A DNA stretch of 57,758 bases from a virus. This document shows positions 1 through 57,758 of the stretch, in pieces. The notes under the pieces were generated by a model. The model had not been told where the DNA came from. It saw nothing but the letters and a program-made list of their open reading frames with translations, and made no database searches. Position numbers and translations under genes: made by a program. The stretch is from IMG/VR virus record IMGVR_UViG_3300020442_000002, positions 1 to 57,758 of that record, one strand, 5' to 3'. Each line of letters begins with the position of its first letter. Position 1 is the stretch's first letter.

Positions 1-77
1 CGCACATTGCAACGGCTTCAACAACAGCAGATGCCTCCACAGGGACCGCCGGGTATGCCTCCGGGGGGTATGCCTCC
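1..77. repeat. Terminal direct repeat (copy 1), assembly overlap
   Basis: These 77 bases are identical to 57682-57758. A coding frame continues without a break from the end of the window into this copy. The length is typical of a k-mer overlap left by an assembler on a circular or circularly permuted molecule, so it is probably not a biological terminal repeat. The non-redundant genome would be 57,681 bp. Confidence 0.93.
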
Positions 78-147
78 CGGACCACCGCCCACGGCCCCCG
101 GACCAATGCCCACGATGCAACAGGGCATCATGCCCATGGCGGGTTAA
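1..147 (+). CDS. C-terminal end of the proline-rich virion-region protein that starts at 56455
   Basis: The frame is open from base 1 and stops with TAA at 145-147. It is in phase with the gene that starts at 56455 and runs off the right end; base 57682 and base 1 are the same codon position. The tail encoded here is rich in Gln, Met, Pro and Gly, with repeated PPG and GMPP steps. The whole protein would be 457 residues. No domain is recognised. The GTG of the next gene follows 3 bases later, so the two are probably co-transcribed. Confidence 0.85.
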   Translation, partial: RTLQRLQQQQMPPQGPPGMPPGGMPPGPPPTAPGPMPTMQQGIMPMAG

Positions 148-150
148 GTT

Positions 151-660
151 GTGGAATACAACCGTCCCGGTGTTGAAAAGTTTATTTCTAAGTTAGTCGG
201 CATGAAGGCCGAAGACTTAGATTGGGCGTCTAGTTTAGGCAAAAAATACGGCGAAAAAGAAGAGCTTGATGGGCGCGGAGATGCGGCGCGACATTTAGCT
301 TTGGGCTGGTTGGCCGCAAATGCGGAATCCCCCGGCACGGCAAAGAGAGCAATTCAAGCCAGAGAGTATTTAGATCTAGATTATATCCGTGAATTGATAG
401 ATGGAAAATTTGCGGGAAAAGAAATGGATCTTCGTAACAACGAGCTTGGCATGAAAATCAATGCTCAGACTAAAGAGGAAGCAGAAAGAATAATTTCTGA
501 GATGATTGGTTCGGGCGAAGCAACTTATATGTCCCCGGAACAAAGTTACGAAATGAGGGGCTATGCTAATGGAGGTGTTGCCAGCCTCGCCCCTGTAGCT
601 AAGAATATGTTTAGGACGCCGGATATTCGGCGTGGAATAGGTGGTTTTGCTAGTTCATGA
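151..660 (+). CDS. Hypothetical virion-region protein, 169 aa
   Basis: A GTG start follows directly on the stop of the preceding proline-rich protein, and the last bases overlap the next gene in an ATGA arrangement, so it belongs to the late operon. The N-terminal part is charged and helical with a DGRGDAARH stretch near residues 40-50. The C-terminus has a glycine-rich segment (YANGGVASL) followed by an NMF and an IRRGIGG step, a tail seen on several phage structural or ejection proteins. I do not recognise the family. Its position between the terminase group and the portal suggests a virion or DNA-ejection accessory role, which is inference. Confidence 0.7.
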   Translation: MEYNRPGVEKFISKLVGMKAEDLDWASSLGKKYGEKEELDGRGDAARHLALGWLAANAESPGTAKRAIQAREYLDLDYIRELIDGKFAGKEMDLRNNELGMKINAQTKEEAERIISEMIGSGEATYMSPEQSYEMRGYANGGVASLAPVAKNMFRTPDIRRGIGGFASS

Positions 661-1046
661 ACGATGTGCCAAAGTTAAATGACGGAACAGAGATTACGAT
701 ACCGTTGAGAAATTTAATTTCCATTGTTGCTGGTGTAGTCGTAGCTACCTACGCTTATTTCAGCATTGTTTCTCGTCTTCAAGCTATTGAGCAAGACATG
801 GCCAAAGACAAAATTATTATGGACATGAACACCGAATTTCGGATTCTGTGGCCGCGTGGCGAGCTTGGCGCATTGCCTGCTGATGCTCGTCAAGACATGC
901 TTATTGAAGGCTTGGAAAGAAAGCTGGAAGAAGTTAAGGCCGCGCCCAGCCGCGCCCAGCCTGAAGTTGATCGGCTTGCGGTTAGGGTAGATGCTTTAAT
1001 CGAAAGAATTGTTCGCTTGGAGCAGGCAGAAAATGCCAGTAACTAA
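657..1046 (+). CDS. Membrane-anchored coiled-coil protein, 129 aa
   Basis: The start ATG overlaps the stop of the upstream gene. A short polar N-terminus is followed by one hydrophobic segment at about residues 17-40 (LISIVAGVVVATYAYF) and then a long charged helical part with heptad-like spacing to the end. This layout, one membrane anchor plus a coiled coil, is common in small phage proteins near lysis or virion genes. It could be a spanin-like or injection accessory protein. No enzymatic motif is visible. Confidence 0.72.
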   Translation: MNDVPKLNDGTEITIPLRNLISIVAGVVVATYAYFSIVSRLQAIEQDMAKDKIIMDMNTEFRILWPRGELGALPADARQDMLIEGLERKLEEVKAAPSRAQPEVDRLAVRVDALIERIVRLEQAENASN

Positions 1047-1158
1047 GGCTCCAAACGGGAAATACCGTATTGGTCGGGGCAGGGCGATGTACACTAGCCG
1101 TGCCGCCGCCGAGCGGGCGTACAAAGCATATTTAGCTAAGAAGGGGAAAAAGAAGTGA
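1033..1158 (+). CDS. Small basic protein, 41 aa
   Basis: This short frame overlaps the end of the upstream gene by 14 bases and its TGA is interleaved with the GTG of the lipoprotein gene (GTGA), which supports real translation. The product is very basic, with a lysine-rich end (KKGKKK) and an NGKYRIGRGRAMY segment. It resembles other tiny basic proteins scattered through this phage's late region. The function is unknown; nucleic-acid contact inside the capsid is possible but not shown. Confidence 0.6.
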   Translation: MPVTKAPNGKYRIGRGRAMYTSRAAAERAYKAYLAKKGKKK

Positions 1159-2018
1159 AAGCATTAGCAATAGTGGTTTTAGCGGTTTTTGTAACGGGGT
1201 GCGCTAGTTCTAGCTCACAATATTACGAAGCGGTGCAGAAGACGGCGGAAGCTAATGCTTTGGCTAGCCAAGCCAAGTTTGATGCTTTGGCCAGCATTGC
1301 TGCGGCGGGAGATGGGCAGGCGGCAAGTGCGGCGGTAATGGCATTGGCCCTGACGCAGACCCCCACGGTCACTCCGGTCCCACAGCAGTCCGAGGCTTTG
1401 CAATGGGCGAGCATATTGGCCGCGCCCGTCAGTAACTTGGGGATGATGTGGCTCCAGACGGACTCCACCAAGACAATGGCTCGGTACAACGCGCAGGTGG
1501 ATCTGGCCCGCATTTCGGCAGATGCCTCGACCCAGCAGGCGCTCTACGGGTCCTTCGTCAGCATGGGTGAGACCACTGCCGCGGTAGCTAACAGCATAGA
1601 TTACACGCCCTTCGTGGACGGGATGGTCACGCTTGGCACCACGGGCATGGATAACCTAGTTGATCTGGGTACTGCCGGATTTGATGCAAACACGACGATT
1701 GCTACTAACGGCATGAACAACTTGACCACGCTTGGGACCAACGGCATGAACAACTTGACCACGCTTGGGACCAACGGCATGAACAATTTGTACGGCCTTG
1801 GCGTTAATGGATTTACAAGCCTTGTTACGCTCGGCAACAACGGCATTGACTCGGTTGAGAATGCAGGCATCCAAGGCATGATTAACATTCGCGGCAACAC
1901 TACGGATTGGCTCGGCTACCTCAACAAGAGTGACCTGATTATGCAGGACATGCTGAAGGCAAACGGCTGTACGATCACGACAGACTCAAACAACAAAGTC
2001 GTAGTGACTTGCAACTAA
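1155..2018 (+). CDS. Phage lipoprotein with internal repeats, 287 aa
   Basis: The GTG start overlaps the previous stop. The first 16 residues form a signal peptide with a short hydrophobic core ending in a lipobox (FVTGC, lipidation at Cys16), followed by a serine run. Residues about 150-250 carry degenerate repeats around NGMNNLTTLGT, encoded by near-perfect 33-bp DNA repeats at 1707-1805. The mature protein would be anchored to a membrane facing the periplasm. Phage lipoproteins of this kind can act in superinfection exclusion or as outer spanins. The length and repeats do not fit an ordinary spanin, and the site between virion genes leaves a structural role open. Confidence 0.75.
   Translation: MKALAIVVLAVFVTGCASSSSQYYEAVQKTAEANALASQAKFDALASIAAAGDGQAASAAVMALALTQTPTVTPVPQQSEALQWASILAAPVSNLGMMWLQTDSTKTMARYNAQVDLARISADASTQQALYGSFVSMGETTAAVANSIDYTPFVDGMVTLGTTGMDNLVDLGTAGFDANTTIATNGMNNLTTLGTNGMNNLTTLGTNGMNNLYGLGVNGFTSLVTLGNNGIDSVENAGIQGMINIRGNTTDWLGYLNKSDLIMQDMLKANGCTITTDSNNKVVVTCN
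1707..1805 (+). repeat. Three tandem 33-bp repeats inside the lipoprotein gene
   Basis: Units 1707-1739 and 1740-1772 are identical as read, and 1773-1805 is a diverged third copy. Each encodes an NGMNNLTTLGT-type 11-residue unit, so the repeat keeps the reading frame and looks like in-frame duplication. Confidence 0.85.
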
Positions 2019-2034
2019 ATACAGGGAAAGTTAA

Positions 2035-4488
2035 ATGGCCAATGGCGACGATAAGGCACTTCTTTCATCTTTAATGGATGGGACATCAATGCAACCAGAA
2101 ATTACGGAAGAAGAAATGGAGTTGGACATAGAAATTGCCGCTCCCGGCACTTTTGTGGGGGCCATGGATGAGGTTCTTCCTGAAGGCATAGAAATTGAGG
2201 CGGAAGAAGATGGTGGCGTCACTGTTGACTTTGATCCGATGGCCCTTGCTGGCATTGATGGTGGCGATTTCTATCGCAACTTGGCAGAGGAGTTGGATGA
2301 CCGAGAGCTTGGTGAACTTTCTTCTGAGCTTTTAGGTGATTTTGAAGCCAACAAATCCTCTCGTTCTGAATGGGAAGATGCGTATTCTAAAGGCCTAGAA
2401 CTTTTGGGCTACAACTACGAAGAGCGCACAATGCCCTTTAGGGGCGCTACAGGCGTCACTCACCCTCTTTTGGCGGAAGCTGCTACGCAGTTTCAAGCTC
2501 AAGCGTTTAACGAGCTTTTGCCTCCTACTGGGCCGGTAAGAACGGCGGTTGTGGGCGAAAAGACCAAGCAAAATGAAGCGCAGGCTTACCGCGTTAAAGA
2601 GTTTATGAACTACTACATTACTAACGTAATGGAAGAGTACACGCCTGAGTTTGACCAAATGCTGTTTTATTTGCCTTTGGCGGGTTCAACGTTTAAGAAA
2701 GTTTATTACGACGAGGCCATTGACCGCGCCGTTAGTAAGTTTGTACCTGCCGAAGACATCGTAGTGCCGTATGGCGCGACAGACCTTGACTCTTGCGAAA
2801 ATATTACACAAGTAGTGAAGCTGTCTATGAATGACTTGCGCAAGCGCCAAATTATGGGCTTTTACAGAGACATCCCGGTACACCCTTCGCAAGGTTCTGA
2901 CGATGAAGTTCGTGATGAGATGAACAAGCTTGGGGGCGTAGAGCCGACCAACCTTGATTATGACTGCACGTTGTTAGAGTGCCACGTAAATTTAGATTTA
3001 CCGGGCTTTGAAGAAATTGGAGAAGATGGTGAACCAACAGGCATTAAAATACCTTATGTGGTTACGATTAGTGAGGACACTGGACAAATCCTTTCTATCC
3101 GACGTAATTACAGCGAGCAGGATGACAAAAAACAAAAGATTCAATATTTCGTCCATTACAAATTTTTGCCGGGATTCGGATTCTATGGTCTCGGTCTTAT
3201 CCATACCATTGGCGGCCTGTCCCGAACGGCCACGGCGGCTCTTCGCCAGCTTATTGATGCTGGCACTCTTTCTAACCTTCCTGCTGGCTTCAAGGCTCGG
3301 GGATTACGGGTACGGGATGATGAGGAGCCCTTACAACCCGGCGAATTCCGTGATGTGGATGCTCCGGGAGGCGCGATCCGCGACTCTTTGATGCCGTTGC
3401 CCTTTAAGGGCCCAGACGGCACCCTGATGCAGCTTCTAGGCTTTGTTGTAGAGGCGGGCCAGCGTTTTGCCACCATCACCGACATGAAGGTTGGGGATGG
3501 CAATCAGCAGGCCCCTGTGGGCACTACGGTGGCTCTACTGGAGCAAGGCTCGCGGGTCATGAGTGCAGTACATAAGCGCTTGCACTATGGCATGAAGCAA
3601 GAGTTTAAACTTCTTGCGCGGGTCATGTCAGAGTACCTGCCGCAGGAATACCCTTACGCGGTAGCAGGCGGTGATCGCACGATCATGCGCCAAGACTTTG
3701 ATGACCGTGTAGATGTTGTTCCGGTATCTAATCCCAACATTTTTTCCCAAGCTCAGAGAATTGCATTGGCGCAGTCTCAGCTTGAGATGGCGGCACAAGC
3801 TCCGCAGATGCACGATATGCACGAAGCGTACCGGCGCATGTACGAAGCGTTGGGCGTCAAGGACATTGATAAGATTTTGATTGCGCCGTCTTCAGATGAT
3901 CCGATTCCGAAAGACCCCGCGCAAGAGAACATCGACGTTATCGACAATGTTCAGTTGAAGGCGTTTGAGGGGCAGGACCATGACGCGCACATTATGGCGC
4001 ATTTAACTTTTGGAACTTCCCCCATGATGGGGGCTCTTCCGCAGGGAGCTATTGCGCTTCAAAAGCACATTATTGAGCATGTTAAGATTAAGTCTCAGGA
4101 AACAGCCACCGCACAGCTTATGCAACAGACCGGCGGACAGCCTTTGACGCCCGAGATGGAGCTTCAGTTAGAGTCCATGACGGCTCAAATTAACGCGCAA
4201 GAGTTCCAGAAGCTTAAGCAACTGTCTGCGCAAATAAGCGGCGAGGGTCAACAGGGCCCCGATCCTTTGGTACAATTGAAGCAACAAGAGCTTCAGATGG
4301 ATGCTCAGAAGCAAGAGCAAGATTTCCAAATGGACCAAGCCGAATTGCAGCTTGATCAACAGCGTATGCAAAACAAGGCTTCTGAGTTCCAGCAACGACT
4401 TGCTAGTCAGGAGCGCCAGACGCAGGCACGTATTGATGCTGCTCTGGAGCGTGAATTAATGAAACAGCGATTCGACAGGAATCAATGA
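2035..4488 (+). CDS. Portal protein, 817 aa
   Basis: This is the portal ring subunit through which DNA is packaged and ejected, sitting at one capsid vertex. After an acidic N-terminal region of about 70 residues the core has features typical of podovirus portals: RSEWEDAYSKGLELLG, the FRGATGVTHPLLAEA segment near residues 135-150, and YLPLAGSTFKKVYYD near 215-230. The C-terminal 150 residues are a long Gln, Met and Glu-rich helical stretch expected for a barrel or crown. It is longer than many portals because of both extensions. It lies upstream of the scaffold and capsid genes but is separated from the large terminase by several small genes. I am confident of the call from the conserved core. 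Confidence 0.9.
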   Translation: MANGDDKALLSSLMDGTSMQPEITEEEMELDIEIAAPGTFVGAMDEVLPEGIEIEAEEDGGVTVDFDPMALAGIDGGDFYRNLAEELDDRELGELSSELLGDFEANKSSRSEWEDAYSKGLELLGYNYEERTMPFRGATGVTHPLLAEAATQFQAQAFNELLPPTGPVRTAVVGEKTKQNEAQAYRVKEFMNYYITNVMEEYTPEFDQMLFYLPLAGSTFKKVYYDEAIDRAVSKFVPAEDIVVPYGATDLDSCENITQVVKLSMNDLRKRQIMGFYRDIPVHPSQGSDDEVRDEMNKLGGVEPTNLDYDCTLLECHVNLDLPGFEEIGEDGEPTGIKIPYVVTISEDTGQILSIRRNYSEQDDKKQKIQYFVHYKFLPGFGFYGLGLIHTIGGLSRTATAALRQLIDAGTLSNLPAGFKARGLRVRDDEEPLQPGEFRDVDAPGGAIRDSLMPLPFKGPDGTLMQLLGFVVEAGQRFATITDMKVGDGNQQAPVGTTVALLEQGSRVMSAVHKRLHYGMKQEFKLLARVMSEYLPQEYPYAVAGGDRTIMRQDFDDRVDVVPVSNPNIFSQAQRIALAQSQLEMAAQAPQMHDMHEAYRRMYEALGVKDIDKILIAPSSDDPIPKDPAQENIDVIDNVQLKAFEGQDHDAHIMAHLTFGTSPMMGALPQGAIALQKHIIEHVKIKSQETATAQLMQQTGGQPLTPEMELQLESMTAQINAQEFQKLKQLSAQISGEGQQGPDPLVQLKQQELQMDAQKQEQDFQMDQAELQLDQQRMQNKASEFQQRLASQERQTQARIDAALERELMKQRFDRNQ

Positions 4489-4489
4489 T

Positions 4490-4690
4490 ATGAAAGTTAA
4501 AGTTAATGGCGCTCCAGCGGCAAACGCGCCTAAGCCGGTAAATAAAGCTGTAATTGATGGCCAAGGATCTATTCCTTATGCTTCGGCCAAAACGGAAAAA
4601 ACGCCGGACACGGCCATCGGTAAGATCACTACCGGCAAGAAGAAAGGCATGGGTGCCGCGCTCCGCGGCTCACGGTTCACTAGCTGTTAA
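4490..4690 (+). CDS. Small conserved basic phage protein, 66 aa
   Basis: It starts immediately after the portal stop (TGATATG). The protein is low-complexity at the N-terminus (Ala, Pro, Asn, Lys) and ends in a conserved-looking KKGMGAALRGSRFTSC tail. Similar short Gly-Lys-rich proteins with an RG and terminal Cys signature recur in this genome (10663, 10903, 11773). I do not know the function. Confidence 0.65.
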   Translation: MKVKVNGAPAANAPKPVNKAVIDGQGSIPYASAKTEKTPDTAIGKITTGKKKGMGAALRGSRFTSC

Positions 4691-4708
4691 CGGCTTCGGT
4701 TAGCTGTA

Positions 4709-5110
4709 ATGCTAGATGCACTTATTGGTCCGGTAACGGGACTGTTAGATAAGTTCATTCCTGACGCTGATGAAAGAGCGAGGCTGGCCCATGAAATTGC
4801 TACAATGTCTGAGCGCCATGCGCAAGAATTGGCAAAGGGCCAGCTTGAAGTTAACCGAGCAGAAGCGGCGCATAAGTCTCTTTTTGTCGCGGGTTGGCGG
4901 CCATTTGTTGGGTGGACTTGCGGCATTGCTTTGGCTTGGCACTTTGTTGGTCAGCCTCTTGTCGTTTTTGGCATTGCAGTGGCTGGTGTTGACACCCCTG
5001 AACTTCCTACATTTGAAATGGAAAGCCTGCTAACGGTTTTACTGGGTATGCTGGGCCTTGGTGGCTTGCGCACTTTTGAAAAAACCAAAGGCGTTTCACG
5101 CGAAAAATGA
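4709..5110 (+). CDS. Holin, three-TM phage holin family, 133 aa
   Basis: The product has an amphipathic, charged N-terminal helix (residues 1-50), then the signature GWRPFVGW at about residues 62-69, which is characteristic of the 3TM phage holin family (Phage_holin_3TMs). Two or three hydrophobic segments follow. Holins collect in the inner membrane and open it at the end of infection. It is followed by another small membrane protein and an M15-type endolysin with 4-base overlaps, so this is the lysis cassette. Confidence 0.85.
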   Translation: MLDALIGPVTGLLDKFIPDADERARLAHEIATMSERHAQELAKGQLEVNRAEAAHKSLFVAGWRPFVGWTCGIALAWHFVGQPLVVFGIAVAGVDTPELPTFEMESLLTVLLGMLGLGGLRTFEKTKGVSREK

Positions 5111-5304
5111 CGCCCGCTCAACTAAATGAGTGGCGCATTGCTCCTAGAATTTTAATTTTGGCAATGACCTTTATGACCTACCGTGTTGTAGAGTGGTTTA
5201 TGACGTTGCCTGACCCCAGCCCAGAGCAAGCGGCTTTAGTTTCTGTAATGACGGGCGCACTTACCGGATCGTTTGGACTTTTTGTAAGTAAGAGCGAAAA
5301 ATGA
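5107..5304 (+). CDS. Small two-TM lysis-cassette protein, 65 aa
   Basis: ATGA overlaps join it to the holin upstream and the endolysin downstream. It has two hydrophobic stretches (residues about 14-34 and 42-60) separated by the loop PDPSPEQAA. It probably works with the holin, as a second holin or an antiholin; the sequence alone does not decide. Confidence 0.72.
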   Translation: MTPAQLNEWRIAPRILILAMTFMTYRVVEWFMTLPDPSPEQAALVSVMTGALTGSFGLFVSKSEK

Positions 5305-5648
5305 ACTACAAACATTTTACGCTAGACGAATTTAAGTGCCGAGAAACAAGTCAAAACGAAATTAAACCAGAATTTGTAGAAGCTTTAGACCAGTTGCGAG
5401 AAGACTGCGGGTTTCCGTTTATTATTAGCTCGGGGTATCGCTCCCCCACGCATTCTATTGAAGCGGCTAAAGAAAAGCCCGGAACGCACACGCAAGGCAT
5501 TGCCGCGGACATTGCGGTCTCTGATGGCGCACAAAGGCGCATTATTGTTGAAAAGGCGCTAGAGCTTGGCTTTAACGGAATAGGCGTAGCCAAGAAGTTT
5601 GTACACGTAGATATCCGCACCACCACCCCCGTTATTTGGACATATTAG
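5301..5648 (+). CDS. Endolysin, peptidase M15-type (D-Ala-D-Ala carboxypeptidase fold), 115 aa
   Basis: The zinc-peptidase motif is complete: GTHTQGIAAD gives His63 and Asp70, and VHVD near the end gives His102. A YRSPTHS segment lies upstream as in Peptidase_M15_3 proteins. The enzyme would cut peptide crosslinks of peptidoglycan at lysis. The length of 115 residues matches the compact single-domain members. It has no signal peptide, so it depends on the holin just upstream. It is the last gene before a hairpin-containing promoter region. Confidence 0.88.
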   Translation: MNYKHFTLDEFKCRETSQNEIKPEFVEALDQLREDCGFPFIISSGYRSPTHSIEAAKEKPGTHTQGIAADIAVSDGAQRRIIVEKALELGFNGIGVAKKFVHVDIRTTTPVIWTY

Positions 5649-5696
5649 TTGCTCATCTTAGATCGTCGTGTTATATAGATACGACATTCTAAGATG
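5649..5696 (+). promoter_or_regulatory. Promoter framed by an inverted repeat, upstream of the capsid genes
   Basis: A sigma70-like promoter can be read: TTGCTC at 5649-5654, a 17-base spacer, then TATATA at 5672-5677. It lies within a long inverted repeat, CATCTTAGA at 5654-5662 pairing with TCTAAGATG at 5688-5696, with an inner GTCGT and ACGAC pair (5665-5669 and 5681-5685). The site could be a promoter with an operator, or a hairpin in a longer late transcript. Confidence 0.55.
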
Positions 5697-5704
5697 GACC
5701 GCAT

Positions 5705-5902
5705 GTGGACTTTATACAGTTAGCTCAGTTTATCCAACGAGCGGTTAAAGACCGCAGAACGCACATCTCAGAATTGTTGGAAAACAACCATGTTAAATCC
5801 ATGGAGCAGTACCAAAACCTTATGGGGGAATTGTCTGCTCTGAACTACATTTCACAGGAACTCTCGGGCCTGCTTGAACAACAGGAGCAATTTAATGACT
5901 GA
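5705..5902 (+). CDS. Small helical protein upstream of co-chaperonin, 65 aa
   Basis: A GTG start is used; the frame ends in TGA overlapping the beginning of the next gene. The product is predicted to be all-helical with many Gln, Leu and Glu and resembles short proteins found just before capsid genes of T7-like and cyanophage-type genomes. No function is known to me. Confidence 0.65.
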   Translation: MDFIQLAQFIQRAVKDRRTHISELLENNHVKSMEQYQNLMGELSALNYISQELSGLLEQQEQFND

Positions 5903-6341
5903 TGCCGCAGAAGCATTGGATCTTGATGCCGCCAAAGAGGGCGTCAAATCCTTGTACAAAGAACCAGAACAAAAGGTCCTTGATCCCGACGCGATGGACA
6001 AAAGCCTTTTAGATCGTATGCCCCAGCCCACTGGCTGGAGAATGCTTATCCTTCCTTATCGCGGTAAAGAAACCACTGAAGGTGGTATTTACATTCCGAA
6101 CAAAGTTCTTGACGACACCCAAATTCAAACGGTTGTGGGCTATGTCGTAAAGCAAGGTCCGCTTTGTTACAAAGACACCGATAAGTTCCCTGACGGGCCT
6201 TGGTGTGAAGAAAAACAGTGGGTAGTTTTTGCGCGATATGCCGGGTCTCGTTTCCGCATTGAAGGCGGCGAATGCCGCATTATTAATGACGACGAGATCT
6301 TGGCCGTAATTGACGATCCCGAAGACATTCTTAGCCTGTAA
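5895..6341 (+). CDS. GroES-like co-chaperonin, 148 aa
   Basis: I chose the ATG at 5895 because AGGAG sits 8 bases upstream; the in-frame start at 5874 has nothing comparable. After about 45 residues of acidic leader the rest follows the Cpn10 fold: TGWRMLILPY (strand 1), KETTEGGIYIPN (the mobile-loop region), VVGYVVKQG, then WVVFARYAGSRF and CRIINDDEILAVI as the C-terminal barrel strand. It should cap host GroEL to help fold a capsid protein, as T4 gp31 does. Its place directly before the scaffold and capsid genes fits. The N-terminal extension is unusual for a plain GroES. Confidence 0.82.
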   Translation: MTDAAEALDLDAAKEGVKSLYKEPEQKVLDPDAMDKSLLDRMPQPTGWRMLILPYRGKETTEGGIYIPNKVLDDTQIQTVVGYVVKQGPLCYKDTDKFPDGPWCEEKQWVVFARYAGSRFRIEGGECRIINDDEILAVIDDPEDILSL

Positions 6342-6353
6342 GGAGGAATCAGC

Positions 6354-7265
6354 ATGAGCAGTGCTGCGGAAGAAACTCAATTTGAGTTAGAAGTGGGTGA
6401 TGCGGTAGAAACCGAAGTAGAGGTTGAAGCGCCGGATACTGAGGCGGAAGCCGCTATTGAAGACGTTTCGCAAGAACCCGAGCAAAAACAAGAGGATGAG
6501 CTAGAAAATTACAGCGAATCCGTTCAAAAGCGGATTAACCGCCTTACCAAAAAAATGCGGGACGCAGAGCGAGAGCGCGAGGAAGCGCTTCGATATGCTC
6601 AAAACGTTCAGAGCGAAGCCGAGCAAATTCGTCAGCGAATGCAGAACCTTGATCAGGGCTACATGACTGAGTATGGGAGCAGGCTATCCCTTGAGCAACA
6701 GCAAGCAGAAGCCAACCTTAAACGGGCGGTAGAGCTTGGAGATGCCGAAGCTACGGTTGCGGCGCAAAAAGAACTTAGCCGTTTAGCTATAGCAGAAAAC
6801 AACTACGCGCAGGCGCAACGGCAAGCAGAGCGACAATATCAACAACAGCCCGTCCAACAACAATACCAACAACCGGCTCCTGAACCGCAACCGCAAAAAC
6901 CAGACGCGAAAGCGGAAGAATGGGCGGGTAAAAACGCGTGGTTTGGTACTGATGAGGCCATGACGTTTGCCGCATTTGGCATTCACAAGAAATTAATTGA
7001 AGATGAAGGATTTGATCCTACGTCCGATGATTATTATAATGAGCTTGATTCTCGAATTAAGCGGGAGTTTCCGCATAAGTTTGAGCAAGAGCAAGAGCAA
7101 GATTCGTCAGCCAGCCGCAGGCCCGCCCAAAATGTAGCTGGAGTTTCACGTTCTAGTAGTACTGGGCGCAACGGAAAAAGGGTCAAACTCTCCCCGACCC
7201 AAGTAGCAATTGCTAAAAAGTTGGGAGTGCCGCTTGAAGAATACGCGAAATACGTTAAGGAGTAG
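6354..7265 (+). CDS. Capsid scaffolding protein, 303 aa
   Basis: A strong AGGAGG ribosome-binding site precedes the ATG. The N-terminal 60 residues are highly acidic, residues about 55-165 form a long charged coiled coil, a Gln and Pro-rich linker follows, and a small C-terminal domain (EEWAGKNAWFGTDEAM, then a basic RKSSS-like end) closes the protein. This is the layout of scaffolding proteins in podoviruses, which direct procapsid assembly and then leave. It sits two genes before the major capsid protein. Confidence 0.85.
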   Translation: MSSAAEETQFELEVGDAVETEVEVEAPDTEAEAAIEDVSQEPEQKQEDELENYSESVQKRINRLTKKMRDAEREREEALRYAQNVQSEAEQIRQRMQNLDQGYMTEYGSRLSLEQQQAEANLKRAVELGDAEATVAAQKELSRLAIAENNYAQAQRQAERQYQQQPVQQQYQQPAPEPQPQKPDAKAEEWAGKNAWFGTDEAMTFAAFGIHKKLIEDEGFDPTSDDYYNELDSRIKREFPHKFEQEQEQDSSASRRPAQNVAGVSRSSSTGRNGKRVKLSPTQVAIAKKLGVPLEEYAKYVKE

Positions 7266-7269
7266 TGTG

Positions 7270-7752
7270 ATGTCCGAAGAGAAGAAAGGCTTTGAGGGCA
7301 TTAAGCGCTCCTCACGTGATGCATCGTCAAGGGAGAAGCAAGGTAGGCGTAAGCCTTGGGCTCCCCCGTCTATGCTAGATGCACCGCCTGCACCAGAAGG
7401 CTATAAGCATCGGTGGATTCGGGCAGAAGTGCGTGGTTTTGATGACACGAAAAACATTTCTGCCAGATTGCGAGAAGGCTATGAGCTTGTTCGCCAAGAT
7501 GAATACCCCGATTTTGAGGCCCCGGTAATTGATTCAGGTAAATATGAGGGTGTGTTTGGTGTGGGTGGTCTGATGCTCGCTCGTATTCCGATTGAAACTG
7601 TGGAGGAACGCGCTGAGTACTTTGCTCAACGAAACGCGGATCAAATGGAAGCAGTTGAGTCGGATATGTTGCGAGAAAACGCTCATCCAACTATGACAAT
7701 CGGCAAGCCCGAGCGTCAAAGTCGTGTAACTTTTGGCGGCTCTAAGAAGTAG
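7270..7752 (+). CDS. Conserved head-cluster protein, 160 aa
   Basis: I chose the ATG at 7270 (MSEEKKGF), 4 bases after the scaffold stop; the longer frame begins inside the scaffold gene. The protein is basic at first (KKGFEGIKRSS, RRKPWAPPSMLD) and then has a globular part around HRWIRAEVRGFDDTKNI and a C-terminal helix. Proteins like this are common between scaffold and capsid genes in aquatic phages. A minor head or assembly role is likely from context only. Confidence 0.72.
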   Translation: MSEEKKGFEGIKRSSRDASSREKQGRRKPWAPPSMLDAPPAPEGYKHRWIRAEVRGFDDTKNISARLREGYELVRQDEYPDFEAPVIDSGKYEGVFGVGGLMLARIPIETVEERAEYFAQRNADQMEAVESDMLRENAHPTMTIGKPERQSRVTFGGSKK

Positions 7753-7779
7753 GGCCGCACAGAACGGAGAAACTAACTC

Positions 7780-8430
7780 ATGGCAAATCAAGAAACTGCC
7801 TTTGGTCTTCGTCCTGTTGGTCTTGTAGGAAGCGGTGTTAACAGCACTGGCGTCACTGAGTATGAAATTGCTAGTGACAACACGAATGCCATCTATAACG
7901 GTGCAATCGTTGTTCCTCTTGCGGCAGGCGTTATTGACCAAGCCGGAGATACTGCGGGCGGCACTACGCAAGCCCTTGGTGTCCTCGTAGGGGTTCAGTA
8001 CCACGATTCGACCCAGAAGAAGCCTGTTTGGCTGAACTACTGGCCCGGATCAGGTAGCGTGTCTGTAGACACTAACTACCCGGTAAAAGCTCTTGTAGCT
8101 GACAACCCCAACCAACTGTTCGTCGTAGCGGCGGACGCCACCCTTACTAACCGAGCTACTGCACTGGCTACTGTGTTTGCCAACGCAAGCCTTGGCACTT
8201 CTGCTCGTAGCGGATCTACCGACACCGGTAAGTCTAGCGCCGAGCTTTCTGTGTCTAGCGTTGCTACCACGGCCACTTTGCCGTTGCGTATCGTAGGTCT
8301 GGTTGATGATGACGCTAACAATGATTACGCGTCAGCGGGTGCGCATCTGCTTGTTCGATTGAACGCTCACTTTAACGCGGGTAGCCGTCGTTTTGATTCT
8401 CAAACGACAGCCGACTCAACTGGTATTTAA
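7780..8430 (+). CDS. Probable head decoration protein, 216 aa
   Basis: The gene lies 14 bases upstream of the major capsid gene with a clear ribosome-binding region. The protein is Ala, Gly, Thr and Val-rich with a beta-strand pattern and starts MANQETAFGLRPVG, a beginning seen on virion proteins next to the capsid gene in many aquatic phages. It would coat or cement the capsid. No catalytic motif is present. Confidence 0.72.
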   Translation: MANQETAFGLRPVGLVGSGVNSTGVTEYEIASDNTNAIYNGAIVVPLAAGVIDQAGDTAGGTTQALGVLVGVQYHDSTQKKPVWLNYWPGSGSVSVDTNYPVKALVADNPNQLFVVAADATLTNRATALATVFANASLGTSARSGSTDTGKSSAELSVSSVATTATLPLRIVGLVDDDANNDYASAGAHLLVRLNAHFNAGSRRFDSQTTADSTGI

Positions 8431-8443
8431 GGGAGATTAAGTA

Positions 8444-9349
8444 ATGGCTATTTCTCGCGCACAATTGGCGAAGGAGCTTGAGCCCGGACTGAACGCTCTC
8501 TTCGGCCTTGAGTATGATCGCTATGAAAAAGAGCACTCTGAGATCTTTGATGAAGAGTCTTCAGACCGTGCTTTTGAAGAAGAAGTAATGCTGTCTGGCT
8601 TCGGCACTGCGCCGGTTAAGTCAGAAGGCGGCGCTATCTCGTTTGATGACGCGCAGGAGACTTTCACTGCTCGTTACACTCACGAGACTATCGCTCTGGC
8701 CTTCAGCATTACTGAAGAGGCTATCGAAGACAATCTGTATGATCGTCTGGCTTCTCGCTACACCCGTGCTTTGGCACGATCTATGTCACAAACCAAGCAG
8801 ATCAAAGCAGCTTCTATCCTGAACAACGCGTTCAGCACTAGCCATCCGGTTGGTGACGGCGCTGCTCTGTGTTCTTCTGCTCACCCCTCTCTGTCAGGCA
8901 ATCAGCGTAACCAACTGTCTGTAGCGGCTGATCTCAACGAGACTTCTCTTGAGCAGATGCTAATTGACATCGCTGGTTTCACCGACGAGCGTGGTCTGAA
9001 GATCGCGGTACGTGGCATGAAGCTGATTATCCCGAAGGAACTGCAATTTATTGCAGAGCGAGTGATCAACTCCAATCTCCGTCCGGGTACGGCTGACAAC
9101 GATCTCAACGCAATGAAGTCTATGGGAATGATCCCTGATGGCGCTGTTGTGAACCACTTCTTGACCGATACGGATGCGTTCTTCCTCAAGACTGACGCTC
9201 CTAACGGCTTTAAGCTGTTCAACCGTAGCCCCATTAAGACCGCTATGGAAGGCGACTTCGACACTGGCAACATGCGCTTCAAAGCGCGTGAGCGTTACAG
9301 TTTCGGTGTTTCCGATTGGCGTTGTGTGTTTGGCTCCCCCGGAGCCTAA
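8444..9349 (+). CDS. Major capsid protein, 301 aa
   Basis: The protein resembles the Mu gpT-type, HK97-fold major head subunit family: AISRAQLAKELEPGLNALFG at the N-terminus, the ETIALAFSITEEAIEDNLYDR segment near residues 80-105, and the ERYSFGVSDWRCVFGSPGA C-terminus. About 300 residues is the usual size. It has a good ribosome-binding site and a strong terminator just downstream, which suits high expression. The codon choice is more uniform than in the flanking small genes. Confidence 0.88.
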   Translation: MAISRAQLAKELEPGLNALFGLEYDRYEKEHSEIFDEESSDRAFEEEVMLSGFGTAPVKSEGGAISFDDAQETFTARYTHETIALAFSITEEAIEDNLYDRLASRYTRALARSMSQTKQIKAASILNNAFSTSHPVGDGAALCSSAHPSLSGNQRNQLSVAADLNETSLEQMLIDIAGFTDERGLKIAVRGMKLIIPKELQFIAERVINSNLRPGTADNDLNAMKSMGMIPDGAVVNHFLTDTDAFFLKTDAPNGFKLFNRSPIKTAMEGDFDTGNMRFKARERYSFGVSDWRCVFGSPGA

Positions 9350-9366
9350 TAGATCTTCGGATCGGG

Positions 9367-9396
9367 AAAGGGCGGCATTTGCCGCCCTTTCTTTTT
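9367..9396 (+). terminator. Rho-independent terminator after the capsid gene
   Basis: A 10-bp perfect stem (AAAGGGCGGC at 9367-9376 with GCCGCCCTTT at 9381-9390), an ATTT loop and a T-rich tail form a classic terminator 17 bases past the capsid stop. Confidence 0.92.
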
Positions 9397-9399
9397 GCA

Positions 9400-9408
9400 T
9401 GGTAAAAT
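9400..9408 (+). promoter_or_regulatory. Possible extended -10 promoter after the terminator
   Basis: TGGTAAAAT at 9400-9408 matches an extended -10 element and lies right after the capsid terminator and about 58 bases before the next gene. It could restart transcription for the tail region. No clear -35 element is visible. Confidence 0.35.
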
Positions 9409-9465
9409 AACCGAATCCTGACATCCGCATGGGGCGGGTGACACTGGCCACGACAGGAGACTCAC

Positions 9466-9867
9466 ATGGCTAACACTACTTTTAACGGACCCGTTCGATC
9501 AGAAAACGGTTTTCAGTCCGTATCTAAAAACGCGACTACTGGTGCAATCACCGTAGGCACTTCTTACAGCGATATCATCACCGGTTCAGTGCAATCTCTA
9601 AGTGGTGCGGGGGCTGTCAATCTCACAGATTTGATTACCGAAGTAACCACAACTGGTGCAGATGCACTGACGCTTGCTGACGGATCAGCCGGTCAAGTTA
9701 AGATCATCACAATGATCGCAGACGGAGGGAACGGAACGCTTACCCCAACAACTCTTGCCGGTGGTACTACAATTACCTTTAATGATGTTGGCGATGGCGT
9801 AGTTCTTGTTTACGGCACAACAGCGGGTTGGGTGGTTGTAGGCAACAACGGCGCAACAATCGCATAA
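9466..9867 (+). CDS. Beta-rich virion protein, 133 aa
   Basis: It has a good ribosome-binding site (AGGAGACTCAC). The product is Gly, Thr and Val-rich with alternating hydrophobics and no catalytic residues, as seen in small capsid-associated or fibre-like proteins. Repeated TTTLAGG and TTITFNDVGDG segments suggest a beta-prism or beta-helix shape. The function is inferred only from position. Confidence 0.65.
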   Translation: MANTTFNGPVRSENGFQSVSKNATTGAITVGTSYSDIITGSVQSLSGAGAVNLTDLITEVTTTGADALTLADGSAGQVKIITMIADGGNGTLTPTTLAGGTTITFNDVGDGVVLVYGTTAGWVVVGNNGATIA

Positions 9868-9880
9868 AGAGGAGCAAAAA

Positions 9881-10153
9881 ATGGCTAACTCAGACGTAAA
9901 ATCAAAACGTCTGACCGGGACAGGCTCCGCTGGTGTGGGGCCTGCTCGCATCCGCCAGATTCAAGTCCTTTCTGCGTCAGGAACGCCCCGTCTTACTGTA
10001 ACGGACGGAAGTGGCGGAAGCACTGTGTTGGATTTGGATTTTTCTGCAAGCGAGACTCACTCGGTCAACATTCCCGATGAAGGCATTAAGGTTTCTGACA
10101 TTTACATTGGAACGCTAACCAATATTACCGCGCTGACGGTGTTTTACAGCTAG
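9881..10153 (+). CDS. Small beta-rich virion-region protein, 90 aa
   Basis: AGAGGAGC lies just upstream of the ATG. The sequence alternates short strands and Gly-Ser turns and ends LTNITALTVFYS, a C-terminus typical of tiny phage head or tail proteins. It is probably structural; no family is recognised. Confidence 0.65.
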   Translation: MANSDVKSKRLTGTGSAGVGPARIRQIQVLSASGTPRLTVTDGSGGSTVLDLDFSASETHSVNIPDEGIKVSDIYIGTLTNITALTVFYS

Positions 10154-10162
10154 GTAGTTGTT

Positions 10163-10447
10163 ATGGCGACCACTAAGGACGTAAAAAGGTTACCTTCAGG
10201 ACGATTACAGTACAGAGGTGAGACATTTTCGGGTTACAACAAGCCGAAAAAAACTCCCGGAAAGTCTAAAAAGAGCGCTGTGCTGGCTAAAAAAGGCAAT
10301 GAAGTCAAACTGGTACGTTTTGGCGACCCAAATATGTCGATTAAAAAGTCTCAACCGGGGCGCAGGAGCAATTTTAGAGCGCGTCACAACTGCGATACGG
10401 CAAAAGACAAGTTCACCGCAAGATATTGGTCTTGTAAAGCGTGGTAA
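10163..10447 (+). CDS. Conserved basic phage protein, 94 aa
   Basis: The protein is very basic. Its C-terminal half is a conserved-looking block: KLVRFGDPNM, IKKSQPGRRSNFRARHNCD and KFTARYWSCKAW. I recognise this block from many uncultured aquatic phages, where it lies in the head-tail region, but I know of no established function. Two cysteines (in HNCD and WSCK) could be structural. Confidence 0.75.
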   Translation: MATTKDVKRLPSGRLQYRGETFSGYNKPKKTPGKSKKSAVLAKKGNEVKLVRFGDPNMSIKKSQPGRRSNFRARHNCDTAKDKFTARYWSCKAW

Positions 10448-10457
10448 GGTGTTAACG

Positions 10458-10661
10458 ATGCAGGTTGAAGAGGTATTGTCTCGGTTAGAGAAACACGAGG
10501 CGGAATGCAATTTGCGATACAAGCGCATTGAAGAGCGATTAGACGACCAAAAAGAGCTTATAGCCCAAAATTCGGAGGCTTTAAGCAAATTAGATTTAAA
10601 AATTTGGGGAATTGCGGTGCTTATTGTGCTTGCACCGGTTGCGGCTAATTTTTGGGGGTAA
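10458..10661 (+). CDS. Small tail-anchored membrane protein, XhlA-like layout, 67 aa
   Basis: I chose the ATG at 10458; the longer in-frame start lies inside the previous gene. Residues 1-45 form a charged coiled coil and residues 47-64 (IWGIAVLIVLAPVAANF) a single C-terminal membrane anchor. The layout matches haemolysin XhlA-like phage proteins. It may be a membrane component of virion entry or lysis. Confidence 0.65.
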   Translation: MQVEEVLSRLEKHEAECNLRYKRIEERLDDQKELIAQNSEALSKLDLKIWGIAVLIVLAPVAANFWG

Positions 10662-10662
10662 A

Positions 10663-10899
10663 ATGGGCGGTTGTGGCTCTCGGGTCAAGACAGGACCAAA
10701 AAAAACTAAGCTTCAAGTCACGTATTTGCGAAGCGGAGGAGATGCCTCTGCAAAAAGCAAAGGAAGCAAGATTTGTCCCGCTGGGAAAGCGTGGGCAAAG
10801 CGTACTTTTGACACATATCCTTCGGCATATGCCAACATGGCCGCTAGCAAATACTGCAAAGACCCAAATTACGCCAAAAAAGCCAAGGGCAAGGCGTAA
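10663..10899 (+). CDS. Small basic cysteine-containing protein, 78 aa
   Basis: The ATG at 10663 comes right after the preceding stop. The protein begins MGGCGSRVKTGPKK and has a conserved-looking GSKICPAGKAWAKRTF block followed by YANMAASKYCKDP. Three cysteines and many lysines are seen. It belongs with its neighbour at 10903 to a group of short Lys and Gly-rich proteins common in aquatic phages. The function is unknown. Confidence 0.65.
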   Translation: MGGCGSRVKTGPKKTKLQVTYLRSGGDASAKSKGSKICPAGKAWAKRTFDTYPSAYANMAASKYCKDPNYAKKAKGKA

Positions 10900-10902
10900 C
10901 AT

Positions 10903-11223
10903 ATGGGTGAGCTTAAAAAATGGCGCGACCAACAATGGGTTCGCATTGACAGCAGTGGCAACATTGCAGGCGAATGCGGCACTTCCAAAGACAAAACAAA
11001 CCCAGATCGTTGTTTGCCCCGGTCAAAAGCGCAAAGCCTGAGTAAATCCGAAAGAGCTTCTACCGCAAGAAAGAAAAAGCGAGAGGGAGCAAAAGGTAAA
11101 CAAGTAGTAGCCAACACCAAAGCAGCCAAAGTTAGCTTTAAATCCGGCGGCGAGGTGCGTAAGCTGAATAAAGGCTGCGGAGCAGTCCTGTCAAACAGAA
11201 GAAAGCGAACGCGGTATGCCTAA
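10903..11223 (+). CDS. Small basic protein with GxCG and KxxxPDRCxP motifs, 106 aa
   Basis: It starts 3 bases after its neighbour and its stop overlaps the next start. The order is a W-rich beginning (KKWRDQQWVRID), an ECGTSKDK and NPDRCLPRSKA segment, a highly basic KSERASTARKKKRE helix, and a GGEVRKLNKGCGAVLSNRRK tail. This tail recurs on short phage proteins. A role in condensing or binding DNA in the capsid is possible because of the charge. Confidence 0.68.
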   Translation: MGELKKWRDQQWVRIDSSGNIAGECGTSKDKTNPDRCLPRSKAQSLSKSERASTARKKKREGAKGKQVVANTKAAKVSFKSGGEVRKLNKGCGAVLSNRRKRTRYA

Positions 11224-11792
11224 TGCTAGAGCTAGAACAACAAATTCAGCAGGAAATACGAGGCTGGTCTAGCCACGCCCTTGAAACTCCTCACCCTTTC
11301 TTTAACGACCTTCCGGCGTGTCCGTATGCCAAAAAGGCATGGACTGATGATCGTGTAGGCTTTTCGTTTAGCTATTCCGACGAAAAACAAGGCTTGTACA
11401 CGGCTTTATCGCAGTTTGACGACACGTTTGACGTAGTTTGTTACGTTGAGTTGTTTTACGAACAAGACCCCGAGAAATATCACGAGTATTTGGACGGCAT
11501 CAATGACGCCATATCTATGGGCATTTTTATCCAAAAAGACCTGTGGGTTATGGGATTCCATCCGGAAGATGATCAAGACGAAGAGGTTTTTGACCAAACG
11601 TTTCCACATTTAGTGGAAGATTTGTATGCAATTACGTTTGTTCAAAGGCTTTCTAAGCTGGAAATAGCGGCAGAAAAGCTAAGAGAAAAAGGGTATTATG
11701 AGCAGTACATGAAAGAAGTTTCAACTGCAAACCTTTGGAACAAAAGACAATCGTTATACAGGAGATTATGCGATGGGCGGAGTCAAACCTAA
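11223..11792 (+). CDS. Conserved phage protein of unknown function, 189 aa
   Basis: It overlaps the previous gene by one base. Features are an ACPYAKKAW motif near residue 37 in an N-terminal segment, an acidic centre (FHPEDDQDEEVFDQ), and a helical C-terminus with KLREKGYYEQYM. The CPYAKKAW segment is loosely like the CPFA motif of DUF1415 proteins, but I cannot claim membership. It is acidic, unlike its basic neighbours. Confidence 0.68.
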   Translation: MLELEQQIQQEIRGWSSHALETPHPFFNDLPACPYAKKAWTDDRVGFSFSYSDEKQGLYTALSQFDDTFDVVCYVELFYEQDPEKYHEYLDGINDAISMGIFIQKDLWVMGFHPEDDQDEEVFDQTFPHLVEDLYAITFVQRLSKLEIAAEKLREKGYYEQYMKEVSTANLWNKRQSLYRRLCDGRSQT

Positions 11793-12024
11793 AGTAGGGC
11801 CGAAGAAGATGCGCAAAGGCGGGGCAGCCAAGAAAAAGCCTGAAAACAAAAGGGGGCCAACCCCAGTACCGTTTCAAGCAAAGCCCTTTCCCGAAAAACG
11901 TGGAGTTAACGCGCCCCCTAAAGCAAAAGTAAAACCAAAAAGAATGCGTAGTGGTGGCGCTGTGAAGAAAATGGCCAAAGGCGGCGCGGCAGTGCGTAGT
12001 TCTTGTCCCTCTAAGAGCTTGTAA
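11773..12024 (+). CDS. Small Lys and Gly-rich protein, 83 aa
   Basis: It overlaps the end of the preceding gene by 20 bases. The product is extremely basic, with two KxMRxGGAxKK-like repeats (near residues 11-20 and 58-66) and a C-terminal SSCPSKSL. It could bind DNA. The call as a gene rests on compact packing with neighbours and on the recurring motif. Confidence 0.6.
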   Translation: MGGVKPKVGPKKMRKGGAAKKKPENKRGPTPVPFQAKPFPEKRGVNAPPKAKVKPKRMRSGGAVKKMAKGGAAVRSSCPSKSL

Positions 12025-12026
12025 TA

Positions 12027-12692
12027 ATGGCAGTTTCTGGTTCTACAGACTTTGAACTAGATGTAAGCGATTACATCGAAGAGGCCTATGAGCGGTGTGG
12101 ACTAGAGGTCCGCACCGGCTACGACCTTAAAACAGCTAAAAGATCACTTAACCTAATGCTGGGGGATTGGGCAAACCGTGGCCTTAATCAATGGACTATT
12201 GAACAGGCCACGGTGACCCTTACACAGGGGACCGGAAACTATGCTTTAGGCGCGTCTACGATTGATATTTTGAATGCGGTTGTTCGTCGCAGTAATACGG
12301 ATTATGCCCTTGATCGCATTAGTCGTAGTGACTACATCAACATTCCTAGTAAAACTCAGCAGGCGCGTCCGTCACAATTTTTTGTGGATCGTCAAATTAA
12401 TCCTACGTTGAAGTTGTGGCCGATCCCTGAAAACAGCACGGATACGGTCATCATTGACAAGCTTGTGCGCATGGACGATGCGGACACGTACACCAACACC
12501 ATGGATATTCCCTTCCGGTTTTATCCTTGTTTGGCGGCGGGGTTGGCTTATTACCTTGCCATAAAAAAAGCCCCGGATCGTGTTCAGCTTTTAAAGGCGG
12601 TGTACGAAGAAGAGTTTGAAAGAGCGGCTTCAGAAGACCGGGACCGAGCGTCTTTTAATGTCCAACCGACAATGGCTTACCAGAGACCATAG
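12027..12692 (+). CDS. Head-tail adaptor, P22 gp4-like, 221 aa
   Basis: The protein resembles the P22 tail accessory factor family: DYIEEAYERCGLE at the N-terminus, LNLMLGDWANRGLNQWTIEQ, a strand block around residues 55-75, and ALDRISRSDYINIPSKTQQARPSQFFVD. It should sit below the portal and start the tail. It is followed by further structural genes. The 221 residues are slightly longer than P22 gp4. Confidence 0.78.
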   Translation: MAVSGSTDFELDVSDYIEEAYERCGLEVRTGYDLKTAKRSLNLMLGDWANRGLNQWTIEQATVTLTQGTGNYALGASTIDILNAVVRRSNTDYALDRISRSDYINIPSKTQQARPSQFFVDRQINPTLKLWPIPENSTDTVIIDKLVRMDDADTYTNTMDIPFRFYPCLAAGLAYYLAIKKAPDRVQLLKAVYEEEFERAASEDRDRASFNVQPTMAYQRP

Positions 12693-12694
12693 CC

Positions 12695-13342
12695 GTGGGT
12701 AATTTTGCATCAGGTAAATTTGCTTACGGTATTTCTGATCGCTCGGGACAGCGCTACAAGCTTAACGAGATGAAAAGAGAGTGGACGGGCATGTTGGTGG
12801 GTCCAGATGAGTATGACCCCAAGCAACCGCAGCTTGAGCCTCGCCGCAAAGCCATAGATCCACAGGCGCTGCAAAACCCTCGCCCGGACAGGGTTGAGCC
12901 TTTAGACGTTTTTGTGGGGGTTCCTCTTGTTGAAAATCCCAATTTAAATACTCCGCAAGCATTTGGTAAAGTAGGGGTTGGCGATGTTTCAGTGAGTGTA
13001 GGTGTTACAACTTACGCGATAACGGTGGCCAATCCCGGTTCTGGCAACAAATATTATCAAGCGGGGGTATTGCCGGGAGCAGGCGGGGTAGACGTTAATG
13101 AGGGCCAAACGTATCGATTCGATCAGTCGGATAGCAGTAACGCTGGCCATCCCCTGCGATTTTCAACCACATCTGACGGCACACACGGCGGCGGCAGTGA
13201 GTATACAACGGGTGTAACAACCACCGGAACGCCGGGGAGCGCAGGGGCCTATACCGAAATTACCGTAGCTTCGGGGGCACCAACGCTTTACACATACTGC
13301 ACTAACCACAGCGGCATGGGCTATAAGGTAAATACGGTATGA
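12695..13342 (+). CDS. Virion protein with C-terminal cupredoxin-like domain, 215 aa
   Basis: The start is GTG, two bases after the previous stop. Residues 1-75 are a short charged region ending in RPDRVEPLDVFVGVPL. Residues about 92-215 form a beta-rich domain of the kind seen in many marine phage virion proteins, with YRFDQSDSSNAGHPLRFS and LYTYCTNHSGMG. His152, Cys202, His205 and Met208 match the ligand set of type 1 copper proteins (H, then CxxHxxM). Copper binding is inference; the fold could be used only as a stable binding module. The last bases overlap the next gene. Confidence 0.72.
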   Translation: MGNFASGKFAYGISDRSGQRYKLNEMKREWTGMLVGPDEYDPKQPQLEPRRKAIDPQALQNPRPDRVEPLDVFVGVPLVENPNLNTPQAFGKVGVGDVSVSVGVTTYAITVANPGSGNKYYQAGVLPGAGGVDVNEGQTYRFDQSDSSNAGHPLRFSTTSDGTHGGGSEYTTGVTTTGTPGSAGAYTEITVASGAPTLYTYCTNHSGMGYKVNTV

Positions 13343-13986
13343 GCTTTACATACGCACAACTAAAAACCGCTATCCAAGATTACACGGAGAACGATGAGTC
13401 TACGTTCGTAACTAACTTACCCGTATTTATTAGAAATGCCGAAGAAAAAATCCTCAAGCTGGTTCAGTTGACGGATTTTCGCAAAAACGCGTCAGGAAAC
13501 CTGACATCCAGCAACCCGTATTTGAACTGCCCCTCGGACTTTTTAGCTCCCTTTTCCTTGTCGTTTACGGCATCCGGGTCTAAAACTTTCCTTGATTATA
13601 AGGACGTAAACTTTGTGCAAGAGTTTGCCCCCGCTTCGGCAACCACGGGATCGCCTAAATATTATGCGTATTTTGATCGGGATAATTTCCTTATTGGCCC
13701 CACGCCAGACGCCGATTACGCGGTAGAGCTTCATTATTACTATCGCCCCGCTAGTCTTACATCTTTGGCGGAAAGTGGCACTTCTTGGCTTAGTGAAAAT
13801 GCTCCATTGGCTCTTTTGTATGGATCTTTAGTGGAGGCCAATATTTTTATGAAAGGAGAGCCCGACACTATGGCGTCTTATCAGCAAAGCTTTGACATGG
13901 CCCTTGCTGGCATGAAGCAGTTTGGAGAGTCTAAAGAGGTGACCGATAATTATCGCACAGGAATGCTCGTAAGACCTAAACAATGA
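13339..13986 (+). CDS. Tail/neck adaptor protein, 215 aa
   Basis: An ATGA overlap joins it to the previous gene. The order is an N-terminal helix (YAQLKTAIQDYTEN), FIRNAEEKILKLVQL, CPSDFLAPFSLSF, and a C-terminal helical domain with ENAPLALLYGSLVEANIFMKG. This pattern is typical of SU10-type phage adaptor proteins that join portal and tail. No catalytic site is present. Confidence 0.72.
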   Translation: MSFTYAQLKTAIQDYTENDESTFVTNLPVFIRNAEEKILKLVQLTDFRKNASGNLTSSNPYLNCPSDFLAPFSLSFTASGSKTFLDYKDVNFVQEFAPASATTGSPKYYAYFDRDNFLIGPTPDADYAVELHYYYRPASLTSLAESGTSWLSENAPLALLYGSLVEANIFMKGEPDTMASYQQSFDMALAGMKQFGESKEVTDNYRTGMLVRPKQ

Positions 13987-14273
13987 TGACGCAAGAGGGT
14001 AAAATACTAGGTGGTGTTGTAGATGTAATGACTACCGATCATCGTGGCTTTACCCCGGAAGAGGTTGCCGAGCGATGCTTAGACAAGATTGTAAGTGTCT
14101 CAGACTCAGCCGCCCCTGAAATACGCGAGCAGGCTAGAGCGTTTAAAGACGGACTTAGGGCCGTCCTTGTGTATTACATGCGAGAAGCAATTCGCAGCGA
14201 CAGAACAAGCGTTTATAACGCTTTGGTTGATGCGGGGCAAAAAGATTTAGCCGATATGATCAGGAGACTTTGA
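13983..14273 (+). CDS. Conserved small helical tail-region protein, 96 aa
   Basis: It overlaps the previous gene by 4 bases. The protein has a GFTPEEVAERCLDKIVSVSD segment and an RAFKDGLRAVLVYYMREAIRSDRTSVYNALVDAG segment ending DMIRRL. This pattern recurs in many aquatic podoviruses between adaptor and fibre genes. The function is unknown to me. Either of the first two Met codons could be the start. Confidence 0.72.
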   Translation: MMTQEGKILGGVVDVMTTDHRGFTPEEVAERCLDKIVSVSDSAAPEIREQARAFKDGLRAVLVYYMREAIRSDRTSVYNALVDAGQKDLADMIRRL

Positions 14274-14274
14274 A

Positions 14275-14721
14275 ATGGCTTTTACTGGCAACTACATGTG
14301 TACTTCCTTCAAGAAGGAATTGATGGAAGCTAAACACGACTTTACCAATAGTTCGGGCGACACGTTTAAGTTAGCGTTGTATACCAACAGCGCCAGCTTT
14401 ACTGCGAGTACCACCGCCTACACGGCAACTAATGAGATCAGCGGTACGGGGTACAGCGCTGGGGGCGGCACACTTACGAATGTGACGCCCACTACTTCCT
14501 CTACCACGGCATTTACTGATTTCGCGGACCTAACCTTTAGTACCGCTACGATTACTGCGCGTGGCGCGTTAATCTACAACACCACTGCGGGTTCAGGCTC
14601 TGGAACAACCAATTCGGTGATTGTTCTGGACTTTGGTTCTGACAAAACATCCAGTGCAGGTGATTTCACGATCATCTTCCCTACCGCAGATGCATCTAAC
14701 GCGATTATTAGGATTGCATAA
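14275..14721 (+). CDS. Beta-rich virion protein, 148 aa
   Basis: The start begins MAFTGNYMCTSFKKELMEAKHDF, followed by Thr and Ala-rich beta-strands with repeated TTAFTDFADLTFSTATITARGALIYN. This protein type is common beside fibre genes of marine phages. It is probably a tail or fibre-associated structural protein. Confidence 0.7.
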   Translation: MAFTGNYMCTSFKKELMEAKHDFTNSSGDTFKLALYTNSASFTASTTAYTATNEISGTGYSAGGGTLTNVTPTTSSTTAFTDFADLTFSTATITARGALIYNTTAGSGSGTTNSVIVLDFGSDKTSSAGDFTIIFPTADASNAIIRIA

Positions 14722-14723
14722 AC

Positions 14724-16094
14724 ATGGCACTTGTTGTCAAAGATCGGGTAAAGGAGACAACCTCCAGTACCGGCACCGGGGCAATCACGCTGGGGGGTGC
14801 CCCAGCTAATTTCGTTACGTTTTCCTCGGTGTTGTCTAATGCCGATACGACGTATTACGCGATTGTTGATAATACCAACATAGCTTTTGAGGTTGGATTA
14901 GGGACCTACGCTAGTTCTGGAAACACGTTGACAAGAACCACCGTGCTGGCCAGTTCAAATTCCGGCTCTGCTGTTGACTTTGCCGCGGGATCAAAAGATG
15001 TATTCATTACCTATCCTGCTGACAAGTCATTGAAACTTGACGCCAACGGCAAAATCGCGGGCGATCAGACATTCTCAGGAGCGGTGACACTGAATGCAGA
15101 TCCATCTTCTGGATTGCAGGCGGCAACTAAGCAATACGTTGATGACACTGCGGCAGAAGGCATTCAGTACCATAGCCCGGTTCGTGTGGAGGAAGATGGT
15201 AACCTCAATGCTACCTACAGTAACGGCTCTTCCGGAGTAGGTGCTACGCTTACCAATGCAGGGACGCAGGCGGCGCTTGTTATTGACGGCATCACAATGG
15301 CGGTTAGTAACCGTGTGCTGGTTTTCGCGCAGACGGACGCCAAGCAAAACGGCGTGTACACCGTTACTAATATAGGCTCTGGGTCCACTAACTGGGTGCT
15401 GACGCGTTCGACAGATACTGATAGTTATGCTCCCTCCGACCCCAATGCTTTGGCGCAGGGATCTGGTTTCTTTGTTGAAGAAGGGGCAACCGGGGCAGGC
15501 CGGAAGTACGTCTGCAACACTGTTGGCACGATCACGTTTGGCACAACTAACATTACATTCGTGCAGGTGGCCACCGCGCAGATCTACACGGCTGGCACCG
15601 GAATCAATGTCACCGGAAGCGTTATTACTTGTGATGCGACCTTGGCGGAGATCACGGCGTCTGGTGCGACTACCGGTGACACGGTTACCGTTGGAGGATT
15701 GGTCGCGGCAAGTCTGACGTACCCCTCCTCAGACGGATCGGCGGACCAGTTCCTCAAGACGAACGGCTCTGGGACGCTAGCGTTCGCAGATGTTCCCGCG
15801 GGCATTGAATCTAACTTCACGGTCCGCACGGCAAACTTCAGTGGCTCTGCTGGCGTTAGATATTACTTGAATACCTCTGGCGGCTCATTTACGTTGACGT
15901 TGCCCGCATCCCCGACTGCTGGAGATCAGGTGGCGTTTGTAGACTACGGTGGCAACTTTGCCACTAACGCGGCGGTGCTGGATAGAAACGGCAGTAAGAT
16001 TATGGGATCTGCCGCTAACATGAACTTGGACGTAGATTATTTTTCTGGGACAGTGGAGTATGTTGACGCCACACAAGGCTGGGTGCTGATATGA
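14724..16094 (+). CDS. Tail fibre protein, 456 aa
   Basis: After a short start the N-terminal 110 residues (VKETTSSTGTGAITLGG, VVSFSSVLS-like, FITYPADKS) match a fibre attachment domain found in many marine phages. A helical AATKQYVDDTA segment at about residue 133 and Gly, Thr and Ser-rich beta sections follow. The C-terminus ends DATQGWVLI, a common fibre ending. It would bind the host surface. The next gene overlaps by 4 bases and may encode another fibre part. Confidence 0.75.
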   Translation: MALVVKDRVKETTSSTGTGAITLGGAPANFVTFSSVLSNADTTYYAIVDNTNIAFEVGLGTYASSGNTLTRTTVLASSNSGSAVDFAAGSKDVFITYPADKSLKLDANGKIAGDQTFSGAVTLNADPSSGLQAATKQYVDDTAAEGIQYHSPVRVEEDGNLNATYSNGSSGVGATLTNAGTQAALVIDGITMAVSNRVLVFAQTDAKQNGVYTVTNIGSGSTNWVLTRSTDTDSYAPSDPNALAQGSGFFVEEGATGAGRKYVCNTVGTITFGTTNITFVQVATAQIYTAGTGINVTGSVITCDATLAEITASGATTGDTVTVGGLVAASLTYPSSDGSADQFLKTNGSGTLAFADVPAGIESNFTVRTANFSGSAGVRYYLNTSGGSFTLTLPASPTAGDQVAFVDYGGNFATNAAVLDRNGSKIMGSAANMNLDVDYFSGTVEYVDATQGWVLI

Positions 16095-16696
16095 GTAACT
16101 TAAAAGATTTTTTAGGCGGCCTTGATCCGTCCGTTTGGACGGATGCAAAGGCGGGTTATTTAGACGCCGCCATAACTTCCCGAGCAGCGGCTGCTACTGC
16201 GCTATCCACGGCAACTTGGACGGGCACCCGAGCGGGTTATTTAGACAACCTTGACGCCACTGTAAGTTCTCGCGCCCCGTCATCTACGGCGCTTTCTTCT
16301 AACGTTTGGACAACAGCCTATAGAGATCGAATTGACGCCAATATTTCTAGTCGCTTAAGTTCGTGCAGTGTGCAACGCCTGTCTACCAGAACATCCGTTA
16401 ACAGCGACAATGACTACGACACGTGGTCAATTAGCTCTGTTAACACAAGTAAGACGTTTTTAACCTGCTCCGCCGGGGGAATTAGCCACGGCGCTTGGGG
16501 CAGCAACGCGGGAGATGCGCATATCTATGCTGGGATAACCGCCAGATTTATTGATAGTACGGACGTTCGTTATGTCATGGGGAGTGTGGAGACGGGATAT
16601 AGTATTTATATCTATTATTTCTCCAGTTGGAGAGCGCCGGGTTTGATGAACAACAACCAGTTTTATAACGAAATAACTACGGTCCAAATATCTTAG
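16091..16696 (+). CDS. Second fibre-like protein, 201 aa
   Basis: The N-terminal 90 residues carry three degenerate repeats of the type (A/V)WT..(A/R)xGYLDxxIxSRA, which suggests a trimeric shaft. The C-terminal half is Ser, Tyr and Gly-rich with aromatic residues and could be a receptor-binding tip. It overlaps the upstream fibre gene. The call rests on repeats and context. Confidence 0.65.
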   Translation: MSNLKDFLGGLDPSVWTDAKAGYLDAAITSRAAAATALSTATWTGTRAGYLDNLDATVSSRAPSSTALSSNVWTTAYRDRIDANISSRLSSCSVQRLSTRTSVNSDNDYDTWSISSVNTSKTFLTCSAGGISHGAWGSNAGDAHIYAGITARFIDSTDVRYVMGSVETGYSIYIYYFSSWRAPGLMNNNQFYNEITTVQIS

Positions 16697-16705
16697 GAAT
16701 TAACG

Positions 16706-17185
16706 ATGCCGTTTTTTTACATTATTGAACCAGATGGGTTGGTGAAGGCAATTACAGAGTGTTATGATGACACCGTGCTGGACATAGACTCGCGCTATAC
16801 GCCCATATCAACAATAACGGCGATAGACGCAGAAGCTGCCGCAGACCCCCATAGCGCTTTAGATAAAATTTATCTTGACGGAGTCTTGTCCCCGGCACCC
16901 GAACCTGAACCCGAACCCGCAAGAGAGACTAGCATATACAGCGTCAATGAATATAAGACGTTGTTTACCCTAGCGGAAAAAGGGGCCCTTTACGGTTCTG
17001 AAGACCCCATAGCTAGGGCTTTAATCGATGAAATGAATACGGCGACATATATAGACACCGCGGACCCAAGAACTATAGCCGGGGTGGACTATTTGATTTC
17101 CGCTGGAATTGTTGATGCTAGCCGCCGAAGTGAAATACTAAGGACGCATCCTGAAGGAGAGGTGGTGTATCCACCTGCGGAATAA
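16706..17185 (+). CDS. Hypothetical fibre-region protein, 159 aa
   Basis: The start has MPFFYIIEPDGLVKAITECYDDTVL, a pattern like that of small proteins paired with fibres. A PEPEPEPA linker at residues 64-72 divides the protein into two small domains. It could be a fibre chaperone or a distal adaptor. I do not recognise the family. Confidence 0.6.
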   Translation: MPFFYIIEPDGLVKAITECYDDTVLDIDSRYTPISTITAIDAEAAADPHSALDKIYLDGVLSPAPEPEPEPARETSIYSVNEYKTLFTLAEKGALYGSEDPIARALIDEMNTATYIDTADPRTIAGVDYLISAGIVDASRRSEILRTHPEGEVVYPPAE

Positions 17186-17189
17186 GGGC

Positions 17190-17822
17190 ATGGTCAGCAA
17201 ACCTTCTCGTGGAATAACTCCTGAAGAGGGCACCGAAACGTTTGCCATGCTTGTGCCAATTACGGATAAAAGCATCAAGCTGTATCGCGAATTGTCCGAA
17301 GATGTGTGGGCAATTCAAGAATTTGATCAGGAAGGGCCATACCGAGAAGCGGAAGTAATTCCAATTGTTGCGCCCACTCAAGAGATTACAGAAGAGGGCA
17401 AGTATCGCACATACATTACGGATGCGGCGGACCAAACTTTTCAGCATTTATTAGAATCGTTAGAGGCTACGCTTTCTTTGCACGGAGAGTATTGCGAAAT
17501 ACTTCGGTGCATATTAGTTAGGGTAAAACGCGGGTGCAAGATTTACCCGCACATTGACGAAACTTTTGGCGATTTATCGGTAAAGAAGTATCGAATGCAA
17601 ATTGTAAGATCTAGCAATGAGCCGTTTTTTAACTTGTGCAACCGCACTACGGGGGAAGATACTTTTATTGCTCCGAGAGTAAAGGAGTTAAGAGAAATTC
17701 CTTTTGGGTCCCTTGTTGCGGAAGAAAATATGGGGCTAGACGATAACATCCACATGTTGGCATACGTGCAACCAAAAACAGGACAACAAGCTTTAAAAGA
17801 GGTTGTGGCGGGATGGAGATAA
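17190..17822 (+). CDS. Probable 2OG-Fe(II) oxygenase, aspartyl/asparaginyl hydroxylase-like, 210 aa
   Basis: The central part reads LVRVKRGCKIYPHIDE, giving a candidate iron-binding His121 and Asp123, followed by KKYRMQIVRSSNEPFF, in which Arg135 and the strand order fit a jelly-roll oxygenase. DDNIHMLAYV near the end gives a candidate distal His188. This matches the general pattern of Asp/Asn hydroxylase-type enzymes (HxD...H). The N-terminal 100 residues are not recognised. The gene lies among fibre genes, which suggests a virion or receptor-modifying role, but that is inference. Two further oxygenases lie at 43459 and 44124. Confidence 0.6.
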   Translation: MVSKPSRGITPEEGTETFAMLVPITDKSIKLYRELSEDVWAIQEFDQEGPYREAEVIPIVAPTQEITEEGKYRTYITDAADQTFQHLLESLEATLSLHGEYCEILRCILVRVKRGCKIYPHIDETFGDLSVKKYRMQIVRSSNEPFFNLCNRTTGEDTFIAPRVKELREIPFGSLVAEENMGLDDNIHMLAYVQPKTGQQALKEVVAGWR

Positions 17823-18079
17823 CAAAGGGAGCGGTAGTACGTTATTTAATAAGATTTGGCGACGCAACTAGCCAATGGATCAATGTAGTTTTTTTGTTTG
17901 CCAACAATCCTAATGAATCCATTTCGGGACGCGCATATCGCCAAAGAAACGCCCGCGCATGGCATTACACACAAAAAGCATTAGACCTTATTTTTTGGGT
18001 TTTTGAGAAAGAGCATTGCCGGTTGTCATATGAGGCCGATTTAGATCGCGCCCGAGAGACATTGGAGAAAGCTAACTAA
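17813..18079 (+). CDS. Conserved small phage protein, 88 aa
   Basis: It overlaps the oxygenase gene by 10 bases. The segment FLFANNPNESISGRAYRQRNARAWHYTQKALD followed by FEKEHCRLSYEADLDRAR is typical of a small protein found in many phages near tail or lysis genes. I know of no proven function. Confidence 0.72.
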   Translation: MEITKGAVVRYLIRFGDATSQWINVVFLFANNPNESISGRAYRQRNARAWHYTQKALDLIFWVFEKEHCRLSYEADLDRARETLEKAN

Positions 18080-18717
18080 TGGCTTTCGGCATAACTGCTT
18101 TTTCTGAACAGCCTTTTTCAACAACCGTTGAAGGCCCAATTTCTGCGATTGGTGTACAAGGCACCACTAGCGTAGGGACCGTCACAATTGACGGTTTCGC
18201 TGACATTCCAGTTACGGGGCTTGCTGCCACGGGAGGCGTCGGTTCCGTAACAGTGACCGGCACTGCCGATGTGACTGTCACTGGGCTTTCTGGCACTGCT
18301 TCGGTGGGCGATGCGGTAGCTAAGGCAAATGCCGACGTTGGGGTAACCGGTCTGGCGGCCACTGCGTCTGTAAACGCCGCCGCGCCTAGTGTAACGGGAG
18401 ACGCTAACGCCTCTCCTGACGGGGTCAGTGCGTCAGGAGAAGTAGGCTCTGTAACAGTGACCGGCATTGCCGATGTGACTGTCACGGGTCTAGGAAGCAC
18501 GGCATCGGTGGGTAGCGTAGCTGTTAAAGCTGACGCTAATCACGTTGCCGCTTCGTTCTTGCTTCAGGCCAACGTTGGAGTAGTTTCTACTGAAGTAGAG
18601 ACAAACGTTACGGTGACCGGAGTAGAAGCAACGGGGCAAGTGGGATCAGTAAGCCAACAAATTTGGACGGAAATTACGCCTTCTCAGAACGCAAACTGGC
18701 TTGAGATAGCGGCATAA
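18079..18717 (+). CDS. Repeat-built beta-structural protein, 212 aa
   Basis: The first base overlaps the previous stop. Most of the protein is degenerate repeats of about 20 residues, each with VTVTGLxxTASVG-like strands, as in fibre shafts or baseplate-type surface proteins of marine phages. The C-terminus ends IWTEITPSQNANWLEIAA, a common ending of such proteins. Codon usage is close to the neighbouring fibre genes. Confidence 0.7.
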   Translation: MAFGITAFSEQPFSTTVEGPISAIGVQGTTSVGTVTIDGFADIPVTGLAATGGVGSVTVTGTADVTVTGLSGTASVGDAVAKANADVGVTGLAATASVNAAAPSVTGDANASPDGVSASGEVGSVTVTGIADVTVTGLGSTASVGSVAVKADANHVAASFLLQANVGVVSTEVETNVTVTGVEATGQVGSVSQQIWTEITPSQNANWLEIAA

Positions 18718-18726
18718 GGGGACGAC

Positions 18727-19698
18727 ATGGCCAGTACATATACCACGAATCTTGGGATAGAAAAACCAGCAACCGGAGACAGGGATGGCACATGGGGAAC
18801 CATGACCAACACCAACATGGACTTGTTGGATCAGGCCGTAAGCGGCGTGGCGCAAGTAACCTTGTCTGCTGCCGGAAGCTCTGGTTCTCCTACCGATCTT
18901 CCGATTACAAACTTTTCGGTCACTAATGGCCGTAACAAGTTTATAGAGTTTGTAGATGGCGGAGACCTTGGCGGCACTGCCTATGTTCAGCTAACCCCCA
19001 ATGACGCTGAAAAAATTGCGTACATTCGCAACAGTCTTTCAGGAAGCCGCTCAATCATTTTGTTTCAAGGCACGTATAACGCCAGTAATGACATAGAGAT
19101 CGCAAATGGCAAAGACGTAGTCGTTAAATTTAACGGTGGCGGAGCCTCTGCAACGGTAACCAATGTTTTTGCGGACCTTGCGCCAGACGCAATTACCGCG
19201 CCATTAACCGGAAACGTCACTGGGAATCTAACCGGAAATGTCACGGGAAACGTTACTGGGAATCTAACCGGAAATGTCACGGGAAACGTTACTGGGAATC
19301 TAACCGGAAATGTCACGGGAAATGTGACTTCTACCGGTGCATCTTCTTTTTCTAATGTCACGTTAAGTGGCGGCACTATCAATGACATGCAGATCGGCGC
19401 TTCCACTGCGGCGGCAGGCACGTTTACGGGCGTTACGGTTACCGGTACGGCCACATTAACCACCGTAGACATCAACGCAGGCAACATCGACGGCACCACG
19501 GTAGGGGGCACTACCCCGGGCGCGGGCACGTTTACTGCGCTAGAAACCACGGGTGATCACGTTTTAATTCAAACTTCGCAAACCCCTGCCAGCGCAAGCG
19601 CCTCCGGGACAGCGGGAGAGATTGCATGGGATGCAAATTACATCTATGTGTGCGTAGCAACAAACACGTGGAAAAGAGCGGCCATCTCTACTTGGTAA
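18727..19698 (+). CDS. Tail fibre protein with tandem repeats, 323 aa
   Basis: The N-terminus (STYTTNLGIEKPATGDRDGTWG, then NMDLLDQAVSG) is a well-known fibre attachment domain. Residues about 160-200 are Asn, Val, Thr and Gly repeats (NVTGNLTGNVTG) encoded by near-identical 36-bp DNA units. The C-terminus is WDANYIYVCVATNTWKRAAI, a widespread fibre end. It should act in host recognition. Confidence 0.8.
   Translation: MASTYTTNLGIEKPATGDRDGTWGTMTNTNMDLLDQAVSGVAQVTLSAAGSSGSPTDLPITNFSVTNGRNKFIEFVDGGDLGGTAYVQLTPNDAEKIAYIRNSLSGSRSIILFQGTYNASNDIEIANGKDVVVKFNGGGASATVTNVFADLAPDAITAPLTGNVTGNLTGNVTGNVTGNLTGNVTGNVTGNLTGNVTGNVTSTGASSFSNVTLSGGTINDMQIGASTAAAGTFTGVTVTGTATLTTVDINAGNIDGTTVGGTTPGAGTFTALETTGDHVLIQTSQTPASASASGTAGEIAWDANYIYVCVATNTWKRAAISTW
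19219..19326 (+). repeat. Three tandem 36-bp repeats inside the fibre gene
   Basis: Units at 19219-19254, 19255-19290 and 19291-19326 are almost identical and encode TGNLTGNVTGNV steps. The length keeps the frame. Such repeats can change copy number and so change fibre length. Confidence 0.88.
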
Positions 19699-19704
19699 AA
19701 CAAC

Positions 19705-21588
19705 ATGCCACTGACTAAGCTCCAGTTTAGGCCCGGGATCAACAGAGAAACCACCTCGTATGCTAACGAGGGGGGCTGGTTTGATGGGGATAAGATTCGT
19801 TTTCGCTTCGGCGTACCCGAAAAAATCGGGGGCTGGGAATCGGTCACAGCAAACACTTTTTTAGGCACATGCCGTGCGCTTAAGCCTTTTGTGGCGTTGA
19901 GCGGTAGTCAGTACCTTGGCGTAGGGACCAACCTTAAATACTACATTGAATCGGGTGGGGACTATAACGACATTACTCCAATCCGAAGCACGACTTCCGC
20001 AGGAGATGTTACTTTTTCTGCTTCCAACGGGTCTTCGGTTCTGACAATAAGCGACACGGCCCACGGTGCAGTGGCAAACGATTTTGTAACTTTTTCTGGC
20101 GCAGTGAGCCTTGGCGGAAACGTAACAGCAGACGTACTAAACCAAGAGTACCAAATCGCTACTATTGTGAACGCCAATAGCTATACCGTTATTGCAAAAG
20201 ATACCAGTGGCGCTGTGGTAACCGCTAATTCCAGCGACACCGGTAACGGGGGCTCTTCTGTAGTAGGCGCATACCAAATCAACACAGGCCTAGACACTGC
20301 AATTGTCGGCACTGGCTGGGGTACGGGAACATGGGGACGTAGCACGTGGGGATCGTCGTCGGCGCTGTCTACTACTAACACTTTGCGACTGTGGTCTCAC
20401 GACAACTTTGGCGAGGACCTAATCATAAATGTCCGCGACGGGGGCATTTATTATTGGGATAAGACTTCGGGCTTGTCTGCACGAGCCGTGGCCCTAGACA
20501 CTTTGGCCGGGGCGGATAGCACAACGCCTACTATTGCCAAACAGGTACTGGTTTCTGACAGAGACCGGCACATCATCGCTTTTGGGTGTGATCCTGAAAA
20601 CAACATTGGGGTTCAAGACCCCTTGTTAATTAGATTTAGCGATCAAGAGAGCCCAACTACGTGGCAGGCGTTGCCCACTAATACTGCGGGCGACCTTAGA
20701 CTTGGTTCTGGATCAGAGATTGTTGCGGCAGTAGAAACACGCCAGCAGGTGCTGGTATTTACTGATGTTTCTTTGCACACGATGCAGTTCTTGGGGCCGC
20801 CCTTTACGTTTGGTATCAACATGGTGTCTGAGAACACCAGCATCATTTCGCCTATGGCGGCGGCTGCCCACGACGACACTGTGTTCTGGATGGGGCAGGA
20901 AGAGTTTTATATGTACACCGGTCAGGTGCAACGAATCCCCTGTTCTGTGCGCTCTTATGTTTTCGATGATTTCAACAAGGGTCAGCAAGAAAAGGTATTC
21001 GCCGCCCTGAACTCCTCTTTTAGTGAGGTTTGGTGGTTTTATCCGTCCGCGGATTCAAACGAAATTGACCGCTATGTGGTCTTTAATTTCCAAGAGCAAG
21101 CGTGGTACTACGGCACGATGTCGCGCACGGCATGGATTGACCGTAGCCCGATCAGTGATTACCCGATTGCCACCTACACGGACGGCAAGCAATATTTTCA
21201 TGAGCTTGGGTTAGATGACGGGACCACGAGCCCCGCTTCTGCCATTTCGGCATACATTCAATCTAGTCAAGTGGATTTAGGAGAAGGGGATCAGTTTGCG
21301 TTGATTAAGCGAATTATTCCGGATTTGACGTTTGAAAACTCCACAGCAGGTTCTCCTACAGCCACCTTTACGGTAAAAGTCAGGAATTTCCCCGGGGCTA
21401 ATTACGACGACGAAAATGACGCTTCCGTTAGCCGGACCGCAACCGTTCCGGTGGAGCAGTTTACCAATCAGGTGCATTTACGCCTGCGAGGGCGAAGTTT
21501 CGCCCTAAAAGTTGCCTCTGAAGAGGTTGAAACACAATGGAGGTTAGGTGCGCCAAGGCTAGACGTTAGGCCGGACGGTAGAAGATGA
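19705..21588 (+). CDS. Tail nozzle/stabilisation protein, P22 gp10-like, 627 aa
   Basis: The protein begins MPLTKLQFRPGINRETTSYANEGGWFDGDKIRFRFG, the typical start of the P22 gp10 tail hub family, followed by beta-propeller-like blade repeats, for example VETRQQVLVFTDVSLHTMQFLG and VFWMGQEEFYMYTG. It would extend the tail tube below the gp4-like adaptor. Length and motif order fit well. Confidence 0.82.
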   Translation: MPLTKLQFRPGINRETTSYANEGGWFDGDKIRFRFGVPEKIGGWESVTANTFLGTCRALKPFVALSGSQYLGVGTNLKYYIESGGDYNDITPIRSTTSAGDVTFSASNGSSVLTISDTAHGAVANDFVTFSGAVSLGGNVTADVLNQEYQIATIVNANSYTVIAKDTSGAVVTANSSDTGNGGSSVVGAYQINTGLDTAIVGTGWGTGTWGRSTWGSSSALSTTNTLRLWSHDNFGEDLIINVRDGGIYYWDKTSGLSARAVALDTLAGADSTTPTIAKQVLVSDRDRHIIAFGCDPENNIGVQDPLLIRFSDQESPTTWQALPTNTAGDLRLGSGSEIVAAVETRQQVLVFTDVSLHTMQFLGPPFTFGINMVSENTSIISPMAAAAHDDTVFWMGQEEFYMYTGQVQRIPCSVRSYVFDDFNKGQQEKVFAALNSSFSEVWWFYPSADSNEIDRYVVFNFQEQAWYYGTMSRTAWIDRSPISDYPIATYTDGKQYFHELGLDDGTTSPASAISAYIQSSQVDLGEGDQFALIKRIIPDLTFENSTAGSPTATFTVKVRNFPGANYDDENDASVSRTATVPVEQFTNQVHLRLRGRSFALKVASEEVETQWRLGAPRLDVRPDGRR

Positions 21589-21884
21589 GTGGACGTAGGC
21601 TTGTATTACCACAGTTCCCTAACGCACCGGAGAATTACGATTCACGGTACATGACGGAAATTATCCGTTCGTTTGCCGTGTTTCTTGATTTGTTTAACAA
21701 CCCCGGTGATGCACGGCACACGGCCCTAACCCTTACGAACTTGCAGGAAAACGATTACAACCTTGAAACAGGGGCCGTTTTTCAGCAAGACGGGAATTTA
21801 AAAATAGTGATCGCGTATAAGCCTCATCCTGCTGGGGTCTCTGGCACAAGTGGTGTTGGATCGGTCACAGTATCAACCCCATAG
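21585..21884 (+). CDS. Small conserved tail-associated protein, 99 aa
   Basis: It overlaps the nozzle gene. It starts MSGRRLVLPQFPNAPENYDSRYMTEIIRSFAVFLDLFNNPGDAR, a pattern common after nozzle genes of aquatic podoviruses, and ends with a Gly, Thr and Val stretch. The function is unknown; it could be a tail-tip or chaperone protein. Confidence 0.68.
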   Translation: MSGRRLVLPQFPNAPENYDSRYMTEIIRSFAVFLDLFNNPGDARHTALTLTNLQENDYNLETGAVFQQDGNLKIVIAYKPHPAGVSGTSGVGSVTVSTP

Positions 21885-21905
21885 ATAGCTTGAAAACAGG
21901 GGGTT

Positions 21906-21914
21906 TGATACAAT
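21906..21914 (+). promoter_or_regulatory. Extended -10 promoter before the ejection-protein genes
   Basis: TGATACAAT at 21906-21914 closely matches TGnTATAAT and lies 24 bases upstream of the start at 21939. The -35 element is weak. It would boost transcription of the four ejection-protein genes. Confidence 0.5.
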
Positions 21915-21938
21915 AATGCATTACTATGGGATAGCTAC

Positions 21939-23507
21939 ATGAACGCAGCAGTCGCACAAAAACCCTATGAGGTCCCTAATGGGGGCCTAGCGTCGTTTTT
22001 GACCGCCACAACTGGGGATTGGTCGGACGAAGCATTAAACGGCCTTGATTACGAGATTATTCGCCCCACTGCCGATCAACTGGCGGAGTTTGGGCGAGAG
22101 GGCGATAACCGAATTGCACACGTAGCGGACGGTGAAACCGTCATCCCTATGGAAGTTTTTCAGGAAGACCCCGCGCTAAAAGAGGCGTTGTTTGACCGTA
22201 TGCGAGAAATGGGCATTGACCCTGAACGCTATGTGGTCGGCAACCAGCTAAACAGCATCAACCCGGTTACGGGTCAGCCCGAGTTCTTCCTGAAAAAGCT
22301 TTTTAAGGGCGTTAAAAAGGCCGTTAAGGGCGTCGTTAAGGTCTTCAAGAAGATCGCGCCGATTGTTCTTTCTGTTGGCCTGAACTTCCTGTTTCCGGGC
22401 CTTGGGGCCATTGCGGCGGGTGCGCTAGGTAGCGGCATCGGCACCTTGGTTCAAGGCGGAAACCTTAAAGACGCCTTCAAGGCCGCGCTGATTGGTGGTG
22501 CCGTGGGCGGTATTTCGTCCGGTATTGGTAGCGTCATGAAGGGCGGCGACTTTATGTCGGGCGTCAAAGGCGCTCTACCGGGCGGCGCTCCGGGCGCTCC
22601 TGTTCCAATTGAGAAAGGCGTACCCGATTTTGTTGCCCCAGAAGCGGCAGGGGCTGAAGTTATGCCTCCTCAAAACGTTGCGGAAGCGGCGGTTCAAGAG
22701 AGTATGCAGGCCGCAGGCGGCGTTCCAGACATGTCGGGTCCAACAAACTTAAATATGGCGGGCCCAACAAACCTAGATATGTCGCCCATTCCCGGAGCAA
22801 AACAAGCTCAACTTGCGCAACAAGCTAAAACTGCGGCGGGTGCGGAAGAGGCTCTTGCATCGGGGGCAGATGCCGCCTCTACATCGGGTGCCGATGCCGC
22901 CGCAGCAGAAGTCGCAGATAAAAGCTTTGTTAGCAAAGCATTTGATTTTATTAAAGGCGCATCCGACCCAACAAACGCAGAAATATTTGCAAGTGCAGAA
23001 TACAAAGAACTTATTGCCAACGGGTTTAGCCCCGCGGAAGCATTTGCGCAGGCTCAAAAAACGCTTGCCCCCGGACTGCTGGCAAAATACGGCCCAATGG
23101 CGGCGGTGGGACTTGGGGCAATGGGCTTGGCCGGTGGATTTAAAGCCCAAGACCCAGTACAGCCCTACGACGCCTTTGGCGGCATGACCGGATTTGATCT
23201 ATTGCGAATGTACCCCGATCGTTACGCCATCTCTCAACCCGGATCTAATTACGCGCAAGTGATGGGCTTGGCTCCCGGAGGTGCGGCAAATGGCGGCGAC
23301 ATTAGCTCTTTCCCTCGCCGTAACGGCGCGATTCGGGGCCCCGGGACAGAGACCTCTGACGATATCCCCGCGATGTTGTCCGATGGTGAGTTTGTAATGA
23401 CCGCACGAGCAGTTCGTGGCGCTGGTAACGGTAGCCGTCAAGAGGGAATGCAAAAAATGTATGACATGATGAGAACTTTTGAGGGGAGGGCTCCTCGTGG
23501 CAACTGA
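21939..23507 (+). CDS. Internal virion / ejection protein, 522 aa
   Basis: Several familiar pieces occur in order: IAHVADGETVIPMEVF near residue 65, a long amphipathic or membrane-active section (KKLFKGVKKAVKGVVKVFKKIAP, then LNFLFPGLGAIAAGALGSG), Ala and Gly-rich disordered stretches, and the C-terminal block GTETSDDIPAMLSDGEFVMTARAVRGAG, which is typical of phage ejection and tape-measure proteins. It probably enters the host with the DNA and helps cross the membranes. It overlaps the next gene. Confidence 0.75.
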   Translation: MNAAVAQKPYEVPNGGLASFLTATTGDWSDEALNGLDYEIIRPTADQLAEFGREGDNRIAHVADGETVIPMEVFQEDPALKEALFDRMREMGIDPERYVVGNQLNSINPVTGQPEFFLKKLFKGVKKAVKGVVKVFKKIAPIVLSVGLNFLFPGLGAIAAGALGSGIGTLVQGGNLKDAFKAALIGGAVGGISSGIGSVMKGGDFMSGVKGALPGGAPGAPVPIEKGVPDFVAPEAAGAEVMPPQNVAEAAVQESMQAAGGVPDMSGPTNLNMAGPTNLDMSPIPGAKQAQLAQQAKTAAGAEEALASGADAASTSGADAAAAEVADKSFVSKAFDFIKGASDPTNAEIFASAEYKELIANGFSPAEAFAQAQKTLAPGLLAKYGPMAAVGLGAMGLAGGFKAQDPVQPYDAFGGMTGFDLLRMYPDRYAISQPGSNYAQVMGLAPGGAANGGDISSFPRRNGAIRGPGTETSDDIPAMLSDGEFVMTARAVRGAGNGSRQEGMQKMYDMMRTFEGRAPRGN

Positions 23508-24915
23508 AACCACAACTCAGATTATTCGCGAAGATCCCGCGATTGAGGCGTATCGCCTTGGGTTACTGGAAAGCGTAAGGCAATTTATTGATCAGAACTT
23601 AGCTTCTGCTCCGCCCCCTCCGGTATTGCCGCCAAGTTATCAAGTTGCGGGGCTCACGGATCTTCAACAAGAAGCGTCTATGTTGGCGCAAGAGGGCGTT
23701 GGCGCGTATCTTCCTTACCTTCAACACGGAACCGCCCTTCGCCAATCCGGCCAGAGTTATTTAGAGGATTATGGCTTTGGCGGCCTTAGCGAGGCGCTTG
23801 GCGCAACTCGTGAGGGGCAAGAAATGCTGTCTCAGGCCGCGGGACGGGCCAACGAATACCGCAATCGGCCCTACACTTATCAAACTGGGGCAAGGGATCT
23901 TTTGCAAGGTGCCATGGGCACCGGGCAACAGGCGCTGGGGGCGGGCCGGACGGACATTGAAAACGCCCTAACCCGAGGCATGGGCGGCGCACAGACGGCT
24001 CAATCAATGCTGTCGGGCACGGGCGCACAATTCCAGCCCACACAAATTCAAGCCTTTATGAGCCCTTACGAAGATGAGGTCGTTCAGCAAACACTGGCGG
24101 ACATTCGTCGCGAGGGGGACATCCGAGAGCAGGGGCTACAAGCCCAAGCCGCCGCAACAGGCGCGTTCGGTGGTTCTCGACAGGCCGTAGCGGAGCAAGA
24201 GTTGGCTAGAAACGTGGCTGATCAGCAAGCTAAGGTTGCCGGGCAACTGCGCATGGGCGGATATACTCAAGCCGGACAGCAAGCACAAGAAGCCTTTGAG
24301 CGGGCCAAGCAACGAGAGCAAGCCGCCGCAAGCCAGTTTGGTCAATTAGGTTTACAAGGCGGTCAACTTGGTCTTCAGGGTGCGCAAACAGGCGCACAGC
24401 TTGGGATGCAACAGGCAGGCATGGAAGCGGACATTGGCCAAGCCATGGGCGGCCTTGGGATGCAGTACGGTCAGCTTGAGCAGGCTAACCTCCAGCAGAT
24501 GATGGACATGGCGCAAGCTTCTGGCCAGCTTGGGCAACAGCTTGGCGGTCTGGCGAACATCGGTGGTGCGCTTGGCCAGCAAATGAGTCAGATGGGTGTG
24601 CAAGAGGCGGGTATCGGTCAGCTTGTTCAGCAAATGCTGGGTCAGGACGTTAAAGGGCTAGAAGCATTTGGTGCTAGGGATCAAGCTCTTCAGCAGGCTA
24701 TTTTGGACGCCCAGAGAATGAGCAACATGCAACTTTATCAACAGCCTTATCAGCAATACAGCTTCTTGAGTGACATCTACAAAGGTGTTCCGGGATCACA
24801 GCAATCTGTATCGGTTAGTTCAACCCAAGATCCGTCGCCCTTCCAACAAGTGGCGGGTTTAGGTATCGCCGGACTTAGCGCACTGGGTGGCGCTAAGTCC
24901 GCCTTTGGCTTTTAA
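23497..24915 (+). CDS. Ejection protein, 472 aa
   Basis: I favour the GTG at 23497, with GGGAGG just upstream, over the earlier TTG. The protein is Gln, Gly and Ala-rich and helical. It holds ATGAFGGSRQAVAEQELARN near residue 215, a motif seen in the DNA-ejection proteins of podoviruses, then Gln-rich heptads (LGLQGGQLGLQGAQTG). It would be carried in the capsid. The C-terminal 50 residues are small and hydrophobic. Confidence 0.72.
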   Translation: MATETTTQIIREDPAIEAYRLGLLESVRQFIDQNLASAPPPPVLPPSYQVAGLTDLQQEASMLAQEGVGAYLPYLQHGTALRQSGQSYLEDYGFGGLSEALGATREGQEMLSQAAGRANEYRNRPYTYQTGARDLLQGAMGTGQQALGAGRTDIENALTRGMGGAQTAQSMLSGTGAQFQPTQIQAFMSPYEDEVVQQTLADIRREGDIREQGLQAQAAATGAFGGSRQAVAEQELARNVADQQAKVAGQLRMGGYTQAGQQAQEAFERAKQREQAAASQFGQLGLQGGQLGLQGAQTGAQLGMQQAGMEADIGQAMGGLGMQYGQLEQANLQQMMDMAQASGQLGQQLGGLANIGGALGQQMSQMGVQEAGIGQLVQQMLGQDVKGLEAFGARDQALQQAILDAQRMSNMQLYQQPYQQYSFLSDIYKGVPGSQQSVSVSSTQDPSPFQQVAGLGIAGLSALGGAKSAFGF

Positions 24916-24926
24916 GGATTATTTTA

Positions 24927-26852
24927 ATGACTATATTGAATAGACCCATGTTCTTGCAGGCCGGTGGCGAAACAAGCCCCGAGGCCGCAATGTTGCAGGA
25001 AGCAGAAGCCGGGGCCATGGCTCAAGGCCAACAGCTAGGCGAACAATACGCCCAACAAATGATGCAGGGTATTGATCAGGCTCAATCCACCGAGGATCTG
25101 ATCAATGCGTTGCGCGGTAACGAGAAGCCTTTGGACGCTCGCAGAAGCGAGCTTGCTGGGTTTGTCGGCCAGAATGACGCAAACGAGACACCAGAGTCCG
25201 TTCTCGCGATGGTCCAGCCTGTCATTATGATGACGGAAGAGGGCGTAATGGACAGTGGGATCGGGGGTCTGGTTCAGCAGATCGTGGGTGACGTAGAAAT
25301 GACTACGGACAGCGGCGCTCCTACTGATATGGGAATGGGCGTGGGTAGTCTGATGGCCGCAGGAGCGCAGGAGGCTCCCACCCCACAAAATTTTAGACAA
25401 GGCGGTGAGGTAGCCCATCTTTTTGGAGGCAGTGGTCCACTGACCACGGCCCCCGCCGCCATGTCTATGTCCCCCATGGAAATCGTTACAGGGCCCACGG
25501 ACCTCGCTTCAGAAAACATGATGAGTTTTGGCGACACCGTTAAAGGCTACTACGACGAGATGCTTCCCTTGTATAAAGAAATACTGGGGCAAGATGATGC
25601 GTCCCGAGAAGCCACCAAGTCGCAAATGTTGTTTGACATTGCGCAGGGCGGCTTGGCTTTAGCCGCAGGCGTACCCGGAGCGGGCAGTTCGTTTGCTTCA
25701 CAGCTAGCGGGTGCCGCGGCACCTGTTGCGGCGAAGGTTCAAGAGCGCGGCGCGGCGCTCCGAGATCGCGAAGACCGACTGAAGGCGGGCGCGTTGGAAA
25801 CAGCGCTAGGCCGAGCGGCAAAAGACGCGGAGTATGAGCAGATGATGGACTTGGCAGAAGCCAAGGCGGGACGAACCAAGCCAGAACTACGCATCATCAC
25901 GGACCTCGGGACCGGCAAAAAAGTCTTTGTGGACATCAATACCCCAAAAGGCGCGGCGGCGGTACAGCAGGCCGGAGAGGCAAATGCCGCAGCCCCCGAA
26001 GGGAATTTGTTTTCTGTCAACACGGTTAGCTCTGACTCTCAGCGAGGCGCAAAAGCCTTCATGATTGACGGTGTTCCGCGCCTTAGCTTGGAGCCCGGAA
26101 TGTATCTTGATACGGAAGGCATGAACCAAAAACTGCCGCCGAATGCGATACCGTTGCCTGACGAAAGAGCTTACGACATCATCTCCACACAAGCACGGCG
26201 CGATGCCGCGGCAGAGCAGTTGCGCACCGCTTTGGGCGGAGAAGGGTCAACGGACGCCATCATAGCCGCAACAGTAAAAGGTGGAGATCGGGGCGCTCCG
26301 ACAGCACTGACCGAAGATGATAAAACCGCTTTGACGCAATTGCTTGTAGAAGCTCCAGACCCCACGAATCCTGTAACCGCGGCTCAAGAAGGAACGGGCC
26401 TTGCTGCTCGCTTTGGCGCGGCGCTTGATGATATCTATGGCGGTGCAACTGGGACGGACATTTTCCAAGACCTTCAGTCTAATAGGCAGTATTTAAAGGG
26501 AATTAGGGTTCTTGGTCGTTCTGCCTTGGTGGTAAACCCACGGTTCCCAGTTGCTGAAATGGAAAACGTGGCGGAGTTGTTCCCAGACCCAGATAGCTGG
26601 TGGGTAAACCCGACTACGCAAGCCAACAAGCTGATTGAAATGAAGCGATTAGCGCAGCAAGTATTGCTTCAAAATCTGGAATACATTTCAAACTCGGCCC
26701 CATCTGAGATGATTGCGGACATTGAAGCAAACAACCGAGAGCTTGAGCGCCTTCTGAGCATATTAAAGCGTGTTCCAGATACCTATGATACTAATGAGCG
26801 ACAAACTGAAGTCACAACTGCGCTTAGGAATGCTTTAAAAAACAAGAGGTAA
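24927..26852 (+). CDS. Internal virion / ejection protein, 641 aa
   Basis: The N-terminus begins with MFLQAGGETSPEAAMLQEAEAGAMAQG, followed by coiled-coil and low-complexity parts, an FRQGGEVAHLFGG segment and a helical section LALAAGVPGAGSSFASQLAGAAAPVA typical of internal virion proteins. The C-terminal 250 residues look globular (YDIISTQARRDAAAEQLRTAL and later). No catalytic motif is recognised. The gene lies between two other ejection-type genes. Confidence 0.68.
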   Translation: MTILNRPMFLQAGGETSPEAAMLQEAEAGAMAQGQQLGEQYAQQMMQGIDQAQSTEDLINALRGNEKPLDARRSELAGFVGQNDANETPESVLAMVQPVIMMTEEGVMDSGIGGLVQQIVGDVEMTTDSGAPTDMGMGVGSLMAAGAQEAPTPQNFRQGGEVAHLFGGSGPLTTAPAAMSMSPMEIVTGPTDLASENMMSFGDTVKGYYDEMLPLYKEILGQDDASREATKSQMLFDIAQGGLALAAGVPGAGSSFASQLAGAAAPVAAKVQERGAALRDREDRLKAGALETALGRAAKDAEYEQMMDLAEAKAGRTKPELRIITDLGTGKKVFVDINTPKGAAAVQQAGEANAAAPEGNLFSVNTVSSDSQRGAKAFMIDGVPRLSLEPGMYLDTEGMNQKLPPNAIPLPDERAYDIISTQARRDAAAEQLRTALGGEGSTDAIIAATVKGGDRGAPTALTEDDKTALTQLLVEAPDPTNPVTAAQEGTGLAARFGAALDDIYGGATGTDIFQDLQSNRQYLKGIRVLGRSALVVNPRFPVAEMENVAELFPDPDSWWVNPTTQANKLIEMKRLAQQVLLQNLEYISNSAPSEMIADIEANNRELERLLSILKRVPDTYDTNERQTEVTTALRNALKNKR

Positions 26853-26856
26853 TAAA

Positions 26857-29800
26857 GTGGCCGAAGAAACGGGCTTTCAGATAGAGCCTTTGGTCTTTTC
26901 CAAAGACGAACTAGATGCTTATTTTGATCAAATGCGTGAGGCGGGGATTGATTCCCCGTCAAACGTTTTTGCCAAGGAAATAGCGGACCTTATTTCGTCT
27001 GAAAACCCGGAGTTAGTCACTTATGACGGGCTCCGGGCCGGTACTGCCCCCCTCTTTGATATGATCCCTGAGTTAAAGGACATTGCGCCACAAGATCGTC
27101 GCATTGACGATGTGGGAATCATGGAAACCTTTTTGGTTAACCCAGACGGTCAGCCCATGCGGCGGGGAGACTTTTGGAAAGGATTCCGCGGCGAGATTGT
27201 CCCTCAAGGGGGCAGCTTTGCTGGAGCAGTGTATGGAGCAAAAGCTGGCGCGGCTTTAGCCGCCCCAATTCCGCCCGTAAGCCCTCCCACGGTGGCCGCC
27301 AAAGCGGTCATTCCGTTCGCAACCACTATACTGGGTGCTGTGTTGGGGCAAGAAGGTGTTCGCAAAGTTCAAGAAATGATCACCGGAGAGCCTGACCTAA
27401 TTGTCCCGGGAACCACTCCTGAAGAGGAAGCAGGCAAAACAGCGGCCACCGTTGCAGGGTTTCTAGCCACCCCTTGGGCGATCTCTAAAAACATCGACCT
27501 TGGTGCGGCAACGTACCTTAACAATGTCCGCAGTATGGTCGGCCCTAGAACACAAGCTGAAATGGCTTCCAAGGTAGGGCAAGAGCGGTCTATGCGCTTT
27601 ATTGCGGGCATTGAAAGATTGCTTAAAGGTCAGGCCGAGGCGGCACAAAGCAGCCGAGCCGGAGCAATTGTTGCCGGATTAGGCGAAGTAGGCGCGGGAG
27701 TGGGCCAAACGGGAGCGGCATACCTTGCCGAAACGGTTGACCCCGATGATATGGCCACCCGTATTGGGCTAGAAACAATAGGCGCTATTGGCGGAGGAAC
27801 TACCGGACAACTTCTTGGCCCGATTGCTAACGCTTTAGGAGACATCAAATCTTCTTTGACCAATGTCGCAAAAAAAATCGATGAAGAAGGTCTACCTAGC
27901 TTATTTCCAAGCGGCGACAAGGCTAAAGAAAGAAGGTTAGAAGAGGCCACGGACAAAATCCGTGAATTAATAGAGGCCGCCCCAGAGGAAGATCTGGAGC
28001 AAGTAATTCGGCGGCTAGCGGAGCTAGATCCGAATTTAGAAGGCATTGAATTAACGGCAGGAGCCAAGACGGGCAGTCCAGTGTTGTTGGCCGTCGAAGA
28101 GGCCCTTAATTCAATGGTTCCTAGTGTAGGAGCGCAACGAGACCAAGCTACCGATCAGGCTATTGATGCCTTACGGAACTCACTTGTTCTAGCTATGCGC
28201 TCGGGTAGCCGTGAAGCGTTACGCGACAGCGCAGAATTGCTGAATACCACGTTCCAGACGGCACTGGCTAATCGTTTGTCCGACAGAACAGAAGCTGTAG
28301 TAGAGGCCTTCAACCGCGTTGGTACTGAACGATCAAATCAAGAGCTTTCGCAAGCCCTTTTTGACACGGTTGATCAGCAGTTAGATTTAGCGCGAGGACG
28401 GGAGCGAGAGCTATGGAATGCCGTAGAAAGTTACGACATTGACCTTGCCCCCGGAGAAGTGCCATCTGTAATCGAATCTTGGCAAGGAAATTTGCCAAGC
28501 ACACCCGAAGCGGCACAGCCCATTGAAAGTGCGCTCGCGCCGCTGACCCGATTTATAAAGCGTAAGGTAGATGAGTTAGGGTTGGGCGAAGCTGCCGAGG
28601 GCGAAGCATTATCTCCGTCTCTTCAACAGGCTTTAGATGGTATAGAGCCCGGTTCTCTGACTTCTACAGAACTAATCGACATGCGGTCTACTGCGCTGTC
28701 TTTGGCGAGAAAATTAAGCTCCGATGGGGATTTTACCGCGGCCCGCATTGCAGGCGATTTTGCAGGCGCGGCTTTGGCAGACCTTGAAAAAATTGCCGAT
28801 CCTACCGTAACCGCAGCATATCAGGGCGCAAGAGAGTACAGCCGAGCGCTTAATGATGTCTTTACACGGGGATTAGCCGGTGATCTTTTAGCCACCAGCA
28901 AAACGGGCGCACAGCGCAAGCCCCCAGAGCTTTTGGCGCAAGAGTTACTTAGGGGCGGCTCCGACCCGGTTCAGCTTCGATTCAATCAGATTCAAGAGAT
29001 TGGACGCTTTGGCCTCGACAATGAGTTTGCTGGCGCGGCGGAAACGGTTCAAGACTTAAACACCGTTTACGAAGCAATTCTTCGTAGCGCTCGCCAATCT
29101 GCGCTCATACCGGGAAAGCCTATTGAAGAGGGTGGCAAAATTAATGTCGCCGCACTGAACCGGTGGATGGAACAAAACGCTGATTTGCTAGATCAGTTCC
29201 CGGCTTTGCGGAGTGATTTGAGCAACCTTAATACGGCGCAAACGCTTCTTACGCGAACCGAAGTTTATAACCGCAAAAAAGCGCAAGAGATCAAGAACAC
29301 GATCAACTTTCAAAACCTACTGGGCAAAAATGCAGACAGTCCCGCCTTTGTGGTGGCTCGTGCGTTGTCTAGTGGAAATGCCAAGCCGTTAACCTCTCTA
29401 AACAACCTTGCTCGGGTAGCGAACAACGCCCCCGCAGATATTCGCGAGAGTGCGCAAGCTGGCCTTCGTTCCGCTGTCATGCAATGGGCTATGGAAAGTG
29501 CCGGAGTGAGCGGGGCAAAGTTTGACCCGGAAGTTATGAACCTAAAATTATTCGGGCCGATCCCAAAGTCAGACTCTGGCGTGTCCGTTATGGATTGGAT
29601 GAAAAAATCGGGCTTGATTAGCGCAGAAGAAGCGCAAAGAACTCAGCAAATTTTGGTTCAAATGACTCGGTATAAGCGGGCCGCAAACTCCGGTGCATTA
29701 GACGCAATAGCAGAAGAAAGTGGTCCGTTGTTCGACCTATTCTTACGTATTGCTGGTGCAAAAATAGGTACATTAGGTTCTGAAGCTTTAGGCGGCGGCA

Positions 29801-30825
29801 GTCAATCGTTGATTGCGGCGGGCGCAGGCTCAAGGGCGATACGAAACATTTTTTCCAACATGCCTAATGCCTTAAACATGGATGTTATGGCCGAGCTTAT
29901 CCGTGATCCTAAGCTTTTGGCGGATATGCTGGCTAAACCACCTAAAAATAAAAAGGCGCAACAGAGTTGGTTTGCTAAAAAAGGCCAGAGTATTCTGGAT
30001 TGGTTTAAGGGCCAAGGTATTTCCATATCTCGCCGCCCCGCACCTACCGCTATTCGTGAATACACGGAAGAGCTTTTCCAAGAAACTATTCCGATGCCCG
30101 AGGAACAAGAAGCGGCTCCCGAGGTTATGCCGCCAGAAGCGGTGCCTTCAGAGCCCACGGCTCCCGAGCCACGGACCACGGTTCCCGAACAAGATGCTTT
30201 GTGGAGTCGAGTTCTTCAACAAGAGTCTGGAAATCGACAAGTAGATGATCAAGGCCAAGTTGTAACGTCAAAAAAAGGCGCGTTAGGGGTTGCGCAAGTT
30301 ATGCCCCCTACGGCGGCAAGACCGGGATATGGTGCGCCAAGTATTTTTGACGTTGCAAGAAAAATTGGTGTTGAGGTTAAAGATGTCGCAGAGCCTTCTG
30401 AAGGAGGTATCCCCGCACCTACGATTAGAGAGGCCTCCAGACTATTAGGCATGGAAGAAGTTAATGAAGCTTTTGGCCGAGAATATTTTGACGCAATGTA
30501 TTCTTATTTTGGTGGAGATCCGGTACGCACCTTAATTGCTTACAACGCCGGACCTACTGTGGCACAACAATATGACGGCGACATATCTTCATTACCCGCT
30601 GAAACACAAAACTATCTGGTTAAGATACTAGGCGTAGCACAAGCTCCGGCTCCCAAAGAAACGCCGCCATTGGCGCAAGCGGCTCCGCCGCCAATGCCTC
30701 CCGCGGCCCCGGCCCCCGCACCGATTACCCCACAGTCGCTACAGCGAACTGCGCAGGTGTTGGGGCCAAACGATGAGATTGGAATGCTGGCATCAGAGTT
30801 GATGATGCGACAAGGACCTGCCTAA
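26857..30825 (+). CDS. Large internal virion protein with C-terminal lytic transglycosylase domain, 1322 aa
   Basis: It starts with GTG 4 bases after the previous stop. Most of the 1322 residues are helical with Ala-rich membrane-like stretches near residues 125-170. The C-terminal SLT-type domain begins near residue 1110: WSRVLQQESGN gives a catalytic Glu at about 1123, KGALGVAQVMPPTA matches the GxxQ motif, and TLIAYNAGP matches the AYNAG motif. The enzyme would open peptidoglycan during DNA entry, as T7 gp16 does. An EPRTTVP peptide near 1105 coincides with a dispersed DNA repeat. A Pro-rich tail follows. The stop overlaps the convergent SNF2 gene. Confidence 0.85.
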   Translation: MAEETGFQIEPLVFSKDELDAYFDQMREAGIDSPSNVFAKEIADLISSENPELVTYDGLRAGTAPLFDMIPELKDIAPQDRRIDDVGIMETFLVNPDGQPMRRGDFWKGFRGEIVPQGGSFAGAVYGAKAGAALAAPIPPVSPPTVAAKAVIPFATTILGAVLGQEGVRKVQEMITGEPDLIVPGTTPEEEAGKTAATVAGFLATPWAISKNIDLGAATYLNNVRSMVGPRTQAEMASKVGQERSMRFIAGIERLLKGQAEAAQSSRAGAIVAGLGEVGAGVGQTGAAYLAETVDPDDMATRIGLETIGAIGGGTTGQLLGPIANALGDIKSSLTNVAKKIDEEGLPSLFPSGDKAKERRLEEATDKIRELIEAAPEEDLEQVIRRLAELDPNLEGIELTAGAKTGSPVLLAVEEALNSMVPSVGAQRDQATDQAIDALRNSLVLAMRSGSREALRDSAELLNTTFQTALANRLSDRTEAVVEAFNRVGTERSNQELSQALFDTVDQQLDLARGRERELWNAVESYDIDLAPGEVPSVIESWQGNLPSTPEAAQPIESALAPLTRFIKRKVDELGLGEAAEGEALSPSLQQALDGIEPGSLTSTELIDMRSTALSLARKLSSDGDFTAARIAGDFAGAALADLEKIADPTVTAAYQGAREYSRALNDVFTRGLAGDLLATSKTGAQRKPPELLAQELLRGGSDPVQLRFNQIQEIGRFGLDNEFAGAAETVQDLNTVYEAILRSARQSALIPGKPIEEGGKINVAALNRWMEQNADLLDQFPALRSDLSNLNTAQTLLTRTEVYNRKKAQEIKNTINFQNLLGKNADSPAFVVARALSSGNAKPLTSLNNLARVANNAPADIRESAQAGLRSAVMQWAMESAGVSGAKFDPEVMNLKLFGPIPKSDSGVSVMDWMKKSGLISAEEAQRTQQILVQMTRYKRAANSGALDAIAEESGPLFDLFLRIAGAKIGTLGSEALGGGSQSLIAAGAGSRAIRNIFSNMPNALNMDVMAELIRDPKLLADMLAKPPKNKKAQQSWFAKKGQSILDWFKGQGISISRRPAPTAIREYTEELFQETIPMPEEQEAAPEVMPPEAVPSEPTAPEPRTTVPEQDALWSRVLQQESGNRQVDDQGQVVTSKKGALGVAQVMPPTAARPGYGAPSIFDVARKIGVEVKDVAEPSEGGIPAPTIREASRLLGMEEVNEAFGREYFDAMYSYFGGDPVRTLIAYNAGPTVAQQYDGDISSLPAETQNYLVKILGVAQAPAPKETPPLAQAAPPPMPPAAPAPAPITPQSLQRTAQVLGPNDEIGMLASELMMRQGPA

Positions 30826-32273
30826 ATAAGCCAATCTTTAGCGCTTTCGCCTAAAACGTCCCCGGCAATATTTATCTTGTCGCGTAAAGCGGCTAAAATA
30901 CGCTCATCAATTGTCCCGGGACTGACCAGATCAACGTAAGTCACGTTGTCTTTCTGGCCAATTCGGTGTGCGCGATCCTCTGATTGCAGCCTGATTTCTA
31001 AATCGTAGCTGTTGCTGAAGTAAATCACTGTGTTTGCTTCGGTCAGAGTAATGCCGTATCCACCTGTCCGGGGCTGTCCAACAAAGAAGCGTAGCTCGGA
31101 GTCGGGATCTTGGAATCTTTCGATAATATTTTGTCTGTCATCTTGGTCAGTCTCACCGTAGTAGGATGCTACTACGCCACTGCCCCACTTTTTCTTTAGG
31201 GCTTTTTCTATCCTGTGGATGTCATAAGTCCACGTGGCCCAGATGATGGCTTTACCATTAACCTCTTCGATGACATCCATCAGTTCATCAAGGCGGTTAT
31301 TTTTAACTTCTTGGATCGGCCCTTCGTCAGGTTGAAGGTGGCCGCAACAGATTTGCTGTAGCCGCATAATCTGTGTCAGCACCGACGCCGTCGTTGCCAG
31401 CTTACCCTGCTCCAACTGAGCCAGCGCTAAGTCCTTCATTTGCTTATATAAAACCACCTGCTCTTTGCTCAAGTTTACCTCGCGCCGCTGGTAAACCTTT
31501 TCGGGCAAGTCCAAGCAATCCTCTTTCAAAATTCGGGTGCTGAAACGGTCCAGCTTTTCGCCCAACTCATCCAGCCTGCGGTAACCCGTCACGTGATTAA
31601 AACTGTGCGCTCCCATGCTCCTGCGCTGTACGACGGCGTATCGGCCCTGAAAAGAGTAGTAGCTGGCAAAGCCAAGCGCGTCCTGATCTAAAAACATGCA
31701 CTGACTGAACAAGTCCATGGGGCTTTTTGTGATAGGTGAACCGGTCAGAATGCGTCGATACTTTGACGCCTGCCCCACCTTGATCAAGTTCTTGGTCCGC
31801 TGTGCGCTCTTGTTCTTGATGCTGGTGCTTTCGTCCAAGATCGTCAGGCAGTTCGGGTTGAGCTTTACAAACTTCTGTGCGGCAGACGCGCCCTTCTGCG
31901 TAGAGAAGGCTTCGGTGTTCATAACCAGAATGTGCAAGAACCCCGGCTCACGGTCCTTGGGGTCCGCAATGGCTTGAATTTGGGTACGGAATTTTTGCGT
32001 GAAGTTGGGTTGCCACTTCACCAGTTTGTTTTGAACCCGGTCCGGTAAGTGGACCGGTATTTCTTTTTTGACCCAGTTATCAAAGACCCCCTTCGGGGCA
32101 ATGATCAGTGCGGTGTCTATTTCGCCCGCCTCAAACAAAGCCCCCATCGTGTCGATTGCGACTTTGGATTTACCGGTGCCCATTTCCATGAACAACCCGT
32201 AGTACGGGCGCTGCCAAGAATCCTCAAACGTTACGCGTTGATGTTCGTAAGGCTCAGTCTTGTATTGGTACAT
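30822..32273 (-). CDS. SNF2-family DNA helicase/ATPase, 483 aa
   Basis: I start at the ATG at 32273; a GGGGGA ribosome-binding site lies just upstream, so the TTG 12 bases earlier is less likely. All helicase motifs are present: Walker A MEMGTGKS (Lys35), DEST box (LDESTSIKN, 147-150), LTGSPITKSP, and the motif VI region RAHRIGQ near 434-440. SNF2-type phage helicases are thought to remodel protein-DNA complexes or aid recombination and replication. This is one of very few minus-strand genes and is convergent with the late operon. It shares a divergent control region with the replication genes. Confidence 0.9.
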   Translation of the reverse strand: MYQYKTEPYEHQRVTFEDSWQRPYYGLFMEMGTGKSKVAIDTMGALFEAGEIDTALIIAPKGVFDNWVKKEIPVHLPDRVQNKLVKWQPNFTQKFRTQIQAIADPKDREPGFLHILVMNTEAFSTQKGASAAQKFVKLNPNCLTILDESTSIKNKSAQRTKNLIKVGQASKYRRILTGSPITKSPMDLFSQCMFLDQDALGFASYYSFQGRYAVVQRRSMGAHSFNHVTGYRRLDELGEKLDRFSTRILKEDCLDLPEKVYQRREVNLSKEQVVLYKQMKDLALAQLEQGKLATTASVLTQIMRLQQICCGHLQPDEGPIQEVKNNRLDELMDVIEEVNGKAIIWATWTYDIHRIEKALKKKWGSGVVASYYGETDQDDRQNIIERFQDPDSELRFFVGQPRTGGYGITLTEANTVIYFSNSYDLEIRLQSEDRAHRIGQKDNVTYVDLVSPGTIDERILAALRDKINIAGDVLGESAKDWLI

Positions 32274-32364
32274 AAATTCCCCCAAAGGCTTGACATGCGA
32301 TCATATAGGACCCTACACTGGCCGTCCAGCCCTCATCAAGGGCTTGAACATGAAAGGAGAACGT
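32274..32364 (+). promoter_or_regulatory. Divergent control region; early promoter TTGACA-18-TACACT
   Basis: A near-consensus promoter reads rightward: TTGACA at 32290-32295, an 18-base spacer, TACACT at 32314-32319. A strong AAAGGAGA ribosome-binding site precedes the ATG at 32365. A second promoter of the same geometry lies at 47036. No clear leftward promoter is seen for the SNF2 gene. Confidence 0.65.
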
Positions 32365-32937
32365 ATGAGCGAATTGCTCTTTGATATGGAAGCGGATCAA
32401 GCCACCGCCTCCTCCATCGAACAGATGGATAACACCGGCTTATCTAGCGTGGCAGAAATTGCTCGCGCTGTTCGCAACCACGAAGACTTGGTTAACAAAC
32501 TTGAAGACCAGTTGAAGGCGGCGAAGCGAGAACTGCTAAAACTCACCGACGAAGACCTCCCCGCGATGCTCCAAGAGCTTGGCCTCAATTCTTTTGAACT
32601 TGAGGACGGCTCCAAGGTGACTGTGCGTCCGACATTCGGCGCTCACATCAAGGCGGAAAACCGTGAAACAGCCTTCGGCTGGCTACGTGCTAACGGGTTT
32701 GATGACATCATCAAGAACACTGTTAGCTGTAACTTTGGCCGGGGCGAGGACCAAGAAGCCGCAGAGTTTATCGACTATGCGCAGGGCCTCGGTTACGCGG
32801 CGGAGCAAAAGACCGAAGTCCATCCCAGTACGTTGAAGGCTTGGGTCAAAGAGCGGGTACAAAACGGGGAGACCTTCCCCATGGAACTTTTCGGGGCCTT
32901 TGTCGGGCAACGAGCAACAATTGCGAGGAAAAAATAA
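32365..32937 (+). CDS. Conserved replication-module phage protein, 190 aa
   Basis: The ATG at 32365 has a good ribosome-binding site. A coiled coil near residues 25-60 is followed by LGLNSFELEDGSKVTVRPTFGAHI, a DDIIKNTVSCNFGRGED segment and a C-terminal block EVHPSTLKAWVKERVQNGETFPMELFGAFVGQRA, all features seen in many marine phages directly upstream of an SSB-like gene. The function is unproven. TAATG overlaps with the next gene show translational coupling. Confidence 0.78.
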   Translation: MSELLFDMEADQATASSIEQMDNTGLSSVAEIARAVRNHEDLVNKLEDQLKAAKRELLKLTDEDLPAMLQELGLNSFELEDGSKVTVRPTFGAHIKAENRETAFGWLRANGFDDIIKNTVSCNFGRGEDQEAAEFIDYAQGLGYAAEQKTEVHPSTLKAWVKERVQNGETFPMELFGAFVGQRATIARKK

Positions 32938-33710
32938 TGGGTAAAGCAGTAGCAGAAAAGGAATCAAACAATGGGATCGTCACGTTTGACGCGAGCATCT
33001 TTGAGCAAGACGCTGGTAAAGGATTGGAGAACATGGGCCAAGACGACTTGGCTTTGCCTTTCCTCAAAGTTCTTAGCCGCCAAGACCCAACTCTGGACGA
33101 TTTGGATGGGGCTAAAGCGGGCGACATTCTCAATACCGTATCGAATCAGGTCTATACTGGTAAGACAGGTATTCGTGTCGTACCTTGCCATTATCAGCGG
33201 CGTTTTGTTGAGTGGGCTCCTCGGGGCTCTGGTAACGGCGCTCCTTTGAACATCTATACGCCGGAGGACAGCCGTCCAAACACAGAGCGTGGCGATGACA
33301 ACAAGGACTATGTGGTTGGCGGTAACGGCACCTATCTTGAAGAGACACACCAGCACTTCGTGTTGATTCTTGAGCCTGACGGAACCACCACTACCGCGCT
33401 GATCCCAATGAAAGCCACTCAGCTTAAAAAGAGCCGCAAGTGGAACAGCACGATTGCCCAGCGAACCCTTGTCGGCAAGAACGGGCCGTTCACGCCGCCA
33501 CGGTTTAGCCATGTCTATCTTCTGAAGACCGTGTCTGAGGAAAATTCAAAAGGCTCATGGCATGGGTGGGACATTACCCTTGAGGGCGTCGTAGACGACG
33601 CCGCTGTATACGGACAAGCCAAGCAGTTTGCAGAGAGCATCCAAGCTGGCGATGTCGAAGTGAAGCACACCAAAGAGGGCGACGACGCATCTGACGACGC
33701 GCCGTTTTAA
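32937..33710 (+). CDS. SSB-like single-stranded DNA-binding protein, 257 aa
   Basis: The start ATG overlaps the previous stop. Residues 30-210 form a beta-rich domain with FLKVLSRQDPTLDDL, VYTGKTGIRVVPCHYQRRFVEWAP and PMKATQLKKSRKWN. The C-terminus ends in an acidic tail finishing DDAPF, the same kind of tip as bacterial SSB (acidic residues then hydrophobic Phe). Conserved relatives lie in phage replication clusters. The SSB role is inferred from the tail and the position upstream of primase and helicase. A terminator follows. Confidence 0.68.
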   Translation: MGKAVAEKESNNGIVTFDASIFEQDAGKGLENMGQDDLALPFLKVLSRQDPTLDDLDGAKAGDILNTVSNQVYTGKTGIRVVPCHYQRRFVEWAPRGSGNGAPLNIYTPEDSRPNTERGDDNKDYVVGGNGTYLEETHQHFVLILEPDGTTTTALIPMKATQLKKSRKWNSTIAQRTLVGKNGPFTPPRFSHVYLLKTVSEENSKGSWHGWDITLEGVVDDAAVYGQAKQFAESIQAGDVEVKHTKEGDDASDDAPF

Positions 33711-33717
33711 GTGTTAC

Positions 33718-33739
33718 GGGGGCCGCAAGGCCCCCTTTT
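33718..33739 (+). terminator. Rho-independent terminator after the SSB-like gene
   Basis: GGGGGCC at 33718-33724 pairs with GGCCCCC at 33729-33735 around GCAA, followed by TTTT. It is a short strong hairpin and would lower transcription into the primase gene. Confidence 0.85.
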
Positions 33740-33753
33740 CTGGTTTATAAAAA

Positions 33754-35292
33754 ATGTCTGATGCAAAAAGATTTGCGGCTATCTTCGATGGCCTCAAGCA
33801 AGCCTACGGCACGTTTGAAATCGACAGCACAAAAGCAAGTGGCAAGAACACCGGTAAAGCAAGAGTAGTTCGTGAACCACGGACCACGGAGCATTTTGAG
33901 CAGCATTTAGCCGGTTCTGGGGCGGGGATTGGGATCATCCCAATCAACGAAGACGACTCCTGTAAGTGGGGTTGTATCGACATTGACGAATACCCGTTAG
34001 ACCTCACGCGGCTGGTTGAGAAAATTCGCCGTAGCAAGATGCCTTTGGTAGTATGTCGTTCAAAGTCGGGGGGCGCACATTGTTTTCTTTTCTGTAGCGA
34101 ATGGGTAACTGCAAAGACAATGCAGTCCACGTTACAGCATTTAGCTAGTGGTCTGGGGTACGGCGGAAGCGAGATCTTCCCCAAACAAATCAAACTCTTT
34201 TTAGATCGTGGCGACATAGGCAACTTCCTCAATATGCCGTACTTCAATGCGGAGGACGGGTTGAGGTATGCCTTGAATGATGACGGCAGTGCGGCGACGT
34301 TACATGAGTTTTTTGCGTTACATGAAACGCACGTACAAACGCCAGAACAACTCCAAGCAATCACGCATCAAAAAGTTGAAGACACCGCAATTGTGGACGG
34401 TCCGCCCTGTCTCCAAACCCTATGCGCCCAAAAAATTAGCGAAGGGGGACGAAACAACGGACTCTTCAGCATAGGCGTTTATCTTCGCAAGGCGTACCCG
34501 GATACGTGGCAGGACGAAATCCTGCATCACAACATGGCGTACATTGATCCGCCGTTGCCTCTTAACGAGGTCAACCTCGTGGTTAAGCAGTTGGACAAGA
34601 AAGACTACGCTTATCGGTGCAGTGATGCGCCTATTCAGCCGTACTGTAACCGCGAGTTGTGTCAAACCCGAAAGTTTGGGATTGGTGCGGCGGTCAGTGA
34701 CATGGCTGTGGCTAACCTACGAAAGTACAACTCTATCCCGCCCGTGTGGTTTCTGGACGTTAACGGTGTGCCGTTAGAGCTAGACACCGACGCGCTGCAA
34801 AACCAGACGGTGTTCCAGAAGGCGTGTATTGAGCAACTTAACTTCATGCCTCAGACCATGCCGAAGCGCGGCTGGGAAGGCCGCATCAATCAGTTGATGA
34901 AAGAGATGTCTGAGACCGACGGGTCTATCATGGAGGTGTCAGAAGACGCCAGCATCAACGGCCAGTTCTACGAGTATCTTGACGAGTTCTGCACTTCGAC
35001 CCAGAAGGCGGAAGACCGTGAAGAGATTTTGTTGCGCAGGCCATGGGTAGATGACGAAACAAACGCCGTGCATTTCCGGCTGAAAGACTTTGAAGGTTTT
35101 CTGCGGAAGAACCGCTTTAGCGAGTTTAAAACCCACAAGGTGGCACAGCGGCTACGAGACATTAACGGCGAGTCTACGGTATTAAAGGTGAAGGGTAAGC
35201 CCATAAGAGTTTGGCGAGTGCCGATCAGTGACATCCCGCACGATCAAGTGGAGTCCAAAAACTTTGAAACACGGTCCACGGACCCGTTCTAA
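33754..35292 (+). CDS. AEP-superfamily primase (phage type), 512 aa
   Basis: The catalytic core of archaeo-eukaryotic-type primases is visible: WGCIDIDEY gives the metal-binding Asp76 and Asp78, and VVCRSKSGGAHCFLF gives the SGGxH motif with His109. After residue 250 comes a helical and cysteine-containing region (CSDAPIQPYCNRELCQTRKFG) and a C-terminal helix-rich domain with YEYLDEF, like primase C-terminal domains. It would make primers for the phage polymerase encoded nearby. The peptide EPRTT at 41-45 is encoded by the dispersed CACGGNY repeat. One base overlaps the next gene. Confidence 0.8.
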   Translation: MSDAKRFAAIFDGLKQAYGTFEIDSTKASGKNTGKARVVREPRTTEHFEQHLAGSGAGIGIIPINEDDSCKWGCIDIDEYPLDLTRLVEKIRRSKMPLVVCRSKSGGAHCFLFCSEWVTAKTMQSTLQHLASGLGYGGSEIFPKQIKLFLDRGDIGNFLNMPYFNAEDGLRYALNDDGSAATLHEFFALHETHVQTPEQLQAITHQKVEDTAIVDGPPCLQTLCAQKISEGGRNNGLFSIGVYLRKAYPDTWQDEILHHNMAYIDPPLPLNEVNLVVKQLDKKDYAYRCSDAPIQPYCNRELCQTRKFGIGAAVSDMAVANLRKYNSIPPVWFLDVNGVPLELDTDALQNQTVFQKACIEQLNFMPQTMPKRGWEGRINQLMKEMSETDGSIMEVSEDASINGQFYEYLDEFCTSTQKAEDREEILLRRPWVDDETNAVHFRLKDFEGFLRKNRFSEFKTHKVAQRLRDINGESTVLKVKGKPIRVWRVPISDIPHDQVESKNFETRSTDPF

Positions 35293-36794
35293 TGTTTCGT
35301 ATTTTTGGGCCACCCGGGACCGGGAAGACAACCACTTTGCTGAACATGGTAGAAAAGTCTTTAGACAGCGGAATAACCCCATCACAAGTGGGGTTTTTTG
35401 CATTCACTAAAAAAGCCGCTAACGAGGCCAAAGAGCGGGCGGCAAAGCGTTTTGATTTAGACCCAGACAAGGATCTTCCGTACTTTCGCACCATTCATTC
35501 CTTGGCCTACCGCCTGATGGGAGTCAAGGAAAACCAAATGATGGGGCCGCAAAACTACAAAGAGTTGTCGGCGGCCATCGGTTTTAATTTGAGCGGCGCT
35601 ATGAGCGAAGAAGAGGATGTGTCGTTTAAGGCGACAGATCACCCGATCCTTCAGCTAATTAACCTTGCAAAAACCAAAAAAACATCGTTGCGAACAGAGT
35701 ATAACCACAGTGAAGTTAACTTTACGTGGGTGGAAGTAAAGTATGTGGCCGACTCTTACGCAAATTATAAAAAGGCATTTGGCTTAATCGACTTCACAGA
35801 CATGCTGGAAATGTTTGTAGAGCAGGCCGACCACCTTGTCCCGCACATGAAGATTTGTTTCTTGGACGAGGCTCAAGATCTTTCTCCGCTGCAATGGGAC
35901 ATTGCTCATAAGTTAGATGGGCGGTCAGAGCGCATGTTCGTGGCGGGCGATGACGACCAAGCCATTTACCGGTGGGCGGGAGCGGACGTAGATCACTTCA
36001 TCAATCTCCCCGGCGGCGCAGAGGTCTTGGAACAAAGCTACCGGGTTCCTGCGGCGATTCATGAGCTTGCAGAAAAAATTGCGGGGCGCATTCAAAACCG
36101 GTTTCCCAAGGTGTATCGCCCTCGGCAAGAGCGCGGACAAATACTGCGCGTGCCGGACATCCGCTCCATAGATATGTCGCAAGGCACTTGGCTCGTTATG
36201 GCACAAGCCCGATTCATGCTTTACCCAATAGAGCAGGAATTAAAAAACGGCGGCTATCTGTTTGAGCGCCAAAACGGCGGAAGATCTATACCGGAAAAAA
36301 TGTCGCTGGCTATCAATGGCTGGGAGGCCATGCGAAAAGGGCGGGTGATTACCTGCGGCACGGCGCAGGCCATCTACTCTTATATGTCTGGCAACGGGGT
36401 GCGTATCAAACGGGGCCATAAAAAGATAGAGGCCCACGATAACGAAATGTTTGGACTAACCGATTTACAAGAACATTTTGGTCTATTGGCTACGAATGAG
36501 ATGATCTGGCACGAGGCCATGGATAAAATACCAGAGGGGGACAGGGCATACATCACGGCTCTTCTCCGGCGAGGCGAGAAGTTCAACGCCAAGCCCCGAA
36601 TAAGATTGTCCACGATCCACGGAACAAAAGGTGGAGAGGCAGAAAACGTTGTAATCCTACCGGATTTGACCGCCGCGGCGTTAGACACGCCGGGGGACGA
36701 TCTTCACCGCGTTTTTTACGTGGGGGTGACGCGGGCCCTTCAGAACCTTTACATCTTAGAACCTGAAGACTATTTAAGAGCATACGCTTTATGA
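35292..36794 (+). CDS. UvrD/Rep-type superfamily 1 DNA helicase, 500 aa
   Basis: All SF1 motifs are present: Walker A GPPGTGKTT (6-14), FFAFTKKAANEAKER (Ia region), FLDEAQDLSPLQW (Walker B, DEAQ at 192-195), GDDDQAIYRWAGAD (219-232), STIHGTKGGEAENVVI (motif V region) and FYVGVTRA (motif VI). It starts directly at the end of the primase gene. It is shorter than UvrD (about 720 residues), as phage versions often are. It is likely to act at the replication fork. Confidence 0.92.
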   Translation: MFRIFGPPGTGKTTTLLNMVEKSLDSGITPSQVGFFAFTKKAANEAKERAAKRFDLDPDKDLPYFRTIHSLAYRLMGVKENQMMGPQNYKELSAAIGFNLSGAMSEEEDVSFKATDHPILQLINLAKTKKTSLRTEYNHSEVNFTWVEVKYVADSYANYKKAFGLIDFTDMLEMFVEQADHLVPHMKICFLDEAQDLSPLQWDIAHKLDGRSERMFVAGDDDQAIYRWAGADVDHFINLPGGAEVLEQSYRVPAAIHELAEKIAGRIQNRFPKVYRPRQERGQILRVPDIRSIDMSQGTWLVMAQARFMLYPIEQELKNGGYLFERQNGGRSIPEKMSLAINGWEAMRKGRVITCGTAQAIYSYMSGNGVRIKRGHKKIEAHDNEMFGLTDLQEHFGLLATNEMIWHEAMDKIPEGDRAYITALLRRGEKFNAKPRIRLSTIHGTKGGEAENVVILPDLTAAALDTPGDDLHRVFYVGVTRALQNLYILEPEDYLRAYAL

Positions 36795-36949
36795 AAAAGG
36801 AAACAGAAATGAGTCGAATACCCTGTCCAAAATGTGCCAACAAGGCAGAAGAAGTCATTAACGCTGAAAAGCAATTACGTTTAGGCTGGTGGTGCCCGGT
36901 GTGCAACCACTTTGAGCAAGCAATCTATCGCGAGCGAAAGGTGGCCTAA
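36791..36949 (+). CDS. Small zinc-ribbon protein, 52 aa
   Basis: The frame starts with an ATGA overlap on the helicase stop and ends with TAATG on the polymerase start. A second in-frame ATG at 36809 has a slightly better ribosome-binding site. CPKC and CPVC, 22 residues apart, form a clear zinc ribbon. It might help the flanking helicase and polymerase, but no function is known. Confidence 0.72.
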   Translation: MKKETEMSRIPCPKCANKAEEVINAEKQLRLGWWCPVCNHFEQAIYRERKVA

Positions 36950-38856
36950 TGACAACCGGTAAACTGCAAATGGCTATGTTCCCGCCGAAGAGCGATTGGG
37001 TGCCCCCTGTTGAGCTTCCCGACATTTTTGACGCGGACGAAATTGCCATCGACGTAGAAACCCGCGACCCGAATCTAAAGCAGAAGGGACCGGGCTGGCC
37101 CACAGGCGATGGTGAAGTGGTGGGCTATGCCATCGCAGTTTCCGGGTGGAAATGCTACATCCCCGTCGGCCATGCTGGCGGGGGTAACCTCGACAAACGC
37201 ATTGTGAGCAAGTGGCTTAAAAAAGTTTTTGAGTCACCTGCTGACAAGATCATGCACAACGCCCAGTACGACCTTGGCTGGATTCGCGCCATGGGGTTTG
37301 AAGTTAAGGGCCGCGTAATCGACACAATGATTACCGCTAGCCTGATTGATGAGAACCGGTTCAGCTACAGCCTGAATGCGCTTTGCTACGACCATCTGGG
37401 CAAGACAAAATCCGAAAAAACTCTGGTGGAGGCGGCCAAGGAGTTTGGCGTCGATCCCAAGGGCGAGATGTGGAAGCTGCCCGCGATGTATGTGGGGCCC
37501 TACGCAGAGACTGATGCCGAGATCACACTGGAGCTTTGGAGCCACTTCAAGACCCTGCTCAACCGGGAAGATCTTTGGGACGTTTGGCGGCTAGAGATAG
37601 ACCTGCTCCCGCATCTGGTAGAAATGACCATGCGCGGAATACGAGTAGACATTGACCGCGCTGAACGGACCAAGCAAGTCTTGATGAAGCAAGAAAAGGA
37701 AGTCATCAAAAAAATCAAAGCGCTGACAGGAAGCAACGTTGAGATCTGGGCGGCCCAATCCATAGCCAAGGCGTTTGACGGGTTGGGATTGCCCTACCCC
37801 AAGACAGACAAAGGCTCGCCCAGCTTCACAAAACAGTTCCTGATGGAACACCAGCACGAGCTTGCACAGCTAATTATGAAGGCTCGTAACCTCAACAAGA
37901 CCAACGGTAACTTTATTGACGGCATACTAAAGTTCACCCACGACGGAAGAATACACAGTCATATCAATCAGTTACGCTCAGATGATGGCGGCACAGTATC
38001 TGGCCGCATTTCCATGAACTCGCCCAACCTCCAACAGATCCCGGCCCGCGACCCAGAGCTTGGCCCTATGATCCGCTCTTTGTTCCTCCCGGAAGAAGGT
38101 CAGCAGTGGGCGGCAATTGACTTCTCGCAACAGGAGCCACGGATCTTGGTCCACTTTGCCAAGAACTACGGCGACTACAAAAACATGCCTATGCCCGGGG
38201 TAGAGGATTTCGTAGACGGCTATCGCAACGACCCCAACATGGACTTCCACAGTATGGTGAGTGAAATGGCGGCCATCCCGCGGAAACAAGCTAAGGTTAT
38301 CAACCTCGGCATGATGTACGGCATGGGCGTGAACAAACTGTCCGACCAACTCGACCTCAGTGTCGAAGAAGCAAAGGCCCTGACTCAGCAATACCACAAG
38401 AAGGTTCCTTTCGTTAAAGGCCTGATGCGCGGCGTACAGAACAAGCTTGACGACCCACGGTCCTCGGGCAGTCTCCGATCTTTGCGTGGCCGCAAGTGCC
38501 GCTTCGATCTATGGGAGCCGGACAGCTTTGAAATGCACAAGGCCCTCCCCCGGGAAGAAGCAATCGCGGTCCACGGGCCTACTACCCGGCTTCGACGCGC
38601 ATACACGTACAAGGCCCTCAATCGGCTCATACAGGCTTCGGCGGCGGACATGACCAAGCAGGCGATGGTGAACGTTTGTTCCGCAGGGAGCGTCCCAATG
38701 CTTCAGGTACACGATGAGCTTGCTTTCTCAGTCGAGAATGCAGAGCAGGCAAAAGAATTGGCAGAAATAATGGAACAGGCCGTTCCGTTACAGGTGCCAA
38801 ACAAATGCGATGTGGATCTGGGGCCTAGCTGGGGCGAGTGTGAAGAGCTTGAATAG
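36949..38856 (+). CDS. polA: Family A DNA polymerase with 3'-5' exonuclease, 635 aa
   Basis: The exonuclease domain has all motifs: IDVET (Asp35, Glu37), HNAQYDLGW (Asp108), YAETDAE (Tyr185, Asp189). The polymerase domain has motif A AIDFSQQEPR (Asp391), motif B RKQAKVINLGMMYG (Arg445 to Tyr457) and motif C VHDELAF (Asp589). Residue 453, equivalent to E. coli Pol I Phe762, is Leu. The 5'-3' exonuclease domain is absent, as in other phage Pol A proteins. It is the replicative polymerase of the phage and is coupled to the zinc-ribbon gene by TAATG. Confidence 0.93.
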   Translation: MTTGKLQMAMFPPKSDWVPPVELPDIFDADEIAIDVETRDPNLKQKGPGWPTGDGEVVGYAIAVSGWKCYIPVGHAGGGNLDKRIVSKWLKKVFESPADKIMHNAQYDLGWIRAMGFEVKGRVIDTMITASLIDENRFSYSLNALCYDHLGKTKSEKTLVEAAKEFGVDPKGEMWKLPAMYVGPYAETDAEITLELWSHFKTLLNREDLWDVWRLEIDLLPHLVEMTMRGIRVDIDRAERTKQVLMKQEKEVIKKIKALTGSNVEIWAAQSIAKAFDGLGLPYPKTDKGSPSFTKQFLMEHQHELAQLIMKARNLNKTNGNFIDGILKFTHDGRIHSHINQLRSDDGGTVSGRISMNSPNLQQIPARDPELGPMIRSLFLPEEGQQWAAIDFSQQEPRILVHFAKNYGDYKNMPMPGVEDFVDGYRNDPNMDFHSMVSEMAAIPRKQAKVINLGMMYGMGVNKLSDQLDLSVEEAKALTQQYHKKVPFVKGLMRGVQNKLDDPRSSGSLRSLRGRKCRFDLWEPDSFEMHKALPREEAIAVHGPTTRLRRAYTYKALNRLIQASAADMTKQAMVNVCSAGSVPMLQVHDELAFSVENAEQAKELAEIMEQAVPLQVPNKCDVDLGPSWGECEELE

Positions 38857-38877
38857 GGCGTAAAATAGCCCTATACT
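38849..38877 (+). promoter_or_regulatory. Promoter with operator-like inverted repeat, upstream of the RHH gene
   Basis: TTGAAT at 38849-38854, a 17-base spacer and TATACT at 38872-38877 give a good sigma70 promoter. The spacer holds a perfect inverted repeat, TAGGGC at 38854-38859 and GCCCTA at 38868-38873. The gene that follows encodes a ribbon-helix-helix protein, so self-repression through this site is likely. Confidence 0.7.
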
Positions 38878-38904
38878 GTCCCATACCTGTGTAGGAGATA
38901 TCCC

Positions 38905-39138
38905 ATGGATACAACAAAATGGAAGTCGGTTTTGCTGCCGAGAGATGTGTACGAGGAAGTTGTTGTAATTGCTCGTGTAGAAGGCCGAACCATTAGTGGT
39001 CAACTTCGCTACATTGTTGAAGCGTGGAAGCAAGAAAATTTATCTAACCGCGATCAAGAATACATCGTGGAGCAAATCACCGAGTTCAAAAAAGAAACGG
39101 GCACCGAAGCATTGACTTCAAAAAGTTATTCGATATGA
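38905..39138 (+). CDS. Ribbon-helix-helix (Arc/CopG-type) transcriptional regulator, 77 aa
   Basis: AGGAG lies upstream of the ATG. Residues 5-45 form a strand (KWKSVLLP), a helix (RDVYEEVVVIARVEG), a turn and a second helix (TISGQLRYIVEAWKQE), the classic RHH fold. The C-terminal 30 residues are a charged helix. It probably binds the inverted repeat in its own promoter at 38854-38873. An ATGA overlap links it to the next gene, and DUF3310 follows. Confidence 0.75.
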   Translation: MDTTKWKSVLLPRDVYEEVVVIARVEGRTISGQLRYIVEAWKQENLSNRDQEYIVEQITEFKKETGTEALTSKSYSI

Positions 39139-39305
39139 CGTTTAGTGTTATGCAGGCCGAGTTCGACAAGGCCTTGAAAAAATTAGAGAAGGGTTACGAA
39201 GAAGGCAAAGTAGAAAAGTCTGACTTCGACAAGTTGCACATTTGGCATGAATTTCTCAAGGCAAAGATTGACGCAGAGCGAGAAAAGAATGCCAAAGAAC
39301 TTTGA
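39135..39305 (+). CDS. Small charged helical protein, 56 aa
   Basis: The gene overlaps the RHH stop (ATGA) and the start of DUF3310. The product is Lys and Glu-rich, helical, with an LHIWHEFLKAKID segment. No family is recognised. Its tight packing supports translation. Confidence 0.6.
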   Translation: MTFSVMQAEFDKALKKLEKGYEEGKVEKSDFDKLHIWHEFLKAKIDAEREKNAKEL

Positions 39306-39528
39306 CAACGTAACCTGCCCTTCGCATTACAACCAAGGTGATGTCGAGTGTATCGACGGCATCAAGGCCAGTATGTCCCCTGAAAGTTTTCAGGGGTATC
39401 TCAAGGGGAACATCCAAAAGTACGTATGGAGATACGAGATAAAAAAAGAGCCTGTAGAGGACCTGCGGAAGGCCCGTTGGTACTTGGACCGTCTTATTAT
39501 GGAGCTAGTAAATGGCACCATGGAGTAG
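39289..39528 (+). CDS. DUF3310 protein, 79 aa
   Basis: The start is the internal ATG at 39289, which overlaps the upstream gene. The pattern CPSHYNQGDVECIDGIKASM, GYLKGNIQKYVWRY and DLRKARWYLDRLI matches DUF3310, a family common in T7-like and other phages and loosely annotated as nucleotide-kinase-like. The activity is not established. A long frame continues past its stop in another phase (see 39570). Confidence 0.83.
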   Translation: MPKNFDNVTCPSHYNQGDVECIDGIKASMSPESFQGYLKGNIQKYVWRYEIKKEPVEDLRKARWYLDRLIMELVNGTME

Positions 39529-39569
39529 ACTCCCGGGATGCCCAGCTAGCCGTGCAGGCGGCGCACCAG

Positions 39570-39689
39570 ATGGCGGATCGGTTTAACCGCAACATGGCGA
39601 TCCAGCACGACTTGTCTGTGGTGCCTGAAGCCGACGCAACAAAAGAGATTCTTGAGGTAGTAAGGCCCGATTGGTATACTACGCCTTGA
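39570..39689 (+). CDS. Possible tiny protein after DUF3310, 39 aa
   Basis: An open frame in a different phase from DUF3310 reads MADRFNRNMAIQHDLSVVPEADATKEIL and ends DWYTTP; a GTG at 39552 is another possible start. Composition looks protein-like, but the start and a ribosome-binding site are weak. It could be a separate small gene or simply noise. Confidence 0.35.
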   Translation: MADRFNRNMAIQHDLSVVPEADATKEILEVVRPDWYTTP

Positions 39690-39734
39690 CGGTCACTCCG
39701 TCGAATCAAACGTTTTAGGATTCAAGTAGGCTTT

Positions 39735-39747
39735 TCTCCCAAAGTGA
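39735..39747 (-). promoter_or_regulatory. Orphan copy of the shared leader sequence
   Basis: The minus strand reads TCACTTTGGGAGA here, the 13-base leader that precedes the accessory genes at 47.9-52.3 kb. No ATG follows at the right distance; only a TTG that would give a 10-residue peptide. It may be a remnant of a lost cassette. Confidence 0.45.
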
Positions 39748-39767
39748 GTTGAACTGAATCCGACCAA

Positions 39768-39791
39768 CCCCCCGCAACGGGGGGTTTTTTT
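39768..39791 (+). terminator. Rho-independent terminator after the RHH operon
   Basis: CCCCCCG at 39768-39774 pairs with CGGGGGG at 39778-39784 around CAA, followed by seven T residues. It ends the 38905-39689 transcription unit. Confidence 0.9.
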
Positions 39792-39792
39792 A

Positions 39793-40056
39793 TTAATGGA
39801 TGGTGTCTCCATCGCCGGGCGAAAGATTACCCACCTGCAAAAAGCAGGGCCCGGTTTCCCCCAAGTAAATCCCAAGAATATTGAACTCAACGAACTCTTT
39901 TGCTTCGTCCCATGACATGTCGATGCTGTCGTCCATGACAATTTTGATCATCTTCTGAACGTCGTAGACCAACACTTCTTCATCGCCGTCTTTTGTGGAA
40001 ACCGTGCCAATTCCAAGAATGGCTTCGTCAAACCCCTCTGGCCCCATCATTTGCAT
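39793..40056 (-). CDS. Conserved small phage protein, 87 aa
   Basis: The ATG at 40056 gives a protein with acidic and helical parts, MSWDEAKEFVEFNILGIYLGETGPCFLQVG being the most protein-like block; many phages have a small protein with the pattern DEAxE..xxNxxGxYxGExxPxF. The gene is divergent from the Cas4-like nuclease gene. The function is unknown. Confidence 0.72.
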   Translation of the reverse strand: MQMMGPEGFDEAILGIGTVSTKDGDEEVLVYDVQKMIKIVMDDSIDMSWDEAKEFVEFNILGIYLGETGPCFLQVGNLSPGDGDTIH

Positions 40057-40117
40057 TCAACCTCGACCTATATTATCGTATACAACATATTTTGCTGCCC
40101 ACGAATCGGATTTTAAC
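40057..40117. promoter_or_regulatory. Divergent intergenic region
   Basis: The 61 bases between the two divergent genes are AT-rich, with CCTATATTATCGTATAC near 40067-40083. It should hold promoters in both directions, but I cannot assign firm -35 and -10 pairs. Confidence 0.3.
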
Positions 40118-40933
40118 ATGGACCTGATTAAAGCCATTGACGTTGGGACAGAAAACAACTCAGAAAGCGAGCGCCGTTGTTACATTGGTGCAAGTAACGT
40201 CGGCCATCCTTGCCGGGCCTTCCTTCAGTTTAGCCTTCGTGGCTACCCGCAGAAAAAAGTTCCCCCCGCGGTAAAAAGAATTTTTGAGATAGGCCACATC
40301 ATCGAAGACCTCGTGGTCAAGGACCTCAAAAAAGGTGGGGCCACCGTCTACGAAGTCGATCCTAAAACCAAAGAGCAGTTTGAATACACCTCGTTTGGCG
40401 GACACTTGCGCGGTCACGCCGACGGTATCATCGCGTTTGGCGAAGATAAGGTCATCCCCGAGATCCTTGAGATCAAATCCATGAACGATAAAAAGTGGAT
40501 GATGTTTCGGGACAAAGGCATCCATAAAAGCCACCCCATCTACTACTACCAAACGCAATTGCTAATGGGGTTATCCGGGGCAAAGGGCGCATGGATGGTG
40601 GCATACAACAAAAACAACTCTACCTATCACGCGGAACACGTTCCCTATAATCATAACGATTATGTTTTCCTAATCTACAAGGTTATGTCCGTGGTCCGGG
40701 ACTTGTCGGCAAAGAAGATATCGAGCGACCCCCGAAACTTCCATTGCCGTTATTGCAATTACCGTCCGCATTGCTGGCCCGAGGGGGAAGTATCCCTACC
40801 CCTCCCCGTGGAGTGCCGAACGTGTAAGCACAGCAAACCAGTTGGTAAGCGCAAGTGGTTTTGCACGTTGCACAAGTCACGGGCCACGGACCCCTGTTCA
40901 CAGTGGTACAAAGTGGAGTCTACGGAAGAATGA
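40118..40933 (+). CDS. Cas4-like PD-(D/E)XK exonuclease, 271 aa
   Basis: I chose the ATG at 40118 (MDLIKAIDVG). HADG (His100, Asp102), then EILEIKS (Glu118, Lys120) form the nuclease motifs. Cys32 near the N-terminus and a C-terminal cluster (CRYCNYRPHCW: Cys210, 213, 219, then Cys233 and 236) match the RecB/Cas4 iron-sulfur layout, with some extra cysteines. The enzyme would process DNA ends in recombination. The gene overlaps the zinc-ribbon gene downstream. A CACGGNY repeat pair is found near its end at 40877. Confidence 0.83.
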   Translation: MDLIKAIDVGTENNSESERRCYIGASNVGHPCRAFLQFSLRGYPQKKVPPAVKRIFEIGHIIEDLVVKDLKKGGATVYEVDPKTKEQFEYTSFGGHLRGHADGIIAFGEDKVIPEILEIKSMNDKKWMMFRDKGIHKSHPIYYYQTQLLMGLSGAKGAWMVAYNKNNSTYHAEHVPYNHNDYVFLIYKVMSVVRDLSAKKISSDPRNFHCRYCNYRPHCWPEGEVSLPLPVECRTCKHSKPVGKRKWFCTLHKSRATDPCSQWYKVESTEE

Positions 40934-41133
40934 GTATGCGCGACGTTTCACGGCCCACGGTCCAATCTGGGGATGTTTGTTGGTGGTGTCGGGGCCGCTT
41001 GATCTGGGGCGGCGATCACGACATTTCGGAAGAAGAAGAGTTCTTTGACATGTCTACTAACCTCACCTGTTCGGACTGCGGCGCACACGTTATCTACTAT
41101 CGCCTAAAGGAAGAAGAAGTGGAGATCTGTTGA
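40930..41133 (+). CDS. Small zinc-binding protein, 67 aa
   Basis: An ATGA overlap links it to the nuclease gene. CWWCRGRLIWGGDHD and LTCSDCGAHVIYY give two CxxC pairs for one zinc ribbon. This type is common next to phage recombination genes. A CACGGNY repeat pair lies at the N-terminal coding part (40947), giving the peptide SRPTV. Confidence 0.72.
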   Translation: MSMRDVSRPTVQSGDVCWWCRGRLIWGGDHDISEEEEFFDMSTNLTCSDCGAHVIYYRLKEEEVEIC

Positions 41134-41219
41134 TGGACGAAGAAGACAAGCGCATCCAGCCCGATTGGAAGGATTACTTCATCATAGGGTTGCTTTTATT
41201 AATTATGACCCTAGTATGA
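41133..41219 (+). CDS. Tiny membrane protein, 28 aa
   Basis: The ATG overlaps the previous stop. The peptide has a charged head (MDEEDKRIQPDWKD) and one hydrophobic segment (YFIIGLLLLIMTLV). It is too short for a family assignment, but the strict overlap and membrane profile make translation credible. Confidence 0.55.
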   Translation: MDEEDKRIQPDWKDYFIIGLLLLIMTLV

Positions 41220-41249
41220 AGGCACCTAATCGCGTGTGGGGGCAGGCGG

Positions 41250-41765
41250 TTGAAAAAATACCCATGCCATTGGTGTGGCGAAGAAAAATTATATAGAGAC
41301 TTTGCGGCCCGCTTCAAAAAGGGCGGCAAGCTAGTTCGCTATCGAAGCCAAGCGCCAAGCTGCTCTGCTTGCGACGTTAAACGTCAAAGCGAAAGCATCC
41401 ACAAAAACCGTATCAACTTCCTTAACACAAAGTTGCGGGACATCGAACGCCGGGCAAAAAAAGACGGCCACAAGATCTCCGTCAAATGCACCGTCGATTT
41501 TTTCTTGGAGTTGTTTGAGGCGCAACAAGGGCTGTGCGCCATCACCGGGCTACCCATGACATGGGGCCACGAAAACCAACACGGCAACAGCGGCAACCGG
41601 CGCGGCACCAACATATCAATAGACCGGATAAACTCAGACCAGATGTACAGCCCGGACAACGTCCGCCTAGTCTGTGACCGCGTCAACAAGATACGATCCA
41701 ACATGGACGACACCGACCTCTACTTCTGGTGCGCCCAAATTGCAGCAAGTATCCGAAGAATCTAA
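41250..41765 (+). CDS. HNH endonuclease with zinc fingers, 171 aa
   Basis: A TTG start at 41250 is the best fit, with GGGGGCAGG upstream. The protein starts with CHWC (Cys6, Cys9), CSAC (Cys38, Cys41), then a helical region and an HNH-type C-terminal core with CAITGLPMTW, NISIDRINSDQMYSPDNVRLVCDRVN. It resembles phage HNH nucleases that cut branched or terminal DNA. It ends convergently with two small minus-strand genes. Confidence 0.75.
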   Translation: MKKYPCHWCGEEKLYRDFAARFKKGGKLVRYRSQAPSCSACDVKRQSESIHKNRINFLNTKLRDIERRAKKDGHKISVKCTVDFFLELFEAQQGLCAITGLPMTWGHENQHGNSGNRRGTNISIDRINSDQMYSPDNVRLVCDRVNKIRSNMDDTDLYFWCAQIAASIRRI

Positions 41766-41923
41766 CGCTTGCGAAGCTTCTTGGCCGCGTCTTCGATTAG
41801 CTTGAGCCGCTTCTCGTAAAACGACAACGACTCTTCACCGACCTCGGCCATCGGATCTTCGTCAACGTAATTCTCTGCCTCTTCCAACGCGTCTTCCCAC
41901 TCGTCCCCCGGATCACGGTTCAC
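41762..41923 (-). CDS. Small acidic helical protein, 53 aa
   Basis: A GTG at 41923 overlaps the stop of the next upstream minus gene (GTGA). The product is acidic with DPGDEWEDALEEAENYVDEDP and ends in a basic KKLRKR tail. No family is recognised. It overlaps the HNH gene's last three codons. Confidence 0.55.
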   Translation of the reverse strand: MNRDPGDEWEDALEEAENYVDEDPMAEVGEESLSFYEKRLKLIEDAAKKLRKR

Positions 41924-42177
41924 GGGTCTAACTCCGTGATACTCATGACCCAGCCCATGGGAATGGCAATCTCAGCATCGCCCTCGACTACGTTTCCGTC
42001 GGCATCTGGAATGATGTGCGGACAGACAATCAAGCGCTCTTCATCTATATGAATCACTGCGCCACAAGACAGGATCGTCGCTTCACGGATCTGCTTTAGA
42101 TCTTCTAGCGGCCTCCAGCCCTCTTTTGTTCCCCCACATGCATCGCGCCACTCAACTAAATAAAGCTTGGTGTTCAT
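41920..42177 (-). CDS. Hypothetical small protein, 85 aa
   Basis: It starts with an ATG at 42177 and runs leftward, divergent from the oxygenase operon. The product contains WRDACGG and a CGAVIHIDEERLIVCPHIIPD segment; it is acidic and beta-rich. The family is unknown. It shares its upstream region with the GTATGCGATA promoter for 42250. Confidence 0.62.
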   Translation of the reverse strand: MNTKLYLVEWRDACGGTKEGWRPLEDLKQIREATILSCGAVIHIDEERLIVCPHIIPDADGNVVEGDAEIAIPMGWVMSITELDP

Positions 42178-42178
42178 C

Positions 42179-42207
42179 TTGTATACGACTCGTGTATGCG
42201 ATAAAGT
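42179..42207 (+). promoter_or_regulatory. GTATGCGATA promoter for the oxygenase operon
   Basis: GTATGCGATA lies at 42194-42203, with TTGTAT at 42179-42184 as possible -35 and TAAAGT at 42202-42207 as -10 (17-base spacer). The same motif is used by the accessory cassettes further right, so this operon is probably controlled with them. It lacks their leader hairpin and ACTTTGGGAG. Confidence 0.6.
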
Positions 42208-42249
42208 ATTGTTCTACCTTTAAGCCTACTACATAACCGAGGAAAAAGA

Positions 42250-42531
42250 ATGAAATTCAACCCCATGCTACGCATTACCCGGAAAGCTGACCGCGTCGAA
42301 GCGGCTAAATCTTTTGAAGACAACGAAGGCTTCCGGGAGTACGTGATGGACATGCTGGAGAAGCGGGCTAAAGAATCCCCGGCGTCAGAAGAGTATAAGC
42401 TTATGGAGTCTTTGAGCTATGCCTCCACCGATGAGGACTTTGTGTTCAAGTTGTGCCAGATGGGCTACATCATCTACACCGACTTCCTCATGGATGCTTA
42501 TGCGGGGTTTGAAAAGAAGCATTTGCACTAA
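42250..42531 (+). CDS. Hypothetical helical protein, first gene of oxygenase operon, 93 aa
   Basis: AGGAAAAAGA precedes the ATG. The protein is helical and charged, with an EGFREYVMDMLEKRAKESPASEEYKLM block. It overlaps the next gene by one base. I do not recognise it. Confidence 0.68.
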   Translation: MKFNPMLRITRKADRVEAAKSFEDNEGFREYVMDMLEKRAKESPASEEYKLMESLSYASTDEDFVFKLCQMGYIIYTDFLMDAYAGFEKKHLH

Positions 42532-42752
42532 TGCGCCATTGTTACGTTTGTAACAAATCCGGCGTCCCAATCAAAAACGCTTTATGCGAGAGGTGTTCTA
42601 GTGACCTTTATGGAATGGGCCCTGACCATGTCCCTGCTTTCCAACGTAATCCTGTTCGCTGCGCTTCAGCAACAGAAACATCAATTGACCGTCTTGAAAG
42701 ACAACGCCAAGAGGTTCGCGAAATATTAATGGCTAAATGGGGAGATTCATGA
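42531..42752 (+). CDS. Small zinc-finger protein, 73 aa
   Basis: Cysteines at HCYVC and LCERC form a CxxC...CxxC site near the N-terminus. The C-terminal half is a charged helix with RLERQRQEVREILMAKW. It is coupled to the next gene by a 4-base overlap. Confidence 0.62.
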   Translation: MRHCYVCNKSGVPIKNALCERCSSDLYGMGPDHVPAFQRNPVRCASATETSIDRLERQRQEVREILMAKWGDS

Positions 42753-43456
42753 GCTTGTTCAAAAAGCGTCCATTAGAGTTAAAGGCTTATTGTTCAGATA
42801 TAGCTGTCGTAGATTTTTACCCGATTGCTCCCGCGCAAAAGCACATTCCAAAGTGGTGGAAAAATTTAAAAACGCCGAGCTGGGAAGAGGCTATCCCGGA
42901 TGGGGTGGACTCGGTGACAAGCATGAAAAGTTGCCCGGGGTTTGTCGGCCTATACAAACAAGGCTTTATCGTCCCGGCCCCTTGTGACCTTGGGATAATG
43001 ATTAGGAATGACGAAATTTATATTCAAGCGGCGTCGGACATTCCAGCCGCTTTTCATTCAAAAACCCAACATCGCGGCTGGTTGGACAGTGGTTATCAAA
43101 ACGCAAAAGTGTATTTGCCGTGGCACCTTGTCTGCAATGACCCCAGTGTGGAGTTTTTACTGACGGCCCCGCAGTATTTAGACGAAGAGTATTACGATGA
43201 TTTTTTTATCCCTTCTGGCGTCACTAACTTTAGGTATTCCCGAAGTATTCATTGGCACCTCATGTTGAGGTTAGGCAAAGACAAGGAAATTCTAATCCCC
43301 GCGGGCAGGCCCTTGTGGCACATCATCCCTTTGACAAATAAAAAAATTAATTTATCTGTTCATCACGAAACAGAAGAAAATATTAAAAAATTAGCCCCTG
43401 CCTACCAAAACGCCGGAAAATTCTTTTACGGTGGTTTCTCAAAACCAAGGAGATAA
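42749..43456 (+). CDS. DUF6065-like protein, 235 aa
   Basis: I chose the ATG at 42749, which overlaps the upstream stop. The order of features is KHIPKWWKNLKTP near residue 32, SCPGFVGLYKQGFIVPAPCDLGI, W-rich strands (HRGWLDSGY), PWHLVCNDPSVEFLLTAPQY and GRPLWHIIPLT at the end. This matches a family I know from cyanophage and marine phage genomes as DUF6065, with no proven activity. It forms an operon with two 2OG-Fe(II) oxygenases. Confidence 0.72.
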   Translation: MSLFKKRPLELKAYCSDIAVVDFYPIAPAQKHIPKWWKNLKTPSWEEAIPDGVDSVTSMKSCPGFVGLYKQGFIVPAPCDLGIMIRNDEIYIQAASDIPAAFHSKTQHRGWLDSGYQNAKVYLPWHLVCNDPSVEFLLTAPQYLDEEYYDDFFIPSGVTNFRYSRSIHWHLMLRLGKDKEILIPAGRPLWHIIPLTNKKINLSVHHETEENIKKLAPAYQNAGKFFYGGFSKPRR

Positions 43457-43458
43457 TT

Positions 43459-44127
43459 ATGGAAATTACTGACGTTAAGATTGAGGATTTTGTAGGTGTT
43501 TTCGACACTACCTTTGACACGCAGCCGCTATTGGATTACTACGCCTATGCGGAAAAAACAGGCATGTGCGTTACCCGTAGATCTTTGCCTACGTCGGATC
43601 AAGCCGGAAACATAGTGCAAGAAGATGCGCCTTTTTATCCCAATACCAGAACCGACTCCGGGCTGACTACGGCGTATTGGGCAGAGAGACATAGGAACCT
43701 GTCCCCAGCCAGTGAATACATGCTTGCTTTAGATGAGCATATGGATTATGTCCGAGGCTATTGCGGCGCACTTTCTAAGGGGTTTGAGGTGTATTGCGAA
43801 AGTTATGAGGGGCTGACGAACATGCATCTTCAACATTCGTATTTTAACCTCCAGAAGACGTTGCCCAAGCAGGGATATCACACGTGGCATTGTGAGAACA
43901 CTGGAAAGCATTGTACGCGCCGGGTTCTAGTGACCATGATGTATTTAAACGATGATTTTGAGGGAGGCGAGACCGAGTTTTTATATCAGTCACTACGCAT
44001 TCAGCCTAAAAAAGGCCGAATGTTGATCTGGCCCGCAGGCTTTACCCACACGCACAGAGGCAATCCGCCTCTCTCCGGGGACGGGAAATACATCGCAACG
44101 GGGTGGATAGAGGCGGTTCCGTTATGA
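43459..44127 (+). CDS. 2OG-Fe(II) oxygenase, prolyl 4-hydroxylase-like, 222 aa
   Basis: The core GYHTWHCENTGK carries the iron site (His144, Glu146 in an HxE form often seen in phage members), followed by RRVLVTMMYLNDDFEGGETEFLYQ and IQPKKGRMLIWPAGFTHTHRGNPP with the distal His199 and the 2OG-binding Arg or Lys near the end (GKYIATGW). The N-terminal 120 residues form a helical region. It probably hydroxylates a protein side chain. It overlaps the next oxygenase gene (ATGA). Confidence 0.85.
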   Translation: MEITDVKIEDFVGVFDTTFDTQPLLDYYAYAEKTGMCVTRRSLPTSDQAGNIVQEDAPFYPNTRTDSGLTTAYWAERHRNLSPASEYMLALDEHMDYVRGYCGALSKGFEVYCESYEGLTNMHLQHSYFNLQKTLPKQGYHTWHCENTGKHCTRRVLVTMMYLNDDFEGGETEFLYQSLRIQPKKGRMLIWPAGFTHTHRGNPPLSGDGKYIATGWIEAVPL

Positions 44128-44858
44128 GCAAAATTTTTCAAAGCATAACAGACGTTCCGACGACGCCGTTGTTTGGGGAATTAATCAATCCGTTAAGCCC
44201 AACATATCGTGAGTTTAAATCATGGCTAATGGACAAGCGTTCCACGCCCAAGTTGTACATAGTGGAGCCCACGGCTGACGAAACTCCCGAATGGTATTTA
44301 AGCCCGGATTTTCGTTACGTTTTTAGTCGCAGCTTCCATAAACGAGACGTTGTGGGAGCGAAGTGGGGAGACGAAGAGCTTTGGTCCAAGGGCTATGAAG
44401 CGAAAGAGACGGACCCCAAAGCACCCATGCTACGGGAGATCATAGCGGAGATTTTGCAACACAACGGGTTGGAGCTAGACACGCTTTATCGTTCAGCTTT
44501 TAACGTAACGCTGCCCCGGGCCAACGTCCCCGGCACTCCAAAAGGAATTGCGCTTCCCCATGTTGACGATAATTTTCCGCACTTGGTTATGCTGATTTAT
44601 TTAAATACGTGTAGTGGGGATACCATCCTCACGGATCGACTCCTTAACAACAATGAAGGAACGTACCGCTGGCCATTTAAAGACTTCGTGCAAAACTCTC
44701 CACAACACGAGAGCGAGTGCGAAATCTTGGAAAGAATTCCACCAGTAGCCGACAAGGTGGTTATTTTTGATGGGAAGCGCTACCACTACAACGAGTGCCC
44801 TCTTCCCGGGGAGCCCCACCGCCTAGCACTCGTCGCTACCTTCTCTTTAAAGCGCTAA
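44124..44858 (+). CDS. 2OG-Fe(II) oxygenase, second type, 244 aa
   Basis: I chose the ATG at 44124, which overlaps the stop of the upstream oxygenase. The jelly-roll motifs are LPHVDDNFPHLVMLIYLN (His146 and Asp148), then VVIFDGKRYHYNECP (distal His221), and PHRLALVATF (Arg233, 2OG contact). Its overall layout differs from the first oxygenase, so the two are not simple duplicates. The substrate is unknown. Confidence 0.82.
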   Translation: MSKIFQSITDVPTTPLFGELINPLSPTYREFKSWLMDKRSTPKLYIVEPTADETPEWYLSPDFRYVFSRSFHKRDVVGAKWGDEELWSKGYEAKETDPKAPMLREIIAEILQHNGLELDTLYRSAFNVTLPRANVPGTPKGIALPHVDDNFPHLVMLIYLNTCSGDTILTDRLLNNNEGTYRWPFKDFVQNSPQHESECEILERIPPVADKVVIFDGKRYHYNECPLPGEPHRLALVATFSLKR

Positions 44859-44872
44859 GTTTTTATTTCCTT

Positions 44873-44892
44873 TTGATATAAGCTTATATCAA
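44873..44892. promoter_or_regulatory. Perfect 20-bp palindrome between operons
   Basis: TTGATATAAGCTTATATCAA is self-complementary over its whole length. It lies 25 bases upstream of the GTATGCGATA promoter at 44917, so it may be an operator; as RNA it would also form a weak hairpin after the oxygenase operon. Confidence 0.6.
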
Positions 44893-44916
44893 ACTCTGAT
44901 TGATCCTGCCCCCGGG

Positions 44917-44977
44917 GTATGCGATACTATGGGGTGTTCCACGTGGAACACTCTTTTAACTACTTTGGGATTTAATC
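44917..44977 (+). promoter_or_regulatory. Expression module with parS-like leader palindrome
   Basis: GTATGCGATA at 44917-44926, then the perfect palindrome TGTTCCACGTGGAACA at 44935-44950, then ACTACTTTGGGATTTAATC before the ATG at 44978. In other cassettes a GC-rich hairpin stands where the palindrome is here. The palindrome equals the proteobacterial-type chromosomal parS consensus; a second copy is at 53144. Confidence 0.75.
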
Positions 44978-45235
44978 ATGAAACCAGAAACCACTAACGA
45001 CGTACCGCTGACCCAAGCGGAAACGCAATACGGCAAACCCCAAGACCGCATCGTCAAGCTGCTCCAGCTAGGATTCAGCCGGGATGAAGTCTTTTACGAC
45101 ATCTGCGAAAAATGCTCCATGTCTACCACCCACAGCCGGTCACCCAAAAAGCGTAAGCAGGAACTCGCTAACCTCATCGCCCAAATAGACAGCATGAGCG
45201 TCTTCGCCACCGGCACCATCCCGGAGGGCGCGTGA
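44978..45235 (+). CDS. Hypothetical small protein under the shared module, 85 aa
   Basis: The protein is helical and polar with KPQDRIVKLLQLGFSRDEVFYDICEKCSM and a Lys-Arg-rich segment (SPKKRKQELANL). It might bind nucleic acid. No family is recognised. A GTGA overlap links it to the next small gene. Confidence 0.62.
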   Translation: MKPETTNDVPLTQAETQYGKPQDRIVKLLQLGFSRDEVFYDICEKCSMSTTHSRSPKKRKQELANLIAQIDSMSVFATGTIPEGA

Positions 45236-45396
45236 AAGACAAAGAAAGGGGCTGGGTGGAGATTATGGATAGCACCCTGAGAATCCGGGAGGATGGCCGC
45301 GTGGACTGCTACAGCCCCGCAGGCTACCGCATCCTCGACCTCGACAACCTTCCCGAGGAAACACAACAAAAGCTCAAGGACGCGGCAGGTGAGTAA
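45232..45396 (+). CDS. Small acidic protein, 54 aa
   Basis: The GTG start overlaps the upstream stop. It contains GWVEIMDSTLRIREDGRVDCYSP and an LDLDNLPEETQQKLKDAAG end. No function is known; the overlaps on both sides support it as a gene. Confidence 0.5.
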   Translation: MKDKERGWVEIMDSTLRIREDGRVDCYSPAGYRILDLDNLPEETQQKLKDAAGE

Positions 45397-45484
45397 CCGA
45401 ATAGGTGAACTGCTCGTCGCCGCGGCTATCGCCGTAGCCGGGATAAGCGTCATCATCGGCGTACTATTCCTCTTGATCCTTTGA
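45389..45484 (+). CDS. Tiny single-membrane-span peptide, 31 aa
   Basis: It starts at a GTG overlapping the previous stop. After VSNRIGELL the rest is one hydrophobic segment (VAAAIAVAGISVIIGVLFLL). It probably sits in the inner membrane. Confidence 0.45.
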   Translation: MSNRIGELLVAAAIAVAGISVIIGVLFLLIL

Positions 45485-45488
45485 TCGT

Positions 45489-45542
45489 GACCCGGGGTCC
45501 GTGAATAGGTCATTTCTGGCCACGGTTCACGGACCTCGGGTC
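45489..45542 (+). repeat. 17-bp inverted repeat (one mismatch)
   Basis: The arms are 45489-45505 and 45526-45542. Each carries a copy of the dispersed CACGG-type sequence. A T-rich run follows (TTAATTT), so it could also end transcription of the 44978-45484 genes. Confidence 0.75.
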
Positions 45543-45608
45543 TTAATTTCGCTATCTATATAGTGTTTTCCCAGAGAAATAAAAAAATAAAAAATAAATT
45601 AAAAATAG

Positions 45609-45633
45609 GCGTAACCGGCGTAACCGCGTAACC
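45609..45633 (+). repeat. Three iteron-like GCGTAACC repeats
   Basis: Three direct copies occur within 25 bases beside an AT-rich tract, with inverted versions 35-60 bases downstream. The arrangement resembles the iterons and AT-rich element of an origin. Confidence 0.7.
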
Positions 45634-45844
45634 ATGGCCTGAAAGCCGCACAAACACTGGGTTTTTGTGGTTACAGCGGGTTACACGGGTATACGCCATT
45701 ATGTGCAGAGTTTGTTAATCAGGCTATTGCTATTGAGGTTTTTCAGTTTTGAAAAAAATTATTTTTATTTTTCTGGGAAATATATATAGGGAGGGCAAAA
45801 TTAAGGTATGGTTATGCTGACTTACTCACATATAGGGGCCTTCC

Positions 45845-46462
45845 ATGCCTAAACAGAAAAGCCGCTATGCCAAGGTGCTGGACACCAAAGCGGCATCCCT
45901 TCCCGAAGCCAAGCGCCAGAAGCGCAATCGACCTCCGCTGGCCGAAAAGCGCCTGACCCGAAAGCAGGAGCTTTTTGTCCGGGAACTCGTGTCAAAAGAT
46001 GGACAGATCACCATGCGGGAAGCGGCAATCAACGCAGGCTATCCCGAACGGTCTGCCCATGTCCGAGCCTCTGAATTAACTAACCCCAAGATTAGCCCGC
46101 ACGTTTGCCGTGCGATCCGCGAATATCGACAGGAGCTTGATCAAAAGTACGGCGTGGAATACCAGCGCCACCTGCGGGATCTTCAAGTCATCCGAGATGC
46201 AGCGCTAGAGAACGGTGCGTTTTCTGCCGCAGTGCAGGCCGAGTATCGGCGGGGTCAGGCGCAGGGGGACATCTACGTCAACAAGACGGAAATCCGGCAC
46301 GGCACGATTGAGCAGATGAGCAAAGAAGAAGTCTTGAAAGCTCTGGAAGAACTCAAGCAGGTGTATGCGCCCTTGACACACGATGCCGGAGTGGAGGATG
46401 CTGGTAATAGAAAAAAAGCAAGAGAACGTCTGGGAGATCAAGCAGTAGATGTTTCTGATTAG
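45845..46462 (+). CDS. Terminase small subunit, 205 aa
   Basis: After a basic 35-residue start comes the Terminase_2 type DNA-binding core: LTRKQELFVRELVSKDGQITMREAAINAGYPERSAHVRASELTNPKISPHV, a helix-turn-helix with the NAGYxxxSAxxxASELL-like pattern, then long helices (YGVEYQRHLRDLQVIRDAALENG) for oligomer formation. It recognises phage DNA for packaging. The large subunit is 7.5 kb away at 53328, separated by the accessory cassettes. The region just upstream is a candidate pac site. Confidence 0.8.
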   Translation: MPKQKSRYAKVLDTKAASLPEAKRQKRNRPPLAEKRLTRKQELFVRELVSKDGQITMREAAINAGYPERSAHVRASELTNPKISPHVCRAIREYRQELDQKYGVEYQRHLRDLQVIRDAALENGAFSAAVQAEYRRGQAQGDIYVNKTEIRHGTIEQMSKEEVLKALEELKQVYAPLTHDAGVEDAGNRKKARERLGDQAVDVSD

Positions 46463-46604
46463 ATTCTTTGGCCGCCTTTGGTTTGGCCGTGAGAAGTGGG
46501 CGATCATGAATGAAGAGCAGACGCCCATTGTGTATCGACCCAAGGCATTTATGTCTGAGTTAGAGCGGTTAGACTTTGAAGGCCTGATGAAACAGGATGA
46601 TTAA
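46449..46604 (+). CDS. Small protein overlapping terminase small subunit, 51 aa
   Basis: The frame begins MFLIRFFGRLWFGREKW, with a second in-frame ATG at residue 20. It overlaps TerS at the start and the VRR-NUC gene at the end. The function is unknown; either start is possible. Confidence 0.5.
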   Translation: MFLIRFFGRLWFGREKWAIMNEEQTPIVYRPKAFMSELERLDFEGLMKQDD

Positions 46605-47046
46605 AGTAAAGAACCTACCACACACGGTGACTGATATTTTAGACACGCCGGTTAAGGCGAAGCGCCCTCGCGAAGCCAGCTTTTGGCAGGCCATGAAACA
46701 GGCCATGAAAACACATCACCCTGATTGGAGTGCCACGCGATTAGAGTCTCGTGCCACGCAGGGTGTGCCCGACGCTTTAATTTTGGACAGCGACGGTAAT
46801 TGGCATCTGGTGGAGTTGAAGACCACTCAAAACAATTCTGTCCGCATCTCGCCTCATCAGGTAGCTTTTGCTACCAAACACGCCCACGGCAGTTGCTGGA
46901 TCGCAGTTAAGCACCCTGCGGGGGTGTCCCTGTACCGTGGCGATTGCGTGATGGATCTGCGCCTAGATGGATTGGACTCTGAGCCCACCGCGCTTTTCCC
47001 CACGCCCGTAGATTGGGCGGCCTTTTTCAAAACACTTGCCACATAA
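46597..47046 (+). CDS. VRR-NUC domain nuclease, 149 aa
   Basis: ATRLESRATQGVPDALILDSDGNWHLVELKTTQNN carries the PD-(D/E)XK signature: Glu50, Asp59, Glu73 and Lys75, with ISPHQ downstream. Single-domain VRR-NUC proteins in phages can be structure-specific nucleases, similar to Holliday-junction resolvases. Its position next to the terminase suggests it trims branched DNA before packaging, which is inference. Confidence 0.83.
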   Translation: MIKVKNLPHTVTDILDTPVKAKRPREASFWQAMKQAMKTHHPDWSATRLESRATQGVPDALILDSDGNWHLVELKTTQNNSVRISPHQVAFATKHAHGSCWIAVKHPAGVSLYRGDCVMDLRLDGLDSEPTALFPTPVDWAAFFKTLAT

Positions 47047-47065
47047 CTAATCAATCGCATACACT
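47036..47065 (+). promoter_or_regulatory. Promoter TTGCCA-18-TACACT
   Basis: TTGCCA at 47036-47041 and TACACT at 47060-47065, with an 18-base spacer, repeat the geometry of the early promoter at 32290. It lies upstream of the three small genes starting at 47106. Confidence 0.6.
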
Positions 47066-47105
47066 CGGTGTAGGCAATGATGCCTGCACATATTGGGAGG
47101 TGTGT

Positions 47106-47324
47106 ATGAGTATGTTGTGTGAGTTGTGGACCGTGGAGTCTGGTGAAAAGGTCCGGTGGTTTGAAACTGAGAAAAGCGCTCGGGAGTTTGCGCGGGATAT
47201 GTTCAATGTCCACGAGGATGGGGTGCCTTTCGTCAACTGGATCACGTTGGTAGACAAAGCGGATTTGTGTTGGCAGTTAAACCATCTGGAACAATTTACG
47301 CCAGACCACTGGGAGGATGCGTGA
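47106..47324 (+). CDS. Small hypothetical protein, 72 aa
   Basis: GGGAGG is upstream of the ATG at 47106. The protein has LCELWTVESGEKVRWFETEKSAREFARDMFNV, a compact alpha-beta pattern. It overlaps the next gene (GTGATG). The family is unknown. Confidence 0.62.
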   Translation: MSMLCELWTVESGEKVRWFETEKSAREFARDMFNVHEDGVPFVNWITLVDKADLCWQLNHLEQFTPDHWEDA

Positions 47325-47530
47325 TGACAAGAGGTGAAGCTGCGGAACAGCGGTATGCTGGATTGAACTATGACCACTCCTTGCCGCAGGGTTGGGTAGA
47401 CGCCTGCAGTGAGAAGGGCATGGACCCGAGGGGTCATTTCGTTTGGCTGTTTGATGATTATGTCGGACGGCCCGCCCCGATCACCGAGGAGGGCGACCGG
47501 ATCGTTAGCCTGCTGGCTCGCACCCCATGA
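47324..47530 (+). CDS. Small hypothetical protein, 68 aa
   Basis: The ATG at 47324 overlaps the previous stop. The protein contains DHSLPQGWVDACSEKGMDPRGHFVWLFDDYVGRPAP and is acidic and compact. No family is recognised. Confidence 0.58.
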   Translation: MTRGEAAEQRYAGLNYDHSLPQGWVDACSEKGMDPRGHFVWLFDDYVGRPAPITEEGDRIVSLLARTP

Positions 47531-47694
47531 TCACTCATGCGTTTGATCTGGGCTTTGATATTGAGTGCGGCCTGTCCGATCCCGAAGACATTCCTGCCGA
47601 GGTTTTGAGGGCCGCGATTCAGCAATTGGTAGACAGCCTGTCCGACGAAGAATTATTGAACGCCTGCGCCATCGTAGACAGCGTTGCGCACTGA
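47527..47694 (+). CDS. Small acidic helical protein, 55 aa
   Basis: ATGA overlap with the previous gene. It is rich in Asp, Glu, Ala and Leu (PEDIPAEVLRAAIQQLVDSLSDEELLNACAIV) and ends right at a terminator. The function is unknown. Confidence 0.55.
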   Translation: MITHAFDLGFDIECGLSDPEDIPAEVLRAAIQQLVDSLSDEELLNACAIVDSVAH

Positions 47695-47718
47695 CCCCGC
47701 TCCGGCGGGGTTTTCCTT
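47695..47718 (+). terminator. Rho-independent terminator, CCCCGC type
   Basis: CCCCGC at 47695-47700 pairs with GCGGGG at 47705-47710 around TCCG, followed by TTTTCCTT. An identical stem-loop ends the next unit at 48371. Confidence 0.88.
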
Positions 47719-47798
47719 GTCAAGCTTTTTTTTCGCGCCCCGCAAACCCGCACCGTTATTGAACCCGCCTTTTCAAATCGCCCCGATTTGGCCTGTTT

Positions 47799-47830
47799 TT
47801 GAAATTTTAAAAAATACCGTATGTTATAAT
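47799..47830 (+). promoter_or_regulatory. Strong extended -10 promoter
   Basis: TGTTATAAT at 47822-47830 is a perfect extended -10 element. TTGAAA at 47799-47804 is 20 bases away and may be only a weak -35. It drives the boxB/boxA leader below and, through it, the cassette row. Confidence 0.7.
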
Positions 47831-47834
47831 ATGC

Positions 47835-47869
47835 GCATCAAGTCCAAGCGACTTCGATGCTCTTTAACA
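47835..47869 (+). promoter_or_regulatory. rrn-type antitermination leader: boxB-like hairpin and boxA
   Basis: GCATCAAGTC (47835-47844) pairs with GACTTCGATGC (47850-47860, one bulged C) around a five-base loop. TGCTCTTTAACA at 47858-47869 is an exact copy of the E. coli rrn boxA. In rRNA leaders boxA recruits NusB/S10 and SuhB to resist termination. Here it would let host factors protect a phage transcript. Confidence 0.7.
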
Positions 47870-47951
47870 GCGCTGGCCTAGCACCGAGACGCGAGTCCGC
47901 TATCGGATGGCAACTTCTCAAAAACTTCATTTTCACTTTGGGAGACAAGCA

Positions 47952-48359
47952 ATGGATAATTCACTTTACGTTGTAATCGCGGCTAACCACTGTTGGGGTG
48001 CGGCAGAGTCTTTAACCGAGGCACTGAGCAACGCTCACTTGAGAGAGCAAACCCGTCTGAGTCATTTTGATTGGGTGTTTGATCAAGAGGAGTTAGAGGA
48101 ACGGTGGGATAGCTGGAAAGAATACGGCGAGCAGGATTGGCGAGAAGAGATTGAGTTCTCTGATGAAAAGCCAACCGAGTGCCTGATCTACCGGTTAGAT
48201 TGCGAGGTCTGGAAAAGCTACCGGATCTGCGACATGTCGGGAGGGATAAGTGCCGAGCCTCTTGATCCTAAGATGACCGGCGCGGAGGCCAGCAAAAAGC
48301 TGGCTGAAATCCAGATCAGGGCGCTGTTCGATAACGGGGTACTAAAACCCCTCAAGTGA
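47952..48359 (+). CDS. Acidic accessory protein 1 (cassette), 135 aa
   Basis: The ATG at 47952 stands after CACTTTGGGAGACAAGC, the shared leader; the longer frame start at 47907 is not used. The protein is acidic with VFDQEELEERWDSWKEYGEQDWREEIEF and has a compact alpha-beta ending. It may be a host-takeover or anti-defence protein because of the accessory setting and charge, but the family is unknown. A terminator follows. Confidence 0.65.
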   Translation: MDNSLYVVIAANHCWGAAESLTEALSNAHLREQTRLSHFDWVFDQEELEERWDSWKEYGEQDWREEIEFSDEKPTECLIYRLDCEVWKSYRICDMSGGISAEPLDPKMTGAEASKKLAEIQIRALFDNGVLKPLK

Positions 48360-48370
48360 ATCCAAACCAA

Positions 48371-48394
48371 CCCCGCTCCGGCGGGGTTTTTTTT
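48371..48394 (+). terminator. Rho-independent terminator
   Basis: CCCCGC (48371-48376), TCCG loop, GCGGGG (48381-48386) and eight T residues. The promoter of the next cassette begins 8 bases later. Confidence 0.92.
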
Positions 48395-48401
48395 GGCCCG
48401 C

Positions 48402-48455
48402 GTATGCGATACTCTCCCCCTGCGGAATCCACCGCATCACTTTGGGAGAGTGAAC
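48402..48455 (+). promoter_or_regulatory. Expression module (promoter, hairpin, leader)
   Basis: GTATGCGATA at 48402-48411, a hairpin TGCGG...CCGCA at 48421-48436, and CACTTTGGGAG just before GTGAAC and the ATG. The TGCGATACT part reads as an extended -10 element. Confidence 0.75.
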
Positions 48456-48950
48456 ATGACAACACTGGAACACGGGCAGGACCCTGCCACCGTGACCAAC
48501 CCCGATTACTGGGATTGCGAATGCAAGACTAATTACATCCGGCCCAAACAAAGCTTGGGTGCGGACCAATCAAAATTTGAGTGCCGCCTCTGCGGGGCGA
48601 GTGAAGACGAACAGCCGGACAGCCGAGCCGACGAAGTCGCGGCGGCACTGGCGGACGTTGAGTTGTGGCCTGCGATTGAAATGCGAGATCACTATCAGGT
48701 TCACGGTTGGGTTTCGATGGATACGAAGATTGACATCTTGGCGTCCTCGGAAGAGGAAGCGATAAAGATTGCCGAGCGTGTTTTTAATCAGCGCGTTATC
48801 GATATGTATAACGCCAGCATTGGAGCCGACGAACGGGTGCATGACGATTGGTATGAACCCGGATGCGACCAAATGGAAATTGTGGACATTCGCGAGTATG
48901 ACGGCGATTCCTGCTGGACTCTGAAATCCAGCGAAGAATTTACCGATTGA
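48456..48950 (+). CDS. Accessory protein 2 with zinc-binding N-terminus, 164 aa
   Basis: The ATG at 48456 follows the shared leader. DCECKTNYIRPKQ and FECRLCGASEDE give four cysteines for a zinc ribbon near residues 20-50. A helical domain and a beta-rich part with WVSMDTKIDILASSEEEAIKIAERVFNQ follow. It is strongly acidic overall. No family is recognised. Confidence 0.65.
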   Translation: MTTLEHGQDPATVTNPDYWDCECKTNYIRPKQSLGADQSKFECRLCGASEDEQPDSRADEVAAALADVELWPAIEMRDHYQVHGWVSMDTKIDILASSEEEAIKIAERVFNQRVIDMYNASIGADERVHDDWYEPGCDQMEIVDIREYDGDSCWTLKSSEEFTD

Positions 48951-48967
48951 AATTTTAAAAAGAGGAC

Positions 48968-49037
48968 TTGCCGCCCCACCGCCGGTATGCGATAGTTCGG
49001 GTGCGGCAATTCGCCGCCTACTTTGGGAGAAGTAACC
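48968..49037 (+). promoter_or_regulatory. Expression module (promoter, hairpin, leader)
   Basis: TTGCCG at 48968-48973 is followed after 17 bases by GATAGT, overlapping GTATGCGATA (48985-48994). The GCGGC...GCCGC hairpin at 49003-49017 and TACTTTGGGAG complete the module. No terminator is seen between this and the previous gene. Confidence 0.75.
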
Positions 49038-50171
49038 ATGCAACATACGATTGAAAATTCAGACAACACCCTGACCCGCTTGCTTCAACAGGTGCAGGAT
49101 CAAGCCGCCAGATCGCAGGATTTTCTGGCCCCCACTAATCAACTTCAACTGATGACCGGTGATCGGGGCGATGGCAGTAAGGTCAGCCAGATCATCATGG
49201 AGCAGTCTGGCGGGGCACCGACTCAGATTCTCGCCGCTAATGAGGTGGCGTTTGATCAGATCAGCCAGCGGGCGGGTATCGACGTTCGGACTGCTCGCCG
49301 GTTACAACAGGATTACTCCACTGAGTTCGATGGACTGATCAATGCTATCTGGCAAAAAGAGCCCGCCGTCAGAATGATCCGTTCGTTCCAGCACTCTGAC
49401 CGCGCAGGCACTGCCCGCGCATTTGTCAGCGACAAATTTAAAACGTTCGATAACGTTCACCTGTTGCAGTCCGCACTGCCCGAACTGCTGGAAAGCGATG
49501 CCCAGTGGAAAGTGGTGAACGGTCAGGTGACTGATAAGCGGCTGTACCTCCGACTCAAGTCGGAAGTAATCACGGGGGAAGGCGCGGCTGTTGGCGACAT
49601 CATGGCGCTGGGCATTGGGATGTCTAACAGCGAAGTCGGTTGCGGTAGCGTGAACGTGTTCCAAATGTTCTGGACGCTGGCCTGTTTGAACGGGATGCAG
49701 ACCGAGAAGCGGACCCGCAAGTCTCACATTACTGGGGCGCGGGGCGATGCCGATACTTGGGGCCTGCTGACTGACGAAGCCAAGGATGCGGATAACCATG
49801 CGCTGGCGCTTCAAATGCGGGATGTCACGAGAGCGTATGCTAGTCGCGAGGCGTTCGATGAAGTGCTGGAAAAAATGAAAGCTGCTCACGACGATAAAGT
49901 CGAGGGCTCGCCGCAGTCTGCTGTCGAGGCTATGGGCAAGGTGCTGGCACTCACCAAAAAAGATACCGCCAGTTTGATGGACGGCCTGCTCGCCACTATC
50001 GGTCAGGCGGGCTACGCCGGTCAGCCGGTAACCCGCGCCACAATGGTGAACGCGGTGACGGCGGTAGCGCATCAGGCGGACCCCGATACGGTTGACGATT
50101 GGCAGAAACTGGGCGGGCGCGTTCTGGACCTGCCCCGCTCCGATTGGCAACGTGTAGCGATGGCGGCATAA
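49038..50171 (+). CDS. DUF932 phage/plasmid-like protein, 377 aa
   Basis: The ATG at 49038 follows the shared leader. The arrangement fits DUF932 (TIGR03299-like) proteins: a DRGDGSKV and TRRLQQDYSTEFD N-terminal part, DKFKTFDNVHLLQSALPEL, LRLKSEVITGEGAAVGDIMALGIGMSNSEVGCGSVNVFQMFWTLACLNGM, then a helical C-terminal half. The family is common on phages and plasmids near anti-restriction genes; its action is unknown. A terminator follows. Confidence 0.8.
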   Translation: MQHTIENSDNTLTRLLQQVQDQAARSQDFLAPTNQLQLMTGDRGDGSKVSQIIMEQSGGAPTQILAANEVAFDQISQRAGIDVRTARRLQQDYSTEFDGLINAIWQKEPAVRMIRSFQHSDRAGTARAFVSDKFKTFDNVHLLQSALPELLESDAQWKVVNGQVTDKRLYLRLKSEVITGEGAAVGDIMALGIGMSNSEVGCGSVNVFQMFWTLACLNGMQTEKRTRKSHITGARGDADTWGLLTDEAKDADNHALALQMRDVTRAYASREAFDEVLEKMKAAHDDKVEGSPQSAVEAMGKVLALTKKDTASLMDGLLATIGQAGYAGQPVTRATMVNAVTAVAHQADPDTVDDWQKLGGRVLDLPRSDWQRVAMAA

Positions 50172-50187
50172 CTCGGTCCCCAAAGTG

Positions 50188-50225
50188 CCCCCCGTATGGT
50201 TTGCCCTGCGGGGGGTTTTCTTTTT
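50188..50225 (+). terminator. Rho-independent terminator
   Basis: CCCCCCG (50188-50194) pairs with CGGGGGG (50209-50215), followed by TTTTCTTTTT. The next promoter motif begins at 50231. Confidence 0.88.
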
Positions 50226-50230
50226 CTGGG

Positions 50231-50287
50231 GTATGCGATAAATTCCCCAGTGCGGTAATTCTGCCGCACACTTTGGGAGAAAGTTTC
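50231..50287 (+). promoter_or_regulatory. Expression module (promoter, hairpin, leader)
   Basis: GTATGCGATA at 50231-50240, hairpin GTGCGG...CCGCAC at 50250-50269, then CACTTTGGGAGAAAGTTTC before the ATG. Confidence 0.75.
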
Positions 50288-50491
50288 ATGGAAACCACAG
50301 CAGAAAAACGCCTCGCCTCTGGGGCATTACATTCCGATTATTTCAGCAGTCTGGACGCGCTCCGAGAGTCGGGCGTCATGAATATGTTTGGCGCTCCGCG
50401 TTGGCTTCAAGACAATTTTGATCTGAACCGCAACGAAGCGCGGGCGGTGTTTGTATCTTGGACCGAATCATTTCAAGGGGGTGACGAGTAA
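50288..50491 (+). CDS. Small accessory protein 3, 67 aa
   Basis: The ATG at 50288 follows the shared leader. It contains LDALRESGVMNMFGAPRWLQDNFDLNRNEARAVFVSWTESF, a pattern common in small phage proteins of many environments. The function is unknown. The last base overlaps the next start. Confidence 0.7.
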   Translation: METTAEKRLASGALHSDYFSSLDALRESGVMNMFGAPRWLQDNFDLNRNEARAVFVSWTESFQGGDE

Positions 50492-50847
50492 TGGCAACCC
50501 TCAATATTTATTTGCAAGATTACGAAGTCGAGCCCTCCGAGCTATCCATTAGCGTTTGGGAGGCCCCCGCTTTTTTAGAAGATAATTCTATTAGCCCCGA
50601 AGATCTTCACGGCGAGTGGACTGCGCTTGATCTTTACATCCGCGAAGAATGCACCCCCGATTTAAACGCGGACAAAATTGCGGAGTTAATTGCGGGCGGC
50701 GGCTGGGAGCCAGACGATTTAGACCGGTTTATTATAAATTGCGTCCGGTGTTTAAAACTGCAAATTATTGGTGAGAAACAAAGGGCGGCGAGCGCGATGC
50801 GCGATCTTAAATTCGGCCCCCCATTGGAAACCGCTGAAGCGGGATAG
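50491..50847 (+). CDS. Acidic accessory protein 4, 118 aa
   Basis: The ATG at 50491 overlaps the previous stop (TAATG). The protein is acidic (DYEVEPSELSISVWEAPAFLEDN) with helices in the C-terminal half. No family is recognised. Confidence 0.6.
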   Translation: MATLNIYLQDYEVEPSELSISVWEAPAFLEDNSISPEDLHGEWTALDLYIREECTPDLNADKIAELIAGGGWEPDDLDRFIINCVRCLKLQIIGEKQRAASAMRDLKFGPPLETAEAG

Positions 50848-50864
50848 CCCGCACCCGATCCGAT

Positions 50865-50892
50865 AGCCCGCCACACTGGCGGGCTTTTTTTT
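50865..50892 (+). terminator. Rho-independent terminator
   Basis: AGCCCGCC (50865-50872) pairs with GGCGGGCT (50878-50885), then eight T residues. Confidence 0.92.
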
Positions 50893-50901
50893 GCCCGCAT
50901 G

Positions 50902-50953
50902 GTATGCGATAGTGATCGGGCCGCGATTGGCGGCGACACTTTGGGAGATTGTC
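50902..50953 (+). promoter_or_regulatory. Expression module (promoter, hairpin, leader)
   Basis: GTATGCGATA at 50902-50911, a short GCCGC...GCGGC hairpin near 50920-50934, then GACACTTTGGGAGATTGTC before the ATG at 50954. Confidence 0.75.
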
Positions 50954-51646
50954 ATGAAATTACTTGATACCCGTGGAGGGAATACCAAACTCAGAAAAAC
51001 GGGCGAGGCCGCCCCGTTTCGATATGCTGGGCTATCGCTCTACCCTGATCCGGTTTTATGCCCGGGCGCGAAGGCCGCTGGGTGCATGGCGGATTGTCTA
51101 GCCGAGCAGGGCCGCGGACGGTTTACCAGTGTCCGGCGGGCCCGAATCAGCAAGGCGGATTTTTTGCGGGAAGATCGTGCGGGTTTTCTGGATCAATTGC
51201 ACCGAGAGCTGCTGAACTTTTCAAAGCTTTGCGAGCGCAATGGGGAGCGGGGCGCGGTGCGGCTTAATGTTTTATCGGATCAGCACTGGGAGCGCGATGG
51301 CGTACCCCAAGCGCACCCTGATCTGTTGTTTATTGACTACACCAAACGGGCGGCGCGGCTGGGGAAAACCCCAGAAAATTACCGGTTGATTTTCAGCTAT
51401 AGCGGGCGGCCCCAGTACCGGAACCAAAACCGGCGAGCATTCCGAACGGGTGCCCCCGTGGCGGTAGTGTTTCGCGGCGGGTTTCCGCGCACGTTTCTCG
51501 GGCGGCCCGTTATAGATGGGGATCGGGATGATATTGCGAACGCATTCGCGGCGGGGCAAATCGTGGCGCTAACCCCGAAAGGATCGGCGGCCCGTGATCG
51601 CTCCGGCTTTGTTATTGATAATCCCGACTTGATCGGGTCCGCGTGA
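50954..51646 (+). CDS. DUF7227-like phage protein, 230 aa
   Basis: Features match a widespread phage family: NTKLRKTGEAAPFRYAGLSLYP, the cysteine cluster CPGAKAAGCMADCL (Cys36, 44, 48) followed by EQGRGRFTSVRRAR, RLNVLSDQHWERDG near residues 103-116, and IDGDRDD plus LTPKGSAARDRSGFVIDNP at the C-terminus. Members are often in accessory regions; no function is proven. The clustered cysteines may bind metal. The stop codon touches the next promoter motif. Confidence 0.75.
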   Translation: MKLLDTRGGNTKLRKTGEAAPFRYAGLSLYPDPVLCPGAKAAGCMADCLAEQGRGRFTSVRRARISKADFLREDRAGFLDQLHRELLNFSKLCERNGERGAVRLNVLSDQHWERDGVPQAHPDLLFIDYTKRAARLGKTPENYRLIFSYSGRPQYRNQNRRAFRTGAPVAVVFRGGFPRTFLGRPVIDGDRDDIANAFAAGQIVALTPKGSAARDRSGFVIDNPDLIGSA

Positions 51647-51697
51647 TATGCGATAAATGTCTGGCGGCAATGTTGCCGCGCACTTTGGGAGATTGAC
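51646..51697 (+). promoter_or_regulatory. Expression module (promoter, hairpin, leader)
   Basis: ATATGCGATA at 51646-51655 (first base differs from the usual G), hairpin GCGGCAA...TTGCCGC at 51664-51679, then GCACTTTGGGAGATTGAC and the ATG at 51698. No terminator precedes it. Confidence 0.72.
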
Positions 51698-52147
51698 ATG
51701 GAAACAAAAACGCTAGTTGTCCGCCCGTCCGAATTGATACTTGATCGGGTTTTAAATCCTGCTGGTGATGCGGATCTGAACCGCGTTCAACCCGCCCAGC
51801 TTTTAGAGGCTTGCGGGATCATTCCTGATTTTTTCGTGGAGGCTTGCATTACTGCCGAAACGGAAAACCCTGACGGCGTGAATCTCGACGCCATAGCGGA
51901 CGCGATGGACAACGTTTACCAGTTCGGCGGGTTCCAGTATCCACTGGGGGGCGATCTCGACGCGGACGGGGTTTACCGATCCCAATACGCCGAAGATCCC
52001 GATATGTCGCCGCTAGTCCGGTTTACCTACGCGGTGACCATGGGCGGGATCGTTTCACAGGCTTTTGAGTGTTTTGTCTATCAGTACGGGATCACGGCGA
52101 TCCGCGAGCGCGGGAGAGAAGCCGCTAAGGTTGCGCGTTTCGATTAA
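51698..52147 (+). CDS. Accessory protein 5, 149 aa
   Basis: The ATG follows the shared leader. The product is acidic with AQLLEACGIIPDFFVEACITAETENP, DNVYQFGGFQYPLGGDLDADGVY and a helical end. Similar proteins occur on phages and plasmids, as far as I recall, with no known role. A terminator follows. Confidence 0.68.
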   Translation: METKTLVVRPSELILDRVLNPAGDADLNRVQPAQLLEACGIIPDFFVEACITAETENPDGVNLDAIADAMDNVYQFGGFQYPLGGDLDADGVYRSQYAEDPDMSPLVRFTYAVTMGGIVSQAFECFVYQYGITAIRERGREAAKVARFD

Positions 52148-52167
52148 CCCGCCCGCTGCCGAAACCC

Positions 52168-52193
52168 GCCCGCCACATGGCGGGCTTTTTTTT
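52168..52193 (+). terminator. Rho-independent terminator
   Basis: GCCCGCC (52168-52174) pairs with GGCGGGC (52179-52185) around ACAT, then eight T residues. Confidence 0.92.
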
Positions 52194-52200
52194 GGGCGCG

Positions 52201-52255
52201 GTATGCGATACCCTCGACGGGCCGCAATGACGCGGTGACACTTTGGGAGATTGAC
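52201..52255 (+). promoter_or_regulatory. Expression module (promoter, hairpin, leader)
   Basis: GTATGCGATA at 52201-52210, a CCGC...GCGG hairpin near 52222-52235 and GACACTTTGGGAGATTGAC before the ATG at 52256. Confidence 0.75.
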
Positions 52256-52507
52256 ATGATCAAAATTGCACCACTGGATCAGATACACGGCGACATGGTT
52301 TTGTGGCGTTGTGTGAAGCGTTTGGGAGACTTCACGCCCATCGATGGCGCGGAGTATGTGGTTCAGAAAACGCGCAACGCCGCGCCGCTGATCTACCGCG
52401 CCGCGAACGGTAAGCTCCGCTCTACTGGGGACACGCTCGCGCGGTGGGGATTCTTTGACGATCCGTCAGATCTGATCCGCGTACCGTCACGGGGGCGCGA
52501 GTCATGA
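52256..52507 (+). CDS. Accessory protein 6, 83 aa
   Basis: The ATG at 52256 follows the shared leader. The protein is beta-rich and basic (MVLWRCVKRLGDF, YVVQKTRNAAPLIYRAANGKLRSTG). No family is recognised. ATGA links it to the next small gene. Confidence 0.6.
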   Translation: MIKIAPLDQIHGDMVLWRCVKRLGDFTPIDGAEYVVQKTRNAAPLIYRAANGKLRSTGDTLARWGFFDDPSDLIRVPSRGRES

Positions 52508-52662
52508 GCGGCACCCAGCTTGAGCAGGTTCAATTTCACTTGCAGTTTATGGGGGTGCTGGCGATGGCAGGCCGAGCGGATGAGGCCGACGAGCAGTACC
52601 GCGAAGCCCAAAAGCTACTGGCGGAAATGATCGAAGCCGAGCGGGCTCGCGCCGAAAGTTAG
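52504..52662 (+). CDS. Small helical accessory protein 7, 52 aa
   Basis: ATGA overlap with the previous gene. It is a helix-rich peptide (LEQVQFHLQFMGVLAMAGRADEADEQYREAQKLLAEMIEAERA). It ends before a terminator. The function is unknown. Confidence 0.55.
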   Translation: MSGTQLEQVQFHLQFMGVLAMAGRADEADEQYREAQKLLAEMIEAERARAES

Positions 52663-52684
52663 CCCGCAGCCGAAACCCCAACCC

Positions 52685-52709
52685 AACCCGCCCCCGTGGC
52701 GGGTTTTTT
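52685..52709 (+). terminator. Rho-independent terminator closing the cassette row
   Basis: AACCCGCC (52685-52692) pairs with GGCGGGTT (52698-52705), then T residues to 52709. Confidence 0.9.
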
Positions 52710-52792
52710 GTGCCCGCTGTTTGTCCGTTTTCACTTCCCACAAATCGTAAGGTTATTCACTCCGCCCCCGAAAAAAAGTGATTTGCGCCAGG

Positions 52793-52802
52793 GTATGCGA
52801 TA
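52793..52802 (+). promoter_or_regulatory. GTATGCGATA motif with no gene after it
   Basis: The extended -10 motif TGCGATAAT is complete, but only a 28-codon Arg-rich frame (from 52814) and non-coding sequence follow. There is no ACTTTGGGAG leader. It may start a non-coding RNA that crosses the palindrome region towards the terminase gene. Confidence 0.5.
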
Positions 52803-52913
52803 ATGGCTCAACCATGCGGGCTAGACGTTCAAGTGATTTGTTAAGTATGGGCCGCAACCGTAACAGCAGGGGCGGGGGCCGCGCCCCCTGTTCCCCCTAA
52901 AACGTACCGCGGG

Positions 52914-52940
52914 CCGCGGGCCGTGGCACTGGGCCCGCGG
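52914..52940 (+). repeat. GC-rich hairpin
   Basis: CCGCGGGCC (52914-52922) pairs exactly with GGCCCGCGG (52932-52940) around a 9-base loop. A similar GC hairpin (GGGGGC with GCCCCC, 52874-52888) lies just before. Confidence 0.75.
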
Positions 52941-52948
52941 GCCGCGTT

Positions 52949-52968
52949 GCAATCGTCATGACGATTGC
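52949..52968. promoter_or_regulatory. Perfect 20-bp palindrome
   Basis: GCAATCGTCATGACGATTGC is fully self-complementary. It stands alone between the GC hairpins and the parS-like site. It could be an operator or an origin element. Confidence 0.7.
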
Positions 52969-53143
52969 GGGTCAACTGACGTAAACACACATTTAAGGAA
53001 GTTACGGGGCCCGTGGCCGGATCGCGTCAAACGCCGCCACAGCGCTGGATCTGGGCCGCCGCGCCGCGGGCCGCGGGCGGGGCCAGCAAGCGGGCTCAAG
53101 GTGCATGTTTTTCACAAACAACACAGTTGTGAAACCATATCGA

Positions 53144-53159
53144 TGTTCCACGTGGAACA
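53144..53159. promoter_or_regulatory. parS-like palindrome, second copy
   Basis: TGTTCCACGTGGAACA, identical to 44935-44950 and to the proteobacterial-type chromosomal parS consensus bound by ParB. No parB or parA gene is seen in the phage, so binding would be by host ParB. Confidence 0.75.
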
Positions 53160-53228
53160 AAAAAGTCGATAAAAAAGGGTAAGCCGAGAAGAAAAGGTCA
53201 TTTATGGCCAGATAAATAAAAAAACTAG

Positions 53229-53286
53229 CCGTAGGAGTCACATGTGGCCAAAAATTTTGTAAAAATTTTCAAACCTACGGTATCCT
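53229..53286 (+). promoter_or_regulatory. Promoter and hairpin upstream of the large terminase
   Basis: CCGTAGG (53229-53235) and CCTACGG (53274-53280) form an inverted repeat. TTGTAA at 53257-53262, an 18-base spacer and TATCCT at 53281-53286 give a possible promoter for the long late operon. Confidence 0.5.
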
Positions 53287-53327
53287 ATATGCTTTAATAC
53301 CCTGAAGTAATTAAAAGGCCATCTCAT

Positions 53328-54797
53328 ATGTCGATTGAATTGGGGTCAGAAGAAGAGTTAGAAGAGAAGTTTCTGAAACTTCAGTACCGCTTGGCTCAGA
53401 TTGAAAAGGTCGAATCGTGCCAAAACAGCTTCCTAAGCTTTGTCCGCTCCATGTGGCCCGAGTTCATTGCAGGGCGACACCACAAGATCATGGCCGAGAA
53501 GCTTGAAAGGGTGGCCAACGGCGAGTTAAAGCGCCTGATCATCAACATGCCGCCGCGACATACCAAGTCTGAATTTGCCAGCTTCCTGTTCCCTGCGTGG
53601 ATGATCGGGAAGAAGCCTGCGATGAAAATTATTCAGGCAACACACACCACCGAACTGGCGGTCAACTTTGGCCGAAAGGTGAAAAACCTTCTGGAGCGCG
53701 AGGATTATCTTGAGATGTTCCCGGACGCCGCCCTGTCGGCGGATTCCAAGGCATCGGGCAGATGGGACACGGCCCGTGGTGGCATGTACTACGGCGTGGG
53801 GGTTGGCTCAAACTTGGCGGGCCGAGGTGGTGATTTGATCATTATTGACGATCCGCACTCGGAGCAGACGGCGATGTCGCTGAGTGGTTTTGATGATGCG
53901 TGGGATTGGTACACGGGTGGTCCTCGACAGCGTTTGCAACCGGGCGGAGCCATTATTGTGGTGATGACGCGGTGGTCGGAAAAGGATCTGACGGGTCAGT
54001 TGATCCGGGCACAGGGCCGGGATGAGTTAGCGGACAAGTGGGAAGTCATCGAATTTCCTATGGAGATGCCGTCTGGCGAGCCGTTGTGGCCGGAGTTTTG
54101 GTCGTTTGAGGAAATGCTGGCGGTCAAGGCGTCTATCCCGGGTCCGAAGTGGAATGCGCAGTACCAGCAGAATCCGACGGGTGATGAGAACGCGATTATC
54201 AAGCGCGAGTGGTGGCAGATCTGGGACAAGGAGACGGTTCCGCAGCTTCAGTATGTTATTCAGAGCTACGATACGGCGTTTTCCAAGAGTACCCGGGCGG
54301 ACTACAGTGCGATTACTACGTGGGGTGTTTTCTATCCTGATGAGGGTACGGTGGCCAATTTGATCCTTTTGGACTCAAAAAAGGGCCGTTGGGACTTTCC
54401 AGAGCTAAAACAGATGGCGTTGGATATGTATAAGTTTTGGGAGCCTGAAACGGTCATCATTGAGGCCAAGGCGAGCGGTTTGCCGCTGACGCACGAACTG
54501 CGAAATATGGGTATTCCTGTGGTAAACTTTACCCCTAGTCGAGGAAATGACAAGGTGTCAAGGGTGTTCAGTGTTTCTCCGTTGTTTGAAAGCGGAATGA
54601 TCTGGGCCCCCGACGAATCTTGGGCGGAAGAAGTTATTGAAGAATGTGCCGCGTTTCCTAATGGCGAACATGACGACTTGGTGGACAGTACCACGCAGGC
54701 GTTAATGCGATATAGGCAGGGTAATTTTGTTCAATTGCCCTCTGATTATTGGGAAGATGAAACTGCAAACCTTAAACCTATGCAGTATTACGGATAA
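53328..54797 (+). CDS. Terminase large subunit, 489 aa
   Basis: The ATPase motifs are a Walker A-type loop (MPPRHTKS, 74-81), Walker B (LIIIDDPHSE, Asp174 and Asp175) and the coupling motif MTRW (213-216). The nuclease has SYDTAF (Asp315), VIIEAKASG (Glu379) and EHDDLVDS (Asp449 and Asp450). The enzyme cuts and pumps DNA into the capsid through the portal. It begins the long late transcription unit. The small subunit is far upstream at 45845. Confidence 0.93.
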   Translation: MSIELGSEEELEEKFLKLQYRLAQIEKVESCQNSFLSFVRSMWPEFIAGRHHKIMAEKLERVANGELKRLIINMPPRHTKSEFASFLFPAWMIGKKPAMKIIQATHTTELAVNFGRKVKNLLEREDYLEMFPDAALSADSKASGRWDTARGGMYYGVGVGSNLAGRGGDLIIIDDPHSEQTAMSLSGFDDAWDWYTGGPRQRLQPGGAIIVVMTRWSEKDLTGQLIRAQGRDELADKWEVIEFPMEMPSGEPLWPEFWSFEEMLAVKASIPGPKWNAQYQQNPTGDENAIIKREWWQIWDKETVPQLQYVIQSYDTAFSKSTRADYSAITTWGVFYPDEGTVANLILLDSKKGRWDFPELKQMALDMYKFWEPETVIIEAKASGLPLTHELRNMGIPVVNFTPSRGNDKVSRVFSVSPLFESGMIWAPDESWAEEVIEECAAFPNGEHDDLVDSTTQALMRYRQGNFVQLPSDYWEDETANLKPMQYYG

Positions 54798-54802
54798 CAT
54801 TC

Positions 54803-56455
54803 ATGGCTAGCTCTTACCAAGACCTTATAAATGCACTCGTTAATCCCTACGCCTCTGAAATCATGCAGGCTTATGGGTACACGCCTTCTTCCGGCACTCC
54901 TTCGCTCACGGACCCCGGAACATACACCGATCCCGGCGGCCCGGGACCGGGGACATACATTCCTCCCAGCGGTTCTCCCGGCACGGTAATTAATCCGTAT
55001 GACACCCCCGGTGGTACTTCTCCGGGCGGCACTTCTCCGGGCGGCACTTCTCCGGGCGGCACTTCTCCGGGTGGTACTTCTCCGGGTGGTACTTCTCCGG
55101 GGGGCACTTCCCCCGGCGGCACTTCCCCCGGCGGCACTTCCCCCGGCGGCACTCCGTATGAGGGCCCGTACAACCAATCCCCAGAATTTTTAGCCGCGGT
55201 CGAAGCAGACATTCAAAACAGGTTTGGGGGCGACCGGTTCTTGCACAGCAAGAGAAACATTGTGGGCGGAGATGAGCTTGGGGCGCGTCAAACATACTCC
55301 ATAGAAGAGTTTGCCAGCGGCATATTGCCTTATGCTAAAGGCAAGTACGGCTCGGGCGTGACTTACGACCCCAAAACCGGCTTGATGTACAACAACATTA
55401 CTCAAGAAGAACTCGCACGGCGGCGAGGTGATAGTAAATATGCCCGTATTTTTGGCGTTCATCCCGACGCCCTGACTGACCGCGAAAGAAATCTTCTTAA
55501 ACTTGGCGGCCATGGCGAGATGACGCCCGGGACTCACTATATTCGTATTGGCGGACCAACCACTGGTACGCATTATTTTATTCAAGGCGATCAGGTTTAT
55601 GCCTATGACTATAAGTCAGGGGACACGCTGGGCTTTGGCGGCATGGGTCCAAAATATGGTGAGAACAACTTCCAAACGACCCCGGTTGAGTTTGACCAGT
55701 GGATAGATGATTTAAAGCCCAGTGCTTCCGAATCAACGTCTGGAGCCGACACGGCACAGGCGGAACAAAAAGAAGTGGGGCCAAGCCTTGCCTCCGAGTT
55801 GGTCATGGAAGCAGAAGAAAAACCCGGACAACTCACCGTTGCAGCGCCATCGACCCGTAAAAAGAAACCCGCTGATGCTAATACAATGGGCCAATTTTCT
55901 GGTCCAATAAACCTGCCGAGTGCTTCTGAAATGTTCCAGAGCAATTTTGATGTTTTTCGGAACATGACTGAAGAAGAGCTTATGGAAATGAACCGTGGTC
56001 GCGTTCCTCCACCAAGGATATCTTCTGCGGCCCCCGCGGCCCCTGCGGCCCCTGCGGGGCTTATAGGCAATATACAACCGTCGCCTCCGGGTGTTCTATC
56101 TGCCCCCCTTATGGGCAGTGCGCAACCCACGCGTCGTGAGCCCCCGGCAGGGCCACGCACAATAATTGAACCGACACCAACGGTGCCAACGACGACAGTT
56201 TTACCGCCCCCGGGAACTCCGAGGCCAGATACAGGCAGGTTGTCTTTTGAAGATTTTGGTGGTGGAGGTGGCCCGGCTACCCCACCACCGCCTCAAGTTA
56301 CTCCACAACCGCCTCAATTTACACCAGAGCAACAGGAAGCTATTGATCGGGTTATGGCGCAAGTTCAATCGGGCAATTTCCGCCTCCCCTTCAGGAATGG
56401 CGGACCAGTAACTTCGGGCATTGGCGGATTGTTTAGAAAAGAGGTAATGCGATAA
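54803..56455 (+). CDS. Large repeat-containing protein after terminase, 550 aa
   Basis: It starts 5 bases after the terminase stop. Residues about 70-118 are nine GGTSP units plus a final GGTP, encoded by 15-bp DNA repeats. A globular part at about 125-300 has VGGDELGARQTYSIEEFASGILPYAKG and THYIRIGG with THYFIQG. The C-terminal half is Pro, Ala and Gln-rich and disordered, and ends with FRNGGPVTSGIGGLFRKEVMR, a tail shared with other phage virion-region proteins. The function is unknown; a virion or ejection role fits. The stop overlaps the next start. Confidence 0.7.
   Translation: MASSYQDLINALVNPYASEIMQAYGYTPSSGTPSLTDPGTYTDPGGPGPGTYIPPSGSPGTVINPYDTPGGTSPGGTSPGGTSPGGTSPGGTSPGGTSPGGTSPGGTSPGGTSPGGTPYEGPYNQSPEFLAAVEADIQNRFGGDRFLHSKRNIVGGDELGARQTYSIEEFASGILPYAKGKYGSGVTYDPKTGLMYNNITQEELARRRGDSKYARIFGVHPDALTDRERNLLKLGGHGEMTPGTHYIRIGGPTTGTHYFIQGDQVYAYDYKSGDTLGFGGMGPKYGENNFQTTPVEFDQWIDDLKPSASESTSGADTAQAEQKEVGPSLASELVMEAEEKPGQLTVAAPSTRKKKPADANTMGQFSGPINLPSASEMFQSNFDVFRNMTEEELMEMNRGRVPPPRISSAAPAAPAAPAGLIGNIQPSPPGVLSAPLMGSAQPTRREPPAGPRTIIEPTPTVPTTTVLPPPGTPRPDTGRLSFEDFGGGGGPATPPPPQVTPQPPQFTPEQQEAIDRVMAQVQSGNFRLPFRNGGPVTSGIGGLFRKEVMR
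55009..55152 (+). repeat. Ten tandem 15-bp repeats (GGTSP coding)
   Basis: The units are variants of GGTGGTACTTCTCCG and keep the frame, giving a flexible Gly-Thr-Ser-Pro linker. The copy number may vary. Confidence 0.9.
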
Positions 56456-57758
56456 TGCCTGTACCGCCCAATTTTAGAGGTTTCCCTCCCGGCTACATGG
56501 GGCCCGGAACAAATCCTTATACCCCAACCACCCCCGGATCTTCGTACATGCCGCTCTTCCCGGATTATTTAACACGTAATTCTGACGGCACGTACACCTT
56601 TGCAGAAGGCACGACTAACCGACAGGTGGTAGATGTTTTGCGGGACATGGGCGTCCTGAACGATGACGACTACAACTGGTTTTTAGATTGGTTTAGCGAG
56701 TCGGCAAAGCAAGGCAACGACGTTGCCAACGGAACTTGGATGGTTGCGGGGGCAGGCGGACTAAGCTCGGAAGGCCAAGATTGGGCCCCTGAAAGCCTAC
56801 GCCGCATAAATGCGGCTTACGATTGGTTAAACAATTACGGAGAAACCGGTTCGTTTACGCCATCGCAACCTTTTTCGGAAAAGTATGGCGTTTCTTCTAA
56901 ACCTATTTCTACGCCCGGAAGCGCCTCTGGGACAAGCGACATGGGCCCGGGGTATACCGCCTCCGGTCGGCCCGTCTTTGCGGGGGCTCCGCCCACAGGT
57001 GGTGATCCACGGGCCCCGTACTACACGCAAGAGGATGTTTTAGTCAAGAGTGATGAGGCCCCCGATCTATATGCGGATACGCCTCCTCCGCCTCCGCCCC
57101 CGCCCCCTCCGCCCCCAAAAGATCTTACGTCGGACACCCCTGCGCCAGAGGATGTGCCGCCCCCGCCCCCAGAAACCCCGCCTTCGGACACTACGCCCTC
57201 ACCTCCGGCAGAAGGAATAGCCGCTGCTTTGGGCGTGGATCTTCCCGACTTTGGCGATTTTGGGGCCTTTATGGCTCAACGGGGCCAACAACGCGAGGCG
57301 GAGCCTGATTTTGAGAATGAGGTAGAGCGAGAAATTGAACGCCGCGCCGCACAGCGAGCCGCCGCGTCAGGCACCTCTACCGCCTCCACTTCACCCCTTA
57401 CTGGCTCGGGTATTTTTGGCACGGGTTTTATGGGGATTAGTCCTGAAGTAATTCAAGCCGCGATTGCCGCCGCCCGTGAACGGGAGGCAGCGGCTGCCGC
57501 AGCGGCAGCAGCGGCAACAGCCGCAGGTACTCCGCCGCCCGAGCAAATGGCAAATGGCGGTATTGTGGGCTTGATGAAAAAAGATAACACGGGACCTACG
57601 GGCGACGGTATTGAGTCGTTTCTGATGAAGTACGAATCCCCGGGCACCGTGTCCCGTGAGCGAAAGGCCGCGGCTCTAAAACGCACATTGCAACGGCTTC
57701 AACAACAGCAGATGCCTCCACAGGGACCGCCGGGTATGCCTCCGGGGGGTATGCCTCC
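56455..57758 (+). CDS. Proline-rich protein that continues across the genome join, 457 aa in total
   Basis: The ATG overlaps the previous stop (TAATG). The frame is open to the end of the window and continues at 1-147. N-terminal domain: PNFRGFPPGYMGPGTNPYTP, then a globular stretch with VVDVLRDMGVLNDDDYNWFLDWFSES. The middle has a run of about 12 prolines (near residue 208), the C-terminal half has an Ala-rich helix and MANGGIVGLMKKDNTGPTGDGIESFLMKYE, then a Gln, Pro and Gly-rich tail. No domain is recognised. Its neighbours suggest a virion protein. Confidence 0.75.
   Translation, partial: MPVPPNFRGFPPGYMGPGTNPYTPTTPGSSYMPLFPDYLTRNSDGTYTFAEGTTNRQVVDVLRDMGVLNDDDYNWFLDWFSESAKQGNDVANGTWMVAGAGGLSSEGQDWAPESLRRINAAYDWLNNYGETGSFTPSQPFSEKYGVSSKPISTPGSASGTSDMGPGYTASGRPVFAGAPPTGGDPRAPYYTQEDVLVKSDEAPDLYADTPPPPPPPPPPPPKDLTSDTPAPEDVPPPPPETPPSDTTPSPPAEGIAAALGVDLPDFGDFGAFMAQRGQQREAEPDFENEVEREIERRAAQRAAASGTSTASTSPLTGSGIFGTGFMGISPEVIQAAIAAAREREAAAAAAAAAATAAGTPPPEQMANGGIVGLMKKDNTGPTGDGIESFLMKYESPGTVSRERKAAALKRTLQRLQQQQMPPQGPPGMPPGGMP
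57682..57758. repeat. Terminal direct repeat (copy 2), assembly overlap
   Basis: Identical to 1-77; see that entry. The frame of the gene at 56455 is in phase across the join, which supports a circular map. Confidence 0.93.

Follow-up and report, generated by a model that had tools for sequence, protein, structure and literature searches.

Organization of the cassettes

The window analysed here is the whole stretch of 57,758 nucleotides of the IMG/VR virus record IMGVR_UViG_3300020442_000002, and all features described below lie on its + strand. Seven units share one order, namely an extended -10 element (TATGCGATA), a hairpin starting from the predicted +1, the leader ACTTTGGG(AG) and a start codon, and the motifs were found where an earlier note on this DNA had placed them. 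The first unit (44917-44971) has its promoter at 44917-44926, its hairpin at 44934-44951 (GTGTTCCACGTGGAACAC) and its leader at 44962-44971, and precedes the gene 44978-45235. Listed in the same order of promoter, hairpin and leader, the remaining units are 48402-48448 (48402-48411, 48421-48436, 48439-48448; gene 48456-48950), 48985-49029 (48985-48994, 49003-49017, 49020-49029; gene 49038-50171, phrog_1362), 50231-50279 (50231-50240, 50250-50269, 50270-50279; genes 50288-50491 and 50491-50847), 50902-50947 (50902-50911, 50920-50934, 50938-50947; gene 50954-51646, GP88, PF17338), 51646-51691 (51646-51655, 51664-51679, 51682-51691; gene 51698-52147) and 52201-52249 (52201-52210, 52221-52236, 52240-52249; genes 52256-52507 and 52504-52662). 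The earlier note gives GAG for most of these leaders; that of gene 44978 departs from it, reading ACTTTGGGAT. As had also been claimed, the gene 47952-48359 carries the shared leader under a different promoter: its upstream region (47820-47944) contains TATGTTATAAT at 47820-47830, a boxA-like GCTCTTTAACA at 47859-47869 and the leader ACTTTGGGAG at 47935-47944.

The sequence RTATGCGATA occurs exactly nine times in the window, always on the + strand. Seven of the nine sites have ACTTTGGG 15-35 bases further on, and the pattern read backwards does not occur; the sites at 42194 and 52793 have no ACTTTGGG leader. The units stand alone with one or two genes each, the two-gene units being 50288-50491-50847 and 52256-52504. 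That most units end in a terminator is true of five of the seven units from 47952 to 52662, but the units of 48456 and 50954 have none; the genes that follow these two use a TTGnnn -35 element. Terminators lie immediately 5' of the 48402 promoter (48369-48388, from the sequence and from terminator ranking), at 50188-50218 (read from the sequence), 50865-50885 and 52168-52185, and after the last unit (52685-52705).

Modules of this kind recur in about 60 IMG/VR contigs, where they precede about 27 unrelated protein families. A host origin of the module was rejected: 257 Gb of bacterial and archaeal contigs yielded 20 single, chance-like matches without a hairpin. INPHARED gave no DNA match.

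Promoter and hairpin

The reading of the promoter as an extended -10 is borne out by its surroundings. Where no T tract lies upstream (65 modules), TTG stands exactly 17 bp before GATA in 48 modules, and at any other spacing in at most five. The TATGC-GATAnT arrangement has the TGn that precedes the -10 element in sigma-70 extended -10 promoters, which occur with or without a -35 element, and the first base of its -10 element is almost always G, which departs from the consensus. A sigma-28 promoter, suggested by CGATA, was ruled out by the -35 element, TTG at 17 bp. In three loci (L217, L218 and L230) TATCGCATA occupies the same place as TATGCGATA, an observation that bears on a possible dyad role of TATGCGATA.

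The hairpin is variable in sequence and fixed in place, as the earlier note had described. Among 183 distinct modules from the window and its relatives, 97% reach a stem score that is attained by 25% of shuffled spacers, and 84 different stem-loops are present. The stem most commonly starts at the 7th base after GATAnT, i.e. at the usual +1, and this base is G in 127 of 164 modules. The suggested selection for structure is supported by the covariance test on 46 diverse modules, in which 91% of cells pair and the covariation score is 0.39, against 0.18 for shuffles and at most 0.155 for slid controls. Stem-loops of the ompA type at the 5' terminus stabilise mRNA. The cassette stem resembles these in its position, directly preceding the leader and beginning no more than a few bases from the predicted 5' end; unlike them, the cassette hairpin has a conserved loop sequence (AAU), and its kind is retained across lineages with different leaders. 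The hairpin's own role lies outside what the small RNA described below explains.

A putative anti-leader small RNA

About 5 kb upstream of the cassettes, we found a putative small RNA (sRNA) of about 107 nt (39687-39793). It has a conserved sigma-70 promoter (TTGAGG-N17-TATACT with TG before the -10 element, 39652-39680), a 5' hairpin, a loop closed by the stem GGATTCA/TGAATCC and displaying TCTCCCAAAGTGA (39735-39747), and an intrinsic terminator (39766-39786), the top-ranked terminator-like site in the region from 39.3 to 53.4 kb. Besides this promoter, the + strand of the same region has no promoter-like site with TG. The loop sequence is the exact complement of the cassette leader. Among about 39 distinct homologues, TTGAnn-N16..18-TAnnnT is present upstream of 38 of 39, with TGn in 31, and 82 IMG/VR stretches contain CTCCCAAAGTG followed by a terminator, a handful of them being of another type. 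The fold z-scores are -3.6 for the sRNA of the window and -2.7 and -5.2 for two others. Because RNAalifold on a MAFFT alignment detected the terminator only, the loops being misaligned, we used a cross-pairing test of the loop-stem arms: arms pair with their own partner in 87%, compared with 35% across sequences and 11% after shuffling. The complement thus appears to be displayed in the loop of a structured RNA, as judged from the folds and the covarying loop stem. At the sRNA locus no Rfam family scored above its gathering threshold, so that no homology to P1/P7 c4 was found, and the sRNA had no match in INPHARED.

We then compared the sRNA with all 983 start regions of the phage. Only those of 47952, 48456, 49038, 50288, 50954, 51698 and 52256 match it by at least 12 contiguous nt (13, 13, 12, 14, 12, 12 and 12 nt, respectively), while shuffled sRNAs reach 8-11 nt; the leader of 44978 matches by just 9 nt. 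The sRNA is therefore complementary to the ribosome-binding sites of eight unrelated genes, as expected of an antisense RNA. Part of the leader conservation would be expected in any case, since the sRNA target overlaps the Shine-Dalgarno sequence. The conserved leader bases ACTTT fall outside it, however, and 37 of 155 leaders differ in the final Shine-Dalgarno base and yet retain CTTTGGGA. A second anti-leader element, CCCAAAGTG (50179-50187), lies between the stop codon of gene 49038 and its terminator. In relatives this element forms a ACACTTCCCAAAGTGT hairpin, and at the loci L210 and L233, both of the CTTTGGAG lineage, it reads CTCCAAAG.

Leader and RNA change together

Four leader types are found, each with a matching RNA type: CTTTGGGA with TCCCAAAG, CTTTGGAG with CTCCAAAG, CTACGGGA with TCCCGTAG, and CTACGGAG with CTCCGTAG. 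The two agree in all 53 loci carrying both; many of these loci overlap on the same contigs or come from close relatives, so that independent events are few. The RNA CTCCCAAAGTG accompanies leaders with TTTGGG in 41 loci, and the RNA TCTCCAAAGTG accompanies TTTGGAG in every module of five loci. The prediction of co-variation was then tried in other terminase lineages, where leaders with ACTACGGGA occur with the RNA TCCCGTAGT (L159, L165 and L354) and leaders with ACTACGGAG or TACGGAGAA with the RNA CTCCGTAGT (L145, L153, L154 and L158). The best pairing partner of every RNA type is the leader that accompanies it. A switch from three to two G residues is seen a single time in the CTTT clade and one or more times in the CTAC clade. 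In an unbiased scan, the reverse complement of repeated leader k-mers precedes a terminator in 36 of 100 locus-strands, compared with 2 for reversed and 0 for complemented k-mers. Elsewhere in the analysis, L289, L291, L310, L252 and L313-L315 were excluded as another type or chance.

A proposed RNA-controlled regulon

We estimate at roughly three chances in four that the cassettes are repressed as a set by a phage antisense sRNA pairing with their common ribosome-binding leader. At the level of sequence, the parts and their conservation, the covariation of the hairpin, the specificity for the targets and the joint change of leader and RNA over four lineage types are all evident, and pairing between leader and sRNA is strongly supported. 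Each cassette would be transcribed from its own host sigma-70 promoter, consisting of TATGC-GATAnT preceded either by TTG at a distance of 17 bp or, at the same position, by a terminator T tract. Transcription is predicted to begin at the stem-loop with the AAU-containing loop or no more than a few bases from it, and the leader ACTTTGGGAG with its Shine-Dalgarno sequence follows this stem-loop immediately. The RNA from 39687-39793, if produced, would present the complement in its loop, pair with the leaders of the eight genes and block ribosome binding, resulting in joint repression. The copy in the 3' UTR of gene 49038 may belong to a second antisense RNA or may pair with the 5' leader of the same mRNA. 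As for timing, takeover genes would most simply be shut off after the RNA accumulates. Because leaders and RNA change together and 47952 keeps the leader without the promoter motif or the hairpin, the conserved unit is most plausibly the sRNA target, accompanied by promoter and hairpin. The earlier comparison with morons sharing a leader was thus apt for the layout, but not for the reason of the sharing, since the leader matches a putative complementary sRNA.

Superinfection immunity, in which the sRNA of a resident or earlier phage silences the cassettes of an incoming one, is a use of this repression mechanism and not an alternative to it. The leader types would then be immunity groups, as in the heteroimmunity of P1 and P7 c4, a precedent (PMC12197685) that fits the matched RNA/leader specificity classes among close relatives. 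We consider it improbable, as no integrase or repressor was seen among the proteins scanned, a scan that was not exhaustive, and a lytic lifestyle is described for the relative HTVC027P (PMC12753301). A broader proposal, which we hold to be doubtful, is that the takeover genes of an abundant, largely uncultured phage clade form an RNA-addressed regulon, with a lineage-specific leader as address and the sRNA, together with the 3' UTR copy, as key, both being periodically re-coded together and so creating RNA-based immunity groups between co-infecting relatives.

The promoter and the Shine-Dalgarno sequence are clearly present, and a hairpin at +1 fits protection of the mRNA 5' end. The cassettes might therefore be alike simply because an extended -10, a 5' hairpin and a strong leader are effective, the complements elsewhere being chance. 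This is quite unlikely, given that the conserved ACTTT lies beyond the Shine-Dalgarno sequence, that an exact complement precedes a terminator, with a conserved promoter, in dozens of relatives, that leader and complement change together, and that the controls of the k-mer scan gave 2 and 0 against 36. Even less probable is that the cassettes and their leaders spread through duplication and recombination, with repeated leaders and terminators as the sites of exchange, the likeness of the cassettes reflecting history and not regulation. Leader, hairpin and terminator types are indeed common to many gene families, and modules of the same kind stand before different genes in different contigs; however, 47952 carries the leader without the module, the stems vary widely while the leader is fixed, and the sRNA, itself no cassette, changes in step. 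As a route of cassette exchange, such homogenisation may operate alongside repression by the sRNA. Many identical leaders from separate promoters could also titrate the sRNA, whose main targets would then be host or other phage sequences and not the cassettes. This is very improbable, as in all four types the seed is tied to the leader and varies along with it, and no match to the sRNA longer than 10 nt occurs at any other start region of the phage.

In these phages a shared start sequence occurs alongside a phage RNA predicted to read it, and at least four types of the pair display natural compensatory changes. Such a pair would be a simple means for phages to coordinate scattered, exchangeable cassettes, leads to a clear prediction that can be tested in related phages from freshwater and marine habitats, and may be a source of ready-made orthogonal sRNA/leader pairs.

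Comparison with known systems

In the stretches searched, the pelagiphages HTVC023P and HTVC027P and the phages 023Pt_psg01 and DSL-LC04 contain neither TATGCGATA nor CTTTGGGAG, and their shared leaders have no complementary copy beyond the leaders themselves. A 9-nt complement in DSL-LC04 is not conserved among its relatives, and we do not claim it as an anti-leader. Related phages with other shared leaders (the DSL-LC04 type, the AGGAGCTA type and the AAAAAGGTAA type) showed no conserved complementary RNA in the DNA examined.

The phage antisense RNAs that we found in the literature are described for single targets: c4 of P1/P7 and sar of P22 control one mRNA, ant (PMC12197685). The putative sRNA resembles them in being phage-encoded, in carrying the complement in a loop and in its putative target, a ribosome-binding site, and it resembles c4 in having different specificities in related phages (P1 and P7). 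Unlike c4 and sar, this single putative trans-acting RNA has matches in eight dispersed units, each with its own promoter, and the target is common to about 27 gene families across relatives. Shared start sequences have so far been left without a known regulator. An example is SAS, which is conserved at the starts of many genes in TM4 and its relatives among the cluster K mycobacteriophages and is often preceded by an inverted repeat (ESAS) (PMC3203893, PMC12699233). The sharing among many gene starts and the inverted repeat upstream are found here as well; the sequence and the hosts are different, the leader being ACTTTGGGAG and not the SAS consensus GGGATAGGAGCCC. Bases 1-50000 of TM4 contain 10 SAS and no complementary copy (anti-SAS) on the same strand. 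Like morons or stand-alone early cassettes, the units have their own promoter, one or two genes and a terminator (except for two of the seven units from 47952 on), and their gene content differs from contig to contig. Unlike morons, they would be bound into one regulon by a common leader and a common putative antisense RNA.

A repeated cassette module in the phage and its relatives

The window is a 57,758-base virus record from IMG/VR and contains a tailed phage with genes for portal, primase, helicase, DNA polymerase A and terminase. An earlier note had described one- or two-gene cassettes in it (44917-52255) that share a promoter motif, a hairpin and a leader before the start codon. We found the motif pair where it had been claimed: seven units (genes at 44978, 48456, 49038, 50288, 50954, 51698 and 52256) have TATGCGATA, a hairpin and ACTTTGGG, and gene 47952 is an eighth with the same leader, but under another promoter, TATGTTATAAT. 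TATGCGATA is also found bare, without the leader, at 42194 and 52793. BLASTP comparison of the ten proteins of the cassette region revealed no clear mutual relation, with one weak pair at an E-value of about 0.05-0.08.

The expected recurrence in relatives was observed. The pattern TATGCGATA-N15..40-ACTTTGGGAG matches 65 IMG/VR stretches, many with 2-6 copies (4 of the 65 are chance-like). Across 257 Gb of genomes from bacteria and archaea, the identical pattern matched 20 times, always singly, with scattered spacing and without a hairpin; these matches are chance background. A relaxed collection comprises 183 distinct modules, most of whose spacers measure 25-31 nt, and the modules precede about 27 protein families.

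A putative sRNA complementary to the leader

Outside the cassettes, the sole perfect ACTTTGGGAG in the window lies on the minus strand at 39736, where the plus strand reads CTCCCAAAGT; the region's first-ranked terminator follows about 20 bases further on. The same arrangement of complement and terminator exists in relatives, upstream of their modules. A dedicated scan collected 82 stretches in which a terminator follows CTCCCAAAGTG, and 10 with TCTCCAAAGTG. About 39 distinct versions of this putative sRNA (39687-39793, plus strand, in the window) form one family, composed of a 5' hairpin (present in 82%, against 24% of shuffled sequences), a stem whose loop carries the seed, and a terminator. 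The stem arms differ between phages and still pair (own arms 87%, cross-sequence arms 35%, shuffled 11%), and 38 of the 39 retain the promoter TTGAnn-N16..18-TAnnnT. Neither Rfam nor INPHARED contained a match to the RNA.

We then compared seeds with leaders. Two seed types, differing by one C, match two leader types, differing by one G, without exception in the 46 loci holding both parts (window included), many of these contigs being fragmentary and several loci overlapping. Matched types form the best predicted duplexes. A tree of TerL separates phages with CTTT and with CTAC leaders into two well-supported clades, and a G-run change occurs inside each; independent switches are therefore few but more than one. 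Searching other terminase relatives for repeated leaders uncovered new ones, and in two of these groups the predicted complement was then found on the same strand upstream of a terminator, in seven further loci (leader/RNA pairs AACTACGGGA/TCCCGTAGTT and AACTACGGAG/CTCCGTAGTT). An automatic scan for leader complements before terminators was also enriched (36 vs 2 and 0 in controls). In related phages beyond the two leader clades, shared leaders are present, and no conserved complementary RNA turned up in the DNA searched. HTVC023P, HTVC027P, 023Pt_psg01 and DSL-LC04 each have their own repeated leader upstream of small genes between TerS and TerL (AACTAACAAA, TAGAAAGGTATAAT, AAAGAAAGGATAAT and ACATACAGGAGAAA), so the sharing of leaders at this position may predate the CTTTGGG type.

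Target specificity and proposed repression

Among 983 possible start regions in the window, only the seven GGGAG cassettes have 12-14 contiguous bases complementary to the sRNA (48450 in this list being another start, in frame, of gene 48456). The 44978 leader has 9, and shuffled sRNAs reach maxima of 8-11. Gene 47952 ranks among the best targets despite lacking the promoter motif and hairpin, indicating that the leader is selected apart from both.

Pairing would cover the Shine-Dalgarno and the bases 5' of it, so that repression of initiation would be the expected outcome, by analogy with the phage antisense RNAs c4 (P1/P7) and sar (P22) (PMC12197685). The last Shine-Dalgarno base is variable (GGGAA or GGGAT in 37 of 155 leaders, a share underestimated, if anything, because the initial scan was biased towards GAG), while CTTTGGGA hardly changes, as expected under selection for RNA pairing and not for ribosome binding alone. 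The relative HTVC027P is described as lytic, and all its early genes are reported as of unknown function (PMC12753301), which would fit a role of the cassettes in host takeover.

A second complementary element, CCCAAAGTG, lies between the stop codon of gene 49038 and its terminator. At this place, relatives have ACACTTCCCAAAGTGT, which forms a small hairpin whose loop holds the seed; in two loci of the CTTTGGAG type (L210 and L233) the sequence is CTCCAAAG. This element may give rise to an antisense RNA derived from the 3' UTR, or it may pair with the leader of its own mRNA.

Promoters, hairpins and other elements

TTG lies exactly 17 bp 5' of GATA in 48 of the 65 modules without an upstream T tract; in 109 others, a terminator T tract takes its place. 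The hairpin's 5' edge is most often the seventh base after GATAnT, the usual +1, and this base is G in 127 of 164 modules. Nearly all loops contain AAU or GAU. The stems are highly variable, with flipped G-C/C-G pairs, yet covary, thus bearing out the proposed selection for structure. Lineages that differ in their leaders retain such hairpins, which therefore do not encode sRNA specificity; the simplest ideas for their role are 5' end protection or holding the leader open.

Upstream of the 49038 homologue in three related loci (L217, L218 and L230), the place of the promoter motif is taken by its reverse complement (TATCGCATA for TATGCGATA). Palindromes resembling TATCGCATATGCGATA occur in other modules. 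GTTCCACGTGGAAC occurs twice in the window, at 44936-44949 (the module 1 hairpin) and 53145-53158, and matches the palindrome of chromosomal parS, the ParB site; CATGTG or CACATG stands at this position in some relatives. GCTCTTTAACA (47859-47869), between the promoter and leader of gene 47952, resembles the rrn boxA antitermination element. Relatives conserve it, and CTACGG-type and DSL-LC04-type phages have similar sequences upstream of their lineage-specific leaders. At 42194-42250, a bare TATGCGATA promoter precedes gene 42250; in the leader of this gene, a stretch of 9 nt (AAGCCTACT) is complementary to a different segment of the sRNA loop (39717-39725). At 52793-52900, a bare TATGCGATAAT and then a small hairpin, ATGGctcaaCCAT, are found in a long non-coding stretch upstream of the terminase gene. 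An Rfam Mu-gpT-DE RNA (RF03012) is located at 9416-9468, directly after the 8444-9349 gene.
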